The notes under the pieces: model-generated
What the model was told of the DNA's origin: nothing
The model's input: only the letters and a program-made list of their open reading frames with translations
The model's database searches: none
Part shown: positions 1-64,000 of the stretch, in pieces
Layout of the letters: every line of letters begins with the position of its first letter
How positions within the stretch are numbered: the first letter of the stretch is position 1
Source: Rhizobium sp. BG4
GTDB taxonomy: Bacteria; Pseudomonadota; Alphaproteobacteria; Rhizobiales; Rhizobiaceae
Assembly (NCBI RefSeq): GCF_016864575.1
Contig: NZ_CP044125.1
Span: 3,826,001 to 3,890,000 of the forward strand
DNA length: 64,000 nt
Direction: 5' to 3'
Position numbers and translations under genes: made by a program

Positions 1-112
1 GGAACTTGTTGCTCTCGAACAGGGTGTAAAGCTTAGCGCGGGAGTATGTCGTGCGTGCCGTTACCTGCTTAAGGGTCAGAAAGCGTTCGCGAGCGTCAGC
101 GTTGTCGTTCAT
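1..112 (-). CDS. AlpA-family excisionase/regulator, N-terminal part (truncated by window edge)
   Basis: The minus strand from 112 reads MNDNADARERFLTLKQVTA followed by RTTYSRAKLYTLFESNKF and runs off the window at base 1, so only 37 residues are visible. The pattern 'RFLTLKQV..RT..SRAKLYTL' is the winged-helix/HTH opening of AlpA/phage excisionase-like proteins, which bind DNA next to integrase genes and control excision or prophage gene expression. A good ribosome-binding site (GGAGAA) lies 7 bases before the ATG. It follows the integrase on the same strand, separated by a terminator, as is usual at the edge of a genomic island. Function is inferred from the N-terminus only. Confidence 0.75.
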   Translation of the reverse strand, partial: MNDNADARERFLTLKQVTARTTYSRAKLYTLFESNKF

Positions 113-320
113 TTTGCGTTCTCCAATTGTCTTTTGCCGTCTTGGCGAGAACAAAAAGAGCGCGAAATTATCGAAACGGGAATATGTGAAGATTTTACAT
201 GCCGGTCGATTTGCAACCAATGAGTTGCGCGCATGAACTGTTTTCATTGTCAAAATTGGCCGAGCATGCAGGGTCATGCGCCCTGTGGATATTGCGTTGC
301 CAAGGTATCAGCGGTTGCAG

Positions 321-356
321 GAAAAACGAAAGCCCGCCTCATGGAGAGACGGGCTT
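321..356 (-). terminator. Rho-independent terminator of the integrase gene
   Basis: On the minus strand an 11-bp stem (330-340 with 346-356, one G-U pair) has a 5-base loop and is followed by TCGTTTTTCC. It lies 29 bases after the integrase stop. The rest of 113-320 is an AT-richer promoter region for the AlpA-like gene with no other coding signal. Confidence 0.8.
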
Positions 357-384
357 GGATATTTCAGGACGCCATTTTTGGACG

Positions 385-1653
385 TCAGGCACTCTTGAGA
401 GGGAAGGCCGTGACGTTGTCCGCAGGCGCGTTCTTGCCCGTGAGAAAGCTTGCCCATGCCGTCATGAGCGCTAAACGCTTGGCGAGGTAATCTGCGCGAT
501 TGTAGGCCCTTTCTACGGCATCGCCGATCTTGTGGCCGATTGCCATATCGATCAGCCGGGATTCGAATTGCGTCTCGTTGTTCCCCCACGTCGAGAAGGT
601 CGAGCGCAGGCCATGATTGTCCATGACGTCGCTCGAATAGCCGAGCGCTCGTGTCTTGTTCAACATGCTGTTCGTCGCCATCGGGCCGCCGTTCCGCTGG
701 TTCGGAAAGAGATATTCGCTATCCGCCATGAAGTCCGGGTTTCGGGCCTTATGCCGAAGTGCCACCTTGACCACAGAAACCGCCGCTGGCGAGAGCGGAA
801 CCTTGTGCTCATGCTTCACCTTCGAAAGCTCTGGGATCGTCCACATGCCCGCTTCTAAGTCGAAGTCGGCGATCTTGGCCTCGCGAACGTCAATCGTCCG
901 AACGCCGCTCAAGATCAGCAGTTGCAATGCAAGCCCTGCGGCGGTGCCGTCAGCGTCCAGCTTCGAATAAAAGGCTGGCATGTCGGCATAAGCCAAGGAA
1001 GCATGAGGTTCGACTTTCGTCACCTTCTCGCGAGCAACGAACAGATATTCGAGGCAACCTTTCCAGCGAGCAGGATTATCACCGGTTCGGTATTTCTTGA
1101 CGGTCGCCCAATCCAGAATGTTTTCAATGCGGCCGCGAAGGTCGGAAGCCGTCTTCGTGTTCGAAGTCCATATCGGGCGGAGCGCTGCCTCGACGAGATC
1201 GACGTTGATATCCTCGACGTTCAAGGCACCGAGCGTGGGATAAGCGTAATCTTTGAGCGACTGTTTCCAGCGCCTGAAATGCTGCGCAGTCCAATGCTCG
1301 CCCTTGGCATCCATGAAACCTTTCGCGCATTCCTCGAAGGTGCGGCCCTGCCGAGCGGCAGCAATGCGCGCCGACTTCGAGCGGTCCCGTTCTTCGATCG
1401 GATCGATGCCGTCTTTCAGTTTCAAGCGCAGCAATCGGGCTTGTTCGCGGGCGTCCGCCAGCGGCAAATCATTGAGCGAGCCAAGACCCATCGCCCGCGC
1501 TTTGCCGCCGGGAAGTTTGAAACGGAAGATCCAAGAACGCATCACAGCGCCGTCGCGGGCAGTGCATTGAAGCCACAGATTGCCGCCGTCGCCATGCATC
1601 CCAGCCGGCAGGTTCTTGCAATTGTTCGGAAGACGATGGATGCCCTTTGCCAT
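385..1653 (-). CDS. Tyrosine-type site-specific integrase (P4-like, DUF4102 arm-binding domain)
   Basis: A 422-residue recombinase that would integrate and excise a genomic island or prophage. The N-terminal ~90 residues fit the DUF4102 arm-binding fold (GDGGNLWLQC, MGLGSLNDLPLADAR). A core-binding domain spans about 105-200, and the C-terminal catalytic domain holds Arg252 (SGVRT), lysines near 278-284, His347/Arg350 in HGLR, His374 (AIGHKIG) and nucleophile Tyr384 (AYNRADY). All catalytic residues are present, so it looks functional. Start ATG 1653 is preceded by GGGAAA. It reads toward the AlpA-like gene, so the island body should lie left of base 1, and the chromosome resumes to the right near grxD. 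No tRNA attachment gene is visible. Confidence 0.93.
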   Translation of the reverse strand: MAKGIHRLPNNCKNLPAGMHGDGGNLWLQCTARDGAVMRSWIFRFKLPGGKARAMGLGSLNDLPLADAREQARLLRLKLKDGIDPIEERDRSKSARIAAARQGRTFEECAKGFMDAKGEHWTAQHFRRWKQSLKDYAYPTLGALNVEDINVDLVEAALRPIWTSNTKTASDLRGRIENILDWATVKKYRTGDNPARWKGCLEYLFVAREKVTKVEPHASLAYADMPAFYSKLDADGTAAGLALQLLILSGVRTIDVREAKIADFDLEAGMWTIPELSKVKHEHKVPLSPAAVSVVKVALRHKARNPDFMADSEYLFPNQRNGGPMATNSMLNKTRALGYSSDVMDNHGLRSTFSTWGNNETQFESRLIDMAIGHKIGDAVERAYNRADYLAKRLALMTAWASFLTGKNAPADNVTAFPLKSA

Positions 1654-1733
1654 GATGAGCTATTTCCCGTTACCCACATTCAATAAGTCAACGGTAAGAG
1701 ACAAACTAAGACATTGCAAGAAGATAATTCAGG

Positions 1734-1798
1734 CGCAATCGCCTGTATATCATGGCAGCGTAAGACGGATTAGGACAACGTGAAATGAGGCGATTGCG
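1734..1798. repeat. 11-bp perfect inverted repeat between integrase and chromosomal DNA
   Basis: CGCAATCGCCT at 1734-1744 and AGGCGATTGCG at 1788-1798 are exact inverse copies separated by 43 bases, just upstream of the integrase start. This is a suitable position for integrase arm-type sites or an operator at the island junction. The role is inferred. Confidence 0.5.
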
Positions 1799-1840
1799 AA
1801 AGAGGTGTCCGTCACTTTAGAAATTCCCATAAACAGGCCA

Positions 1841-1863
1841 AGGCGCTGTTCAGCACAGCGCCT
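1841..1863 (-). terminator. Hairpin terminator downstream of grxD
   Basis: AGGCGCTGT (1841-1849) and ACAGCGCCT (1855-1863) form a perfect 9-bp stem with a 5-base loop. On the minus strand it follows the grxD stop by about 50 bases; the tail TTGGCCTGTTT is only moderately T-rich. It also marks DNA that is probably core genome rather than island. Confidence 0.6.
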
Positions 1864-1914
1864 CGGACTCAAATCAAATCAGGTTTGGAAACCGGGCGGA
1901 CGCCCGGTGCCCGG

Positions 1915-2250
1915 TCAGGAGGCGGCGCGAACCGCGACGCCGTTTTCCTGCAGATGCTGCTGCAACTCGCCAGCCTGGAACATTTCCCGGACGATATCGC
2001 AGCCGCCGATGAACTCACCCTTCACGTAAAGCTGGGGGATCGTCGGCCAGTTGGAGTAATCCTTGATGCCCTGGCGGATTTCCGAATCGGCGAGCACGTT
2101 GATGCCCTTATAATCGACGCCGATGTAATCGAGAATCTGCACGACCTGGCCGGAGAAACCACACTGGGGAAACTGCGGCGTGCCCTTCATGAAAAGGACG
2201 ACGTCGTTGCTCTTGATTTCGTTGTCGATGAATTCGTTGATGCCGCTCAT
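1915..2250 (-). CDS. grxD: Monothiol glutaredoxin, Grx4 family
   Basis: A 111-residue cytosolic CGFS-type glutaredoxin. It binds a glutathione-ligated [2Fe-2S] cluster and passes it to target proteins, usually together with BolA. The sequence shows the family hallmarks: FMKGTP, the active-site QCGFS, the WPTIPQLY cis-proline region and the GGCDI glutathione-binding motif, and its length is that of the family. I chose ATG 2250 (AAAGGAA 9 bases upstream) over a TTG 18 bases earlier that lies before the Shine-Dalgarno sequence. The partner-type gene bolA lies about 3.6 kb away on the same strand, with a membrane-protein gene, a convergent hydrolase and a small basic protein gene between. Confidence 0.95.
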
Positions 2251-2408
2251 GGGACCTATTCCTTTCAACAGGCGGGTTAAAGGCCCACCGTTTCAATCGT
2301 TAGCTTTAGATAGCATGCGCCGGTTCAAATTCCAGCAGTCAATGCCAAAAAAAGACCAATCGTAAGCATGCTAGGTAATGCTGTTGCGCTTTCGTTACGC
2401 CTGCGATG

Positions 2409-2636
2409 TCAGCGGCTGCGCTGCTTGCTGCGAACGGCGGCGGTGCGGCGTTTGCTGACCTGCTTCTTCGCGGTCTTGCGCGGGGCGGCGGCCTTCTTGA
2501 GCCGGCCAGTCGTTGCCGAGCGAGTCTGCCGCTTGGTGCGCTTCGTCGTCGAACGGCCGGTCGTCTTCTTCAGGATCTCCTTGAGGACGCTTTCGACCAC
2601 GCCGTTGACGATTTCCTTCATGAGATCGGCCATCAT
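2409..2636 (-). CDS. Small lysine/arginine-rich protein, unknown function
   Basis: 75 residues. The first ~25 form a likely amphipathic helix (MMADLMKEIVNGVVESVLKE). The remainder is almost entirely Lys, Arg, Ser, Thr and Ala (KRTKRQTRSA, KKAAAPRKTAKKQV), resembling histone-H1-like nucleic-acid-binding tails. Two adjacent ATG codons follow AAGGTG; the second (2633) has the better spacing. It is divergent from the hydrolase gene at 2790 and upstream of grxD. No family is recognised; binding of nucleic acid is only suggested by composition. Confidence 0.6.
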   Translation of the reverse strand: MMADLMKEIVNGVVESVLKEILKKTTGRSTTKRTKRQTRSATTGRLKKAAAPRKTAKKQVSKRRTAAVRSKQRSR

Positions 2637-2789
2637 TCACCTTCTGCGATAGAAACTGGTTTTCCGGCTATTGAATTCCGGATGTTTTGCGTTAGCAAGC
2701 GCTGTTCGTGCCCGTCCGTGTTTTTTCCGCCTCATTTGGCGTGCAAGGCGGCGCCGATGGCGCCATGGGGGCTTGCCGGAAAGACTGTG

Positions 2790-3947
2790 ATGGAATTGAT
2801 CAGGAAGCGGGTCGTGCTGCACTTCCCGGGCTTCGAACCGCTGGATGGCCGCGCGCAGCGTGCGCGCTACGAGCGTTCAGCAAAGCAGAGCGGCAAGGTA
2901 TGGGGCTTCGAGGCTGAGATCGGCGAAGTCGAGAATGCCGTCTATCCCGTCTCCTTCACGGTCGATGCCAAGAGCGCGGCCTGGCAGACGCAGAACCGCA
3001 TCCATATCCTCGATCACGACGAACTCGTGCAGTCCCTGCGCCACAAATCTCTCGCACGGCGGATGATCGATGGCTTCACGGCAGCCGCCAGGATTATCGG
3101 CGACGGGGCCATGGCCGCCTATTTCCGCCACGCCTGGCGCTTCGGCCTGTTCTTCATCTTCCCGTTTCTGCTGATGACGCTGGGGATGCTGCTGACGGCA
3201 ACGATCGCCCTTGCACCCCTCCGCTTCGACCTGCCGGCATGGAACCTGATCTGGAGCCTGCCGCTCGCCGCCGCATTTTTCGCCTTCGTTTTCCTGCCGT
3301 TCACCGAGCGGTTCCACACGCTGCATCTCTTCGCCGATTGGGAAATGGCAGTCGCGCTCGGACGGATGAACCGCCCCGAATTCAATGCATTCCTCGAACG
3401 TTGCGCTGGCGCGGCGCGCGCGGCGTTGGCGGAGGAGGCTGATGAGTACGTCATCTCCTCACACAGCATGGGCTCCAGCGTTGCCGCTCATGTGCTCGGC
3501 ATGCTCCTGGAGCGGGAACCGGAGCTACTTGCCGGAAAGCGCGTCGTTTTCGCCTCGCTGGGCTCCGCCGTGCTGCAATGCGCGCTTCTGAAGCCCGCCG
3601 ATGTCTTGAGATCGCGTGTCGGCGCCATCGCCCGAAACCCCGCGATCTTCTGGCTCGACGTCCAGTGCCTGACCGACGCGATCCATTTCTACAAGGTCCC
3701 GGTCGCCGCCGTCACCGGCCACCCCGACGCACCGCCCGCCAAGATGCTGTTCATTCGCGTCAAGCAGATGCTGACGCCCGAGCACTACAAGAAGATCAAG
3801 CTCGATTTCCTACGCGTCCACCGGCAGTACGTGCTCGGACCGGACCTCCAGGCGCCGTTCGATTTCACGCTGTTGACGGCGGGGCCTGTCCGCGCGGATG
3901 CTATGGCCGAGGGCGGGCTAAAGGCTGGACTGAGCCAGGCAGCCTAG
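2790..3947 (+). CDS. Membrane-anchored alpha/beta-hydrolase-like protein
   Basis: 385 residues beginning MELIRKRVVLHFPGFEP, with GGAAAG 6 bases before ATG 2790. Two hydrophobic helices lie at about 117-142 and 150-171, after a soluble N-terminal part. The C-terminal part carries a lipase-type nucleophile elbow, SHSMGS, with Ser226. The opening 'VVLHFPGF' matches the oxyanion strand of an alpha/beta hydrolase, so the membrane helices interrupt or follow the first strands, an unusual arrangement. Substrate is unknown. The reading frame stays open for 380 bases upstream of this start, but that stretch lies opposite the small basic gene and lacks a start with a ribosome site. Confidence 0.75.
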   Translation: MELIRKRVVLHFPGFEPLDGRAQRARYERSAKQSGKVWGFEAEIGEVENAVYPVSFTVDAKSAAWQTQNRIHILDHDELVQSLRHKSLARRMIDGFTAAARIIGDGAMAAYFRHAWRFGLFFIFPFLLMTLGMLLTATIALAPLRFDLPAWNLIWSLPLAAAFFAFVFLPFTERFHTLHLFADWEMAVALGRMNRPEFNAFLERCAGAARAALAEEADEYVISSHSMGSSVAAHVLGMLLEREPELLAGKRVVFASLGSAVLQCALLKPADVLRSRVGAIARNPAIFWLDVQCLTDAIHFYKVPVAAVTGHPDAPPAKMLFIRVKQMLTPEHYKKIKLDFLRVHRQYVLGPDLQAPFDFTLLTAGPVRADAMAEGGLKAGLSQAA

Positions 3948-5755
3948 CGGAAGAGGCTGTGATCGATCCGGAACAGCTGAAAGTCAGAGGGAACCGGGTT
4001 CTCCACTCGGACAAGGCCGGGCCAGGAACCACCGCCTGCCAGCGCGGCGTAGAGCGGGGCCTGATCGGCATCGACCGGTAGCGGAAATTTGCAAACGGCG
4101 ACATAGTCGAACGGAGCGGCTGCGGCTTTGCGTGTCTCGCTATCGGGTGACGTGAAGAGCTCGAACATGCGCTTCATGCCGGGAGACGCGCGATGGAACG
4201 GGACGGCGGCGACGGAGAAGCCGGAAGGTAGCGCAAAGGCCAGTGGAATGGACAGCCCCTGCGGCACGGCGATCCCACCCGGCGCGACCGAACTCAGGGC
4301 TGAAAAATCCTGCCCTTTGCATTCGCTATAGCCCATATAGTCGATCGCATCATAGGTCTGCTCCTGGGGCGGAAAGATAAAGCGCAGCGCGATCGTGATA
4401 CCGATGATCGAGGCCAGCGTTCCACCGACGAGACGCTTCAGCTGTCCGCCGCTCGGCTTGAGAAAGCCTTCTGGAGCCGTCACCACCTGCAGTGCGTGCG
4501 GCAGGAAGAGCGGCACGAAGGCGAAGGCAAAGCGGATATTCCTGGTCTGCAGCAGCGTTAGCACAAGGCTCGCCGCGGCGACGGCAAAGAGGATCGCCAA
4601 GCCGGCACGTCCCTTGCCACTATCGCGGACAATGGCCGGCAGTGCCGCGACGGCGATGCACACTAGCACCGCAAGCATCATCACCATGGCGGTCTGATTG
4701 TGCTCGAAATAGTAGAGAAAGCTGTATTCCTGGGCGACGCGGTCGAACCAGTCGCGGCGTGATAGCGGGTCGATCATCCAATAGGGGCCGGACAGGCAGC
4801 GCGGGAACAGATATGCCGATCCGCCGAGAAAAACGGCGCCTGCCGATGCCAGAGCTGCAATTCGAGCCAGCGGCTTTTGCCGATCGAGCGCCAGTGCGCC
4901 AACCACCAAGATCGCCGAACAGCCGAGCGCGAGAACGATGTAGGGTGCAGAGAAGGCATCGCAGTGGGTGGACACCATGCCGACGGGGCCGAGAAATGCG
5001 AAGCCTGCCGGCAATGTCAGAGCAATGATCGTCGCGGCTGCAGCGAGGAGGACGTCCCGGGAGCCGGGCACGCCGAAGATGTAGCATCCGACCAATCCAA
5101 CGAAGGCCATTGCGATGAGCGGCAACCCCTCAAGGCCGATGATAACGCAGATCAAAGTGCCCACACCGATCAGGATGCCTCCGGCCCGGTTCCATCGCTC
5201 CAGGCCGATCCCGATCATAGACAGTCCGATGATCTGCATATTGTGATGATCAATGCGATAGGGAACGAATTCCCATATGGCGTAGGTCATCAAGATGATG
5301 CTTGTGATGAGTATTGGATAAGAGACGCCGACGCCGCCACGCATCTGCCGTGAAAAGAAACTGGCGATCAATGCACTGAAGCCAATGAGCATCAATGGCG
5401 GCCAGACCTGGAAGGCGATCTGAAGTGCGCGTTCACCACCAAAGGCGGGGGAAAGCAACGAGGCGATCGTGACGTAGGCTAGATCGATCAGCCGCGACCA
5501 GGGGGAAGTGTAGGGTTCGGGTGTCGCGATGACCGGCAGTCCGAGGTCGAACCAGCGCCCGCCGCCGAAGAAAAGATGGCGGATTTGCAGCTCACGCATC
5601 TTGTCGTCGATATCGCCGAGGAAGTTCTGGCCATCGATGCGGTCGAGCAGGGCGATGACGAGGCAGAGCGGTGCGACCGTCAGGAACACGCGTAGCCATG
5701 CCGATCCGTGACCGGCGTTAGCCTTATCTTTAATGCCGAGAAAATCCGAAGCCAT
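3944..5755 (-). CDS. Large polytopic membrane protein, GT-C glycosyltransferase-like
   Basis: About 603 residues with around a dozen hydrophobic segments (for example CLVIALL, YPILITSIILM, ILIGVGTLICVIIGL). An early loop carries acidic DIDDKMRE, and a later loop has VPYRIDHHNMQ, which resembles the charged loop of STT3/GT-C glycosyltransferases. The C-terminal third is a soluble periplasmic-type domain. This would fit transfer of a sugar from a lipid carrier in the envelope, but family membership is only suggested. I prefer ATG 5755 to GTG 5767. Its stop codon overlaps the stop of the convergent hydrolase gene in a shared CTAG. Confidence 0.65.
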   Translation of the reverse strand: MASDFLGIKDKANAGHGSAWLRVFLTVAPLCLVIALLDRIDGQNFLGDIDDKMRELQIRHLFFGGGRWFDLGLPVIATPEPYTSPWSRLIDLAYVTIASLLSPAFGGERALQIAFQVWPPLMLIGFSALIASFFSRQMRGGVGVSYPILITSIILMTYAIWEFVPYRIDHHNMQIIGLSMIGIGLERWNRAGGILIGVGTLICVIIGLEGLPLIAMAFVGLVGCYIFGVPGSRDVLLAAAATIIALTLPAGFAFLGPVGMVSTHCDAFSAPYIVLALGCSAILVVGALALDRQKPLARIAALASAGAVFLGGSAYLFPRCLSGPYWMIDPLSRRDWFDRVAQEYSFLYYFEHNQTAMVMMLAVLVCIAVAALPAIVRDSGKGRAGLAILFAVAAASLVLTLLQTRNIRFAFAFVPLFLPHALQVVTAPEGFLKPSGGQLKRLVGGTLASIIGITIALRFIFPPQEQTYDAIDYMGYSECKGQDFSALSSVAPGGIAVPQGLSIPLAFALPSGFSVAAVPFHRASPGMKRMFELFTSPDSETRKAAAAPFDYVAVCKFPLPVDADQAPLYAALAGGGSWPGLVRVENPVPSDFQLFRIDHSLFR

Positions 5756-5841
5756 GCCGCTATCCACCGCTACGATCGTGCGAAGGAATATGCGCGGCAG
5801 ACAATTAAGATTGCGCTAGGGAACAGCAAGGCCGAAAAACA

Positions 5842-5868
5842 AAAATGCCCGGCAGTGCCGGGCATTTT
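5842..5868 (-). terminator. Strong terminator after bolA
   Basis: A perfect 12-bp stem (5842-5853 with 5857-5868) has a 3-base loop and, on the minus strand, is followed by TTTTTGTTTTTC. It ends the purL-bolA transcript before the membrane-protein gene. Confidence 0.9.
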
Positions 5869-5873
5869 GCATT

Positions 5874-6107
5874 TCACTCAGGTGCTGATGTCTGCAGCGC
5901 GAGGGCGTGCAATATGCCGCCCATGTTGCCTTTCAGCGCTTCGTAGACCATCTGGTGCTGCTGTACGCGGCTCTTGCCGCGGAAGGCTTCGGCGACGACT
6001 TCGGCGGCGTAGTGGTCGCCGTCTCCTGCCAGATCGCGGATCGTCACCTTGGCACCGGGGATCCCGGCCTTGATCATGTCTTCGATATCGCCGGGTTTCA
6101 TGGGCAT
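5874..6107 (-). CDS. bolA: BolA-family protein (BolA/IbaG type)
   Basis: 77 residues, cytosolic, the usual length of the short BolA class. The sequence contains the family pattern 'IKAGIPGAKVTIRDLAGDGDHY' in outline and the C-terminal 'RVQQHQMVYEAL' helix with its conserved histidine, which helps bind a [2Fe-2S] cluster shared with a CGFS glutaredoxin. A matching glutaredoxin (grxD) is in the window. GGAGTAAT lies just before ATG 6107. It follows purL by 20 bases and is probably co-transcribed with it, ending at the terminator at 5842-5868. Confidence 0.93.
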   Translation of the reverse strand: MPMKPGDIEDMIKAGIPGAKVTIRDLAGDGDHYAAEVVAEAFRGKSRVQQHQMVYEALKGNMGGILHALALQTSAPE

Positions 6108-6127
6108 GATCGATTACTCCTTGCGCA

Positions 6128-8404
<2,277 letters not shown>

Positions 8405-8489
8405 TTAACCCAAGTTGGCCGCGCGCGCGACAGGAAAATGGCCGCCGTCAACAATGAGGCTCGGGCGCGCCTTTCGAAATGGCAGATGC

Positions 8490-9065
8490 CTAGAATTTGT
8501 AGCCGAGCTGCAGGCCGGCGCGGGTCATGCCGTTGTTCGGGCCGTCGCAGAGATTGGCATGCGAGGAATGGGCGACCTGAGCCAGGACATTCCAGTGATT
8601 GTCGAAGCGATAGCCGGCGCCGATATATTCGTGGAACAGCAGGCGGCAGCCGAGCGCCGGGCCGTCATCGTTGTGATCGAGCTCGCCGGTATGGACGACG
8701 CCGCCGAAACCCGCTTCGGCGAAGAGCTTCTCGGAAAAGTCAGCAGTCCAGGAGAAGCCGGTGAAGACCTGCGTGGCGGAGCCCGAGGTGCCGATCGAGG
8801 TGCCCAAGTGGATGCGCGGCCGCGCAAGCTTCTGCAGGCCGGTGGCTTCGTCATGGCCGAATGGATCGAAGAAGAGGGTCACTTCGGGGAAGACGCCGTC
8901 TTCATGTTCGCTGCCGCCCTGGATGGAGGCAGAGGCGCCGAAGCGTAGTTCGTCGAATATCTGATCCTGCGCATGCGCGGGCAAGCTCGATGCACCGGCG
9001 GCGAGAACCACGATGGTGGATGCAGACAGGAAACGCAGGACCACTTCGCGGATACAAGCGTTCAT
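8490..9065 (-). CDS. PagL-like lipid A 3-O-deacylase (outer membrane)
   Basis: 191 residues. A signal peptide ends near SSLPAHAQD (about residue 33), followed by alternating beta-strand sequence typical of a small outer-membrane barrel and ending in an aromatic residue (GYKF). The segment VAHSSHANLCDGPNNGM matches the PagL active-site neighbourhood, in which a His and a Ser two residues apart (HSS) serve as catalytic base and nucleophile. PagL enzymes remove an acyl chain from lipid A. The gene lies 127 bases upstream of purL on the same strand. The exact substrate and whether the catalytic acid is kept are uncertain. Confidence 0.75.
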   Translation of the reverse strand: MNACIREVVLRFLSASTIVVLAAGASSLPAHAQDQIFDELRFGASASIQGGSEHEDGVFPEVTLFFDPFGHDEATGLQKLARPRIHLGTSIGTSGSATQVFTGFSWTADFSEKLFAEAGFGGVVHTGELDHNDDGPALGCRLLFHEYIGAGYRFDNHWNVLAQVAHSSHANLCDGPNNGMTRAGLQLGYKF

Positions 9066-9196
9066 CGGTTTCCCTCGCGCCGATCGAATCGCAGCGTGCG
9101 CTGCTGATCGATTGGTACCCAGCGAGGGGCAAAGGTAAAGCCGCCCCTAAAATATGACAGTTTTTGGCGGTGTGCTGAGTCTGAAATGCAACAGGA

Positions 9197-10615
9197 TCAG
9201 ACTTCGCTGTCGTAGGAGGAGACGCCGCTTTCCAGCAGACGCCGCAGTGTCGTCAGCCCGCGGGAGAGCTCGGTGACATCGGCCGGCGAGGAGAAGGAGA
9301 CGCGGACGCGGTGATAGACGCGTTCGGAGCGGGCCGATTTGAACTCGTCCTCGTCGTCGATCAGCACGCCTTCCTGATAGGCGGCATTCTTGAAAGTGCC
9401 GGAATGCCAGGGGTCGGGAACCTTCAGCCACAGGAAGGGCGCATGCGGATGGGAGACGAAATCGAAGCCGGCGAGATGTTCGCGCACGATCGCCTCGCGG
9501 CGCGCGAGTTCCTTGACGCTTGCGGCGCGGACGCTGTGGGCCTCGCCCGACTCGACGAGCCGTGCGGCTGTCTCTGCCAGAATGAAGGGCAGGCCGCCGG
9601 TGATCATCTTGTGCGTCACCTTGATGCGCTGAGCAAAGTGCGGCGGGCAGGCGGCCCAGCCGCCGCGAACACCGGCGGCGACGGATTTCGACAGGCCATT
9701 GATCAGGAACGTTCGCTCCGGCGCGAGCGAGGCGAGCAGCGGCGTCGTATCACCGGTCATGCCGCCATAAAGATCGTCTTCGATCAGCCAGACGCCGTGG
9801 CGCCGCGCGATCTCGGCGATTGCCTGGCGCCTGTCGAGCGGCATGGTCGCGAGCGTCGGATTGTGGGCGGTCGGCATCAGGAAGGCGAGCTTCGGATGCT
9901 GCTGGTGGCAGACACGCTCGAAATCCTCGGGGATGACGCCGTGTTCGTCGGAGTCGACGATGATCGTGCGGCGGCCGAGGATGCGGGCGCTGCGACTGAC
10001 CTGCGTATAGGTGAGGTTCTCGAAAACGATCTTGTCACCGGGGGAGGACACGGCGGAGATGATGGCGATTGCTGCGGCGTGGACGCCAGAGGTCGGGACG
10101 ATATTGGCGGCATCCGGCGCCCAGCCATTGCGCGACAGCCATGTCCGTCCGGCGGTGAACCAGTTCTGCGGGAAGGTTCGCGAGTAGGATGAGACCTCCG
10201 ACATGTGCTGCTCGCCGATTTCGCCGAGGATGCGCCCGACAATCCTGCCTTGGCCGAGATCGGGTGCCGCGGTCGTGTCGAAGCGGATCTTGTTCGGCGG
10301 TGCGTCGATGGCGCGGGTGCCGCCGAGCGAAATCGTTAGCGGGTCGACCTGTTCGCTTGGCGACGCCTGATTGCGGTCGATCACATAGGTGCCGCGGCCG
10401 ACTTCGCCGGCAACGAGGCCCCGTTCGTGAACGAGCGCATAGGCCCGGCCGATCGTTCCGATTGTCACCCCGATATCATAAGCGAGATTTCGCTGCGGCG
10501 GCAGCTTGCTGCCGGCGGGCAGGGCGCCGCTGGCGATGGCGGATTCGATGCTGTCGGCCAGCCGCATATAGACCGGGCCGGAACCGCGCGAGAGATCTGG
10601 GAGCCAATTTGTCAT
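9197..10615 (-). CDS. MocR-type regulator (GntR HTH fused to aminotransferase-like domain)
   Basis: 472 residues. The N-terminal ~80 form a GntR winged helix (PVYMRLADSIESAI, GSKLPPQRNLAYDIGVTIG, VGRGTYV). The rest is a fold-type I aminotransferase-like domain with the PLP lysine in INGLSKSVAAGVRGGW, NPT in TAHNPTLA and the aspartate in WLIEDDLYG. Such proteins sense an amino acid or PLP-bound ligand and control a nearby gene. The start (ATG 10615) directly abuts a perfect palindrome at 10616-10639, so autoregulation and control of the divergent DUF1127 gene are likely. No obvious metabolic target sits next to it. Confidence 0.92.
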   Translation of the reverse strand: MTNWLPDLSRGSGPVYMRLADSIESAIASGALPAGSKLPPQRNLAYDIGVTIGTIGRAYALVHERGLVAGEVGRGTYVIDRNQASPSEQVDPLTISLGGTRAIDAPPNKIRFDTTAAPDLGQGRIVGRILGEIGEQHMSEVSSYSRTFPQNWFTAGRTWLSRNGWAPDAANIVPTSGVHAAAIAIISAVSSPGDKIVFENLTYTQVSRSARILGRRTIIVDSDEHGVIPEDFERVCHQQHPKLAFLMPTAHNPTLATMPLDRRQAIAEIARRHGVWLIEDDLYGGMTGDTTPLLASLAPERTFLINGLSKSVAAGVRGGWAACPPHFAQRIKVTHKMITGGLPFILAETAARLVESGEAHSVRAASVKELARREAIVREHLAGFDFVSHPHAPFLWLKVPDPWHSGTFKNAAYQEGVLIDDEDEFKSARSERVYHRVRVSFSSPADVTELSRGLTTLRRLLESGVSSYDSEV

Positions 10616-10639
10616 GGTGACAATGAATAGATTGTCACC
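10616..10639. promoter_or_regulatory. Perfect 9+9 inverted repeat, probable MocR operator
   Basis: GGTGACAAT (10616-10624) and ATTGTCACC (10631-10639) are exact inverse copies around a 6-base spacer. The site touches the start codon of the MocR gene and lies 57 bases before the divergent DUF1127 gene. A third copy of the half-site ATTGTCACC occurs at 10461-10469 inside the HTH coding region. Binding is inferred from position and symmetry. Confidence 0.7.
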
Positions 10640-10695
10640 CTTGTGCTGTCAAGAATATGAGACATTTACGCCGGCCGAACGATAGGAGGATGGCG

Positions 10696-10950
10696 ATGTC
10701 GATAATGCCGCAGATAAAGGGTGAAATTGTGCCTATTGCATCGGTAAGCGATCCGTGCGTCATTGCGCCCCGCGTCACAACGACCGGCGGGACATGGCTT
10801 GAGCGTCTCTGGAATGGATTTATCGAATGGCACAGCAAGCGCGAAGGACGCCGGGCGCTGCGCGAGCTGACGGCTGATCAGCTCAAGGATATCGGCATGT
10901 CGCAGTCCGATGCGGCCCGCGAAGTCGGCAAATCGTTTTTCTGGGATTGA
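10696..10950 (+). CDS. DUF1127 domain small protein
   Basis: 84 residues. An uncharacterised N-terminal ~35 precedes a C-terminal DUF1127 motif, WLERLWNGFIEWHSKREGR, followed by ALRELTADQLKDIGMS and the DAAREVGKSFFWD tail. These arginine-rich helices are common in rhizobia; members have been linked to RNA binding and to phosphate, carbon or stress responses. ATG 10696 is chosen because AGGAGG ends 6 bases before it, whereas ATG 10690 overlaps that ribosome site. It is divergent from the MocR gene and shares its operator region. Its stop abuts the stop of the convergent lipoprotein gene. Confidence 0.85.
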   Translation: MSIMPQIKGEIVPIASVSDPCVIAPRVTTTGGTWLERLWNGFIEWHSKREGRRALRELTADQLKDIGMSQSDAAREVGKSFFWD

Positions 10951-11349
10951 TCAGCTGCAGGCTTTGCTGCCCGCGGACCAGCGGTTCACGTCGGCGGCAA
11001 TGCGGGCGGAGACCGGCTGGGACATCAGCGGGCCAAAGGCCTGCAGGCGAGCCGGATTGCCTTCCGCCTGAACGACGAGATGCGGCAGTCCGGCAGGGCT
11101 GTTCTTGTGAACGACGAGAATGCGCGGGCGGCCGGAGAAGGAATTGAGCTCCGGCGCCAGACGGTAGGTCGCGAAGGCCGCGTCGCCCGACTTGAACCAG
11201 CAATTATTGGCGCCGACGGCAACGCGCTCCATGGTGGAGAGCGCGTCGCGGTTGGCGCTGACGGGCGGCGCCTTGGACTGGCAGGACGCGGCCAGCATTC
11301 CGATGACAGCAAGAGCGGCGGCAGCCGTAAGGGTGGTCGCAATGCGCAT
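10951..11349 (-). CDS. Putative lipoprotein, unknown function
   Basis: 132 residues starting MRIATTLTAAAALAVIGMLA followed by the lipobox LAAS-C near residue 23, so it is probably exported and lipid-anchored. The mature part has 'NRDALSTMERVAVGANNCWFKSG' in outline, with a second cysteine, a pattern often seen in small rhizobial periplasmic proteins of unknown role. GGAG precedes ATG 11349. It lies 47 bases after purQ on the same strand and may be read through from it. Confidence 0.75.
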   Translation of the reverse strand: MRIATTLTAAAALAVIGMLAASCQSKAPPVSANRDALSTMERVAVGANNCWFKSGDAAFATYRLAPELNSFSGRPRILVVHKNSPAGLPHLVVQAEGNPARLQAFGPLMSQPVSARIAADVNRWSAGSKACS

Positions 11350-11396
11350 CGGTGGTCTCCAGCGGTGGTTTAGATCCACCTGATATCCGGCGAAGG

Positions 11397-12068
11397 TTAA
11401 GCGGCGATTACATCCAGCGCCGAAGCGAAGAGACCGCGGCCGTCGGAGCCGCCATGGGCTGCTTCGATCAGGTTTTCCGGATGCGGCATCATGCCGAGAA
11501 CATTGCCGCTCTCGTTCATCACGCCGGCGATATCATTGATGGAGCCGTTCGGATTGGTGCCTTCGGCATAGCGGAAGACGACCTGGCCGTTGCCTTCGAT
11601 CTTAGCCAGCGTTTCGGCATCGGCGAAGAAGTTGCCGTCGTGGTGAGCAACCGGCGAGCGGATGATCTGGCCCTTGGCATAGGCGCGGCTGAAGTCGGTA
11701 TCAGCGTTGACGACCTCGAGCTTGACTTCGCGGCAGACGAACTTCAGCGAGGAATTGCGCATCAGCGCGCCGGGCAGGAGGCCCGCCTCAACGAGGATCT
11801 GAAAGCCGTTGCAGACGCCGAGAACCTTGGTTCCCTGCTTGGCCTTCTCGATGATCGCCTGCATGACCGGCATGCGGGCAGCAATCGCGCCGCAGCGCAG
11901 ATAGTCACCGTAGGAGAAGCCGCCGGGGATGACGATCAGGTCGATATCCGGAATATGCGTTTCGGTCTGCCACACCGTCACCGGTGCGTGACCGGAAATC
12001 TTGGTGAGCGCAGCGATCATGTCACGATCGCGGTTGAGACCAGGGAGCTGAACGACGGCGGACTTCAT
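11397..12068 (-). CDS. purQ: Phosphoribosylformylglycinamidine synthase, glutaminase subunit
   Basis: 223 residues, a class I glutamine amidotransferase that supplies ammonia to PurL. It starts [17 protein letters not shown]. The nucleophile cysteine is in [10 protein letters not shown], the oxyanion region is [12 protein letters not shown], and the catalytic His/Glu pair is in [10 protein letters not shown] near the C-terminus. The start codon overlaps the stop of the upstream 85-residue gene as ATGA, indicating translational coupling. It is the downstream member of the purC-purS-orf-purQ group. Confidence 0.97.
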
Positions 12069-12322
12069 GGGTGCGGTTCAAACCTTGCTTGTGCTTCTGC
12101 CAGTTCTCGGAGTTCGAGACGGTTTTCAATGCGATCAAGACGCTGCTCGTGACGATCCAGAATACCGTAAATATTATGGAGATCCTGATGGACCGAAATC
12201 ATCGTGCCGCGCATGCTTTGCATTTCGCTGCGAATTTCTGCCAGCGAAATGTCAATCTTGTCGAAGCGCTGATGCATCTTCTTCAGAAGCTCATACATGA
12301 ATTCCTGAGTTACATCAGCCAT
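12065..12322 (-). CDS. Coiled-coil protein coupled to purQ, unknown function
   Basis: 85 residues, almost all helical heptads: [20 protein letters not shown], then [20 protein letters not shown] and [20 protein letters not shown]. The start has GGAG 8 bases upstream, and its stop overlaps the purQ start (ATGA), so the two are made together. It sits between purS (19 bases away) and purQ. The heptads resemble short phage- or SlyX-like oligomerising proteins. A role in purine synthesis is suggested only by position. Confidence 0.8.
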
Positions 12323-12341
12323 CGCGCATTCTCCACAACCT

Positions 12342-12584
12342 TCAGTCGAGAGAAATAGTATAGTTCTCGATCACCGTGTTGGCGAGGAGTTTCTCGCACA
12401 TGGCCTTGAGGTCGGATTCGGCCTTGGCCTTGTCTGCGCCTTCGAGCTGCAGGTCGAAGATCTTGCCCTGGCGGACCTGGCCGATGCCGGAAAAGCCGAG
12501 GCCGCCGAGGGCGCCTTCGATTGCCTTGCCCTGCGGGTCGAGAACGCCATTCTTGAGCGTGACGGTTACACGAGCTTTGATCAC
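12342..12584 (-). CDS. purS: Phosphoribosylformylglycinamidine synthase, PurS subunit
   Basis: 80 residues, the standard PurS length. It bridges PurL and PurQ in the FGAM synthase complex and helps channel ammonia. Family features are 'ARVTVTLKNGVLDPQGKAIE' in outline, LGFSGIGQVRQGKIFDL and the CEKLLANTVIENY C-terminus. It starts with GTG at 12584, preceded by AGGGAA. It follows purC by 17 bases. Confidence 0.96.
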   Translation of the reverse strand: MIKARVTVTLKNGVLDPQGKAIEGALGGLGFSGIGQVRQGKIFDLQLEGADKAKAESDLKAMCEKLLANTVIENYTISLD

Positions 12585-12601
12585 TTGCCGATTTCCCTGA
12601 C

Positions 12602-13366
12602 TTACTTGACCAATACAGGCCCGGTGCCGCGCACGGGCTCGTTTTCATTGATGATGCCGAGGCGCCGCGCGACTTCGGAATAGGCTTCCAGCAATCCGCC
12701 CATATCGCGGCGGAAGCGGTCCTTGTCCATCTTTTCGCGGGTCTCGATATCCCACAGACGGCAGCTGTCCGGGGAGATTTCGTCGGCGAGGATGATGCGC
12801 ATCATGTCGCCTTCGAAGAGGCGGCCGCATTCGATCTTGAAATCGACGAGCTGTATGCCGACGCCGAGGAAGAGGCCGGTCATAAAGTCGTTGACGCGGA
12901 TGGCGAGCGCCATGATGTCATCGAGCTCGGCAGGGTTGGCCCAGCCGAATGCCGTGATGTGTTCTTCGGAAACCATCGGATCGTCGAGCGAGTCCGACTT
13001 GTAATAGAATTCGATGATCGAGCGCGGCAGGACCACGCCTTCTTCGATGCCGAGGCGCTTGGCGAGCGAGCCGGCGGCGACGTTGCGCACAACGATCTCG
13101 AGCGGGATCATCTCGACTTCGCGGATCAACTGCTCGCGCATGTTGAGGCGGCGGATGAAATGCGTCGGGATGCCGATCTTGTTCAGATGGTTGAAGATGA
13201 ACTCGCAAATGCGGTTGTTCAGAACGCCCTTGCCGTCGATAACTTCATGCTTCTTCTTGTTGAAGGCGGTGGCATCATCCTTGAAGAACTGGATCAACGT
13301 ACCCGGTTCCGGTCCCTCATATAGAATCTTGGCCTTGCCCTCGTAGATACGGCGGCGACGGTTCAT
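12602..13366 (-). CDS. purC: SAICAR synthase
   Basis: 254 residues. It joins CAIR and aspartate with ATP to make SAICAR in purine synthesis. Motifs are [61 protein letters not shown] and [16 protein letters not shown] 13366 is chosen because family members begin [11 protein letters not shown]; the frame is open upstream but adds non-family residues. It is the first gene of the purC-purS-orf-purQ unit, with 228 non-coding bases upstream in which I see no defined riboswitch. Confidence 0.97.
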
Positions 13367-13594
13367 TTTAAGCTTTTCTCTGTCTTGGCGCTCTTGGGAT
13401 AGCGCAGTGGATCGATCTCGTGGCGTCCCCATAAAGGAAAAGAGTGACTTTCACAATGCGCCAGTAGCTCCTTCCCCGGATTCCCAAGATATAGGGATGC
13501 CGCCTGAGAGAATCGAAGATATTGCGGATATCAGCCTACAGAGTTTTGGTGACTGTTGGAAATCAAAGCCGCGTAGCGGGCCGGTTATGCAGGC

Positions 13595-15898
13595 TTATTT
13601 GGTGCCGTTGCGCTTGATCTCGCGGCTGAGGCCGCTTTGGAGCGCGCGTGCGCCGCCTTCCGGATGACGCCAGCTTGCCGCCTGGACATAGGCCGGGATC
13701 TGCGACGCGGGCATCGGCCGTGCCAGCGCATAGCCCTGGAGGACGTCGCAGCCGAGATCGGCGAGGATGCGGACGTGATCCATGGTCTCGACGCCCTCGG
13801 CGGTCACCAGAATGCTCAGCGAGCGGCCGATATCGATGATTGAGCGCACCAGTTTTCGCTGTTCTGCCGATTGCGGCAGCATGCGAATGAGCTCGCGGTC
13901 GATCTTCAGGATGCGCGGGCTGAGCTTCAGCAGGCTGACAATCGAGGCGTGGCCGGTGCCGAAGTCATCGATCTCGATGTCAATGCCAAGGCGGCGAATC
14001 TGCCTCAGATTGGCGGTGACCGCGTCGTCGCAATCGTCGAGCGAGATCGATTCCAGGAGCTCGAAGGAGAGGGTGCCAGGCTCGACCTTCAGCGCCTTCA
14101 GCTTTTTGCCGAGCGTCGGGTCGTTGAGGCGGCCGGAGGAAACGTTGACGGAGATCTTCGGTGTCCGAAAACCCTGCTTGGCCCAGGCGGCGCGGTCCGC
14201 AAGGGCGTGCTCGAGGATGAGGCCGTCGATCGTCGAGACGACGTCGAGGTCCTCGGCGATCTTCAGGAAGCGATCCGGCGCCATCAGGCCGTGTTCGGGA
14301 TGCTGCCAACGGGCAAGCGTTTCGACGCCTGCGACTTCGAGGGTGCGGGCGTTGAACTGCAGCTGGTAGACGGGGACGAATTCGTGGCGTTCCAGGCCCT
14401 GCAGGATTTCGTCGGCAAGGCGCTTGGCAGCAATGATGCTGCGGCGGGCATCCTTGGAGAAGAATTCATGCCGGTTACGGCCGGCACCCTTGGCGCGGTA
14501 GAGCGCGATATCGGCGTTCAGCAGCAGTTGCTTGGCATCGAGATCGGCGCCGCTGTCGGCAGCAATGCCGATGCTGGCGCCGAAGCGGCATTCGTGTCCC
14601 TCGTAGCGGATCGGCTTGGAGAGCTCGCGGATAATGCGGGCGGCCATGTTCGACAGCTTCTTGGTGCCGCTGTCTATGGCGCAGAGAACGACGAATTCAT
14701 CGCCGCCAATGCGAGCGACGAAATCGGTCGAGCGGACGCAGTCCTTCAGAACTTTCGCGGCATGTTTCAGCATCGCATCGCCCGCGCGGTGGCCGAGCGT
14801 GTCGTTGATCTGCTTGAAGCGGTCGAGATCGATATGCAGGACGGCGAGCGTCAGGCTGCCGTTGCGGCATTCCTCGGCGCGCTCTTCCAGGGTGCGGTCG
14901 AGATAGCGGCGGTTCGGCAGGCCGGTCAGGTAGTCGTGAAGCGCAAGGTGCTCGATGCTTTCCTTGGCGGCCTCAAGCTCCTGGTTGCGTGCTTCGGCCA
15001 GGTTCTTGGCGTTCTGCAGGTCGTTGCGGAGCTTGACCTCTTCGGTGACGTCCCAGTTGGCACCGATCAGTTTGCGCTTGCCTTCGGCATCGACGAAAAA
15101 GGCCGAGCGGGCGCGGATGACGCGCTCGATGCCATCGGCCCGGATGATGCGGAATTCGTGCAGCAAACCCTGGTCCTTGTCGAGGCTCTCGTCGAGGCGG
15201 GAGAGCGCGCGGACGCGGTCATCAGGGTGCAGCATTTTTTCCCAGGCTTCGCCGGGTTTGACGCGCGCCGTGCCTTCGAGCCCGTACATGGCCAGCAGGC
15301 GGTCGTCCCATTCGACGGCATCGGCCTCCAGATCGGCCTCGAAGACGCCGATGCGGGTGATGTCGAGCGCCAGATCGAGGCGGCGGGAGAGGTGCTCCAG
15401 CATCTCCTCGGCACGCTTGCGGGCGGTGATATCGGTGTCAGTGCCGACGATGCGGGCGGGGTTGCCGTTCTCGTCCCATTCGACACAGGCGCCGCGGCAT
15501 TCGATCCAGACCCAGTGGCCGTCCTTGTGGCGTTCGCGATATTCGAAGACCTGATAATCGGGGTCGCCGGCGATCTGCTTGTCGATCGCCTCAATGACGA
15601 AATCGCGGTCATCAGGATGGAGAAGCGCCAACCATTCTTCGTAGTCGCCGTCGGCGCTCTCATCCGGGCCCATGCCGCGGATTTCTTTCCAGGTCTCTGA
15701 GTAGTATTTGGTGCCGGCGCGGTGATTGTGATCCCAGACGCCGAGACCCGAGCCGATTAGCGCGTAGTTCCAACGGCTCTCGCGCTCTGCAAGATCAGGC
15801 GTGTCGTGGATTTCCAGCCGCCGTTTCTCGTCGGGCTTGGCCTGCTGTGCCGCGGTCTTCGCCTTAGGGTCTTTGCTGGATTGCTTCAATGCGCGCAC
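13595..15898 (-). CDS. PAS-PAS-GGDEF-EAL cyclic-di-GMP signalling protein
   Basis: 767 residues, no membrane segment. Two PAS/PAC sensor modules lie at about 40-160 and 175-295, followed by a short coiled coil, a GGDEF domain with intact RIGGDEFVV and an upstream RSTD product-inhibition site, and a C-terminal EAL domain. The EAL signature reads ETL (VETLARWQHP), but the metal-binding glutamate, DDFGTG, KIDRELI and TAEGVET are all kept, so both synthesis and breakdown of c-di-GMP look possible. It starts at GTG 15898 without a strong ribosome site; no nearby ATG exists before the first PAS. Convergent or divergent partners do not hint at the signal sensed. Confidence 0.93.
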   Translation of the reverse strand: MRALKQSSKDPKAKTAAQQAKPDEKRRLEIHDTPDLAERESRWNYALIGSGLGVWDHNHRAGTKYYSETWKEIRGMGPDESADGDYEEWLALLHPDDRDFVIEAIDKQIAGDPDYQVFEYRERHKDGHWVWIECRGACVEWDENGNPARIVGTDTDITARKRAEEMLEHLSRRLDLALDITRIGVFEADLEADAVEWDDRLLAMYGLEGTARVKPGEAWEKMLHPDDRVRALSRLDESLDKDQGLLHEFRIIRADGIERVIRARSAFFVDAEGKRKLIGANWDVTEEVKLRNDLQNAKNLAEARNQELEAAKESIEHLALHDYLTGLPNRRYLDRTLEERAEECRNGSLTLAVLHIDLDRFKQINDTLGHRAGDAMLKHAAKVLKDCVRSTDFVARIGGDEFVVLCAIDSGTKKLSNMAARIIRELSKPIRYEGHECRFGASIGIAADSGADLDAKQLLLNADIALYRAKGAGRNRHEFFSKDARRSIIAAKRLADEILQGLERHEFVPVYQLQFNARTLEVAGVETLARWQHPEHGLMAPDRFLKIAEDLDVVSTIDGLILEHALADRAAWAKQGFRTPKISVNVSSGRLNDPTLGKKLKALKVEPGTLSFELLESISLDDCDDAVTANLRQIRRLGIDIEIDDFGTGHASIVSLLKLSPRILKIDRELIRMLPQSAEQRKLVRSIIDIGRSLSILVTAEGVETMDHVRILADLGCDVLQGYALARPMPASQIPAYVQAASWRHPEGGARALQSGLSREIKRNGTK

Positions 15899-15979
15899 TC
15901 GATCTGCTGATTGCGCGCATTATCCATGTCTTCGCTAAAATAACTATTAAACCCCAAATTTTAGAGGGGCAGCTGGGCT

Positions 15980-16534
15980 TTACGGCTTCAGCTTCGAGAG
16001 AAACTGGGCAAAGACCATCGTGCCTTCGGGCCAGGGACCGTGGCCGGACTCCGAATTGATATGGCCGGATTCTCCGGCGTCGATCAGCAGCGAGCCCCAG
16101 CTTGCGGCGATGTCATCGGCATGTTCGTAAGTGCCGAAGGGATCGTTGCGGCTGGCGACGGTGATCGCCGGGAAGGGCAGCGGATCGCGCGGATAGGGGC
16201 CGAAGGTCATCAGATGCTTCGGGCGGATATCCGGATTTGCGACATCGGGCGGTGCCACGAGGAAGGCGCCGGCAACCTTGTTCCTGAAATGCGGGATCGC
16301 GTGGATCGTCGAGGGAATGCCGAGCGAGTGGGCGACCAACACGACCGGGCGCGTCGAGGCGTTGACCTCCTCGGCAATGCGGGCGATCCAATCGTCGCGA
16401 ACCGGCTTCGACCATTCGGCCTGCTCGACACGGCGCGCCGTACTCAGCTTGGCTTCCCAGCGGGTCTGCCAGTGATCGGGACCGGAATTGGTGTAGCCGG
16501 GGATGATGAGAATATCTGCGTCTGAGGCTTTCAT
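15980..16534 (-). CDS. RBBP9/YdeN-family serine hydrolase
   Basis: 184 residues starting MKASDADILIIPGYTNSGPD, the typical opening of RBBP9/YdeN alpha/beta hydrolases (IPGYTNSGPDHWQ). The nucleophile serine is in VLVAHSLG; an Asp (ASRNDPFG) and the C-terminal His (SGHINSESGHGPWPEG) complete the triad. These small cytosolic proteins have poorly known substrates. ATG 16534 matches the family N-terminus; earlier codons of the frame do not. Confidence 0.9.
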   Translation of the reverse strand: MKASDADILIIPGYTNSGPDHWQTRWEAKLSTARRVEQAEWSKPVRDDWIARIAEEVNASTRPVVLVAHSLGIPSTIHAIPHFRNKVAGAFLVAPPDVANPDIRPKHLMTFGPYPRDPLPFPAITVASRNDPFGTYEHADDIAASWGSLLIDAGESGHINSESGHGPWPEGTMVFAQFLSKLKP

Positions 16535-16699
16535 GATGCCGCCGATGTGAGAAGGCTTGAACGTTCTGTCAAGGGAAAGCAGGACAAAGGCGGTCAAATT
16601 TGTTATTCTTGGCCATTGCCGGTTGCGGATTTCGTGTCGGCCAGTTCAAAGCCGATGCTTTTTCCGCCGCCGGATGAACGGCTCACGGAGGAGAAAGCC

Positions 16700-17497
16700 A
16701 TGACGGCATTTCATGTCATGACGGGAGCAGGCGAAGCCTACGCGCATCCCGCCATCAACAAGATCAGCATTGACGATGTGTTCGACGCGCTGCGGCGCGG
16801 CCTGGACGATTTTCGCGAGAAGCCGTCTCACTATGTCTTCCTGTGTCTGATGTATCCGATTGCCGGCGTGTTCCTGGCAGTTGCGACATCGAGTGCCAAT
16901 CTGCTGCCGATGATCTTTCCGCTGATCTCGGGCTTTGCGCTGATCGGCCCGATCGCAGCGATCGGCCTCTACGAGATCAGCAAGCGGCGGGAGATGGGCG
17001 AGGACACGTCCTGGCGTCATGCGTTCGACGTGCGCCATTCGCCGGCGCTGCCGTCGATCATTGCCGGCGGCCTACTGCTGTTCGCCTTCTTCGTTGTATG
17101 GCTGGTGGCAGCGCAGACGCTCTATACCAACCTCTTCGGCGACGTCTTCCCGCGGTCGATCGATACGTTCACCGCGCAGATCTTCGGCACGCCTGAGGGC
17201 ATGCAGCTGATGATGTGGGGCAATCTGCTCGGCCTCGCTTTCGCAGTGATCGTGCTGGCGACGACGCTGGTGACGTTCCCGATGCTGCTTGACCGGGATG
17301 TCGGGCTTGTCGCGGCAATGAGCGCCTCGATCCGCGCCACGCTGACTAATCCCATTCCGGTACTGGTCTGGGGCTTCATCATCGCCGCGCTGCTGGTGAT
17401 CGGTAGCATCCCGCTCTTTGCCGGCCTGGCGCTCGTGATGCCGATCCTCGGCCATGCGACCTGGCACCTCTATCGCAAGCTGATCGGACCGGCCTAA
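16700..17497 (+). CDS. DUF2189-family integral membrane protein
   Basis: 265 residues. It starts MTAFHVMTGAGEAYAHPAIN, with GGAGGAG upstream of ATG 16700. The motif 'ISIDDVFDALRRGLDDFREK' in outline, followed by about six hydrophobic helices (VFLCLMYPIAGVFLAV, LLLFAFFVVWLVAA, VIVLATTLVTFPMLLDRDVG), is typical of DUF2189, a membrane family of unknown function often near cytochrome or stress genes. No partner gene nearby clarifies its role. Confidence 0.85.
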   Translation: MTAFHVMTGAGEAYAHPAINKISIDDVFDALRRGLDDFREKPSHYVFLCLMYPIAGVFLAVATSSANLLPMIFPLISGFALIGPIAAIGLYEISKRREMGEDTSWRHAFDVRHSPALPSIIAGGLLLFAFFVVWLVAAQTLYTNLFGDVFPRSIDTFTAQIFGTPEGMQLMMWGNLLGLAFAVIVLATTLVTFPMLLDRDVGLVAAMSASIRATLTNPIPVLVWGFIIAALLVIGSIPLFAGLALVMPILGHATWHLYRKLIGPA

Positions 17498-17526
17498 GCC
17501 TGTCAGTAAGCGTACCGGAACTTTGC

Positions 17527-17568
17527 TGCCTCTCTCAGAGTTGTTTTGTCATGTCTTTGAGGGAGGCA
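17527..17568 (+). promoter_or_regulatory. Hairpin masking the ribosome-binding site of the iron-permease-like gene
   Basis: Bases 17527-17540 pair without interruption to 17555-17568 (14 bp including two G-U pairs) around a 14-base T-rich loop. The 3' arm contains the whole Shine-Dalgarno sequence GGGAGG (17561-17566), 6 bases before ATG 17573. No T-run follows, so it is not a standard terminator. Translational control by temperature, a small RNA or a protein is inferred. Confidence 0.6.
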
Positions 17569-17572
17569 ACTC

Positions 17573-18130
17573 ATGGAAGGTGCGAAGAAGCTTTTCGCGC
17601 ATTTCGCAACGAAGGTGTCGGAGCTGGCAGGTGCGCCGGTTACCTTCGTTCTCGCCGTCATTTCCGTCCTGATATGGGCTTCACTCGGGCCGGTCTTCGA
17701 TTATTCGGAGACGTGGCAGCTGGTGATCAATACCGGCACGACGATCGTTACATTCCTGATGGTTTTCGTGCTGCAGAACGCGCAGACCCGCGATACCCGC
17801 GCCATTCAGGCCAAGCTCGATGAAATCATCCTGACCAGCCATGCCGAGAACCGCTTCATCGGCATCGAGAACCTCGATGAAGACGATCTGAAGCATCTGG
17901 ACCGGCTGGTTGCGAAGGCAGCGAAGGGGCGGACAAATCAGACGAATGGCGATGTGGCGCTGGCGGACGAGCCGAGGAAGCAGAAGGGCAACAAGCGCGC
18001 CCGGGCAGCCGCCGAGCTTAAGATCAGCCAGGCGACCGATAAGCCTGCGGCACCGCGCAAGGCCACTCCGCAGAAGGCGACAGCCGCGAAACCCAAGCCG
18101 CGCAAGCAGAAAGCAAAAACGGCGCCCTGA
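17573..18130 (+). CDS. Low-affinity iron permease family membrane protein
   Basis: 185 residues. The N-terminal ~115 match the bacterial low-affinity iron permease family (Fet4-like): two hydrophobic segments (FVLAVISVLIWASLGPVF and LVINTGTTIVTFLMVFVLQN), then the conserved NAQTRDTRAIQAKLDEII and ENRFIGIENLDEDDL. The C-terminal ~65 residues are a Lys/Ala/Pro-rich tail (KPRKQKAKTAP) of low complexity. Bacterial members are far shorter than yeast Fet4, so transport is unproven. The ribosome site is buried in a hairpin at 17527-17568. Its stop codon lies within a terminator stem-loop shared with purB. Confidence 0.82.
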   Translation: MEGAKKLFAHFATKVSELAGAPVTFVLAVISVLIWASLGPVFDYSETWQLVINTGTTIVTFLMVFVLQNAQTRDTRAIQAKLDEIILTSHAENRFIGIENLDEDDLKHLDRLVAKAAKGRTNQTNGDVALADEPRKQKGNKRARAAAELKISQATDKPAAPRKATPQKATAAKPKPRKQKAKTAP

Positions 18131-18140
18131 GGCGCCGTTT
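18117..18140. terminator. Bidirectional terminator between iron-permease-like gene and purB
   Basis: AAACGGCGCC (18117-18126) and GGCGCCGTTT (18131-18140) form a perfect 10-bp stem with loop CTGA. The loop contains the stop codon of the plus-strand gene. On the minus strand the stem is followed by TTGCTTTC after five consecutive T, making it stronger for purB. Confidence 0.85.
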
Positions 18141-18160
18141 CATTGTGTTGTGACCGGCAA

Positions 18161-19462
18161 TCAGCCGAAGACGCGCTTGAAGATCGTGTCGACATGCTTG
18201 GTGTGGTAGCCAAGGTCGAACTTCTCGCGGATATCGGCTTCGGAGAGCGCGGCGCGCACTTCCTGGTCGGCCAGCAGCTCTTCGAGGAAGTCCTTGCCCT
18301 GTTCCCAGACCTTCATGGCGTTGCGCTGCACGAGGCGGTAGGCGTCTTCGCGGGACACGCCGGCCTGGGTCAGCGCCAGGAGAACGCGCTGGGAGTGGAC
18401 GAGACCGCGGAACTTGTTGAGGTTCTTTTCCATGTTCTCGGGATAGACGACCAGCTTCTCGATGACGCCGGCGAGACGGTTCAGCGCGAAGTCGAGGGTG
18501 ATCGTCGTATCCGGGCCGATGGCGCGCTCGACGCTCGAATGGCTGATATCGCGCTCATGCCAGAGGGCCACGTTTTCCATGGCGGGGACAACCGACATGC
18601 GCACGAGGCGCGACAGGCCAGTCAGGTTTTCGGTGAGAACCGGGTTGCGCTTGTGCGGCATGGCCGACGAGCCCTTCTGGCCCGGCGAGAAGAATTCTTC
18701 GGCTTCCAGCACTTCGGTGCGCTGCATGTGACGGAATTCGATGGCGATATTTTCGATCGACGAGGCAATGACGCCGAGCGTGGCAAAGAACATGGCGTGG
18801 CGGTCGCGCGGGATAACCTGCGTGGAGACCGGCTCCGGGGTTAGGCCGAGCTTGGCGCAGACGTGCTCTTCGACGCGCGGGTCGATATTGGCGAAGGTAC
18901 CGACGGCACCGGAGATCGCGCCCGTTGCGATTTCGGCGCGGGCAGCGACGAGGCGGGCGCGGTTGCGGTCCATCTCGGCATAGAAGCGAGCGAGCGTCAG
19001 GCCCATCGTCGTCGGCTCGGCATGGATGCCGTGGCTGCGGCCGATGCGGACGGTGTCCTTGTGCTCGAAAGCGCGGGTCTTCAGCGCTGCGAGAACGCGA
19101 TCGACGCCGGCAAGCAGGATATCGGCAGCGCGCACCAGCTGCACGTTGAGCGTCGTGTCGAGAACGTCGGACGAGGTCATGCCCTGGTGCACGAAGCGGC
19201 TGTCGGGGCCGACGAATTCGGCGAGGTGGGTCAGGAAGGCGATGACGTCATGCTTGGTGACGGCTTCGATCTCGTCGATGCGGGCAACGTCGAAGTTCGC
19301 GGCACTGCCTTTTTCCCAGATGGTCTTTGCAGCTTCCTTCGGGATGACGCCGAGCTCGGCCAGCGCATCGCAGGCATAGGCTTCGATCTCGAACCAGATG
19401 CGGAACTTGGTTTCGGGCGACCAGATGGCGACCATCTCTGGGCGGGAGTAACGCGGGATCAT
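18161..19462 (-). CDS. purB: Adenylosuccinate lyase
   Basis: 433 residues. It catalyses two steps of purine synthesis: splitting SAICAR to AICAR plus fumarate, and adenylosuccinate to AMP plus fumarate. Motifs are MIPRYSRPEMVAIWS, the FVHQGMTSSDVLDT substrate loop, IGRSHGIHAEPTTMG with the catalytic His, and the flexible signature loop GSSAMPHKRNP. Full family length. It follows a membrane-protein gene and rpe on the same strand and ends at the terminator at 18117-18140. Confidence 0.98.
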   Translation of the reverse strand: MIPRYSRPEMVAIWSPETKFRIWFEIEAYACDALAELGVIPKEAAKTIWEKGSAANFDVARIDEIEAVTKHDVIAFLTHLAEFVGPDSRFVHQGMTSSDVLDTTLNVQLVRAADILLAGVDRVLAALKTRAFEHKDTVRIGRSHGIHAEPTTMGLTLARFYAEMDRNRARLVAARAEIATGAISGAVGTFANIDPRVEEHVCAKLGLTPEPVSTQVIPRDRHAMFFATLGVIASSIENIAIEFRHMQRTEVLEAEEFFSPGQKGSSAMPHKRNPVLTENLTGLSRLVRMSVVPAMENVALWHERDISHSSVERAIGPDTTITLDFALNRLAGVIEKLVVYPENMEKNLNKFRGLVHSQRVLLALTQAGVSREDAYRLVQRNAMKVWEQGKDFLEELLADQEVRAALSEADIREKFDLGYHTKHVDTIFKRVFG

Positions 19463-19527
19463 GGCTCACTGCTTTCGTTGGTAGACAAAACTTGCTGGCG
19501 CCCCTGTAGCAAAGACGCGCGGCAATC

Positions 19528-20013
19528 TCAACGCATGCGTTTCGCAAGCACCAAACTGGTGGCCAGCAGGCAGACGAGGCCGAAGGGCAGAAACAGGCGA
19601 ACGCCGAGGACCGCAAACTGGTAGACGGCATTGGCGCCGGTGAAGATGAACTCGAAAATCCAGATGACGCTGCCGAAAGGCGCATGCCAGCGCGAATAGA
19701 AGATGCGGTAGTCCATCGAGAACAGAAACGCCGTCATCAGGATGGTGCCTGCGGTCAGGCAGGCGAAGAAGGCGGCAAAGCGCGTCTCGACCGGGCGCCG
19801 CCAGGCGAAGAAGCGGGCGAGCGGCAGCATGAAGGGCCAGGCGAACAGGCCGCCGAAGAAATAGAGCAGTGCAAGTTCAGCCAGGTGGCTGGTTTCGAAG
19901 CGGTTTCGGGCATAGAGCGCCGCCATTGCCGACGCCGTCATCATCAGGGCCCAGAGGAGGGCGCCTGCGAAGAAATCGGCGGCGGGCGGTTTGGCGGCGC
20001 GGAAGCGTTCCAT
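19528..20013 (-). CDS. Small integral membrane protein, unknown function
   Basis: 161 residues, starting MERFRAAKPPAADFFAG, with four predicted membrane helices: LLWALMMTASAMAALYA, ALLYFFGGLFAWPFMLPL, FFACLTAGTILMTAFLFS and FAVLGVRLFLPFGLVCLLA. A positively charged C-terminus (VLAKRMR) would be cytoplasmic. It sits 28 bases after rpe and 65 before purB, so probably in one operon. I do not recognise a family. Confidence 0.75.
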   Translation of the reverse strand: MERFRAAKPPAADFFAGALLWALMMTASAMAALYARNRFETSHLAELALLYFFGGLFAWPFMLPLARFFAWRRPVETRFAAFFACLTAGTILMTAFLFSMDYRIFYSRWHAPFGSVIWIFEFIFTGANAVYQFAVLGVRLFLPFGLVCLLATSLVLAKRMR

Positions 20014-20041
20014 CGTCAGAGCAAACCCCGGACGGACCGGA

Positions 20042-20719
20042 TCATGCGCGGCCGGCTTCGGCAGCGCGGCGCAGGCCGTCGATCTCGGCGCGGTAGCCTT
20101 CCAGCGATCCCGCCTTGAAGATCGCCGATCCCGCGACGAGGACGTTGGCGCCGGCCTTACCGACGATTGGGGCGGTTTCGAGCGTGACGCCGCCATCGAC
20201 CTGCAGTTCGATCGGCCTGTCACCGATCAGCGACTTGGCGGCGGCGATCTTGCCGGCCATGGCCGGAATGAATTTCTGGCCGCCGAAACCTGGATTGACC
20301 GACATGATGAGGATGAGGTCGATATCATCCAGCACGTTCTCGATGACGGAGAGCGGCGTTGCCGGGTTAAGGGTGACGCCGACCTTCTTGCCGAGATTGC
20401 GGACGGTCTGCAGCGAGCGGTGCAGGTGCGGGCCGGACTCCGCATGAACGGTGATGCGGTCGCAGCCGGCCTTGGCGAAGGCTTCGAGATAGGCATCGAC
20501 AGGCGAGATCATCAAGTGGCAGTCGAAGGTCGCATCCGTGTAGGAGCGGACCGACTTGATGACATCGGGGCCGAAGGAGATGTTCGGGACGAAATGGCCG
20601 TCCATGACGTCGAGATGGATCCAGTCGGCACCGGCCGCGGTCACGTCTCGGACTTCCTGTCCGAGCTTGGCGAAGTCGGCGGCGAGGACGGAGGGGGCGA
20701 TGCGGATCGGCAGCGTCAT
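20042..20719 (-). CDS. rpe: Ribulose-phosphate 3-epimerase
   Basis: 225 residues, cytosolic TIM barrel that interconverts ribulose 5-phosphate and xylulose 5-phosphate in the pentose phosphate pathway. It shows [14 protein letters not shown], the metal- and catalytic-residue motif [41 protein letters not shown] and the phosphate loop QVDGGV and GSAIF. Start ATG 20719 begins [10 protein letters not shown]. It heads a probable operon with the small membrane protein and purB. Confidence 0.98.
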
Positions 20720-20806
20720 GTGGAACTCTCTCTCGTTAAGATGCTCGCCGCGGATTTAGCAGTGCGCGGCGCAACGGGCAACTGATCGCAGCGCGATGAC
20801 GCAGCC

Positions 20807-21883
20807 TCACTCCGAGGCAGCGCCGAGGATCTGGAAGGCGCCGTTGCGCCATTCCTGCAGGCGGTAGGGGTTGTCCGTCAGTTCGTGATTGGCGCCGAAG
20901 GTGACGGGGCCGATCGGGGTCATGAAATTCGTGCCGGTCAGGACATCGGCAAGCGGCTTGCCGTTTGCTGCCGTTACCGCCTGTTGGGCGATCGCCGCGG
21001 CTGCGGCGGCGGGAAGCACGTAGCCTTCCGGCTCGATGCCTTCAGCGCGCATTGCCTGCACGGTATCGCGGGCTTCCGGCTGGTTCGCATATTCCGCGAT
21101 TGCGACGGCACGCACGCCATCTGCCAGTGCCAGCGGCTGATTGGCGGCGCGCATCGCATCGCCGCCGAGAATATCGAGCGGGATCTTTTCTGCTGCCGCA
21201 TCGCGGGCGATGATCGCGACGTCGGAGCGGTCGCCGCCCACGAAGACCTTGGTGGCGCCGGCGCGCTTCAGCCGGCGAACAAGGGCGATCTGCTGTTCCT
21301 GGCCCGGCCGGTAGGTGTCGGTGAAGGCAGGCTTTAGCCCGTTCTGCTCCAGCGCGTTGCGGACGGCTTCGGTCAGTTCGCGGCCATGGATGGTGCCGTC
21401 CTCGATGAGCGCGATCGGGGCTGCTGCCCAGTCGCGGAGGATGACCTCGATGATCTTGGCGGCCTCGGCGCCATCAGGCGGGCCAAGGCGGAAGAGCGGC
21501 CATCCGTTCTTCAGCGAATCCTCCATCAGGATGCGCGAGCGGACAGAGACGGTGATTGCCGGGATATTGGCGTCCTTCAGCTTCGGCAGGGCGCCTTCGA
21601 GCGTCTCGCTGCAGAGGAAGCCGATGGCGATCTGGACCTTGGCACTGATGAGCTGGTCGGCGAGCGCTCCGCCGCTGTTTTCCTCGCAGCTCTCGTTGAT
21701 CGCGACGAAGGTATTGCCGTCCCTGGTGATCTGAAAATTGGCGCCGGCGAAGACCTGGGTGCCGAGCTGCTGCAGGCTGCCGCCCTGTGGGGCGACGACG
21801 CCGATCGTCACGCCGGCTGCATGGCCCGCCGACGCCGCCACCAGCAGCATCGAAACAGCAGCTATGCCACGCAGAATATTCAT
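20807..21883 (-). CDS. Periplasmic substrate-binding protein, branched-chain amino acid (LivK-like) type
   Basis: 358 residues. A signal peptide (MNILRGIAAVSMLLVAASAG, cleavage near HAA) precedes a type I periplasmic-binding fold: VTIGVVAPQGGSLQQLG, LISAKVQIAIGFLCS, RLGPPDGAEAAKIIEVI, PIALIEDGTIHGRE and KVFVGGDRSDVA. This would bind an amino acid or small organic ligand for an ABC importer, but no permease or ATPase gene lies next to it, so it is an orphan. ATG 21883 is chosen for its signal peptide and upstream AGGAG; the longer open frame upstream is not signal-like. Confidence 0.9.
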   Translation of the reverse strand: MNILRGIAAVSMLLVAASAGHAAGVTIGVVAPQGGSLQQLGTQVFAGANFQITRDGNTFVAINESCEENSGGALADQLISAKVQIAIGFLCSETLEGALPKLKDANIPAITVSVRSRILMEDSLKNGWPLFRLGPPDGAEAAKIIEVILRDWAAAPIALIEDGTIHGRELTEAVRNALEQNGLKPAFTDTYRPGQEQQIALVRRLKRAGATKVFVGGDRSDVAIIARDAAAEKIPLDILGGDAMRAANQPLALADGVRAVAIAEYANQPEARDTVQAMRAEGIEPEGYVLPAAAAAAIAQQAVTAANGKPLADVLTGTNFMTPIGPVTFGANHELTDNPYRLQEWRNGAFQILGAASE

Positions 21884-22054
21884 AAAAGTCGCCGGCTCCT
21901 GACCTTCTTCATGCCCTTTTATCCGGCGATTGGTAATCGTCAAAGAAAAACAGCGGAATAGGCAGCATTTCGTCGCGTTCATTGTAGAAAAGGTAACCGA
22001 TGACCGCCATATTAGCGGAAGAACAACAAGCGGCGAGGCCGCGGGAGACACCTT

Positions 22055-22549
22055 TTGTTGAGCAGACAGCCGATCGATCCCAAGCTTTATCGTGATGCCA
22101 TGAGCCGTTTCGGCGGCCACGTGCAGCTCGTGACGACGGCGCTTGGCGATCAGGTGCGCGGCGTGACGATCACCGCCGCCTGTTCGGTCTCCGACAGTCC
22201 GGCCTGCGTGCTCGTCTGCCTCAATAATTCCAACCCGAAGAACGAGATCTTCTTCCGCAGCGGCATCTTCGCTCTGAATACGCTGGGCGCCCATCATCAG
22301 GGGCTGGCCGATGCGTTTTCCGGCCGCACGCAGCTCAGCAACGAAGAGCGGTTCGCGACCGGCAAGTTCGAGAAGCTGGTAACCGGTGCGCCGGTGCTTT
22401 CCGACAGCCTGGCCTCCTTTGATTGCCGCGTCATGGAAATCAAGGAGATGTCGACCCATCACGTCATCTTCGGCGAGGTCGTCGGCGTCCGCTTCGACGA
22501 AACAAAACCGGCTCTCCTCTATATGAACCGCGACTATCACACGCTATAA
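22055..22549 (+). CDS. RutF-like NADH:flavin reductase
   Basis: 164 residues of the flavin-reductase (FMN-binding split-barrel) family. The order 'YRDAMSRFGGHVQLVTT', TITAACSVSDSPACVLVCLN, FALNTLGAHH, LADAFSGRTQ, SFDCRVME and THHVIFGEV parallels E. coli RutF closely. Such enzymes supply reduced flavin to a monooxygenase. The likely start is TTG 22055 behind GGGAGA, since family members start about here; ATG 22100 would cut into the first helix. No rut oxygenase is nearby; it directly precedes the molybdoenzyme-maturation genes by 21 bases and may belong to that operon. Confidence 0.85.
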   Translation: MLSRQPIDPKLYRDAMSRFGGHVQLVTTALGDQVRGVTITAACSVSDSPACVLVCLNNSNPKNEIFFRSGIFALNTLGAHHQGLADAFSGRTQLSNEERFATGKFEKLVTGAPVLSDSLASFDCRVMEIKEMSTHHVIFGEVVGVRFDETKPALLYMNRDYHTL

Positions 22550-22570
22550 CTTCTCCAAAAGGGAGGAGAC

Positions 22571-23500
22571 ATGGCTGATCAGACCGCGCCGCTTCTGCCG
22601 CAGTCGATCGACGAGACGATCGCGCTGCTCGGCGGGCACGACTATCTTGCGGGCCGGGCGCTCGGCACCGTGCTTTTCCTGGCATTGAAGATGAAGCGGC
22701 CCCTGTTTCTCGAGGGTGAGGCGGGCGTCGGCAAGACCGAGATCGCCAAGGTTCTGTCTAAGGCGCTCGGGCGCCCGCTGATCCGGCTGCAATGTTACGA
22801 GGGGCTGGATGTCGCCTCCGCCGTCTACGAGTGGAACTACCCGGCACAGATGCTGGAAATCCGGCTGGCGGAAGCATCGGGTCTGACGGACCGCGGACGG
22901 ATCGAATCCGATATCTTTTCCGAGCGCTATCTGATCCGGCGTCCGGTACTGCAGGCTTTGTCCTCCGAAAATGGCCGTGCCCCGGTCTTCCTGATCGACG
23001 AGCTCGACCGCACCGACGAGGCCTTCGAAGCGTTCCTCCTTGAAGTGCTCTCGGATTTTCAGGTGACCATTCCCGAGCTCGGGACGATCAAGGCCGCCGA
23101 GCCGCCTATTGTCATCATCACCACCAACCGGACGCGCGAGGTGCATGACGCGCTGAAGCGGCGGTGCCTCTACCATTGGGTCGATTATCCGCAAGCGCAG
23201 CAGGAGCTGGAGATCATCCGCCGCAAGGTGCCCCACTGCAACGAGACGCTGTCGCGCGAAATCGTCGCTTATGTGCAGCGCCTGAGGACGCTTGATCTCT
23301 TCAAGAACCCCGGTGTAGCCGAGACGATCGATTGGGCGACGGCGCTGACCGAGCTCGACCGGCTGGCACTCGATCCCGAGACCATTTCCGACACGATTGG
23401 CACGCTGCTGAAATATCAGGACGACATCGCCCGCATCCAGGGCGGCGAGGGTGCGCGGGTGCTGAAGGATGTGCAGGACGAATTGCGGGCAGCGGGATAG
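22571..23500 (+). CDS. MoxR/CoxD-type AAA+ ATPase
   Basis: 309 residues. Walker A is FLEGEAGVGKTEIAK, Walker B is VFLIDELDRTDEAFEAFLLE, sensor I is IVIITTNRTREVHDALKRRC, with the MoxR-type lid after. Together with a VWA protein encoded directly downstream, this is the pairing seen with CoxD/CoxE, which help insert the metal-sulfur site of carbon monoxide dehydrogenase-type molybdenum hydroxylases. GGGAGGAG precedes ATG 22571. Only 3 bases separate it from the VWA gene. The specific client enzyme is not in the window. Confidence 0.93.
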   Translation: MADQTAPLLPQSIDETIALLGGHDYLAGRALGTVLFLALKMKRPLFLEGEAGVGKTEIAKVLSKALGRPLIRLQCYEGLDVASAVYEWNYPAQMLEIRLAEASGLTDRGRIESDIFSERYLIRRPVLQALSSENGRAPVFLIDELDRTDEAFEAFLLEVLSDFQVTIPELGTIKAAEPPIVIITTNRTREVHDALKRRCLYHWVDYPQAQQELEIIRRKVPHCNETLSREIVAYVQRLRTLDLFKNPGVAETIDWATALTELDRLALDPETISDTIGTLLKYQDDIARIQGGEGARVLKDVQDELRAAG

Positions 23501-23503
23501 GCG

Positions 23504-24766
23504 ATGCAGGGCGGAAAGGCAGAGGATGGTATCGTCGTTCCGCCGCTTCCGCTGGGTGACGGCCGGTTTGCCGATAATATCGTTTTCTTCGGACGGACAC
23601 TGCGCAAGGCCGGACTGAAGGTTGGCCCCGCGGCGATTGCCGACGCCATCGAGGCGGTCGAAGCCATCGGCATGGGATCGCGCGACGAGTTTCATGCGGC
23701 GCTTTCGGCTGTTTTCGTCAAGCGGCACGATGATGCTGCCGTCTTCGACGAGGCATTCCGGCTCTTTTGGCGCTCCCGAAATCTCGTCGAGAAGATGATC
23801 GCGATGATGTCGCCGCGGGCGCCGGATACGCGGGAGAAGGAAAAGCAGAAGCCCGGCGAGACGCGCGCTAGCGATGCGCTGCTCGGCGACCGCCGTCCCG
23901 ACAAGCCGCCGCGCGAAGAGCCCGATATCGAGATCGACGCCCGTTTAACGACCTCGGGCAACGAGATCATCCGGCGCATGGATTTCGCGCAGATGTCAGC
24001 GGTAGAGATGGCGCTCGCCAAGAAGGAGCTATCGCGACTGCAGCTGCCGCTCGACCGTGTCACCACCAGGAGATTCAGGCCATCGCATCGCCACGCGACG
24101 GTCGATCCCCGCGCAACGATGCGCGCCGCACTTCGCACCGGCGGGTCGCTGATCCTGCCGCGCTACCGCGAGCGCAAGGAGATACAGCCGCCCTTGGTGG
24201 TGCTTGCGGATATCTCGGGCTCCATGAGCCAGTACACGCGGATCTTCCTGCATTTCCTGCATGTGCTGACGGAGCGGCGGCGCCGCGTCAGCACCTTTCT
24301 GTTCGGGACGCGGCTCACCAACGTGACGCGGCAGATGCGCAACAAGGATCCGGATCAGGCGCTGGACGAATGCGCGGCTGCCGTCAACGACTGGTCGGGC
24401 GGAACGCGGATCGGCGAAACGCTGCACGAGTTCAACCGGCTCTGGGGGCGCCGCGTCCTGGGTCAGGGCGCCGTGGTGCTGCTGATTACCGATGGGCTGG
24501 AGCGCGAAGGCGTCGAGCAACTTTCGGCCGAAATGGACCGATTGCACCGCTCCTGCCGGCGGCTGATCTGGCTCAACCCGCTGCTGCGCTTCGACGGATT
24601 CGAGCCGCGGGCGCGCGGCGTTCGCGCGATGCTGCCGCATGTTGACGAATTCCGACCGGTTCACAATCTATCTTCCTTGAGCGACCTTGCTGCGGCGCTC
24701 GGTTCCGGACGCGCCGGTACCTACGAACCGCGGCGCTATCTGGAGCGATTGAGAGGCCCGGCATGA
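23504..24766 (+). CDS. VWA-domain protein, CoxE-like
   Basis: 420 residues. The N-terminal ~200 are helical and charged (FFGRTLRKAGLKVGP, DAIEAVEAIG). The C-terminal half is a von Willebrand factor A domain with a metal-ion site, LADISGSMSQYTR (DxSxS), plus VVLLITDGLEREGVE and LIWLNPLLRF. CoxE-type proteins partner the MoxR ATPase in maturing molybdenum hydroxylases. It overlaps the next gene by 4 bases (ATGA), so the operon is translationally coupled. Confidence 0.92.
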   Translation: MQGGKAEDGIVVPPLPLGDGRFADNIVFFGRTLRKAGLKVGPAAIADAIEAVEAIGMGSRDEFHAALSAVFVKRHDDAAVFDEAFRLFWRSRNLVEKMIAMMSPRAPDTREKEKQKPGETRASDALLGDRRPDKPPREEPDIEIDARLTTSGNEIIRRMDFAQMSAVEMALAKKELSRLQLPLDRVTTRRFRPSHRHATVDPRATMRAALRTGGSLILPRYRERKEIQPPLVVLADISGSMSQYTRIFLHFLHVLTERRRRVSTFLFGTRLTNVTRQMRNKDPDQALDECAAAVNDWSGGTRIGETLHEFNRLWGRRVLGQGAVVLLITDGLEREGVEQLSAEMDRLHRSCRRLIWLNPLLRFDGFEPRARGVRAMLPHVDEFRPVHNLSSLSDLAAALGSGRAGTYEPRRYLERLRGPA

Positions 24767-25092
24767 GCGAAACGTCTATCGGCCTCGATCCGCTGGTGAC
24801 GGCGGAAGCCTGGAGGAAGAGCGGCCGCGATGTGGCGATCGCGACCGTCATCGAGACATGGGGGTCTGCGCCGCGCCCGGCCGGCAGTCATCTGGTGATC
24901 GATGCCGACGGGAATTTCGAAGGCTCGGTTTCCGGCGGCTGCGTCGAAGGCGCGGTCATCACTGAAGCGCTCGACGTCATCGGCAGCGGCGAGGCGAAGA
25001 TGCTGGAATTCGGCGTTGCCGACGAGACGGCCTGGCGTGTCGGGCTTTCCTGCGGCGGGCGTATCCGCGTCTATGTGGAAAGGCTCGGCTGA
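24763..25092 (+). CDS. XdhC/CoxI family protein, N-terminal-domain-only half
   Basis: 109 residues covering only the first XdhC/CoxI domain: ATVIETWGSAPRPAGSHLVI, then the signature VSGGCVEGAVITEAL and the SCGGRIRVYVERLG end. Full-length XdhC binds molybdenum cofactor and hands its sulfurated form to xanthine-dehydrogenase-type enzymes. Here the gene stops and the C-terminal Rossmann half is encoded separately, starting within the stop codon (TGATG). Splitting into two coupled genes is common in Cox-type clusters. Confidence 0.9.
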   Translation: MSETSIGLDPLVTAEAWRKSGRDVAIATVIETWGSAPRPAGSHLVIDADGNFEGSVSGGCVEGAVITEALDVIGSGEAKMLEFGVADETAWRVGLSCGGRIRVYVERLG

Positions 25093-25799
25093 TGGAGCTT
25101 GCGACGCTCGAGAGGCTGAATGCCTGCCGGCAGGCGCGGATCGCGGCCGTCCTGGTCACGGATCTCGGTGGTGGCCGGGCGAGCGTCGTTGCGGAAGGTG
25201 ATCAGATCGATGGGGCGCTTGGCGAGGCGGTGGCTACGGCCTTTCGCTCCGGGCGCTCCGGTGTGATCGAGGCTGATGGCGGGCGCTACTTCCTCAATGT
25301 CCATCTGCCACCGGCCGATATCGTCATCATCGGTGCCGTCCATATCAGCCAGGTGCTGGCGCAGATGGCGGCGCTGGCAGGCTTTGACGTCAGGATCATC
25401 GATCCCAGGACGGCCTTCGCGACGCCGGAGCGTTTCGCCGGGATCGATCTGACCGCGGATTGGCCCATCGACGTCTTGAAGGACAAGCCGCTCGACGCCT
25501 ATACGGCGCTGGTCGCGGTGACACACGATCCGAAGATCGACGATTTCCCGATTGCCGAGGCGCTGCGCCGAGGCTGTTTCTATGTCGGGGCGCTCGGTAG
25601 CCGGAAGACCCATGCGTCGCGTCTCGAGCGGCTGAAGGCCGAAGGCTTTTCGGATGAGGCGCTCGGACGGATCAACGGGCCGATCGGGCTCCATATTGGC
25701 GCCGCCAGCCCAGCGGAGATCGCGGTTGCCATTCTGGCGCAGATCATCGAGGCGTTGCGCTCACGCGATGTCGTGTCGCCGAAGGGTGACATGCGATGA
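25092..25799 (+). CDS. XdhC family protein, C-terminal Rossmann half
   Basis: 235 residues. The C-terminal part matches the XdhC Rossmann domain: IVIIGAVHISQVLAQMAAL, FDVRIIDPRTAFATPERF, AVTHDPKIDD, CFYVGALGSRKTHASRL and GPIGLHIGAASPAEIAVAIL. The first ~75 residues (LERLNACRQARIAAVLVTDL) look like a degenerate copy of the first domain. It starts one base inside the stop of the N-terminal half and overlaps the next gene by 4 bases. Role: holding and delivering molybdenum cofactor to an apo-enzyme. Confidence 0.9.
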   Translation: MELATLERLNACRQARIAAVLVTDLGGGRASVVAEGDQIDGALGEAVATAFRSGRSGVIEADGGRYFLNVHLPPADIVIIGAVHISQVLAQMAALAGFDVRIIDPRTAFATPERFAGIDLTADWPIDVLKDKPLDAYTALVAVTHDPKIDDFPIAEALRRGCFYVGALGSRKTHASRLERLKAEGFSDEALGRINGPIGLHIGAASPAEIAVAILAQIIEALRSRDVVSPKGDMR

Positions 25800-27430
25800 A
25801 GTTCGGCGAATTTCCGGTGGCCGATGCTGAAGGGCTGATGCTCGCACATGCGGTGAAATTGCCGGAGCGGACCTTGCACAAGGGGCACCGCGTGTCGTCG
25901 GCGGATATCGAGGCGCTCACTGGTGCCGGTGTCGTCAGCATCACCGCAGCGCGGATCGAAGACGGGGATCTTAGCGAAGACGAGGCTGCCCGGCAGCTCG
26001 CCGCAGCGATTGCACCGGATCATCTGCGCTTCTCCGAGGCTGCGACGGGGCGGGTGAATGTCTATGCGGCGGCTGACGGGCTCTTCGTCGCCGACCGCGA
26101 TGTCGTCGATCGCGTCAACCGCATCGATCCGGCAATCACGCTTGCCTGTCTCGCCGACCATGCACGCGTGAGGGCCGGCGAGATGGTGGCGACGTTCAAG
26201 ATCATTCCGCTGGCTGTGCCGGGCCGCAAGGTGGAAGTAGCGTGCGACGCCCTGAGGGCGGCCGTGGCCTTCGAGGTCAAGCCCTTTGCCGACTATGCGG
26301 TGTCGCTTGTCGCCACCGAGCTGCCGTCGCTGAAGCCCGCGGTCATGGACAAGACCGCGCGCATTCTGGCGCATCGGCTTGCGGCATCCGGCAATCGGCT
26401 GGTCCGCGAGCGGCGTGTGGCGCACAGGCGGGATGCCGTTGCTGTTGCAATCAGTGAGGCCATGAGCGCCACTGATCGCTTGCCGAAGCTTGTGATCGTC
26501 TTTGGGGCCTCGGCGGTGATCGATGAGGACGATGTGATCCCGGCGGCGATCCGGCAGGCGGGCGGCGAGATCCTCAGCGTCGGCATGCCGGTCGATCCCG
26601 GCAACCTGATGGTGCTCGGGCGGATCGGCGAGACCTATGTCGTGGGGGCGCCTGGCTGCGCGCGGAGCCCGAAGGAGAATGGCTTCGATTGGGTCCTGGA
26701 TCGCATCCTGGCGGGCGAGAATCCCGATGCGCGCGATCTGACGGGCATGGGCGTCGGAGGATTGCTTATGGAAATCGAGACACGGCCGCGGCCACGCGAC
26801 AGCGCCGAGGAGCATCACCTACCGGTGACTGTCGCGACAGTCATCCTGGCTGCCGGCAAAGCCAGCCGGATGGGCGAGGGCGGCGCGCACAAGCTGCTGG
26901 CGGAATTCGATGGCGAGCCGCTGGTGCGTCGCACTGCGGAGACTGCGCTCGCTGCCGACGCGGCATCGGTGATCGTCGTGACCGGCCACCGGCGGGGCGA
27001 GATCGAGGCTGCGCTCTCCGGATTGGATGTCACGGCCGTCGACAACCCGGATTATGCATCCGGCATGGCAAGCTCGCTGATCTCCGGATTTTCGGCCTCG
27101 TCTGCGCGTGATGCGGATGGCGTTCTCGTCATGCTCGCCGATATGCCAGGCGTGACGTCCGCCGATCTCGACGCGCTGATCGCCGCCTTCCGTGCGGCTT
27201 CCGGGCGTGCGATCGTCCGTGCCGTCTCTCGCGGCAAGCGCGGCAACCCGGTCATTCTTCCGCGATCGCTCGGCGATGCCGTGATGCGGCTTGAAGGCGA
27301 TGTCGGGGCACGGCATATCATCGAGACATCGGGGCTGCCGGTCATCGATGTCGATATCGGCGATGCTGCGCACCTGGACGTAGATACGCCCGAGGCCGTT
27401 CTGGCGGCCGGTGGCGTTTTGAGGGGATAG
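25796..27430 (+). CDS. Molybdopterin-binding (MoeA-like) domain fused to MobA-like nucleotidyltransferase
   Basis: 544 residues. Residues ~1-340 resemble a molybdopterin-binding/MoeA-type module (LAHAVKLPERTLHKGHRVS near the start, LVIVFGASAVIDEDDVIPAA, GSEPxG replaced by YVVGAPGCARSPKENGFD). Residues ~345-544 are a MobA/MocA-like transferase with VILAAGKASRMGEGGAHKLL, VVTGHRRGEIEAAL, VMLADMPGVTSADLDALI and GKRGNPVILPRSL. The fusion would attach CMP or GMP to the cofactor for Cox/xanthine-dehydrogenase-type enzymes; the GNP motif and cluster context favour the cytidylyl (MocA) type. Last gene of the coupled set; the TfoX-like gene starts 2 bases after its stop. Confidence 0.9.
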   Translation: MKFGEFPVADAEGLMLAHAVKLPERTLHKGHRVSSADIEALTGAGVVSITAARIEDGDLSEDEAARQLAAAIAPDHLRFSEAATGRVNVYAAADGLFVADRDVVDRVNRIDPAITLACLADHARVRAGEMVATFKIIPLAVPGRKVEVACDALRAAVAFEVKPFADYAVSLVATELPSLKPAVMDKTARILAHRLAASGNRLVRERRVAHRRDAVAVAISEAMSATDRLPKLVIVFGASAVIDEDDVIPAAIRQAGGEILSVGMPVDPGNLMVLGRIGETYVVGAPGCARSPKENGFDWVLDRILAGENPDARDLTGMGVGGLLMEIETRPRPRDSAEEHHLPVTVATVILAAGKASRMGEGGAHKLLAEFDGEPLVRRTAETALAADAASVIVVTGHRRGEIEAALSGLDVTAVDNPDYASGMASSLISGFSASSARDADGVLVMLADMPGVTSADLDALIAAFRAASGRAIVRAVSRGKRGNPVILPRSLGDAVMRLEGDVGARHIIETSGLPVIDVDIGDAAHLDVDTPEAVLAAGGVLRG

Positions 27431-27431
27431 A

Positions 27432-27749
27432 ATGGATACGGCGGCGATCGAGGAAATGTTTCAGGGGCTCGGCCCTGTCACCATCAAGCGGATGTTCGGC
27501 GGCAAGGGGATCTATCACCTTGGCCGGATTGTCGCGATCGAACTGCGCGATGAAATGCTCCTGAAGGCCGACGAGAAGAGCGCGCCGGAATTTGCCGATG
27601 CCGGCGCCATCCAATGGTCCTACGAGGGCAAGAAGGGCAATCCGGTGAAGATGCCCTACTGGTCGATCCCCGAGAATGCCTATGACGATCCGGACGAGAT
27701 GGCGAAATGGGTCAGGCTTGCCTATGAGGCGGCGCTGCGGGCGGAATGA
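27432..27749 (+). CDS. TfoX/Sxy N-terminal-domain protein
   Basis: 105 residues matching the TfoX_N domain alone: 'IEEMFQGLGPVTIKRMFGGKG', YHLGRIVAIELRDEMLLKAD and MPYWSIPENAYDDPDEM. In gammaproteobacteria TfoX induces competence; stand-alone N-domains in alphaproteobacteria have no established role. It follows the molybdopterin gene by 2 bases and is probably in the same transcript. Its stop abuts that of the convergent Nudix gene. Confidence 0.88.
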   Translation: MDTAAIEEMFQGLGPVTIKRMFGGKGIYHLGRIVAIELRDEMLLKADEKSAPEFADAGAIQWSYEGKKGNPVKMPYWSIPENAYDDPDEMAKWVRLAYEAALRAE

Positions 27750-28172
27750 TCAGGAGAGTGCTGTGTCTGGAAGCAGCGCGATTGCGGCTGCGGCAAATTC
27801 CGACAAAGGCTGCGGCAACTCGCCCAAGCCGAACCAGCCGAAATCGGTGAGCTTGTCCGGCTCGGTCAGCTGAGGTTCGCCCTCGAAGCTTTCCGCCAGA
27901 TAGAGGAGTGAAATCCAGTGCTGCTTGTCGGCGGCGCTCAGGACTTCCGATGGGCCGAGAAGCCTGACCTTGCCGATCGCAAGGCCGGTTTCTTCTTCCG
28001 CTTCGCGGCGTGCGGCGTCTGCCGCCTTCTCCATGAAGTCGACCTTGCCGCCCGGAATGCTCCAGTGGCCCGGTTCCGGCGGCTTGACGCGCTTGTAGAG
28101 CAGAATTTTTCCGTCACGCACAATCACCAGGCCTACACCGAGGCCTGGGAAGTCGATGCCCGGCTTTCCCAT
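27750..28172 (-). CDS. Nudix hydrolase
   Basis: 140 residues with a complete Nudix box starting at GGKVDFME and ending REAEEETGL (GX5EX7REUXEEXGU). VGLVIVRDGKILLYKRVKPP and GHWSIPGGKVDF are typical of ADP-ribose or nucleoside-diphosphate hydrolases; substrate is unclear. It starts 6 bases after the rhlE stop and is likely co-transcribed with it, an arrangement that could link nucleotide clean-up to RNA turnover. Confidence 0.9.
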   Translation of the reverse strand: MGKPGIDFPGLGVGLVIVRDGKILLYKRVKPPEPGHWSIPGGKVDFMEKAADAARREAEEETGLAIGKVRLLGPSEVLSAADKQHWISLLYLAESFEGEPQLTEPDKLTDFGWFGLGELPQPLSEFAAAAIALLPDTALS

Positions 28173-28178
28173 AAGGGA

Positions 28179-29669
28179 TCAGGCCTTGGCGCCGGCTGCA
28201 ATCAGCATGAACGCCGGGATGTCGTCACCGAAACCGACCGGAGTCGGGCCGTCATCGTGATCGCGATAGCGGCGGCGATCGCGGGAGTCGTCGTTTGCCG
28301 GGTAAGGGCGTGCGTGGCGCGCGTTGTTCTGCTGCTTGTTTTCTGCTTTGCGCTCTTGCTTCACGCTTTCGACCTTTGCTGGTGCTGCTGCTTCAACGAC
28401 TTCGGCGGCATTATCTTCCGCGGCGATATCAGATTTATGACCACGGCGATCCTTGCCGCGGCCACGGTCCCTGTCACGATCCCGGCCGTTGCGGCGAGGA
28501 CGATCGCTTTCCTTGCTTTCCTCTGCAGGAGGCAGGGCGTTGAGATCGCCGTTCAGCCACTCGACCTTTTCGCCAATCAGCTTTTCGATCGCATCGGAAA
28601 ACTTCGTATCGCGCTTGGTGACCAGCGTGAACGCGGCACCGGTGCGGCCCGCACGGCCGGTACGGCCGATGCGGTGGACATAGTCTTCCGAATGGATCGG
28701 TACGTCGAAGTTGAAAACGTGGCTCACATCAGGAATGTCGAGGCCACGAGCAGCCACGTCGGAGGCTACCAGAAGCTGGAGCTGGCCGTCGCGGAAATTC
28801 TGCAGCATTGTCGTGCGCGAACGCTGGTCCATGTCGCCGTGCAGGGCGCCGACGGAGAAGCCGTGGCGTTCCAGCGAACGGAAGAGATCAGCGACATCCT
28901 TCTTGCGGTTGCAGAAGATGATCGCGTTTTTCAGGTCTTCCTGGGCGCGGATGAGATCACGCAGAGTAGCGCGCTTTTCGTAGTCCTTGCCATGGGTGGC
29001 AACGAAGCGCTGGGTAATGGTCTTGGAAGCCGATGCCGGCTTTGCGACTTCGACACGTTCCGGGTTCTGCAGGAAGCGGTCCGCGAGCTTCTGGATTTCC
29101 GGCGGCATGGTGGCCGAGAAGAACAGCGTCTGGCGCGTGAACGGGATCAGCTTGGCGATGCGCTCGATATCCGGGATGAAGCCCATGTCGAGCATGCGGT
29201 CGGCTTCGTCGATGACGAAAATCTCGACTGCGGACATCAGGAGCTTTCCACGCTCGAAATGGTCGAGCAGGCGGCCGGGCGTGCAGATCAGAACGTCTGC
29301 GCCACGCTCAAGCTTGCGGTCCTGGTCTTCGAAGGACACGCCGCCGATCAGCAGGGCCACGTTGAGGCGGTGGTTCTTGCCGTACTTTTCGAAGTTTTCT
29401 GCAACCTGGGCCGCGAGTTCTCGCGTCGGCTCCAGGATCAGCGTACGGGGCATGCGAGCGCGGGCGCGGCCTTTTTCCAGCAGCGACAACATTGGCAGAA
29501 CGAAGGACGCCGTCTTGCCCGTACCCGTCTGCGCGATGCCGCAAATATCGCGGCGCTGCAGGGCAAACGGGATCGCGCCCGCCTGAATAGGGGTTGGGGT
29601 CGTGTAGCCGGCGTCGGTAACGGCGGAAAGCACTTTTTGGCTCAGGCCAAGATCAGCAAATGTCGTCAA
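28179..29669 (-). CDS. DEAD-box ATP-dependent RNA helicase, RhlE-like
   Basis: 496 residues. All helicase motifs are present: Q motif (FADLGLSQKVLSAVTDAGY, TPTPIQ), AQTGTGKTASF, PTRELAAQV, TPGRLLDHF, VIDEADRMLD, FFSATMPPEI, GDMDQRSRTTML, VASDVAARGLDIP and YVHRIGRTGRAG. The C-terminal ~120 residues are a charged, Arg/Asp-rich low-complexity tail (RDRDRGRGKDRRGHKSD) typical of RhlE proteins that act in cold adaptation, ribosome assembly or RNA decay. Stop lies just before the Nudix gene. Confidence 0.95.
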   Translation of the reverse strand: MTTFADLGLSQKVLSAVTDAGYTTPTPIQAGAIPFALQRRDICGIAQTGTGKTASFVLPMLSLLEKGRARARMPRTLILEPTRELAAQVAENFEKYGKNHRLNVALLIGGVSFEDQDRKLERGADVLICTPGRLLDHFERGKLLMSAVEIFVIDEADRMLDMGFIPDIERIAKLIPFTRQTLFFSATMPPEIQKLADRFLQNPERVEVAKPASASKTITQRFVATHGKDYEKRATLRDLIRAQEDLKNAIIFCNRKKDVADLFRSLERHGFSVGALHGDMDQRSRTTMLQNFRDGQLQLLVASDVAARGLDIPDVSHVFNFDVPIHSEDYVHRIGRTGRAGRTGAAFTLVTKRDTKFSDAIEKLIGEKVEWLNGDLNALPPAEESKESDRPRRNGRDRDRDRGRGKDRRGHKSDIAAEDNAAEVVEAAAPAKVESVKQERKAENKQQNNARHARPYPANDDSRDRRRYRDHDDGPTPVGFGDDIPAFMLIAAGAKA

Positions 29670-29826
29670 AGGGAAAACTATTTCCGTTCAGGTTCGGCCG
29701 AACTCTGGCTGAGTCGGCGGGATTGCATGCCGCAATGCAGCGCGACATATTCCCAAACGGCTTGCAAGTCAAGGAATACGGGCCTTGCAGCCCTTGCACA
29801 GGTAAAGCTGTGGTTACTGCGTTTGG

Positions 29827-31134
29827 TTATTTTATATAGGTCGCGAGTTTCAACCCTGCATTCATGAAATACATCGGATCAACGGCCCGGCCGTTCTGGC
29901 GTACTTCGTAGTGCAGATGCGTGCCCGTCGAGCGGCCCGTGCTGCCGGCAAGACCGATGACATCGCCGCGATCGACGGTATCGCCAACCTTGACCAGAAT
30001 TTGCGACATGTGACCGTAGCGGGTCGAAATGCCGTTGCCGTGATCGACCTCGACCATGTTGCCGTAGCCGCCGGTCCAGCCGGCATTGATGACCTTGCCG
30101 GGTGCGGTCGGGCGAACCTTTTCGCCGGGGGCGAAGCGGAAATCGATGCCGGAATGCAGGGCAAGCCGGCCCAGGAACGGGTCACGGCGGTTGCCGAAAG
30201 GGCTGGTAATGTCCTTGCCGATGCCGGGATTGCGGAAGGGCAGGGATTCGGCGGTATTGCGCACGGCCTCGAGGCGCGTCAGCGCTGTATCGAGCTGTGC
30301 CAGCGAATTGTTGAAATCGTCGTCGCTCTCGGGCTCGACATAGGGGCCGCCTACGGCGCTGTCGTCATCGGCCTTTGCCGTCTGCTGCGGCACCTGAATG
30401 CTGAAGCGGTTCAGGACGGTGGAGATGGCATCGGCGGCGTCGCCTGCATCTGCCGTCAGCTGATCGACACGCGAGCGCTGGTCTTCTTCGACGCCTTTCA
30501 GCGACAGCGTCACCTTGGAAAACAGACGGTCGGCGCGATCGCCGACGGTTTCAGGGGCGGGAACGTAAGCGAGCGTGGTGTTGTCGGGCGTCGCATCGGC
30601 CGGTTCGCTATTGCCGGTCAGCAGCTTGTTGATGGCTTCCGCGCCGCCGGAGAGCGAGGCGCGCTTGTCCTTGGCATCGGGAGCGAAGGATTGCGCTGCA
30701 GGTGCCGGTTCTTCCTTGCCCGTCAGGCCGGAGCTTTCAGCGCGGTCGAGCAGCGAGCCGAGCTTGCCGTGGCGCGAGGTCAGCGCCATCTGCTGTTCCA
30801 TCAGCTTGTCCACCTTGTCCTCGACGACCTGCTGGTCGAGCAGCTGGCGGGAGGTGACGCGGTCGACCTGGGCGCGGAGCGCGGCAATGCGATCCTCGTA
30901 ATCGTGCTGCATGCGGGCCTGACGGGCCATGGTGGCGCCGATCAGGTCGTCGCGGAGCACGAGATAGGAAGTGGCAAGGAGATAGCCGATGGCAAAGACG
31001 CCGACGAAGCAGAAGGCGAGGGCCGCCATCCAGGGCTTGACCGTCATGTGACGGACCTTGTCGCCACTGGCGAGAATGAGGATATGTTCCTGTGAACGCT
31101 TGCCGAATACGCGCTGGTGCTGTGCATGCGTCAC
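29827..31134 (-). CDS. M23 (LytM) peptidoglycan metallopeptidase, membrane-anchored
   Basis: 435 residues. A single membrane helix near residues 38-58 (MAALAFCFVGVFAIGYLLA) is followed by a coiled-coil region (YEDRIAALRAQVDRVTSRQL) and a linker, then a C-terminal LytM domain with LHSGIDFRF, VEVDHGNGISTRYGHMSQIL and THLHYEVRQNG. All zinc-binding residues (HxxxD, HxH) are kept, so endopeptidase activity on periplasmic peptidoglycan is likely. I choose GTG 31134, which has GGGAGA 6 bases before it; the frame is open 51 bases further upstream with no ribosome site. Related rhizobial proteins act in polar growth, which is only an inference here. Confidence 0.9.
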   Translation of the reverse strand: MTHAQHQRVFGKRSQEHILILASGDKVRHMTVKPWMAALAFCFVGVFAIGYLLATSYLVLRDDLIGATMARQARMQHDYEDRIAALRAQVDRVTSRQLLDQQVVEDKVDKLMEQQMALTSRHGKLGSLLDRAESSGLTGKEEPAPAAQSFAPDAKDKRASLSGGAEAINKLLTGNSEPADATPDNTTLAYVPAPETVGDRADRLFSKVTLSLKGVEEDQRSRVDQLTADAGDAADAISTVLNRFSIQVPQQTAKADDDSAVGGPYVEPESDDDFNNSLAQLDTALTRLEAVRNTAESLPFRNPGIGKDITSPFGNRRDPFLGRLALHSGIDFRFAPGEKVRPTAPGKVINAGWTGGYGNMVEVDHGNGISTRYGHMSQILVKVGDTVDRGDVIGLAGSTGRSTGTHLHYEVRQNGRAVDPMYFMNAGLKLATYIK

Positions 31135-31235
31135 GGAGAATCTCCCAATTGATGCGCCCGTGCCTCGATTGGATTGATTACACACTGTTAAGGTTAATAA
31201 ATTGCTTCTTTCATTAATGTGAATGCACGCAATGG

Positions 31236-32060
31236 TTACGCATTGCTTGTAGATGTCAATGACCGGTAGAAAGATGGCGTGAGGCCGGCTTCGGCGCGCG
31301 CCAGGTCATTGAAGGGCGGCTTCAGCGGACCGCGGAAGTTGGCGCGCACCAGTTCCCTGAAGGTCTGCGCGGGATCGCGGCGCTCGCGGGCGCAGAGAAA
31401 ACGGAACCATTTGGCGCCGATCGCCACATGGCCTTTCTCGTCATTGTAGATCACGTCGAGCACGGCAGCGCTGTCGACATCGCCGGTCTCGCGCATCTTC
31501 GCCTGCAGCGACGGCGTCACGTCAAGGCCGCGGGCTTCGAGGATGAGCGGGACGACGGCAAGCCGCGCCGTCAGATCGTTGCGGGTCGAGTGCGCCGCCT
31601 GCCAGAGACCGTCATGGGCGGGCATGTCGCCATAATCGGCGCCGAGATCGCGCAGGCGGTCGCGGACCATGCGGAAATGCTTGGCCTCCTCGAAAGCTAC
31701 CTGCATCCAGCCGTCAAAGAAGGAGTTCGGTACTGGCTCGGTGGCGAAGCGGGCCACGATATCGAGCGCGAGATCGACGGCATTGAGCTCGATATGGGCG
31801 ATTGCATGCAGCAGCGCGATGCGGCCGTGGACGGTATGCAGCGAGCGCTTCTGAACTTGAGTCGGCGGCACGAGCGCCGGCTTTTCGGGGCGGCCGGGCC
31901 GCTCCGGAAGTGCGGCATCGAGCGGCGAGCGCAGCGATATCTTGCGGGCGAACCAGCGGGTGGCGGCTTCCTGGGCGAGCGCCGTCTTGCGATCGAGATC
32001 GGCCGAGCGGATGGCGTCGATCGCGCCACCTCTCAGCGATGTCATCTGCAAAGCGGTCAT
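31236..32060 (-). CDS. Ferritin-like DUF455 protein
   Basis: 274 residues of the COG2833/DUF455 ferritin-like family. Di-metal-type helices carry LLHAIAHIELNAVDLALDI, EEAKHFRMVRDRL and EKGHVAIGAKWFRF, supplying the Glu and His ligands of a four-helix bundle. Members are di-iron oxidases or metal-binding proteins of unknown substrate. The start ATG 32060 overlaps the stop of bcp (ATGA), so the peroxiredoxin and this protein are translationally coupled, suggesting a shared oxidative-stress role. Confidence 0.88.
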   Translation of the reverse strand: MTALQMTSLRGGAIDAIRSADLDRKTALAQEAATRWFARKISLRSPLDAALPERPGRPEKPALVPPTQVQKRSLHTVHGRIALLHAIAHIELNAVDLALDIVARFATEPVPNSFFDGWMQVAFEEAKHFRMVRDRLRDLGADYGDMPAHDGLWQAAHSTRNDLTARLAVVPLILEARGLDVTPSLQAKMRETGDVDSAAVLDVIYNDEKGHVAIGAKWFRFLCARERRDPAQTFRELVRANFRGPLKPPFNDLARAEAGLTPSFYRSLTSTSNA

Positions 32061-32530
32061 GCCGCGAGGTCCAGCACGGCCTTCAGAACGGCTTCGGCAT
32101 GGCCTGGAACCTTGACCTTCTGCCAGATGGTGGCGATCGTGCCGTCGGCGCGGATCAGGAAGGTCGTGCGCTCGACGCCCATATAGGTGCGGCCGTACAT
32201 GCTCTTCTGTTTCCAGACGCCATAGGCTTGCAGCACGGTCCTTTCCTCATCCGATGCGAGCGCGACGGCAAGGTTATGTTTCTTGATGAAACGGTCGTGG
32301 CATTTGACCGAATCAGGCGACATGCCGACGAGCGCCGCACCTGCCTTTTCAAACTCGGCGGCGAGCTCGGTGAAGCCGATCGATTCGGCCGTGCAGCCTG
32401 CCGTGTCATCCTTGGGATAGAAGAACAGAACCAGAGGCTTGCCTTTGAATTCCGTCAGCGATACGCGGCCGCCGCCATCACGCGGGAGGTTGAAGTCCGG
32501 GGCTTCGGCGCCGATACCGATATCCGCCAT
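32057..32530 (-). CDS. bcp: Thiol peroxidase of the Bcp/PrxQ family
   Basis: 157 residues. It reduces hydrogen peroxide and organic peroxides with thioredoxin. The peroxidatic cysteine is Cys46 in YPKDDTAGCTAES. The residue five positions on, where many Bcp proteins carry the resolving cysteine, is Ile here; a second cysteine, Cys77 (SVKCHDRF), could resolve the intermediate instead, or the protein may act as a one-cysteine enzyme. Start ATG 32530 reads MADIGIGAEAPDFNLP. Coupled to the ferritin-like gene downstream. Confidence 0.93.
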   Translation of the reverse strand: MADIGIGAEAPDFNLPRDGGGRVSLTEFKGKPLVLFFYPKDDTAGCTAESIGFTELAAEFEKAGAALVGMSPDSVKCHDRFIKKHNLAVALASDEERTVLQAYGVWKQKSMYGRTYMGVERTTFLIRADGTIATIWQKVKVPGHAEAVLKAVLDLAA

Positions 32531-32647
32531 GTGGAAACCTTTCTTTTGCCGGGTTTATGAGTGACACTGAACCTGGCCGATATATATTGGGCGAGTATCC
32601 GGCGAGCTAGACCGGAAAATAAGAATTCAAGGAGTTACCCAAGGCGT

Positions 32648-35600
32648 ATGTCGGCCATCCGCGGCGAAAAGGTTACGTTTCGCAAGAAAGACATCGTCGC
32701 TTTGCATGAACTCCCCTCGGCGCAAGCCGAGGACCCGATGATCGTGCATTGCCCGCCGCCGCGCTCGCGGCTGCGGCGCACCGCCGGCTGGACCGGCGCC
32801 TGCTGTGCTCTCCTCTTCATCATCATTGCCGCGATCGTCGGCGTGATCGAAAGTGGCATGATCGACACCGCGCTGTCGAAACAGGCGCAAATGGCGCTGA
32901 ACAACGCGATGGGGCCGCGCTACAAGGCCGAAGTCGGCTCGACGGTAGTGCGCTTCACCTCCGGCCTGCGGCTGGCGCTGGAGGCCCGCAACGTCAACCT
33001 GATCGATCAGCAGAGCGGCGAACATCTGTCGACCGTCGAAGCGATGCGCATGGCGCTCGATCCGCTGGCGCTGTTTCGCGGGCGGATCGCGATCACCGAT
33101 GTCGAGGCGGAGGATATCGCGCTCGATACGGCGCTGCTGCCCGCCGGCAATCCCATCAAGCTCGACAATCTTCGCGTCGACGAAGTGCCCCAAGCGCTCG
33201 AATCGGCATTCTCGCATCTCGACCTGTTCGACAGTTTCGCGCAGCGCGGCGGCACGGACAGCGTTCGCATCTCGGGAATCAACGTCAAGCTGGCCGATAC
33301 CGCCAACGGACCGGTGTCGCTCGTCATCGACGATCTCGTCTTTGCCCGGCCGACCGATCATTCGCTGCAGCTGACCGGCGAAATCGCCATCAACGGCCAG
33401 CCGGCGACGCTCGACGTTCAGGCGGAGAGGCTGGGCGACAAGACCCAGCGCTTCACCGCCAAGCTCAGCCATGCCGACCTGACGCCGTTTGCCATCAAGC
33501 GAAACGTGCTGGGTGAGATCCGCCAGGGCATCAACGCTTTCGCCGATATAAACATTTCGGCTGTCAGGGACGGCGAGGGCACCGATCCGTCGTTGACGAC
33601 CGGCGTGACGCTGGCGCCGGGGCTGATCTATGTCGATGGCGACCAGCAGCAGTTGAGTGGCGGCCAGATCAATCTGAATTACGATTTCAAGAAGGAGACG
33701 ATTGAGATCGCCCGGTCGCAGGGGCAATTCGGCGCGACGACCGTTCCCTTCAACGGCGGCCTGATCGACCTCGACCGGCTGGATCCGACAGCCGGCAAGG
33801 GCTTCGGCATCGATCTCCTCGTCAGCGGCGGCAGCGCCTCTCCCGTCGGATCCGGCGAGCAGCCGGTGCCGTTCGATATCCAGACGAGCGGCCGCTTCAT
33901 GGTCGCGACCAAGGAGCTGCAGTTCCCCGGCATCACCGTATCGACACCGCTCGGACAGCTCTATGGCTCGCTGCATGCGAAATTCGGCGACGTTTCGCCG
34001 GAGATCAGCTTCGTCGGCCAGTCGCAGCAATTGCAGACGGCGGCGATCAAGCAGCTCTGGCCGTTCTGGATGGCGCCGAAGGCCCGTGACTGGGTGCTGA
34101 AGAACCTGTTCGGCGGCACGGTCGCTGACGCCTCGATTTCCGTCTTCATTCCCTTCGGACGCCTCGATGAGGCCGTCGGCAAGGGGCTGAAGCTCGACGA
34201 GAACCAGATCAAAATCGCCTTCGATATCGCCAATGCCCGGATGAATGTCGCCGGCGAAATCCCGCCGATCCGCGATACTTCGGCGCATTTCGACCTGAAG
34301 GGGCCGCGGGCGACGATCTCGATCAAGAGCGGCACGTCGTTCTTTGCCTCCGGGCGTTCGGTCAATCTCGGTGCTGGCAGCTTCGTGCTGCCGTCGACCT
34401 ATGACAAGCCGCTGATGGCGGAGATGCAGCTCGGCATATCGGGCTCAGCTGACGCCGTGGGTGAGCTTCTCACCTACAAGCCGATCCAGGTGCTGCAACG
34501 CGCCGGGTTGGCGCCACAGGACCTGAGCGGCAAGATCAATGCCACTGTGCAGGCTCGCTTCGGCCTGGTCAGCGCCCAGAATCCACCGCCGCCGGACTGG
34601 AAGGCTTCGATGCAGCTTTCCGGCGTCGATGTCGGCAAGCCGATCTCCGGGCGCAAGATCACCAATTTGGACGGGACGCTCAATGCCGATCCGAAGCAGG
34701 TGACGCTCGACGGCAAGGGGCAGATCGATGGCGTGCCGGCGGAGATTTCGCTGCTGGAACCGGTCGAGAAGAATTCGGGCATCACCCCGCAGCGCGTCAT
34801 TACGGCGACGCTGACCAACGACCAGCGCGAGAAGCTGCTGCCGGGCCTGTCGGATATCATCGACGGCAGCATCAAGGTCGAGCTGACGCGGATCGACGAA
34901 GAGCGGCAGTCCGTCGATCTCGACCTGTCGCGCGCCGCCCTGCAGTTGCCCTGGGTTGGCTGGGCGAAAGGCAGCGGCATCCCGGCCGAGGCGACGTTCG
35001 AGGTCTCCGGTCCTGCAGAGAATACGCAGGTCAAGAATTTCAAGCTCAAGGGCGACGGCTTTGGTGCCAGCGGATCGCTGAACGTCGCGAAGGGCGGGCT
35101 GACATCTGCCGATTTCGACAGCGTCAAACTCTCGTCGCTCGACGATTTCGCCATCTCGATCCGCCGCAGCAAGGGCGTTTTCGACGTTTCTGTCTCTGGC
35201 GATACGGCCGATGCACGGCCGATCCTGGCGCGGCTGAAAAACGGCCAGAACGGCAGCGGCGACGATGGCGGCGGCGACAGCAAGGGCGGTGATATCACCG
35301 TGCGCGCCAAGCTCGGCCAGATCGTCGGCTTCAACGACGAACGCGTGCGCGGCCTCGATGCGCTCTACATGATGCGCGACGGCGAATTGCAGGTGCTGAA
35401 CCTCTCCGGTGTCACCGACAGCGGCGAGGCCGTCGTGACGCAGATGAAGGACGGGCGCGTTCTGAATATCACGACGGGTGATGCCGGATCGGTGTCGCGC
35501 TTTGCCGATTTCTACAAGCATATGCGCGGCGGTCTGCTCAACATGACCGTGCGTTTCGGCCCGCGCGGCTGGGACGGCTCGGCGGATGTGCGACGCTTCC

Positions 35601-36049
35601 AGATCGTCAACGAAGACCGGCTGCGGTCGATCGTGGCAACCCCCGTCGGCAAGGATCAGCGAAGCCTGAATGCTGCCGTGAAGCGCGAGATCGATACTTC
35701 GGCGCAACGCTTCCAGCGCGGCTTTGCCCGTATCGTCTCGCAGGGCGGTACCGTCACCATCGAGAACGGCGTGGTGCGCGGCGAGCAGATCGGCGCGACC
35801 TTCCAGGGCGTGATCCGCGATGCCAAGGGCAATATGGACATGACGGGCACCTTCATGCCGGCTTACGGTCTGAACCGGCTATTCGCCGAACTGCCGGTCA
35901 TCGGCATCATTCTCGGCAACGGTACCGACCGCGGCCTGATCGGCATCACCTTCAAGCTGACCGGCAAGTTCGACAAGCCGAACCTGCAGATCAACCCGCT
36001 GTCGATCATCGCCCCTGGCGTCTTCCGCAACATCTTCGAGTTTCAATAA
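32648..36049 (+). CDS. Large AsmA/YhdP-like envelope protein (DUF3971, AsmA-like C-terminal)
   Basis: 1133 residues. A single N-terminal membrane helix (ACCALLFIIIAAIVGVIE, about residues 57-75) is followed by a very long beta-rich periplasmic part with FGTVADASISVFIPFGR-like and 'AGEIPPIRDTSAHFDLKGP' segments typical of DUF3971. The AsmA-like end reads AYGLNRLFAELPVIGIILG and ends LSIIAPGVFRNIFEFQ. Such proteins form bridge-like channels thought to move phospholipids between inner and outer membranes. ATG 32648 is preferred (AAGGAG 13 bases upstream) over GTG 32561. It stands alone between convergent tyrS and divergent bcp. Confidence 0.9.
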   Translation: MSAIRGEKVTFRKKDIVALHELPSAQAEDPMIVHCPPPRSRLRRTAGWTGACCALLFIIIAAIVGVIESGMIDTALSKQAQMALNNAMGPRYKAEVGSTVVRFTSGLRLALEARNVNLIDQQSGEHLSTVEAMRMALDPLALFRGRIAITDVEAEDIALDTALLPAGNPIKLDNLRVDEVPQALESAFSHLDLFDSFAQRGGTDSVRISGINVKLADTANGPVSLVIDDLVFARPTDHSLQLTGEIAINGQPATLDVQAERLGDKTQRFTAKLSHADLTPFAIKRNVLGEIRQGINAFADINISAVRDGEGTDPSLTTGVTLAPGLIYVDGDQQQLSGGQINLNYDFKKETIEIARSQGQFGATTVPFNGGLIDLDRLDPTAGKGFGIDLLVSGGSASPVGSGEQPVPFDIQTSGRFMVATKELQFPGITVSTPLGQLYGSLHAKFGDVSPEISFVGQSQQLQTAAIKQLWPFWMAPKARDWVLKNLFGGTVADASISVFIPFGRLDEAVGKGLKLDENQIKIAFDIANARMNVAGEIPPIRDTSAHFDLKGPRATISIKSGTSFFASGRSVNLGAGSFVLPSTYDKPLMAEMQLGISGSADAVGELLTYKPIQVLQRAGLAPQDLSGKINATVQARFGLVSAQNPPPPDWKASMQLSGVDVGKPISGRKITNLDGTLNADPKQVTLDGKGQIDGVPAEISLLEPVEKNSGITPQRVITATLTNDQREKLLPGLSDIIDGSIKVELTRIDEERQSVDLDLSRAALQLPWVGWAKGSGIPAEATFEVSGPAENTQVKNFKLKGDGFGASGSLNVAKGGLTSADFDSVKLSSLDDFAISIRRSKGVFDVSVSGDTADARPILARLKNGQNGSGDDGGGDSKGGDITVRAKLGQIVGFNDERVRGLDALYMMRDGELQVLNLSGVTDSGEAVVTQMKDGRVLNITTGDAGSVSRFADFYKHMRGGLLNMTVRFGPRGWDGSADVRRFQIVNEDRLRSIVATPVGKDQRSLNAAVKREIDTSAQRFQRGFARIVSQGGTVTIENGVVRGEQIGATFQGVIRDAKGNMDMTGTFMPAYGLNRLFAELPVIGIILGNGTDRGLIGITFKLTGKFDKPNLQINPLSIIAPGVFRNIFEFQ

Positions 36050-36053
36050 AAAA

Positions 36054-36074
36054 AAGCCGGCGCGTGGCCGGCTT
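36054..36074. terminator. Bidirectional terminator between the AsmA-like gene and tyrS
   Basis: AAGCCGGC (36054-36061) pairs with GCCGGCTT (36067-36074) around a 5-base loop. On the minus strand eight T residues follow the stem, so it is strong for tyrS; on the plus strand the tail is TTCCTTTC. Confidence 0.85.
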
Positions 36075-36100
36075 CCTTTCAATCAGATTATCCGGACCGC

Positions 36101-37357
36101 TCAGGCAGCGGGGCGGATCAGGATGTGCTTCTTCTTGCCAAGCGACAGCTTGATCACGCCATCAGCGGTGATCTCGGCACTGCCGATCACCGTGCGTTCG
36201 TCGCTGATCGCCTGATCGTTGATGCGCACGGCACCGCCCTGGACGTGGCGGCGTGCTTCGCCATTGGACGCGGCGAGGCCGGCGCGGACGATGAGCGACA
36301 GCAGGCCGAGGCCGGCATCGAGTTCGGCAGCCGGAATTTCGACCGACGGAAGGTTGTCGGATAGAGCGCCTTCCTCGAAGGTCTTGCGGGCGGTTTCCGC
36401 GGCCTGCTCCGCAGCGGCGCGGCCGTGCAGAATGGCGGTGACTTCCGTCGCGAGGATCTTCTTGACCTCGTTGATCTCCGAACCGGCCAGCGCCGAGAGG
36501 CGGGCGATCTCGTCCATCGGCAGCGTCGTGTAGAGCTTGAGGAAGCGCGATACGTCGGCGTCCTCGGTGTTGCGCCAGTACTGCCAGAAATCGTAGGCCG
36601 AGAGCATATCGGCGTTCAGCCAGACAGCGCCGGTCGCCGACTTGCCCATCTTGGCACCGGATGCGGTCGTCAGCAGCGGCGAGGTCAGCGCGTAAAGCTG
36701 CTGTGTCCCCATGCGGTGACCGAGGTCGATACCGTTGACGATGTTGCCCCACTGATCCGAACCACCCATCTGCAGACGGCAGTCGTAACGCTTGGCCAGT
36801 TCGACGAAGTCGTAGGCCTGCAGGATCATGTAGTTGAATTCGAGGAAGGAGAGCGACTGCTCGCGATCCAGGCGCGTCTTGACGCTGTCGAAGGACAGCA
36901 TGCGGTTGACCGAGAAATGGCGGCCGACATCGCGCAGGAATTCGAGGTAGTTGATCGAACGCAGCCATTCAGCATTGTTGATCATCAGGGCGTCCTTCGG
37001 ACCTTCACCATAGGTGAGGTAGTTCGAGAAGACGCGCTTGATGGAAGCGATGTTGCTCTCGATCGTGTCGACCGTCATCAGCTGGCGCGACTCTTCCTTG
37101 AAGGAGGGATCGCCGACCATGCCGGTACCGCCGCCCATCAGCGAGATGGCGCGGTGGCCGGTTGCCTGGAACCAGTGCAGCATCATGATCTGGATCAGCG
37201 AGCCGGCATGAAGGCTCGGCGCCGTCGGATCGAAGCCGATATAGGCCGTCACGGTTTCCTTGGCGAGCAGATCGTCGAGGCCGGATTCATCGGAGACCTG
37301 ATGAATGAAGCCGCGCTCTTTCAGTGTGCGCAGGAAATCGGATTTGAACTCGGACAT
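36101..37357 (-). CDS. tyrS: Tyrosyl-tRNA synthetase
   Basis: 418 residues, class I aminoacyl-tRNA synthetase that charges tRNA-Tyr. It shows [18 protein letters not shown] (HIGH-type), [33 protein letters not shown] and the KMSKS variant [12 protein letters not shown]-terminal S4 RNA-binding domain lies at about 355-415 ([15 protein letters not shown]). ATG 37357 ([17 protein letters not shown]) matches the family start; the open frame continues upstream with non-family residues. Divergent from anmK. Confidence 0.97.
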
Positions 37358-37476
37358 GACTTCGTCTCTTGAGGCTTCGGAGGGAATTGAGATCGGCACT
37401 TGTTGAAGCGCCGCGGCGCGTTTAGCACTGTTTTGCCGAAAGTGCACTATTCGGCGGCACAGTTTTTGGAGGAAGC

Positions 37477-38613
37477 ATGCCCGGAGTGAGAACCGCGATC
37501 GGCCTGATGAGCGGCACGTCGATGGATGGGATCGATGTGGCATTGCTGCGGACGGACGGCGACGGCTTCGTCGAGCGCGGGCCGTTTCTCGGCGTTTCCT
37601 ACGATCCGGCTTTTCGCGAACGGCTGAAAACGGCACTCGAGCAGGCGAAGGCGATCAAGAACCGGCAGGAACGGCCGGGCGATCTCGCGGCCATCGAACG
37701 GGAGCTTACGCAGCGGCACGCAGCTGCCGTTAGGGAGTTTTTGCAACAGAATGCAATGGAGGCCGGCGCTATCGATGTTCTCGGCTTTCACGGTCAGACC
37801 GTCCTGCACCGGCCGGACGAGGCCTTGACCGTTCAGATTGGCGACGGCGCACTTCTCGCCCGCGAGACCGGTATTGCGACGGTTTACGACATGCGGGCGA
37901 ACGATATGGTTCATGGCGGCCAGGGCGCGCCGCTCGTGCCTGCCTATCACGCTGCGCTGGCCGCCAATATCAGCAATGCGAAGATGCCGGTCTGTTTCGT
38001 CAATATCGGCGGTATCTCCAACCTGACCTATGTCGGCGCCGATGGTACGGTGATCGCCTATGACAGCGGCCCCGGCAACACGCTGATCGATCAGTGGGTG
38101 GAGGCCCATGCCGGGATACCCTTCGATCAGGGTGGCATGATCGCTTCCGAGGGCCATGTCGTCAGCGAGCTGGCCGAGCGTTATCTCGCAAGCCCGTTCT
38201 TTACCGCGGCAAAACGGCGATCGCTCGACCGCAACGATTTCCTGCCGCCGCAGGGACGGGATGCGGAGCTTGCTGATGGCGCGCGCACGCTTGCCTATGT
38301 GGCGGCGGCATCGATCATCAAATCGGCCGGTCACCTGCCGGTGATGCCGGCGCTCTATGTGATCTGCGGTGGCGGACGGCTGAACAGGGTGATCATGCGC
38401 GATCTTGCGCAGCTGGCTGCAGAGCATCGGGCGACGGTGATTTCGGCGGAAGAAGCCGGTTTCAACGGCGACGCGATGGAGGCGGAGGCTTGGGCTTATC
38501 TGGCCGTGCGCTCGCTCGAGGGGCTGCCGTTGACCTATCCGGGCACGACGGGTGTCCGGGAAGCGGTGAGCGGTGGTGTGCTGACGGAGGCTATCGATGC
38601 AAACGATCCTTGA
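37477..38613 (+). CDS. anmK: Anhydro-N-acetylmuramic acid kinase
   Basis: 378 residues. It phosphorylates and opens 1,6-anhydro-MurNAc released from peptidoglycan, so the cell can recycle its wall. Motifs: [20 protein letters not shown] near the N-terminus, [59 protein letters not shown] and [19 protein letters not shown] precedes ATG 37477. It overlaps the downstream acetyltransferase gene by 17 bases. Confidence 0.97.
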
Positions 38614-39118
38614 GACGGAGCGGCTGCAGTTCCTGATGTGGCAGCCGGACGAGGCACCATTGGTTCATGCCCTGCATTCGACGCTGGCGACGAGCCGCTT
38701 CATGTCGGGTGGCCTGCCTTGGACGATGGAACGCTGCCAGTCGCGCATCGAGCAGTGGATCGACGAACAGGATGATGACGGCACGACGAAATACAAGGTC
38801 GTGGCCAAGAGCGACGGGCGCTTTGTCGGCCGTGCCGGGATATCTCTGCATGACGAGGAGGCGCGCGAGTTCGAGCTCGGCTACGCATTCAATGAGGACG
38901 AATGGGGAAAGGGCTATGCGACGGAGGCGGCGCGGGGACTGATCGCCTGGTTCCTCGGCAAGGGCTTCAGCGACCGCTTGATCGCCTTCACGCATCCGGA
39001 GAATTTTGCTTCCCAGCACGTGCTGCGCAAAGCCGGCATGCGGGAGATCGAGCCGAGGCTGATCGATGGCTTCGTGGCGCCGACCTTCGAGATCGGCGCC
39101 AGCGATATCAAGGCTTAG
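38597..39118 (+). CDS. GNAT-family N-acetyltransferase (RimJ/RimL type)
   Basis: 173 residues beginning [20 protein letters not shown], the usual opening of RimJ/RimL-like GNAT enzymes. The acetyl-CoA loop is [19 protein letters not shown], and the C-terminal motif is [18 protein letters not shown]. Substrate is unknown; related proteins acetylate ribosomal protein N-termini or small amines. GGAGG lies 6 bases before ATG 38597, inside the end of anmK. Convergent with the frameshifted hydrolase gene, overlapping it by 4 bases. Confidence 0.9.
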
Positions 39119-39791
39119 CGAATACGCTTGGCGGCCGGTTCCGGCACCAGTTCGCCGTTCAGGCGGCGGTCGAGGTAGTCCTCGCACTCGGCCATCAGCG
39201 GCTCGACCTGGCCGTTGAAGAAGTGGTTGGCGCCCGGAACAGTGCGGTGGGTGATCAGAATACCCTTCTGCGTCTTCAGCTTCTCGACGAGGCCGTTGAC
39301 GTCTTTTTCCGGGGCAACCTTGTCCTGTTCGCCGTTGATGATCAGGCCGGAGGACGGGCAGGGCGCCAGGAACGAGAAGTCGTAGGTGTTCGGCTGCGGA
39401 GCGATCGACATGAAGCCTTCGATCTCCGGGCGGCGCATCAGGAGCTGCATGCCGATCCAGGAGCCGAAGGAGTAGCCGGCAACCCAGCAGGTCTTCGAAT
39501 CGGGATGCAGGCTCTGCACCCAGTCGAGCGCCGAGGCGGCATCCGAGAGCTCGCCGGCGCCGTGGTCGAATTCACCCTGGCTGCGGCCGATTCCGCGGAA
39601 TTGAAGCGCAGTGTCGTGAACCCGCGCTTCTGGAACATGTAGAAGAGCTGGTAGACGATCTGGTTGTTCATCGTGCCGCCGAACTGCGGGTGCGGGTGCA
39701 GGATGAGGGCAATCGGTGCGCTTTTTTCCTTGGAGGGCTGGTAGCGGCCTTCAAGACGGCCGGCAGGGCCGTTGAAAATGACTTCGGGCAT
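39115..39791 (-). pseudogene. Alpha/beta hydrolase gene broken by a single-base frameshift
   Basis: Read in two frames this encodes a ~225-residue hydrolase. Frame one, from ATG 39791 (GGAG upstream), gives MPEVIFNGPAGRLEGRYQPS through LILHPHPQFGGTMNN to TTLRFN. From about 39600 the homologous product continues in another frame: FRGIGRSQGEFDHGAGELSD, then VAGYSFGSWIGMQLL with the nucleophile Ser, and GANHFFNGQ with the catalytic His. Reading AATTCCGCGG as AATTTCCGCGG restores one frame throughout. It is either a real recent mutation or a sequencing slip in a short T run. Family: small cytosolic hydrolases of unknown substrate. Confidence 0.85.
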
Positions 39792-39833
39792 CGGTACTCC
39801 GGGTTTTATTTTCGCGTTCGGACTGCGCAGACT

Positions 39834-39848
39834 TGACGGACGTTGTCA
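39834..39848. promoter_or_regulatory. Weak candidate RirA (IRO-type) site, TGA-N9-TCA
   Basis: TGACGGACGTTGTCA fits the spacing TGA-N9-TCA described for RirA operators in rhizobia, and it lies next to the Irr-type site before the suf operon. The inner bases are GC-rich and not AT-rich as usual, so this may be chance. Confidence 0.3.
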
Positions 39849-39852
39849 GCTT

Positions 39853-39882
39853 TTCTAAAACGCAGTTTAGAACAATTCGAAA
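39853..39882 (+). promoter_or_regulatory. Irr-type iron control element (ICE) before the suf operon
   Basis: TTTAGAACAATTCGAAA at 39866-39882 matches the Irr/ICE consensus TTTAGAA-N3-TTCTAAA at 13 of 14 defined positions. A further half-site, TTCTAAA (39853-39859), forms an inverted repeat with the same TTTAGAA across 6 bases, giving three half-sites. It lies 113 bases before the first suf gene in a divergent intergenic region. Irr is the iron/heme-responsive repressor of rhizobia. Confidence 0.75.
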
Positions 39883-39994
39883 CTTTGCATGGCACGCCAC
39901 GCAGTGTGAAAGTGTCATAAGGCAAGCCCGGCGGAAATTTCAAGAAAAATGAGCCGGACCACCGAAGCAGAAACCAAGCGCAGGACTTGAGATC

Positions 39995-41161
39995 ATGGCG
40001 CCGCCCCGCCTTTATCTTGACTGGAACGCGACATCGCCGCTGCATCCCGCAGTGCGCGAAGCAGTTTTGCGCGCTATGGATCTGTTCGGCAACCCCAATT
40101 CCGTGCATGGCGAGGGACGTGCCGTTCGCGCCGCAATTGAAGGCGCGCGTCGCGAGGTTGCCGCCCTTGTCGGGGCCGAGCCCGCGCATGTCATTCTGAC
40201 GAGCGGTGCGACCGAAGCCGCCAATATGGTGCTGACGCCGGAATTTCGCATGGGGCGCACGCCGCTCGCGGTCGGTCATCTCTATTACAGCGCCGTCGAG
40301 CATCCCGCCATTCGCGAGGGTGGACGCTTCCCAAAGGAAAAGACCACCGAGATTCCGGTGACGTCGGATGGTACCGTCGATCTTGCGGCGCTTCAGGGCC
40401 TGCTTGCCGGTCACGATGCCTCATCCGGTCTGCCGATGGTGGCGATCATGCTCGTCAATAACGAGACTGGGATCGTCCAGCCGGTTCGCGAGGCAGCCGA
40501 GATCGTCAAGGCGCATCGCGGCCTTCTCGTCGTCGATGCCGTGCAGGCCGCAGGGCGGATCGAGATCGATATCAATGCGCTCGGCGCCGACTTTCTGATC
40601 CTGTCGTCGCACAAGCTCGGCGGGCCCAAGGGCGCCGGCGCTCTGGTGTCGCGCGGCGAGATCCTGATGCCGAAGCCGCTGATCCATGGCGGCGGGCAGG
40701 AAAAGGGTCACCGGTCGGGGACCGAGAATTCGCTCGCCGTCATCGGCTTCGGCGCGGCTGCCGCACAGGCGCGATCGGATTTCAGCGAACGGAACGGCCG
40801 GATTGCGGCCTTGCAGGCGCGGCTGGAAAGCGGCATGCGGGCAGCGGCACCCGATGTGGTGATCTACGGCGCCGATGGTCCGCGTGTGTCGAACACGACG
40901 TTCTTCACGCTGCCGGGCCTGAAGGCCGAGACCGGCCAGATCGCTTTCGATCTCGAAGGTGTGGCGCTTTCGGCGGGCTCTGCGTGCTCCTCCGGCAAGG
41001 TCGGCGAAAGCCATGTCCTCGTTGCCATGGGCCATGACCCGAAGCTCGGCGCGCTGCGCATTTCGCTCGGCTTTGCGACCAGCGGCGAGGATATCGACCG
41101 GGCGCTTGCCGCCTTCGGAAAAATTGCCGGACGGCGCAGGCCGGCCGGGGAGGCGGCCTGA
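39995..41161 (+). CDS. Cysteine desulfurase (NifS/IscS type), first gene of suf operon
   Basis: 388 residues, PLP-dependent class V enzyme that takes sulfur from cysteine for Fe-S cluster assembly. It starts MAPPRLYLDWNATSPLHPAV. The PLP lysine is in LILSSHKLGGPKGAG, the His-rich AVEHPAIREGG motif is present, and the active cysteine is in SAGSACSSGKVGESHVL. It is of the IscS/NifS subgroup and distinct from the SufS at 45095, so the operon has two desulfurases, as is usual in Rhizobium. Controlled probably by the Irr-type site upstream. Confidence 0.95.
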   Translation: MAPPRLYLDWNATSPLHPAVREAVLRAMDLFGNPNSVHGEGRAVRAAIEGARREVAALVGAEPAHVILTSGATEAANMVLTPEFRMGRTPLAVGHLYYSAVEHPAIREGGRFPKEKTTEIPVTSDGTVDLAALQGLLAGHDASSGLPMVAIMLVNNETGIVQPVREAAEIVKAHRGLLVVDAVQAAGRIEIDINALGADFLILSSHKLGGPKGAGALVSRGEILMPKPLIHGGGQEKGHRSGTENSLAVIGFGAAAAQARSDFSERNGRIAALQARLESGMRAAAPDVVIYGADGPRVSNTTFFTLPGLKAETGQIAFDLEGVALSAGSACSSGKVGESHVLVAMGHDPKLGALRISLGFATSGEDIDRALAAFGKIAGRRRPAGEAA

Positions 41162-41204
41162 CCGTCTCACAAAATTGCGGAAACGGAAATTTCCGCTTGC
41201 CATC

Positions 41205-41224
41205 AGGGCTGAAAAGGCCCTTTT
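41205..41224 (+). terminator. Possible attenuator hairpin between the desulfurase gene and sufB
   Basis: AGGGC (41205-41209) pairs with GCCCT (41217-41221), loop of 7, followed by TTT. A second self-complementary stretch, GCGGAAA/TTTCCGC, precedes it. The stem is short, so this may be a weak partial terminator that sets the ratio of the first gene to sufBCD, or may be incidental. Confidence 0.35.
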
Positions 41225-41305
41225 GGCCCACTACATAAGGGGCAATCAGAAAATTGCCCGCACGACAGCCTGCCGGACCTTTAGCCGGCGAGATTGGAGA
41301 ACGAC

Positions 41306-42775
<1,470 letters not shown>

Positions 42776-42849
42776 CGCTGTCTCTGCATTGATTATTCGA
42801 GGGCGCGGTTGGGCGCGCCCGTTTCCGAACGCTTTTATGGAACAAGAAC

Positions 42850-43605
<756 letters not shown>

Positions 43606-43627
43606 TTAAGGCGGAAAGGACGTGTCC

Positions 43628-44902
43628 ATGAACATGCAGACCACGAGCCGCCTGACCGCCGCGGAAGCTGCGCTCATCGAGGCTTTCAACAATCAGTTCG
43701 GCGAGCTGCCGGGCGACGGCGCGGTCACCGCGACGCGCGACCGCCTGCTCGACGACATCAAGAAGTCCGGCCTGCCGACGCGCCGCGTCGAGGCCTGGCA
43801 CTATACCGATCTGAAGAACCTGCTGCGCGCCATACCGGCCGTTGCCGGTGATGCTGCCTCGAAGACGGTGAAGCCGCTCGTCGAGGGTTCTTCGGTGCTT
43901 TCGATCGTCCAGGGCCATGTCGATGCCAAGGCTTCGGTCGGCGGCATCGAGATTTCGAGCTATGCCCAGAGCCTGCTCGATGGTTCGGCTGCGACCTCTC
44001 TCGGCGCGCTTGGCGCCGACGATGCGGTTGGCCGGATCAACGGCAGCTTCGTGCGCGACGGCTATGTGATCGACATTCCGTCCGAAACCGAACTGGAGCA
44101 GCCGCTCGAGATCGATATCGTCCATGCCGGCGGCCAGATCCATACGCGTCTTCCGGTCACCTTCGGCGCCGGCGTCAAGGGCACCGTCATCGAGCGTCAC
44201 CTGTCGGTGACCCCTGATGCGGCGCTCGTGTCCCATGTCAGTGACATCACGATCGGTGACGGCTCGGAACTGACCTGGATCATCCTGCAGCAGCAGGGTG
44301 GTGACGACACGCATCTCGGCCAGATCCGCATCGATCTCGGCGCTGACGCGAAGCTCAAGCTTTTCGTCATCAATGCCGGCGGCAAGCTGGTGCGTCAGGA
44401 GCTGCATATCAAGGCGACGGGCGAGGGTTCCGATCTGACGCTGCGCGGAATCAACCTGCTCGGCGGCGAAACCCATACGGACGTCACCATGGTTCTCGGC
44501 CATAACGTGCCGAATACCGGTTCGACCGAGATCATCCGCAACGTCGTCTTCGATCGCGCCAAGGGCGTGTTCCAGGGCATGATCCGGGTTGCCCCGGACG
44601 CGCAGAAGACCGACGCCAAGATGGCCTGCAACACGCTGCTGATGTCCGATGATGCCGAGTTCTCCGTCAAGCCGGAACTTGAGATCTTCGCCGACGACGT
44701 GCAGTGCGGCCACGGTGCGACGGTTGCCGATATCGACAGCAACCACCTCTACTACCTGATGGCTCGCGGCATTCCGGAGAACAAGGCGCGGGCGATGCTC
44801 GTCAACGCCTTCGTTGCCGAAATCGTCGAGGAACTGGAGGACGAGGCTCTGGTGGATGCCCTGGAAGGCATCATCTCCGCCTGGCTTGAAAAGCACGCCT
44901 GA
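43628..44902 (+). CDS. sufD: Fe-S cluster assembly protein SufD
   Basis: 424 residues, paralogue of SufB and partner in the SufBC2D complex, needed for iron acquisition. It shows 'RVEAWHYTDLKNLLRAIP' in outline, then the conserved C-terminal core with DDVQCGHGATVADIDSNHLY, YLMARGIPENKARAMLVNAF and VAEIVEELEDEAL. ATG 43628 follows GGAAAGGA at a good distance; GTG 43622 overlaps that site. It ends 192 bases before sufS, a gap that holds a palindromic repeat element. Confidence 0.97.
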   Translation: MNMQTTSRLTAAEAALIEAFNNQFGELPGDGAVTATRDRLLDDIKKSGLPTRRVEAWHYTDLKNLLRAIPAVAGDAASKTVKPLVEGSSVLSIVQGHVDAKASVGGIEISSYAQSLLDGSAATSLGALGADDAVGRINGSFVRDGYVIDIPSETELEQPLEIDIVHAGGQIHTRLPVTFGAGVKGTVIERHLSVTPDAALVSHVSDITIGDGSELTWIILQQQGGDDTHLGQIRIDLGADAKLKLFVINAGGKLVRQELHIKATGEGSDLTLRGINLLGGETHTDVTMVLGHNVPNTGSTEIIRNVVFDRAKGVFQGMIRVAPDAQKTDAKMACNTLLMSDDAEFSVKPELEIFADDVQCGHGATVADIDSNHLYYLMARGIPENKARAMLVNAFVAEIVEELEDEALVDALEGIISAWLEKHA

Positions 44903-44930
44903 GGGCGCTGGCGGAGGACAATCTCTCCTC

Positions 44931-45016
44931 CGTCATCCTCGGGCTTGTCCCGAGGATCTAAGCCGGTTCAGAAACGTAGACGTGGATAGATCCTCGGGAC
45001 AGGCCCGAGGATGACG
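44931..45016. repeat. Paired palindromic intergenic element (RIME-like) between sufD and sufS
   Basis: A 28-base unit at 44931-44958 (beginning CGTCATCCTCGGGCTTGTCC) recurs inverted at 44989-45016 with 27 of 28 matches; each unit is itself a palindrome around CTCGGG/CCCGAG. The two copies flank 30 bases. This is the shape of the mobile-type intergenic mosaic elements known from rhizobia. RNA from it would form a long stem inside the suf transcript. Confidence 0.85.
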
Positions 45017-45094
45017 TAGCGCAGGCGGTAACGGCTGCGAAACCAAAACCTTCTGCGGTAGCTCCTCTAAGGAGCGACATGAAAGGGTCTGAAA

Positions 45095-46336
45095 ATGGAC
45101 CAGACAACGCCCGTAACCACGTATGACGTCGAAGCCATTCGCAGGGATTTCCCGATCCTGGCGAAGGAAGTGTATGGCAAGCCGCTGGTCTATCTCGACA
45201 ACGGCGCGTCGGCCCAGAAGCCGCAGGCCGTCATCGACGCGGTGACGCATGCCTATTCGAACGAATATGCCAATGTGCATCGCGGTCTGCATTTCCTGTC
45301 GAATGCCGCAACCGAGGCCTATGAAGCTGCGCGCGAAAAGGTGCGGCGCTTCCTGAATGCGCCTTCGGTCGATGATATCGTCTTCACCAAGTCGTCCACC
45401 GAGGCGATCAATACGGTCGCTTACGGCTGGGGCATGCCGAAGATCGGCGAGGGCGACGAGATCGTCGTTTCGATCATGGAGCATCACTCCAACATCGTTC
45501 CCTGGCATTTCATCCGCGAGCGCCAGGGCGCCAAGCTGGTCTGGGTTGATGTCGATGACGACGGCGCTTTCCATATCGAGGCTTTCGAAAAGAGCCTGAC
45601 TGAGCGCACCAAGCTCGTTGCCATCACCCATATGTCGAATGCGCTCGGCACTATCGTTCCGGTCAAGGAAATCTGCCGCATCGCCCACGAGCGCGGTATT
45701 CCGGTACTGCTCGACGGATCGCAGAGCGCCGTCCATATGCCTGTTGATGTGCAGGATATCGACTGCGACTGGTATGTGATGACCGGCCACAAGCTCTACG
45801 GTCCGTCGGGGATCGGCGTCCTCTACGGCAAGAAGGATCGCCTTCGCGAGATGCGCCCGTTCCAGGGCGGCGGCGAGATGATCTTCGAGGTCACCGAAGG
45901 CAACGTCACGTATAATGAGCCGCCGCATCGTTTCGAGGCCGGCACGCCGCCGATCGTTCAGGCGATCGGTCTCGGCTATGCACTGGATTACATGGAAAAA
46001 GTCGGCCGCGAGGCGATCGCGCGCCACGAGGCGGATCTGACGGCCTATGCGACCGAGCGGCTGCGCGAAGTCAATTCGCTGCGGGTCATCGGCAATGCGC
46101 CGGGCAAGGGCGGCATTTTCTCCTTCGAGCTTGCAGGCCTGCATGCCCATGACGTCTCGACGGTTATCGATCGGCGTGGTGTTGCGGTTCGCGCCGGCAC
46201 GCATTGCGCCATGCCGCTCTTGAAACGCTTCGGCGTGACCTCCACATGCCGTGCGTCATTCGCCATGTATAATACCCGCGCCGAGGTCGATGCCTTGGCC
46301 GATGCGCTGGAATATGCGCGCAAGTTCTTTGCTTGA
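45095..46336 (+). CDS. sufS: SufS-type cysteine desulfurase
   Basis: 413 residues, PLP enzyme giving sulfur to the SUF machinery. It shows AIRRDFPILAKEVYGKPLVY, LDNGASAQKPQAVIDAV, NVHRGLHFLSNAATEAYE, VVSIMEHHSNIVPWH, the PLP lysine in VMTGHKLYGPSGIGVLYG and the persulfide cysteine in VAVRAGTHCAMPLLKRFG. Start ATG 45095. A short overlapping frame from ATG 45079 with a better ribosome site (AAGGAG) ends after 15 codons inside this gene; it may be a leader. sufT follows after 10 bases. Confidence 0.97.
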   Translation: MDQTTPVTTYDVEAIRRDFPILAKEVYGKPLVYLDNGASAQKPQAVIDAVTHAYSNEYANVHRGLHFLSNAATEAYEAAREKVRRFLNAPSVDDIVFTKSSTEAINTVAYGWGMPKIGEGDEIVVSIMEHHSNIVPWHFIRERQGAKLVWVDVDDDGAFHIEAFEKSLTERTKLVAITHMSNALGTIVPVKEICRIAHERGIPVLLDGSQSAVHMPVDVQDIDCDWYVMTGHKLYGPSGIGVLYGKKDRLREMRPFQGGGEMIFEVTEGNVTYNEPPHRFEAGTPPIVQAIGLGYALDYMEKVGREAIARHEADLTAYATERLREVNSLRVIGNAPGKGGIFSFELAGLHAHDVSTVIDRRGVAVRAGTHCAMPLLKRFGVTSTCRASFAMYNTRAEVDALADALEYARKFFA

Positions 46337-46346
46337 GGATACCGTA

Positions 46347-46727
46347 ATGAGCCTTGATGACAGCGAACAGAAGACCGACGTGCGCGAGGGTATCGTGCAT
46401 TCGAGCATTCCGGCGGAAGAGCTGGCGCGTCTCAGCGACGACGTGATCGGCGCGCTGAAGACGGTCTACGACCCGGAAATTCCGGCCGATATCTTCGAAC
46501 TCGGTCTGATCTACAAGATCGATATCGAAGACGACCGCATGGTCAAGATCATGATGACGCTGACGGCACCCGGTTGCCCGGTGGCCGGCGAGATGCCCGG
46601 CTGGGTCGAAAACGCCGTTGGTGCCGTGGAAGGCGTGTCGGGCGTCGAGGTCGAAATGACCTTCGATCCGCCGTGGACGCCTGATCGTATGTCGGAAGAG
46701 GCGCAGGTCGCCGTCGGCTGGTACTAA
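46347..46727 (+). CDS. sufT: SufT, DUF59/MIP18-family Fe-S maturation factor
   Basis: 126 residues. It matches the MIP18/DUF59 domain: DVIGALKTVYDPEIPADIFE, LGLIYKIDIEDDRMVKIMM and the cysteine motif LTAPGCPVAGEMPGWVENAV. It helps deliver clusters to client proteins. ATG 46347 is the family start, 10 bases after sufS. Part of the suf transcript. Confidence 0.96.
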   Translation: MSLDDSEQKTDVREGIVHSSIPAEELARLSDDVIGALKTVYDPEIPADIFELGLIYKIDIEDDRMVKIMMTLTAPGCPVAGEMPGWVENAVGAVEGVSGVEVEMTFDPPWTPDRMSEEAQVAVGWY

Positions 46728-46821
46728 TTGGCGGCTGGTATTGATCGGTTAAGCCACTGGCACTACATTTGATTCATGAAACACCGGACCTTCAATCCGT
46801 GTGCGTAAGGAGAATGAGCCG

Positions 46822-47217
46822 ATGGGCTTTGCAGTAATGAGCATGACGCAGGAAGCGGCCGATCGCGTGAAGGCGATCGTCGGCGGTGCTGGACCGGACG
46901 CCAAGGGCATTCGCGTCGGCATCAAGAAGGGCGGCTGCGCCGGGATGGAATATACCATCGACATGGTGACCGAGCCCAACCCGAAGGACGACCTGATCGA
47001 GCGCGATGGCGCAAGCGTCTGGATCGAGCCCTCGGCCGTGCTTTATCTGCTCGGCACCCAGCTCGGCTTCGAGCAGACGACGCTGCGCTCCGGCTTCACC
47101 TTCACCAACCCGAACCAGACATCGGCCTGCGGCTGCGGCGAATCCGTCGAACTGAAGCCTGCCGATCTCGCGGCTCTTGCCGCCCAGGGAAATCCCGTGG
47201 TGACCGCTTCGCATTGA
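46822..47217 (+). CDS. sufA: SufA/IscA-type Fe-S carrier protein
   Basis: 131 residues, A-type carrier that accepts clusters from SufBCD and passes them on. Three conserved cysteines are visible: GVKKGGC-type in VGIKKGGCAGMEYTIDM, and the pair in TSACGCGESVEL. AAGGAG lies 9 bases before ATG 46822; GTG 46801 precedes this site and was not used. Last suf gene, followed by a strong terminator. Confidence 0.95.
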   Translation: MGFAVMSMTQEAADRVKAIVGGAGPDAKGIRVGIKKGGCAGMEYTIDMVTEPNPKDDLIERDGASVWIEPSAVLYLLGTQLGFEQTTLRSGFTFTNPNQTSACGCGESVELKPADLAALAAQGNPVVTASH

Positions 47218-47242
47218 TGCGCGGTCTCATGGCCACCAACAG

Positions 47243-47271
47243 GCCGCCAGCGATGGCGGCTTTTTCTTTTT
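47243..47271 (+). terminator. Rho-independent terminator of the suf operon
   Basis: GCCGCCA (47243-47249) pairs with TGGCGGC (47254-47260) with loop GCGA and is followed by TTTTTCTTTTT. It closes the operon 26 bases after sufA. Confidence 0.92.
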
Positions 47272-47309
47272 GCAGTTGTCCGATCGCGGCGGCGTAACAT
47301 CTCTCAGGC

Positions 47310-47945
47310 ATGATCATCGAAACGCTGCTTCTGCTGTTTGCCAAAGGCGCTCTGCTCGGTCTCGTCATCACGATACCGCCGGGGCCGATTGCGACGCTTT
47401 GCATTGACCGCAGCCTGAACCGCGGATTCGCCTCGGGTGCTGCAATCGGTATCGGGGCGGCGCTCGGGGATTCCGTCTACGCGCTGGTCGCTGCGGCGGG
47501 TCTGGCGATGGTGTCCAATGTCGTCGATGCCTATTCGCTGCCGATCGCGGCGGTTGGCGGCCTGCTGCTGGTCTTTCTCGGCATCCGCGATCTCGTGACG
47601 CCGCCGGCGGCTGCGCGCGAAATGGGGGCAGGGAACCTCTTCCGCACGATCGCCTCGACCTTCCTGCTGGCAATCTCCAATCCCGGCGCGCTGCTCTCTT
47701 TCGGCGGTTTGTTTGCCGGTCTCGGACTGGTGGATGGCAATACGCCGATGGAAACGGCGGCGATCGTCGTTGGCGTCTTTGCGGGTGCGATGGTGTGGTG
47801 GACGCTGCTCAGCGCCGCGGTCAATCTGGCACGGGACCGGATCTCGCGCGACGTGACGCTGCTGATCCGCCGCATATCAGGATGGCTGATCATCGGCTTC
47901 GGCGGCGCCATTCTCGGCTATGCCGCGGTCAATCTATTCGGCTGA
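47310..47945 (+). CDS. LysE/RhtB-family exporter
   Basis: 211 residues with six hydrophobic helices. The family opening FAKGALLGLVITIPPGPIAT (conserved PGP) and SLNRGFASGAAIGIGAALGD are clear, as is the FLLAISNPGALLSFGGLFA segment. These inner-membrane proteins export amino acids or similar small molecules; the substrate cannot be told. It is convergent with the short flagellar-rod-like gene, stops two bases apart. Confidence 0.9.
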   Translation: MIIETLLLLFAKGALLGLVITIPPGPIATLCIDRSLNRGFASGAAIGIGAALGDSVYALVAAAGLAMVSNVVDAYSLPIAAVGGLLLVFLGIRDLVTPPAAAREMGAGNLFRTIASTFLLAISNPGALLSFGGLFAGLGLVDGNTPMETAAIVVGVFAGAMVWWTLLSAAVNLARDRISRDVTLLIRRISGWLIIGFGGAILGYAAVNLFG

Positions 47946-47947
47946 AA

Positions 47948-48223
47948 TCAGTCGCGCTTGATGGTGGCGAGCAGTTGCCAGAGATCGGCGCCGGTTTCGA
48001 AGACGATCGCATTCGCCTTGTAGCCCTGTGCCGACTGCATCATGTCCGTCATCTCGGTGGCGAGATCGGCCGGCTGACCTTCATCCGTCGTCATCGTCGA
48101 GGGATCGATACGGCTGTAGCCCGGCGTGTTAAGATTGGCGACATTGTTGGCGGTGGCGGCGAAACGGTTGGTCTGCGCGCGCATGCCCGACGACGCGGTA
48201 TTCATGATGCTCGAGATGTTCAT
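47948..48223 (-). CDS. Short orphan flagellar rod-like protein (FlgB/FlgC family ends only)
   Basis: 91 residues. The N-terminus MNISSIMNTASSGMRAQTNR and FAATANNVANLNTPGYSRID are the flagellar rod/hook N-terminal motif. The C-terminus (LATEMTDMMQSAQGYKANAI, then LLATIKRD) is the matching helical C-terminal motif. The middle domain is missing; FlgC is normally about 135 residues. The two ends form the rod coiled coil, so it might still assemble. No other flagellar gene is in the window. Confidence 0.85.
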   Translation of the reverse strand: MNISSIMNTASSGMRAQTNRFAATANNVANLNTPGYSRIDPSTMTTDEGQPADLATEMTDMMQSAQGYKANAIVFETGADLWQLLATIKRD

Positions 48224-48425
48224 CAGCCGGTATTCCCCACACTTCCGTAAGCTTGCTATAGCAGCCGGCGCTTAGCGAATGCTGAACGGGTTTCGTTAAC
48301 GGTATTGGCGCTCCAAAGCACGATCTGTTTCGAACTGGTGCAGCTTCGTGAAGGCGGGCGGCGTGGTCCGTGCTTGGCAACGGTGGGGTCGGGGACTACC
48401 ATGCTGGCAGCTGATGGAGGCGGCG

Positions 48426-49226
48426 ATGTCCTCGAGTTTCAATGTCCACAAGGCATCGGGATACGAACAGCTGATGGGGCGCTGGAGCCAGAAACTCGCG
48501 CTGCCATTCATCGATTTTGCGGGTGTTGAGGATGGTGATCGCATTGTCGATGTCGGCTGCGGCACCGGCAGCCTGACCTTCGCACTTGCCCATTCCCGGC
48601 GTATCCAGGCGATAGAGGCGATCGATTTCTCATCCGTCTTCGTCGAGGAGGCGCTGCGGCGGAACAATGATCCGCGGATCACCATACGGCAGGCCGATGC
48701 CTGCGCATTGCCTTTCGAGACCGCGAGCTTCGATCGCGCGCTGGCATTGCTCGTCCTGCATTTCATTCCCGAGGCAAAGAAGGCGATCGGCGAAATGCGC
48801 CGGGTCACGCGGCCCGGCGGCACCGTTGCGGCCGTCGTCTGGGATCATCTCGGCGGCATGGCGGGCATGCGGATGATGATCGATACGGTCGCGGCGCTCA
48901 GCGAGGCCGGACGCCAGCTTCGCAGCCGCTACTGCTTCCAGCCGATGATACAGCCCGGCGAAATGAAGCGGGCTTTCATCGAAGGCGGGCTTCTCGATGT
49001 CGAGGAGACGCAGCTCATGATCCGCATGAATTACGAAAATTTCGACGACTACTGGGGGCCGATTGCAGCGGGGGAAGGGCCGCTCGGCGCATTTGTGGGC
49101 AAGCTCGACGGCGCGGAGAGGGCGCAGGTCGATGCTGCGGTACGCGATGCCTACGAAGCCGGGCGGCCCGACGGTCCGCGATCCTTTGCCAATGTCGCAT
49201 GGGCCTGCCGGGGCCGCGTGCCCTGA
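48426..49226 (+). CDS. SAM-dependent methyltransferase, class I
   Basis: 266 residues starting MSSSFNVHKASGYEQLMGRW, with GGAGG 5 bases before ATG 48426. The SAM-binding motif is RIVDVGCGTGSLTFALA, followed by IEAIDFSSVFVEEA, ADACALPFETASFDRALALL and EMRRVTRPGGTVAAVVWD. It is of the ubiquinone/menaquinone-methyltransferase-like group; the substrate is unknown. It is convergent with a DUF982 gene 6 bases away. Confidence 0.9.
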   Translation: MSSSFNVHKASGYEQLMGRWSQKLALPFIDFAGVEDGDRIVDVGCGTGSLTFALAHSRRIQAIEAIDFSSVFVEEALRRNNDPRITIRQADACALPFETASFDRALALLVLHFIPEAKKAIGEMRRVTRPGGTVAAVVWDHLGGMAGMRMMIDTVAALSEAGRQLRSRYCFQPMIQPGEMKRAFIEGGLLDVEETQLMIRMNYENFDDYWGPIAAGEGPLGAFVGKLDGAERAQVDAAVRDAYEAGRPDGPRSFANVAWACRGRVP

Positions 49227-49232
49227 GGCGGC

Positions 49233-49502
49233 TTATTTCTTGATATCGATGCCGGCTTCAACAGCCGCAGCGATGAAGGCGTTACGGGCCTGTTCGTTGC
49301 TAGCCTTGCCCTTGATGACGTCGGCGCAGATCAGCAGCGCCTTGTCGAGCGCCGGGCCATCCTCGGTCGGCCAGTCCTCGATCATCGCCCAGGAGGCGGC
49401 CTGCGTGGTGCCGATCGTCACATATTGGCCGGGCTCCTCGAGCGCCAGCAGCACGGGGTTTGCCCAAGGCACCTGAGTGAGATCGTTGTCGGATTTTGCC
49501 AT
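49233..49502 (-). CDS. DUF982 protein
   Basis: 89 residues matching DUF982, a short family largely found in rhizobia: WANPVLLALEEPGQYVTIG, AASWAMIEDWPTEDGPALDK and ARNAFIAAAVEAGIDIKK. Function is unknown. It starts 36 bases after the hydrolase stop on the same strand and may be in the same transcript. Confidence 0.88.
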   Translation of the reverse strand: MAKSDNDLTQVPWANPVLLALEEPGQYVTIGTTQAASWAMIEDWPTEDGPALDKALLICADVIKGKASNEQARNAFIAAAVEAGIDIKK

Positions 49503-49538
49503 GGGTTGAAACCTGCTTTTATCGAAAGTCCGATGTCC

Positions 49539-50186
49539 TTAGCGGTGCAGGTCTTCTGCGACAAGGGAAAAGGTCTCGGTCTCCAGCCATCGCTTGATGA
49601 TGCCGGGTTCGCCCTCGTGGAGGCCATGGCCCGTTGGCGAAATCTGAAATTCGACTTTCGCGCCGGCAGCTTGGAATTGCTGCACGGATTTTGCGGCATC
49701 CTCGGGCTGGCGGCGATCATCGTCTACACCGCCGAGGATCAGGATCGGCTTTGCCGCCATCGGTGGCAGGGCTGCGTCAGGTGCGGGAGATAGCGGACGG
49801 ATCAGGACGGCGCCGAGTGCGCAGGCCGGATCGTGCATGAGCAGCGATGCGGCCATGATCGCGCCGTTCGAGAAACCGAGCACGATAGGCGGCCCGGATA
49901 TGAGCTGGGTTTTGATGGCAGTGCTGAGGAACGAATGAATCCGTTCGGTCTGAACAGCAAGATCTGCAACATCCAGCGTCCGGTCGCTATTGCGCCGGAA
50001 GAAGGCATAGCCGCCTTCCCAAGCGATGCCACCGCGCAGTGATATGACCGGATGATCGGGTGCAGCCTCCGCGGCGAGCGGTATCAGTTCCGTCTCGTCC
50101 ATGCTGCTGCCATGCATCAGCAGCAGTGGCGGTAAGCGGGGATCGCCTGCTAAGGCGATGTAGTGGAAGCCCTGCAGGTCAGGCAT
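49539..50186 (-). CDS. Alpha/beta hydrolase (carboxylesterase/phospholipase-like)
   Basis: 215 residues. It has a LLLMHGSSMDETEL oxyanion loop, nucleophile Ser in IVLGFSNGAIMAASLL, Asp in GGVDDDRRQPEDA and His in SPTGHGLHEGEP, matching the short carboxylesterase family (YpfH-like). Cytosolic, substrate unknown. Start ATG 50186 reads MPDLQGFHYIAL. Preceded by the gcv operon terminator. Confidence 0.88.
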   Translation of the reverse strand: MPDLQGFHYIALAGDPRLPPLLLMHGSSMDETELIPLAAEAAPDHPVISLRGGIAWEGGYAFFRRNSDRTLDVADLAVQTERIHSFLSTAIKTQLISGPPIVLGFSNGAIMAASLLMHDPACALGAVLIRPLSPAPDAALPPMAAKPILILGGVDDDRRQPEDAAKSVQQFQAAGAKVEFQISPTGHGLHEGEPGIIKRWLETETFSLVAEDLHR

Positions 50187-50213
50187 CGTCAGGTCACGAT
50201 CTTCGGGAAATGA

Positions 50214-50239
50214 AAACGCCCGGCCAAAGCCGGGCGTTT
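50214..50239 (-). terminator. Terminator of the gcv operon
   Basis: AAACGCCCGGC (50214-50224) and GCCGGGCGTTT (50229-50239) form a perfect 11-bp stem with loop CAAA. On the minus strand it lies 13 bases after gcvP and is followed by TCATTTCCC after the TTTT end of the stem. Confidence 0.85.
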
Positions 50240-50252
50240 CGTTGTTCAGCGC

Positions 50253-53116
<2,864 letters not shown>

Positions 53117-53117
<1 letters not shown>

Positions 53118-53479
53118 TACGCAGTGAGCTCCTTGTAGGCCGCTTCATCGAGCAGGCCATCGGCATCAGCCGCATTTGCAAGCTTCAGCTTGAAGAACCA
53201 GCCGGCGCCCTGCGGATCGGAATTGACCAGCGACGGGTCTGCGACAATGGCTTCGTTAACTTCGGTGATCTCGCCATCCAGCGGACAATAGACGTCGGAG
53301 GCCGCCTTGACGGATTCGACGGTGGAGGCATTGTCGTTCTTGGCGAAGGTCGCGCCGATTTCCGGCAGTTCTACGAATACGAGGTCGCCGAGCTGATCAA
53401 CGGCGTAATTGGTGATTCCGACCGTTGCAACGCCGCCTTCGATCTTCAGCCATTCATGTTCTTCGGTAAACTTGAGCAT
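53117..53479 (-). CDS. gcvH: Glycine cleavage system H-protein
   Basis: 120 residues, lipoyl-carrier protein that shuttles the aminomethyl group between P, T and L proteins. The lipoylation site is the lysine in [20 protein letters not shown]. The N-terminus [20 protein letters not shown] and C-terminus with [20 protein letters not shown] are typical. It is 24 bases after gcvT and overlaps gcvP by one base. Confidence 0.98.
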
Positions 53480-53503
53480 TGTTTGTCCTCTCTGGGAAAA
53501 GTT

Positions 53504-54640
53504 TCAGCGTTTGTAGGTCGGCGTAATAAAGGGCAGGGCGCTGACGGTGACCGGCAGGTACTTGCCGCGCACTTCAGCAAAAATGACCGTTCCGGCAGCC
53601 GCATGCGACAACGGCACGTAACCCATGGCGACGGGACCCTCGACGCTCGGGCCGAAGCCGCCGGACGTGACTTCGCCGAGCTCGGTCTTGCCTTCGGCAT
53701 CGGCATAGAGCTTGGCATGGCCGCGCACCGGTGCCTTACCGTCAGGCTTCAGGCCGACGCGGCGGCGCGTGGCGCCATTGTCGAGCTCGGAGAGGATGCG
53801 GCCGGCACCCGGGAATCCGCCGGCGCGGGCGCCGCCCGTCTTGCGGGCCTTCTGCATGCCCCATTCGAGGGCCGCTTCGACGGGCGTCGTCGTTGTGTCG
53901 ATGTCGTTGCCATAGAGGCAGAGACCGGCTTCCAGACGCAGCGAATCGCGGGCGCCGAGGCCGATCGCCTCGACATCTGGATGCTCAAGCAACCGCTTGG
54001 TGACATCCTCGGCCTTGTCGGCTGGAATGGAGATTTCGAAGCCGTCTTCGCCGGAATAGCCGGAACGGGAAACGAGACAGGAAACGTCGTGCAGGCGGCA
54101 GTGGCGCACGTCCATGAACTTCATGGCGGCGACGTCGGCCCAGAGTTCGGCGAGCACATCGACGGCGCGCGGTCCCTGAAGCGCGATGAGCGCGCGGTCG
54201 AGCACGGTGATGTCGCAGCGATCGCCGATGTGCTTGCGCATATGCGCGACGTCTTCTTCCTTGCAGGCGGCGTTGACGACGACGAAGAGATGATCGTCGA
54301 GATGGGTGATCATCAGGTCGTCGAGAATGCCACCGTTGTCATCGGTGAAAAAACCGTAGCGCTGGCGTCCCTCGGCGAGGCCGAGAATATCGACGGGCAC
54401 GAGGCTTTCGAGCGCAAGCGCGGCATCTTCATACTTGCCCGACTTCGCCTTGACGATGACCTGGCCCATGTGGGACACGTCGAAAACGCCGGCCGCCTGG
54501 CGGGTCTGCAGGTGTTCCTTCATGACGCCGGCCGGATATTGCACCGGCATGTCGTATCCGGCGAAGGGAACCATGCGGGCGCCGAGCGACAGGTGCAGCG
54601 CGTGAAGCGGGGTTTTCTTGAGGGCAGCAGTATCGTCCAA
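53504..54640 (-). CDS. gcvT: Glycine cleavage system aminomethyltransferase (T-protein)
   Basis: 378 residues. It releases ammonia and moves the methylene group to tetrahydrofolate. Motifs: [67 protein letters not shown] and [21 protein letters not shown] choose TTG 54640, which sits 5 bases after a perfect GGAGG and matches the family length. ATG 54673 lies upstream of that site without its own ribosome-binding sequence. A tandem glycine riboswitch lies directly upstream. Confidence 0.95.
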
Positions 54641-54713
54641 TGACGCCTCCGGTCGTTGCGCGTGGAATTCCATGCGCGGGCTCAAATGAAGGCGCGGTTG
54701 CGCCTCGTTATCG

Positions 54714-54872
54714 AGCCCCCTCTGTCCTTGCGCCTGAGATTGTTATCCCTTCGGCGAGCGTTTCGATAACGCTTCTCTCCAGAGTTCCGTCTGCCCCTTG
54801 TGGTCCTTTTGCCTGAGAGTTTCCGGGGCGGTTGCTCCTTCGGCACCGGCACTTGCGAACCGGCTTCTCCCA
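54714..54872 (-). promoter_or_regulatory. Tandem glycine riboswitch upstream of gcvTHP
   Basis: On the minus strand two aptamers follow each other. The first (about 54872-54791) has GGGAGAAGCCGG, GCCGAAGGAGCAA and CTCTCAGGCAAAAGGACC. The second (about 54786-54714) has CTGGAGAGAAGC, GCCGAAGGGATAAC and CTCAGGCGCAAGGACAGAG. The GCCGAAGG and CTCAGGC-AAGGAC blocks are the glycine-aptamer cores. A short hairpin (54690-54705) between the aptamers and the start may be the expression platform. The stretch 54873-55040 holds no gene. Confidence 0.95.
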
Positions 54873-54966
54873 ACAAGGTCGCGGCAATTATCGGGCGGAA
54901 CGGGTTGTTGGCAAGGGGGAATGTCGCCGCCGAACAAATTTTTGTCGCGGCATCACGGCGCAAATT

Positions 54967-54980
54967 GTGATCTGCGTCAA
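54967..54980 (+). promoter_or_regulatory. FNR/FixK-type box (anaerobox-like) before copper genes
   Basis: GTGATCTGCGTCAA differs from the common alphaproteobacterial FNR/FixK site TTGAT-N4-RTCAA by one base (G for the first T). It lies 61 bases before the DUF2946 gene, a plausible activator position. Binding is inferred only. Confidence 0.45.
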
Positions 54981-55040
54981 ATCGGCTTTTGCTTTTCGCC
55001 CATAAAGTGATTAATCGCGACAGCCGCGGAAGGGGATTTG

Positions 55041-55421
55041 ATGGCGAACACGGGCCGGAAAGCTGGGATGCTGACGCGCATGATCTGCGCGCTGGGCCTG
55101 CTTGTGCTCGGCCTTGCGCATCAGGCGCCGCAGCTCGCCGCTGAACCCCTCTATAGCAGCGCCGAATATGCCCTGCCGGACGGCTCCTTCGCCTCGCTTT
55201 GCGTGACCGTCAAGGACGACGATAGCAAGCACCTGCCGATGGGGCCGAATTGCGAGGTCTGCCGTCTCGCTGCCTCGATCATTCTGCCTGCGCCGGATGC
55301 GGCCGCATGGCTTAGGCTGGAATTTTCCTCTTTCGAGAATGCGCTGACCAGCGATATCGCCGTCCTGCCGGTGCGCGCGGTGGCGCAGCCGAAATCGCGG
55401 GGGCCGCCGGTTCTGGCCTGA
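55041..55421 (+). CDS. Small exported DUF2946-like protein, probably copper-related
   Basis: 126 residues. An N-terminal hydrophobic signal (MLTRMICALGLLVLGLAHQA, cleavage near QLAAEP) precedes a small mature part with PNCEVCRLAASIILP, a CxxC pair typical of DUF2946-type proteins that often accompany copper or heme-copper genes. AAGGGG precedes ATG 55041. It is 76 bases before the DUF1775-PCuAC gene on the same strand, which supports a copper role by association. Confidence 0.7.
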   Translation: MANTGRKAGMLTRMICALGLLVLGLAHQAPQLAAEPLYSSAEYALPDGSFASLCVTVKDDDSKHLPMGPNCEVCRLAASIILPAPDAAAWLRLEFSSFENALTSDIAVLPVRAVAQPKSRGPPVLA

Positions 55422-55497
55422 TCTCCAGCCCGAACCGAAATGCAACATGATGCCGGAGGCCGCCAAGACGATGCGGATGCCGGCGAGGAGACACCAG

Positions 55498-56484
55498 ATG
55501 AAAACCGCTCAGACCCTTGGCCTTGCTGCCGCTTTTTCCTTTGCCGCAACGGCCGCCAGCGCCCATGTGACCTTCCTCGACGCCGAGGCGCCGCAGGAAG
55601 CGACAATTCTCGCGACGCTGCAGGTGCCGCATGGCTGCGATGGCAAGCCGACCAATGAGGTGCAGGTGAAGCTGCCGGAAGGTTTCGTTTTCGCCAAGCC
55701 GCAGCCGAAGGCTGGCTGGCAGCTCGAGGTCATCAAAGGCGACTACAAAAAGAGCTACGACAATCACGGCACGCCGGTGAAGTCGGGCGCGATCGAGATC
55801 CGCTGGAAGGGCGGCAATCTCTCCGACGATTTCTACGACACATTCGTGATCCAGGGTAAGGTCTCCGGCGTCGATGCCGGGACGTCGCTGGCTTTCCCGG
55901 TCACGCAGCTCTGCGGCGATACCGTCGAGGCCTGGGATCAGGTTGCCGCCGAAGGCAGCGATCCGCACAAGCTGAAGAGCCCGGCGCCGGTGCTGACCGT
56001 TGTCGCGGGCAGCGATCACGGTCATGGTCACGACGACATGGCCGGAATGGACATGAGCGGCATGGCCGGAATGGCGATGGCGGCACCCGCTGGTGACGAA
56101 GCAAAGCTCGGCGATCTCGAAATCTCCGGTGCCTTCGCCAAGGCGATGCTGCCGGGTCAGCCGGTCGGTGGCGGCTTCTTCACCATCAAGAACGGCGGCA
56201 ATAGCGACGACACGCTGATTGCGGTGTCGTCGCCGAATGCCGGCGAAGTGCAGATGCACGAGATGAAGACCGAGAACAACGTGATGAAGATGCGCGAGCT
56301 CAAGGGCGGCATCAAGGTTCCGGCCGGCGAGACCGTCAAGCTGGAGCCGGGTGCCCTGCATCTGATGTTCCAGAAGGTGACGGCGCCGTTCAAGCAGGGC
56401 GACAGCGTTCCGGTGACGCTGACCTTCGAGAAGGCCGGCAAGGTGGATGTGACGCTGAAGGTCCTGTCCGCCCAGGGCAAGTAA
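55498..56484 (+). CDS. DUF1775 (YcnI) copper-binding domain fused to PCu(A)C copper chaperone
   Basis: 328 residues, exported. After signal peptide MKTAQTLGLAAAFSFAATAA the mature chain would start at the His of AHVTFLD, the copper ligand of YcnI-type DUF1775 domains (residues ~22-165). A Met/His-rich linker (SDHGHGHDDMAGMDMSGMAG, about 177-196) leads to a PCu(A)C domain (~205-328) with metal ligands in EVQMHEMKTENNVMKM and GALHLMFQKV. PCu(A)C proteins load the Cu-A or Cu-B site of terminal oxidases. GAGGAG is 7 bases before ATG 55498. Confidence 0.93.
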   Translation: MKTAQTLGLAAAFSFAATAASAHVTFLDAEAPQEATILATLQVPHGCDGKPTNEVQVKLPEGFVFAKPQPKAGWQLEVIKGDYKKSYDNHGTPVKSGAIEIRWKGGNLSDDFYDTFVIQGKVSGVDAGTSLAFPVTQLCGDTVEAWDQVAAEGSDPHKLKSPAPVLTVVAGSDHGHGHDDMAGMDMSGMAGMAMAAPAGDEAKLGDLEISGAFAKAMLPGQPVGGGFFTIKNGGNSDDTLIAVSSPNAGEVQMHEMKTENNVMKMRELKGGIKVPAGETVKLEPGALHLMFQKVTAPFKQGDSVPVTLTFEKAGKVDVTLKVLSAQGK

Positions 56485-56490
56485 ACACCA

Positions 56491-56520
56491 AAAGGCCCGC
56501 GGCTTTCACCGCGGGCCTTT
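56491..56520. terminator. Terminator after the copper chaperone gene
   Basis: A perfect 12-bp stem (56491-56502 with 56509-56520) with loop CTTTCA, followed on the plus strand by TCGCTTCC directly after TTT. It also lies downstream of the convergent 89-residue gene and may serve both. Confidence 0.85.
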
Positions 56521-56538
56521 TCGCTTCCTGGGGGTGAA

Positions 56539-56808
56539 TCAGACTTCCTCGTAAGACCTGAGCGCCTGCTGCAGGCCGGCCTGCGGCTGCTTGTTGCCCT
56601 TGGTCATCAGGTCGAGGGCCACCTCGGTCGATTGGATGATGTTGGGCGAATCTTCGAGCTCGTCGGCGGCTGCCACGCCGCGCAGCTGGCGTTCGGCCAT
56701 CCGGCGCGTTTCCTTGGCGGCCATGTTCGGCGGCACGCGCTGAGCGATCCTCAGCGACTCGAAAGCGGCAGCCGCGGTGCTCGCGGATATGGTTACGACC
56801 TGTGTCAT
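56539..56808 (-). CDS. Small protein of unknown function
   Basis: 89 residues starting MTQVVTISASTAAAAFESLR, followed by IAQRVPPNMAAKETRRMAER and ending QQALRSYEEV. Likely mostly helical, no signal peptide or membrane segment. I chose ATG 56808 because the frame further upstream runs into the divergent crcB promoter; the ribosome site is weak (GAAG). I do not recognise a family. Confidence 0.6.
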   Translation of the reverse strand: MTQVVTISASTAAAAFESLRIAQRVPPNMAAKETRRMAERQLRGVAAADELEDSPNIIQSTEVALDLMTKGNKQPQAGLQQALRSYEEV

Positions 56809-56919
56809 CTTCTTCAGGATAGACAGCCCGCGTTCTTGCGCCGCTAAGGAAATCGCTCGCATTTTAGCGATGGGCCGGAAACTGTTGGAATCGGCGGGCT
56901 GCTGCGCTACACAACGCCC

Positions 56920-57297
56920 ATGTTTCAAGCTCTTCTCGTTGCCGGCGGTGGTGCTGCCGGGTCTCTGCTACGCTATTTCGTCGGTCACTGGTCCCTCAGA
57001 TTATGGGGGCCGAACTTTCCGTGGGGCACGCTGATCGTCAATATCGTCGGCTGCTTCATCATCGGCGTGTTTGCCGAGATGATCGCGCGCCGCTTCAATG
57101 CATCGGCCGATCTCCGGCTGCTGCTGATCACCGGGTTTCTCGGCGGCTTCACGACGTTTTCGGCCTTTTCGCTCGATGCCATCTCGCTCTTCGAGCGCGG
57201 CGAGGCGGTGATGGGCGGCGTCTATATCGCTGCCAGCGTCGGTCTCTCGATGGCCGCCGTCATCGCTGGTCTCGCCCTGATGCGTGCTTTGCTCTGA
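56920..57297 (+). CDS. crcB: Fluoride ion channel CrcB/Fluc
   Basis: 125 residues, four membrane helices, dual-topology fluoride exporter. Motifs are VAGGGAAGSLLRYFVG, FPWGTLIVNIVGCFIIGVFA with the conserved Asn, and LITGFLGGFTTFSAFSLDA with the sodium/fluoride-path TTFS. I saw no match to the fluoride riboswitch in the 110 bases upstream. Followed after 90 bases by the pseudouridine synthase gene. Confidence 0.95.
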   Translation: MFQALLVAGGGAAGSLLRYFVGHWSLRLWGPNFPWGTLIVNIVGCFIIGVFAEMIARRFNASADLRLLLITGFLGGFTTFSAFSLDAISLFERGEAVMGGVYIAASVGLSMAAVIAGLALMRALL

Positions 57298-57387
57298 AAG
57301 GCGGTTCCCGCGCGGGCAAAAATGCTCTAAAGCCAGCGGCAACCGCCGCGCCAGGCGCAGGCAATCATTTCCGGAAAGACAAGAACA

Positions 57388-58380
57388 ATGGCCGGTATCG
57401 AACATATCACTGTTGAAGCCGACGAAGCGGGCATGCGCCTCGATCGCTGGTTCAAGATCCATTATCCGGGGCTCGGTTTCGGCCCCTTGCAGAAACTGCT
57501 GCGCTCCGGCCAGGTCCGTGTCGATGGCGGCCGGGTGAAGACCGATGCGCGCATCCAGCCGGGACAGGTCGTCCGCGTGCCGCCGCTTGATGTCGATGCC
57601 AAGAAGACCGGGCCGATAGCCTCTCATGACCTGAAGCACGGTGACGATTACGATCTCCTGCAGCGCATGGTGCTGCACGAAGACGACAAGGTGATCGTCC
57701 TCAACAAGCCTGCCGGCCTTGCCGTGCAGGGCGGATCGGGCGTCACCCGCAACATCGACAAGATGCTGGAAGCCTGGACCAACAAGAAGGGTGAGAAGCC
57801 ACGGCTCGTCCATCGCCTTGACCGCGACACGTCGGGGGTTCTGGTCATCGCCCGGACCCGAGGTGCTGCGCAGAAGCTGACGGCCGCCTTCCGCGAGCGC
57901 GATACGAAGAAGACCTACTGGTCTCTGGTACGCGGTGTGCCGCGCAAGCACGAAGACAAGATTTCGACCTGGCTCGTGAAGGAAGCGACTGAGGACGGGG
58001 ACCGCATGCGGATCGCCAAGCATGGCGAGGACGGCGCCGATCACGCCATTTCCTACTACCGCGTCCTTGAGACCGCCGCTCAGAACCTCGCCTGGCTTGA
58101 GATGGAGCCTTATACGGGACGTACACACCAGCTGCGCGTCCACGCCCTCCACATCGGACACCCGATCATCGGCGATCCCAAATACTTCATCGAGGATCCG
58201 AACTGGGCATTTCCGGGCGGCATCCAGAAGCGGCTGCATCTGCATGCCCGCAAGATCGATATTCCGCATCCGGACGGCGGCCGCCTGAAGGTGACCGCGC
58301 CGCTGCCGCCGCACATGGTTCAGACCTGGAACCTGCTCGGCCTCGATCTCGCCGGTGCCGAAAGGGACGACGAGGAATGA
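57388..58380 (+). CDS. RluA-family 23S rRNA pseudouridine synthase (RluC-like)
   Basis: 330 residues. An N-terminal S4 RNA-binding domain (MRLDRWFKIHYPGLGFGPLQ, LLRSGQVRVDGGRVK) is followed by the catalytic domain with VLNKPAGLAVQGGSG, PRLVHRLDRDTSGVLVIART containing the catalytic Asp, and YTGRTHQLRVHALHIGHPII. The N-terminal half fits RluC, which modifies 23S rRNA near the peptidyl-transferase centre; the exact site is inferred. It overlaps the HAD gene by 4 bases (ATGA). Confidence 0.94.
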   Translation: MAGIEHITVEADEAGMRLDRWFKIHYPGLGFGPLQKLLRSGQVRVDGGRVKTDARIQPGQVVRVPPLDVDAKKTGPIASHDLKHGDDYDLLQRMVLHEDDKVIVLNKPAGLAVQGGSGVTRNIDKMLEAWTNKKGEKPRLVHRLDRDTSGVLVIARTRGAAQKLTAAFRERDTKKTYWSLVRGVPRKHEDKISTWLVKEATEDGDRMRIAKHGEDGADHAISYYRVLETAAQNLAWLEMEPYTGRTHQLRVHALHIGHPIIGDPKYFIEDPNWAFPGGIQKRLHLHARKIDIPHPDGGRLKVTAPLPPHMVQTWNLLGLDLAGAERDDEE

Positions 58381-59027
58381 AGCTTGCTCTTTTCGATTGC
58401 GACGGCACTCTCGTCGACAGCGCTGCGCTGATCCACGAGGTCATGGCGCGCACCTTCGTGGATTTCGGCTATCCGCGACCGGATATCTCGGCAACCAAGT
58501 CGATCATCGGCCTGACGCTCGATATCGCCATTGCCCGAATGCAGGGCAAGCCGCATGTCGATGACGAGGCGGTGGAGATGACCGCGCATTATAAGAAGAT
58601 CTATATGGACGTGCGCAGCGAGCCGGGCATGGACGTGCCACTGTTCGACGGCATCAAGCCGGTGATTGCAGCGCTTGCCGCGCGTGACGACATCCTCATC
58701 GGCGCCGTCACCGGCAAATCGCGCCGCGGCCTCGTCAACGTTCTCGAAACACACGGCTTTGCGCCGGATTTCATCGTCTCGCGCACCGCCGACGACTGCC
58801 CGTCGAAGCCGCATCCGGCGATGGTCACCGAATGCTGTGACGAAACCGGCATGAATCCGGCCGACGCCATTGTCATCGGCGATGCGATTTACGATATGCA
58901 GATGGCAAAGGCGGCCGGCGCCAAGGCGATCGGCGTATCCTGGGGTTATGCAAGTGTCGAAGACCTGGTCGCCGCCGGGGCCGATGCCATCGTCCGCCAT
59001 CCGAAAGACCTGCTCGAGCATTTTTGA
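58377..59027 (+). CDS. HAD-superfamily phosphatase (phosphoglycolate phosphatase-like)
   Basis: 216 residues. HAD motif I is LFDCDGTLVDSAALIHE, motif II IGAVTGKSRRG, motif III the Lys in DDCPSKPHPAM, and motif IV VIGDAIYDMQMAKAAG. A helical cap (residues ~15-80) places it in the Gph-like subfamily, but substrate is not certain. Its start is coupled to the upstream rRNA-modification gene; the ATP12 gene follows after 9 bases. Confidence 0.93.
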   Translation: MKLALFDCDGTLVDSAALIHEVMARTFVDFGYPRPDISATKSIIGLTLDIAIARMQGKPHVDDEAVEMTAHYKKIYMDVRSEPGMDVPLFDGIKPVIAALAARDDILIGAVTGKSRRGLVNVLETHGFAPDFIVSRTADDCPSKPHPAMVTECCDETGMNPADAIVIGDAIYDMQMAKAAGAKAIGVSWGYASVEDLVAAGADAIVRHPKDLLEHF

Positions 59028-59036
59028 GGTGACGCC

Positions 59037-59882
59037 ATGCGCGACCTGTTGAACGACCTCTCCGAAGGTCTCAGCCATCCCGATCCGATCCGCCGCGCGC
59101 AGATCCAGATGAAGAAGCCGCTGCCGAAGCGCTTCTACAAGGATGTGACCGTTGCCGAGCAGGAAGACGGCGGCTTCGCCATCCTGCTCGATGGCAAGGC
59201 GGTTCGCACGCCTGCCAAGCAGATTCTTGCCGTTCCCGCCAAGGCGCTTGGTGATCTGCTTGCCGCCGAATGGGATGCGCAGGCCGAGATGATCGATCCG
59301 TCGACCATGCCGGTGACCCGTCTGGTCAATACGGCGCTCGATGGCGTTGCCACCGATACGCAGGCGGTCATCGAGGATCTCTTGCGCTTTTCGTCCAGCG
59401 ATCTTCTCTGCTACCGGGCCGACGGCCCGGAAATGCTGGTCAAGCGCCAGGCTGATCGCTGGGATCCGGTGCTCGACTGGGCGGCCGACGATCTTGGCGC
59501 GCGCTTCATCCTGATCGAGGGTGTCATTCACCACGAGCAGCCGCGTGACGCGATCGCCGCCTTCGGTGTGACGCTGCGCCGCCACGACGATGCGCTGACG
59601 CTCGCCGCCTTGCATACGATCACGACGCTAACCGGTTCGGCCATCCTGGCGCTTGCTTTTGCCGAACGGCACCTCACTATGGACGAAGTCTGGTCGCTGG
59701 CGCATCTTGATGAAGACTGGACGATCGAGCATTGGGGCAGCGACGAGGAAGCCGAGGCGCGCCGCGCCAAGCGCTTCGAAGACTTCAAGGCCGCCGCGGA
59801 TGTTTTTTTTGGCGCTAAGGGCCTGAAACATATTGCTTTGACAGCCAGAATGGCGAAATCTGCGACTCCTGACGGGGGATAG
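59037..59882 (+). CDS. ATP12-family chaperone for F1-ATPase assembly
   Basis: 281 residues of the ATP12 family, found in mitochondria and alphaproteobacteria, which binds the F1 alpha subunit before assembly. Recognisable parts: PLPKRFYKDVTVAEQEDGGF, ILLDGKAVRTPAKQILAVPA, LAAEWDAQAEMIDPSTMPVT, RLVNTALDGV and LLCYRADGPEMLVKRQADRW. The C-terminal end (DEEAEARRAKRFEDFKAAAD) is conserved in rhizobia. GAGGTGA precedes ATG 59037. Confidence 0.93.
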   Translation: MRDLLNDLSEGLSHPDPIRRAQIQMKKPLPKRFYKDVTVAEQEDGGFAILLDGKAVRTPAKQILAVPAKALGDLLAAEWDAQAEMIDPSTMPVTRLVNTALDGVATDTQAVIEDLLRFSSSDLLCYRADGPEMLVKRQADRWDPVLDWAADDLGARFILIEGVIHHEQPRDAIAAFGVTLRRHDDALTLAALHTITTLTGSAILALAFAERHLTMDEVWSLAHLDEDWTIEHWGSDEEAEARRAKRFEDFKAAADVFFGAKGLKHIALTARMAKSATPDGG

Positions 59883-59896
59883 GTGCAGGTTTTGCA

Positions 59897-60352
59897 ATGA
59901 AGTGGCTGCGGTTATGTTTTTGCCAATTGGCGGTGATTTGCGTGGCCTTGAGCGCCTGCAGCATGGGCTCGAAGGAGCCCCCTGCGCCGATCTATGATGT
60001 CCGCAGCGCGGTCGTTCTCGGCGGTGTCGGCGTTCCGCCGGCGGTGTTGTCGGGGATCAGCGACCGCGTCAATGCAGCTATCAACGCCACGGTCCGCACC
60101 GATGTCTATCCGCGCGTCGTTCTGACGATCCGCATCGTTTCCGTCACCAAGGGGCAGGGGTTCGACAAGAACCGCAACGTGGCCAAAATCACGGCCGACG
60201 CGGCCTCGGTCGATGACGGCTCGGTCATCGGCGTCTCGGCCTTCGACGTTTCGAGCTTCGCCAACGATCCGGCTATGGCCGACCAGATTCTTGCAGAGGA
60301 TATCGCAGCGCGCATCCGCTCGGCGTTCCAGCTGACGGCCGGGCGCGGCTGA
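59897..60352 (+). CDS. Putative small lipoprotein
   Basis: 151 residues. MKWLRLCFCQLAVICVALSA is followed by lipobox Cys (ALSAC), so export and lipidation are likely. The mature part (YDVRSAVVLGGVGVPPAVLS, RVNAAINATVRTDVYPRVVL) is about 130 residues with a mixed fold. No named family is recognised. It lies 14 bases after the ATP12 gene and 33 bases before the carboxylase gene, probably in one transcript. Confidence 0.8.
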   Translation: MKWLRLCFCQLAVICVALSACSMGSKEPPAPIYDVRSAVVLGGVGVPPAVLSGISDRVNAAINATVRTDVYPRVVLTIRIVSVTKGQGFDKNRNVAKITADAASVDDGSVIGVSAFDVSSFANDPAMADQILAEDIAARIRSAFQLTAGRG

Positions 60353-60385
60353 CGACGAGCCGCTCGCGCGGCGGGAGGAGATTTC

Positions 60386-61918
<1,533 letters not shown>

Positions 61919-62045
61919 CCGAATAAAACTGTGCTTTCCGGTGTTTAGGCACTGTCGAAGATGTGAACGCCAGCCGTGATTCCGTGATTTTTCTCGGCAT
62001 CGCGGACAGGCTAACGCTCTTCCTGCCCCTAGAAGGAGAGTCTTT

Positions 62046-62441
62046 ATGTCTGCTTTTGATCGCTTGAGCGCCTATCAGCCCTATGCACTGGCTGCGCTCA
62101 GAATTTTTGCCGCTCTGCTGTTCATCGAACACGGCACGATGAAACTTTTCGCCTTCCCGATCCCGCAGGGTGACGGTGGCTCGCTGCCGCCGCTGTTCCT
62201 CGTCGCCGCATTACTGGAAGTTATCGGCGGCCTGCTTGTTCTCGTCGGTTTCCTGACGCGTCCGGTTGCCTTCCTGCTGTCCGGTGAAATGGCGATCGCC
62301 TATTTCATGGCGCATTTCCCGCGCGGCTTCTATCCGGCGGTCAATGGCGGCGGTGAAGCAATCCTATTCTGCTTCATCTTCCTGTTCCTGGTCTTTGCCG
62401 GCGCCGGCGCGCTTTCGGTCGATAGCCGCAAGACGGTCTGA
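62046..62441 (+). CDS. DoxX-family membrane protein
   Basis: 131 residues with four hydrophobic helices (ALAALRIFAALLFIEHGTMK, LFLVAALLEVIGGLLVLVGF, PVAFLLSGEMAIAYFMAHFP, FCFIFLFLVFAGAGALSVD). The arrangement with HGTMKLF and GEMAIAYFMAHFP is typical of DoxX, inner-membrane proteins tied to quinone or thiol redox balance. AGAAGGAGAG precedes ATG 62046. Convergent with the guanidinium exporter gene. Confidence 0.92.
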   Translation: MSAFDRLSAYQPYALAALRIFAALLFIEHGTMKLFAFPIPQGDGGSLPPLFLVAALLEVIGGLLVLVGFLTRPVAFLLSGEMAIAYFMAHFPRGFYPAVNGGGEAILFCFIFLFLVFAGAGALSVDSRKTV

Positions 62442-62447
62442 AAATGA

Positions 62448-62477
62448 GAAATGCCGCGGTTTGATCCGCGGCATTTC
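62448..62477. terminator. Bidirectional terminator between doxX and gdx
   Basis: A perfect 12-bp stem (62448-62459 with 62466-62477) with loop TTTGAT lies between the two convergent stop codons, 7 bases after doxX and 5 after gdx. T-rich only modestly on both sides. Confidence 0.8.
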
Positions 62478-62482
62478 CACTT

Positions 62483-62797
62483 TTATGCGGTGAGTTTCAG
62501 TCCGGCGATGCCGGCAACGATCAGGCCGATACAGGCGAGGCGCGCAGCGTTTGCGGGATCACCGAGCAGCCAGATGCCGAGCAGGACCGTGCCAACCGTG
62601 CCGATACCGGTCCAGATCGCGTAAGCCGTGCCGATCGGCAGCGTCTTGACCGCCAGACCCAAGAGAATCACGCTGATCACCATCGAGACGACCGTGAGCA
62701 CGGTCGGCATGGGGCGTGTGAAGCCATCGGTATATTTCAGACCGATCGCCCAACCACATTCGAAAAGACCTGCGAGAAACAGCAGGAACCAGGCCAT
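62483..62797 (-). CDS. gdx: Guanidinium exporter, small multidrug resistance family (Gdx, formerly SugE)
   Basis: 104 residues, four membrane helices. The pattern WFLLFLAGLFECGWAIGLKY has the essential membrane Glu13, and LKYTDGFTRPMPTVLTVVSM with LPIGTAYAIWTGIGTVGTVL matches the Gdx (SugE) branch (GWAIGLKYT, W-x-G-I-G) rather than EmrE. Gdx exports guanidinium in exchange for protons. AAGGAGAG lies 4 bases before ATG 62797. A guanidine-II riboswitch directly upstream supports the call. Confidence 0.92.
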   Translation of the reverse strand: MAWFLLFLAGLFECGWAIGLKYTDGFTRPMPTVLTVVSMVISVILLGLAVKTLPIGTAYAIWTGIGTVGTVLLGIWLLGDPANAARLACIGLIVAGIAGLKLTA

Positions 62798-62816
62798 CTT
62801 ACTCTCCTTGTTAAGA

Positions 62817-62873
62817 GCGAGGCCGTCCCCGCGACTTTTGCGCCCGAAGGCTCGGGCGCCGCAGTCGTCTGCG
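62817..62873 (-). promoter_or_regulatory. Guanidine-II (mini-ykkC) riboswitch upstream of gdx
   Basis: Two hairpins on the minus strand each carry an ACGR tetraloop: P1 CGCAG-ACGA-CTGCG (62873-62860) and P2 GCGGGG-ACGG-CCTCGC (62832-62817). Two ACGR-looped stems in tandem are the defining shape of the guanidine-II riboswitch. The linker between them forms its own stable hairpin (GCGCCCGA/TTCGGGCGC). P2 ends 8 bases before the ribosome site, which fits control of translation. Confidence 0.85.
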
Positions 62874-62952
62874 TTGTCAGTCATATGCGACGCGAGGCGG
62901 CGAAGTTCAAGCTAGGATTTGGCATAGCTGCCATGCCACCCGTTTCCTGTGC

Positions 62953-63786
62953 TCAGCCGAGGCGTTCGGCGTGCCATCGCAAGTGGTCGTCCATGAAGGT
63001 GGAGATGAAGTAGTAGGAGTGATCGTAGCGCTCGTGCATGCGCAGCGTCAGCGCGATGTCCGTGCCCGTGATCGCATCCTCGAAAAGCCAGGGGCGCAGG
63101 CCGGTTTCGAGGAAACCATCGGCCTTGCCCTGGTCGATCAGGAATTCCGGGAAACGTGCGCCGTCGCTTACCAGGGCGCAGGCGTCATATTGCCGCCAGT
63201 TCTTACGGTCGGCACCGAGATATTTTTCGAGCGCCGGGGCGGACCAGTCCGCGGTCGAGGGTGCGACGATCGGTGCGAAAGCCGAGCAGCTCTTGAAACG
63301 GCCGGGGTTCTTCAGCGCGATCGTCATGGCGCCATGACCGCCCATCGAATGACCGAAGATAGCCTGGCGGCTCATGTCGGCGCGGAACTGTTCGGCGATC
63401 AGGGCAGGGAGCTCTTCGGTGATGTAAGTGTACATCTGGAAGTGCTCGGCCCAGGGCGCCTCGGTCGCATCGAGGTAGAAGCCGGCGCCCTTGCCCATCT
63501 GCCAGTTGGTCAGCTCATCGGCGACGTCGTTGCCGCGCGGGCTGGTGTCCGGGCAGACGACGATCATGCCGAGCTCGGCGGCGAGGCGGCGGTATTCGCC
63601 CTTTTCCATGACGTTGGCATGGGTGCAGGTCAGGCCGGAGAGATACCAGAGCACCGGGCAGGGCTCCTTGATCGCCTTCGGCGGCACGAAGACGGCAAAG
63701 GTCATCTCGCAATTGCAGGCCTCGGATTCGTGGCTGAATACGCCCTGCATGCCGCCGAATGCGGTCGCCTGCGAAATGATCTTCAT
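62953..63786 (-). CDS. fghA: S-formylglutathione hydrolase
   Basis: 277 residues of the esterase D family. It splits S-formylglutathione into formate and glutathione in formaldehyde detoxification. Motifs: LWYLSGLTCTHANVMEKGEY, CPDTSPRGNDV, GAGFYLDATEAPWAEHFQMY, nucleophile Ser in AIFGHSMGGHGAMTIAL, Asp in LIDQGKADGFLE and His in MHERYDHSYYFISTF. Start ATG 63786 (MKIISQATAFGGMQGVFSHE) has GGAGA upstream. The partner formaldehyde dehydrogenase is not in view. Confidence 0.96.
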   Translation of the reverse strand: MKIISQATAFGGMQGVFSHESEACNCEMTFAVFVPPKAIKEPCPVLWYLSGLTCTHANVMEKGEYRRLAAELGMIVVCPDTSPRGNDVADELTNWQMGKGAGFYLDATEAPWAEHFQMYTYITEELPALIAEQFRADMSRQAIFGHSMGGHGAMTIALKNPGRFKSCSAFAPIVAPSTADWSAPALEKYLGADRKNWRQYDACALVSDGARFPEFLIDQGKADGFLETGLRPWLFEDAITGTDIALTLRMHERYDHSYYFISTFMDDHLRWHAERLG

Positions 63787-63787
63787 G

Positions 63788-64000
63788 TCAGTCTCCAGTC
63801 TGTTCGGAAATGTTCTTGGCGCGGCGGCAGAGCCGGTCGAAGGTTTCGAGGAAACGCGAGCGATCCTTGGGGCCGAAAGCGGCGTTGTAGCCCTTGCTTT
63901 CGCCGGTCTCGCGCAGATGCGCGCCGAGATCCCGCATGGCGCTCGCCATGCCGATATTGGTGTCGTCGAAGACACGGCCTGTGGGGCCGCACACCAATGC
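63788..64000 (-). CDS. C-terminal part of an unidentified protein (runs off window)
   Basis: About 70 C-terminal residues are visible, including CGPTGRVFDDTNIGMASAM, then LRETGESKGYNAAFGPKDRS and ending LCRRAKNISEQTGD. The frame is open to the window edge, so the start lies beyond base 64000. It is on the same strand as fghA, 1 base upstream of its start, and is likely co-transcribed. The family is not recognised. Confidence 0.65.
   Translation of the reverse strand, partial: ALVCGPTGRVFDDTNIGMASAMRDLGAHLRETGESKGYNAAFGPKDRSRFLETFDRLCRRAKNISEQTGD

Follow-up and report, generated by a model that had tools for sequence, protein, structure and literature searches.

Within the window, by which we mean the whole 64,000-nucleotide stretch of Rhizobium DNA analysed here, two genes on the plus strand enclose the feature of interest. 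The upstream gene (16700-17497) encodes a DUF2189 membrane protein (PF09955, Pfam E 2e-37 for the reading frame run from 16697), and the downstream gene (17573-18130, with its ATG at 17573) encodes a small membrane protein of 185 amino acids belonging to the low affinity iron permease family (PF04120, Pfam E 6e-45). Calling the latter an iron-permease homologue, as the original prediction did, is right at the family level, with the function being putative. The DUF2189 gene ends 75 nt before the ATG of the PF04120 gene. A scan of 16400-18250 revealed no terminator between the two genes, and read-through from the first into the second is therefore expected. The only terminator-like hairpin on the plus strand in this range is found at 18117-18140 and is common to the convergent purB gene. 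A sigma-70-type scan of the same range found no promoter for the DUF2189 gene, and its transcription is thus assumed.

In front of the PF04120 gene, a 5' arm (TGCCTCTCTCAGAG, 17527-17540, plus strand), a T-rich loop of 14 bases (17541-17554) and a 3' arm (CTTTGAGGGAGGCA, 17555-17568) can form a hairpin, in which 14 of 14 positions are paired and no bulge interrupts the stem. Twelve pairs are of the Watson-Crick type and two are G-U pairs (17533-17562 and 17538-17557). Because the 3' arm includes the SD sequence AGGGAGG (17560-17566), the hairpin buries the ribosome-binding site (RBS), and the uninterrupted 14-bp stem with its T-rich loop is found just as it had been described. The folding energy is -22.3 kcal/mol for arm, loop and arm, and -41.9 for a stretch of 121 nt (z -2.36, with 4 of 200 shuffles folding equally well). 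There is no T-run 3' of the stem and the terminator scan was negative at the hairpin, in agreement with the earlier view that it is not a standard intrinsic terminator.

The original prediction correctly took the hiding of the RBS as real and meaningful; it missed that half of the hairpin is promoter, and its suggestion of temperature, iron or a trans-acting RNA as the key is not supported (see below). The sequence GGAAC-N17-AGTT at 17517-17542 corresponds to a general-stress promoter of the sigma-EcfG (RpoE2) type with the -35 element GGAAC (17517-17521), a spacer of 17 bases and the -10 element AGTT (17539-17542), all on the plus strand. Spacer and -10 contain the 5' arm, which reaches two bases into the -10 element. 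In R. etli the sigma-EcfG consensus is GGAAC-N16-CGTT (PMC3892343), and in Rhizobium NT-26 the RpoE2-type consensus is GGAACN16-17cgTT (PMC6011840). These consensus sequences match the motif before the PF04120 gene in both elements and in the 16-17 base spacing, with the -10 of the window, AGTT, departing from the consensus CGTT. All 115 orthologues of the genus have the motif GGAAC-N16/17-[AC]GTT in front of the gene. They were obtained from 120 genomes, two of which contain no match, while three others (G029, G034, and G036) were dropped because they contain only weaker, paralogue-level matches. The spacer has 16 bases in 61 and 17 bases in 54 of the orthologues, and the -10 element reads AGTT in 58 and CGTT in 57. 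The search also admitted spacers of 15-18 bases and GGTT; only spacers of 16 or 17 bases came up. As background, 74,692 bases further upstream did not contain a single match. The genome encodes NepR and has this motif in front of its PhyR gene as well, which served as a positive control. Across the genome, 79 matches to the motif with a following GGAG (including three end-of-contig duplicates and one nested match) compare with 18 for the reversed control.

The position of the promoter determines where its transcript would begin. A start site in NT-26 was located by 5' RACE, and the study applied the pattern GGAAC-N18-TT-N8-G (PMC6011840). Taking the last G of this pattern as +1, which is our own reading, the start would be nine bases after the TT, at about 17551. 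In the map of S. meliloti promoters were accepted at 5-12 nt from a start (PMC3616915), and this rule yields a predicted range of 17547-17554, which is entirely within the loop. Therefore, the stress mRNA, predicted from these patterns to begin near 17551, should lack the entire 5' arm.

A loss of the pairing in close relatives would have refuted the original prediction. This was not the outcome: the pairing is retained with compensatory changes in many relatives, not in all. The 115 orthologues comprise 109 distinct arm pairs, and in many clades different letters maintain the pairing between the SD region and the spacer plus -10, so that the 5' arm covaries with the 3' arm. Examples are the arms of the window (CCTCTCTCAGAG/CTTTGAGGGAGG), L035 (CCTCCTTCAAAG/CTTTGAAGGAGG), L062 (CCTTCATCGGC/GCCGATGAGGG), and L060 (CCTTCCTCGG/CCGAGGAAGG). 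Arms from the same leader pair better than arms exchanged between leaders, in 70 thinned representatives (z -9.1) as well as in 40 (z -6.6) and 23 (z -4.7), with 0 of 20000 permutations in each case. When only the letters of the spacer were shuffled, the pairing of the window had p = 0.002 (500 shuffles), and among the 109 leaders 41 had p<0.01, 55 p<0.05, and 52 p>0.05. The stem is thus not universal, and in the leaders of the relatives the promoter motif is better conserved than the hairpin. None of the 52 spacers of other stress-promoter pattern matches in the same genome equals the spacer of the window in pairing with its SD region. Compared to 52 control spacers, 16 of 30 thinned representatives beat all of them, 8 more exceed the control mean, and 6 do not.

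Covariation was also assessed in an alignment of 34 rows (35 minus L111, which belongs to another clade). Here, 79.7% of the cells are paired versus 76.3% in shuffled alignments, 21 cells have changes on both sides versus 9.9, and the covariation score is 0.259 versus 0.213, each reached in 0 of 500 shuffles. Two of the five measures, the number of pairs with double changes (114/500) and of further pair types (99/500), are not beyond the shuffles. Sliding the partner by +1 in the 34 rows reduces the paired cells to 65.6% but leaves the number of doubly changed pairs at 7, owing to the repetitive arms. In 21 rows, 86.1% of the cells are paired and double changes are found at 7 of 14 pairs (0/500 shuffles each), with further pair types not significant (112/500). 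These rows were picked by hand from the 34 as diverse and mostly stem-bearing, so this sample leans to structure. RNAalifold predicted 10 of the same 14 pairs from them. L098, whose start was mis-set by the edge of a weak match, was excluded from the alignment and from the test with 52 control spacers, and was kept in the motif, arm-pairing, shuffle, mismatch, gene-order, and opening-cost counts. In some leaders (L020, L055, and L065) palindromes are inserted downstream of the promoter and before the SD, and the arms still pair across them. Inserted palindromes such as AGAGCATGATGTCGTCGACATCGTGCTCT are found between -10 and SD in several species (L020, L024, L034, L055, and similar) and are possibly a small mobile repeat.

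The best explanation for these observations, and one that we consider likely, is a translational lock that is gated by the start site. The hairpin is probably confined to read-through RNA from the upstream gene and absent from the message that stress induces at the gene's own promoter. RNA polymerase transcribing the DUF2189 gene would run on into the PF04120 gene, and the resulting long RNA, containing both arms, would fold the 14-bp stem and hide the SD, and no PF04120 protein would be made. During general stress, RNA polymerase with sigma-EcfG would use the promoter GGAAC-N17-AGTT, which has the 5' arm encoded in its spacer and -10. Starting in the loop at about 17551, this transcript would carry about 22 nt ahead of the ATG, lack the 5' arm and leave the SD free. 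The same bases would thus be promoter DNA for one transcript and anti-SD in the other, and the protein would be restricted to stress. The sequence itself shows the hairpin, the promoter motif, the gene order, the conserved and covarying pairing, and the lean to G-U on the sense strand; the start site, the read-through, the repression, and the sigma dependence are inferred. Since the stem begins 29 nt past the DUF2189 stop in the window, a ribosome terminating there should not melt it.

Predicted opening costs of the SD agree with this proposal in most loci. With the stress start placed 7 bases after GTT, the mean cost over 115 loci is 10.0 kcal/mol in the long RNA, 3.9 in the stress RNA, and 6.0 in the long RNA with shuffled spacer. 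The long RNA exceeds the stress RNA by at least 5 kcal/mol in 61 and by at least 3 kcal/mol in 90 of the 115 loci, and in 10 of them the prediction is reversed, with the SD held tighter in the stress RNA. In the window, opening would cost 16.0 kcal/mol in the long RNA versus 4.3 kcal/mol in the stress RNA (5.5 in a separate calculation), for which some structure at the SD is still predicted.

A hairpin over an RBS could also be opened by a condition, which is how it had been read originally: as an RNA thermometer, or as the target of a small RNA or protein perhaps responding to iron or temperature. It would then act in mRNA from a promoter upstream of 17527. In ROSE and fourU RNA thermometers a leader hairpin hides the RBS, as it does in this Rhizobium leader and, with a conserved stem, in many of its relatives. 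Any such opener would need the long RNA that is also assumed by the start-site-gated lock. Unlike in ROSE and fourU, however, the Rhizobium stem is perfect and GC-rich and is not predicted to melt, and its 5' arm is outside the predicted stress mRNA. To open the SD, a predicted 17.6 kcal/mol would be needed at 28 °C and 14.4 kcal/mol at 45 °C, far from the marginal stability of a thermometer. Correspondingly, the SD would be open with a probability of about 2e-13 at 28 °C, rising to about 1e-10 at 45 °C and to 6e-6 at 75 °C, and the stem is predicted to stay closed over the whole range of 20-75 °C. At the gathering cut-offs Rfam contains no thermometer family matching the window, the sole match being a glycine riboswitch elsewhere, and at E<=10 the region 17450-17700 gave only four rows, all of miRNA or lncRNA families far under their cut-offs. 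Rfam thus gave no regulator at this place. A search for three simple iron-operator patterns found none of them, which is weak evidence against iron as the key. Given the stability of the modelled stem and the Rfam result, an RNA thermometer is unlikely. The broader reading of a conditionally opened hairpin seems improbable as well, considering that the stress promoter provides a way round the stem. Which start site made the mRNA would be the simpler switch, because the 5' arm lies inside a sigma-EcfG motif that is kept in all orthologues.

The start-site-gated lock needs a source of read-through, for which the DUF2189 gene is proposed. It is located upstream and in the same direction in 115 of 115 orthologues, and in most loci no more than about 65 nt separate its stop from the -35 element. 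The distances to the nearest ORF are rough, and eight of them are negative because a longer chance frame was picked. The sigma-EcfG motif was not found further upstream in any of the 30 loci for which about 1.5 kb of upstream sequence were at hand. Among 80 named PF04120 loci, DUF2189 is upstream in 12; all 12 have the motif and 8 of them pair at p<0.05. The other 68 named loci include 21 with a motif match and without DUF2189, of which 1 (L146) pairs at p<0.05. The contrast between these groups fits the lock but is confounded by descent, and some of the 12 loci are from genomes among the 115. When DUF2189 loci were searched in turn by tblastn, 1 of 30, the best 30 of a longer list, had a PF04120 match beside DUF2189 (L273), and its leader is different. 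The exception L146 is from R. tibeticum (1424-1476) and has an independent SD-covering stem in a GGAAC-N17-CGTT promoter, with a duplex energy of -26.8 kcal/mol that was not equalled by any of 300 shuffles.

The closeness of the two genes in the relatives, and a stem only 29 nt after the DUF2189 stop, could also mean that the stem belongs to the 3' end of the DUF2189 message, where it would protect or be cut in the dicistronic RNA and would cover the SD as a by-product. The mismatch pattern, which indicates sense RNA (see below), suits this reading too. However, it leaves unexplained why, where the stem is conserved, its 3' arm coincides with the SD region and why the 5' arm overlaps the -10, and the stem has no T-run. 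We therefore regard such a processing element as having only a slim chance of being correct.

Whether the repeat acts as RNA or as DNA can be judged from its mismatches, counted with the register set on Watson-Crick matches alone; the best register is off the SD in some loci (e.g. L017). There are 51 G-U, 27 A-C, and 134 other mismatches in the 85 loci with at least 7 of 11 Watson-Crick matches, 30, 11, and 75 in the 61 loci with at least 8, and 14, 1, and 35 in the 39 loci with at least 9. A G-U to A-C ratio of about 1:1 is expected from composition, and as the rows are related the excess of G-U is a lean rather than a probability. Mismatches that are neither G-U nor A-C exceed G-U (75 versus 30, and 35 versus 14). 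The mismatches thus lean towards sense-strand RNA and away from a DNA operator. Together with the compensatory changes, this preference of G-U over A-C on the sense strand is why the pairing seems to be selected in the longer sense RNA. An inverted repeat that acts in the DNA, as the operator of a dimeric regulator overlapping the stress promoter, would account for the overlap with the -10, and palindromes in DNA covary too. However, such a site would not favour G-U over A-C on the sense strand (30:11 and 14:1), and the -10-to-start distance shifts by tens of bases (from 30 in the window to 65 in both L020 and L055) while the pairing is kept. A DNA operator is therefore very improbable.

The leader has no further copies in the 6.4-Mb genome (three contigs), where it matches only itself, and is thus not a dispersed repeat. 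Among the 75 distinct matches of the stress-promoter pattern, the window ranked third, with its SD cut short. Among the 37 promoter-plus-ORF rows obtained from 50 stretches of its own genome it ranked first. The other 36 rows include two at p<0.05 (L212 with 0.012 and L246 with 0.043), which is about chance. Among the surveyed promoter-plus-ORF rows the arrangement stands out at the PF04120 gene only. Two matches considered as further cases, C2:1136909 and C1:2874996, have no qualifying promoter-plus-ORF row, and a third, C3:251173, has p 0.131. The matches are distributed unevenly over the contigs, with 32 of 79 on C1 (4.02 Mb), 12 on C2 (1.61 Mb), and 35 on C3 (0.79 Mb), which is strongly enriched. 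That the pairing has no function at all, with pyrimidine-rich spacers meeting purine-rich SDs by chance and relatives inheriting the result, would fit the 52 of 109 leaders without pairing excess and the relatedness of the sequences, whose counts are not independent, but is the least probable reading and hardly credible given that the 52 spacers of other pattern matches pair less well, that swapped arms are worse even with 23 representatives, and that the gene ranks first among the 37 promoter-plus-ORF rows surveyed in its own genome.

Twenty loci (L092, L100-L108, and L110-L119) have a different type of hairpin, GATCCGCATC/GATGCGGATC, around the SD and directly after the -10. If the start rule is applied here, most of its 5' arm falls outside the predicted stress mRNA, in keeping with the logic of the lock. 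In these sister clades it may have replaced the lock stem. The hairpin is near invariant and therefore offers little covariation, and the duplex between the parts before and after the start was not better than shuffles at p<0.05 in any of 29 loci. Three loci with leaders about 100 nt longer (L081, L088, and L090) retain parts of it.

Read-through protection as such is known from IS10 and IS50. The closest precedents in the way of working are found in phage T4. Long early transcripts of gene e (lysozyme) hide the RBS in a stem, and late promoters just upstream produce mRNA without the 5' part of the structure that is well translated, the difference being about 100-fold (PMC3014915). Similarly, the hairpins of I-TevI, segB, and mobE form only on RNA from upstream promoters, and the late-promoter transcript is unable to form one (PMC2988022). 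In Rhizobium, the pairing of the SD in the long, upstream-initiated RNA that characterises the gene e/I-TevI type is predicted from sequence, and a stress start in the loop, where the motif and the published spacings place it, would yield RNA without the 5' arm. Gene e is a phage gene under temporal control by a phage late sigma factor, whereas the Rhizobium gene is chromosomal and preceded by the motif of a stress sigma factor, and I-TevI, segB, and mobE are mobile endonuclease genes, unlike the Rhizobium gene. The lock would thus work like gene e and I-TevI by analogy; it is not a member by descent, and no sequence relation is claimed. In the excerpts of the sigma-EcfG promoter papers drawn on, a spacer complementary to the RBS, as present at the Rhizobium PF04120 gene, is not mentioned. 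A literature search covering titles and the openings of abstracts, with subscription papers thinly represented, returned no description of this arrangement for a stress gene.

The wider statement would be that one segment serves as spacer and -10 of a stress promoter and as anti-SD lock of the read-through RNA, that compensatory evolution has kept it across much of Rhizobium, that sister clades may have swapped in the GATCCGCATC/GATGCGGATC hairpin, and that the sigma factor gates translation. Taken as a whole, this seems to us evenly poised between right and wrong. If true, the choice of the sigma factor would set both the amount and the translatability of a message in a free-living bacterium, in a layout that in the literature sampled has so far been described for phage genes. 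Operons could then silence a stress gene within a housekeeping transcript without any terminator. A leader hairpin drawn from the genome may be missing from the gene's own mRNA, and promoter and start site should be checked before calling it a thermometer or a riboswitch.

Two minor observations concern the assembly and the remainder of the window. Identical pattern matches are located near both ends of each contig (C1:1421/4004060, C2:4768/1591649, and C3:14803/783219), which suggests untrimmed circular overlaps of about 19-23 kb in the assembly. The glycine riboswitch aptamer of the window (Rfam RF00504) is found at 54791-54882 on the minus strand with a score of 60.6 bits.
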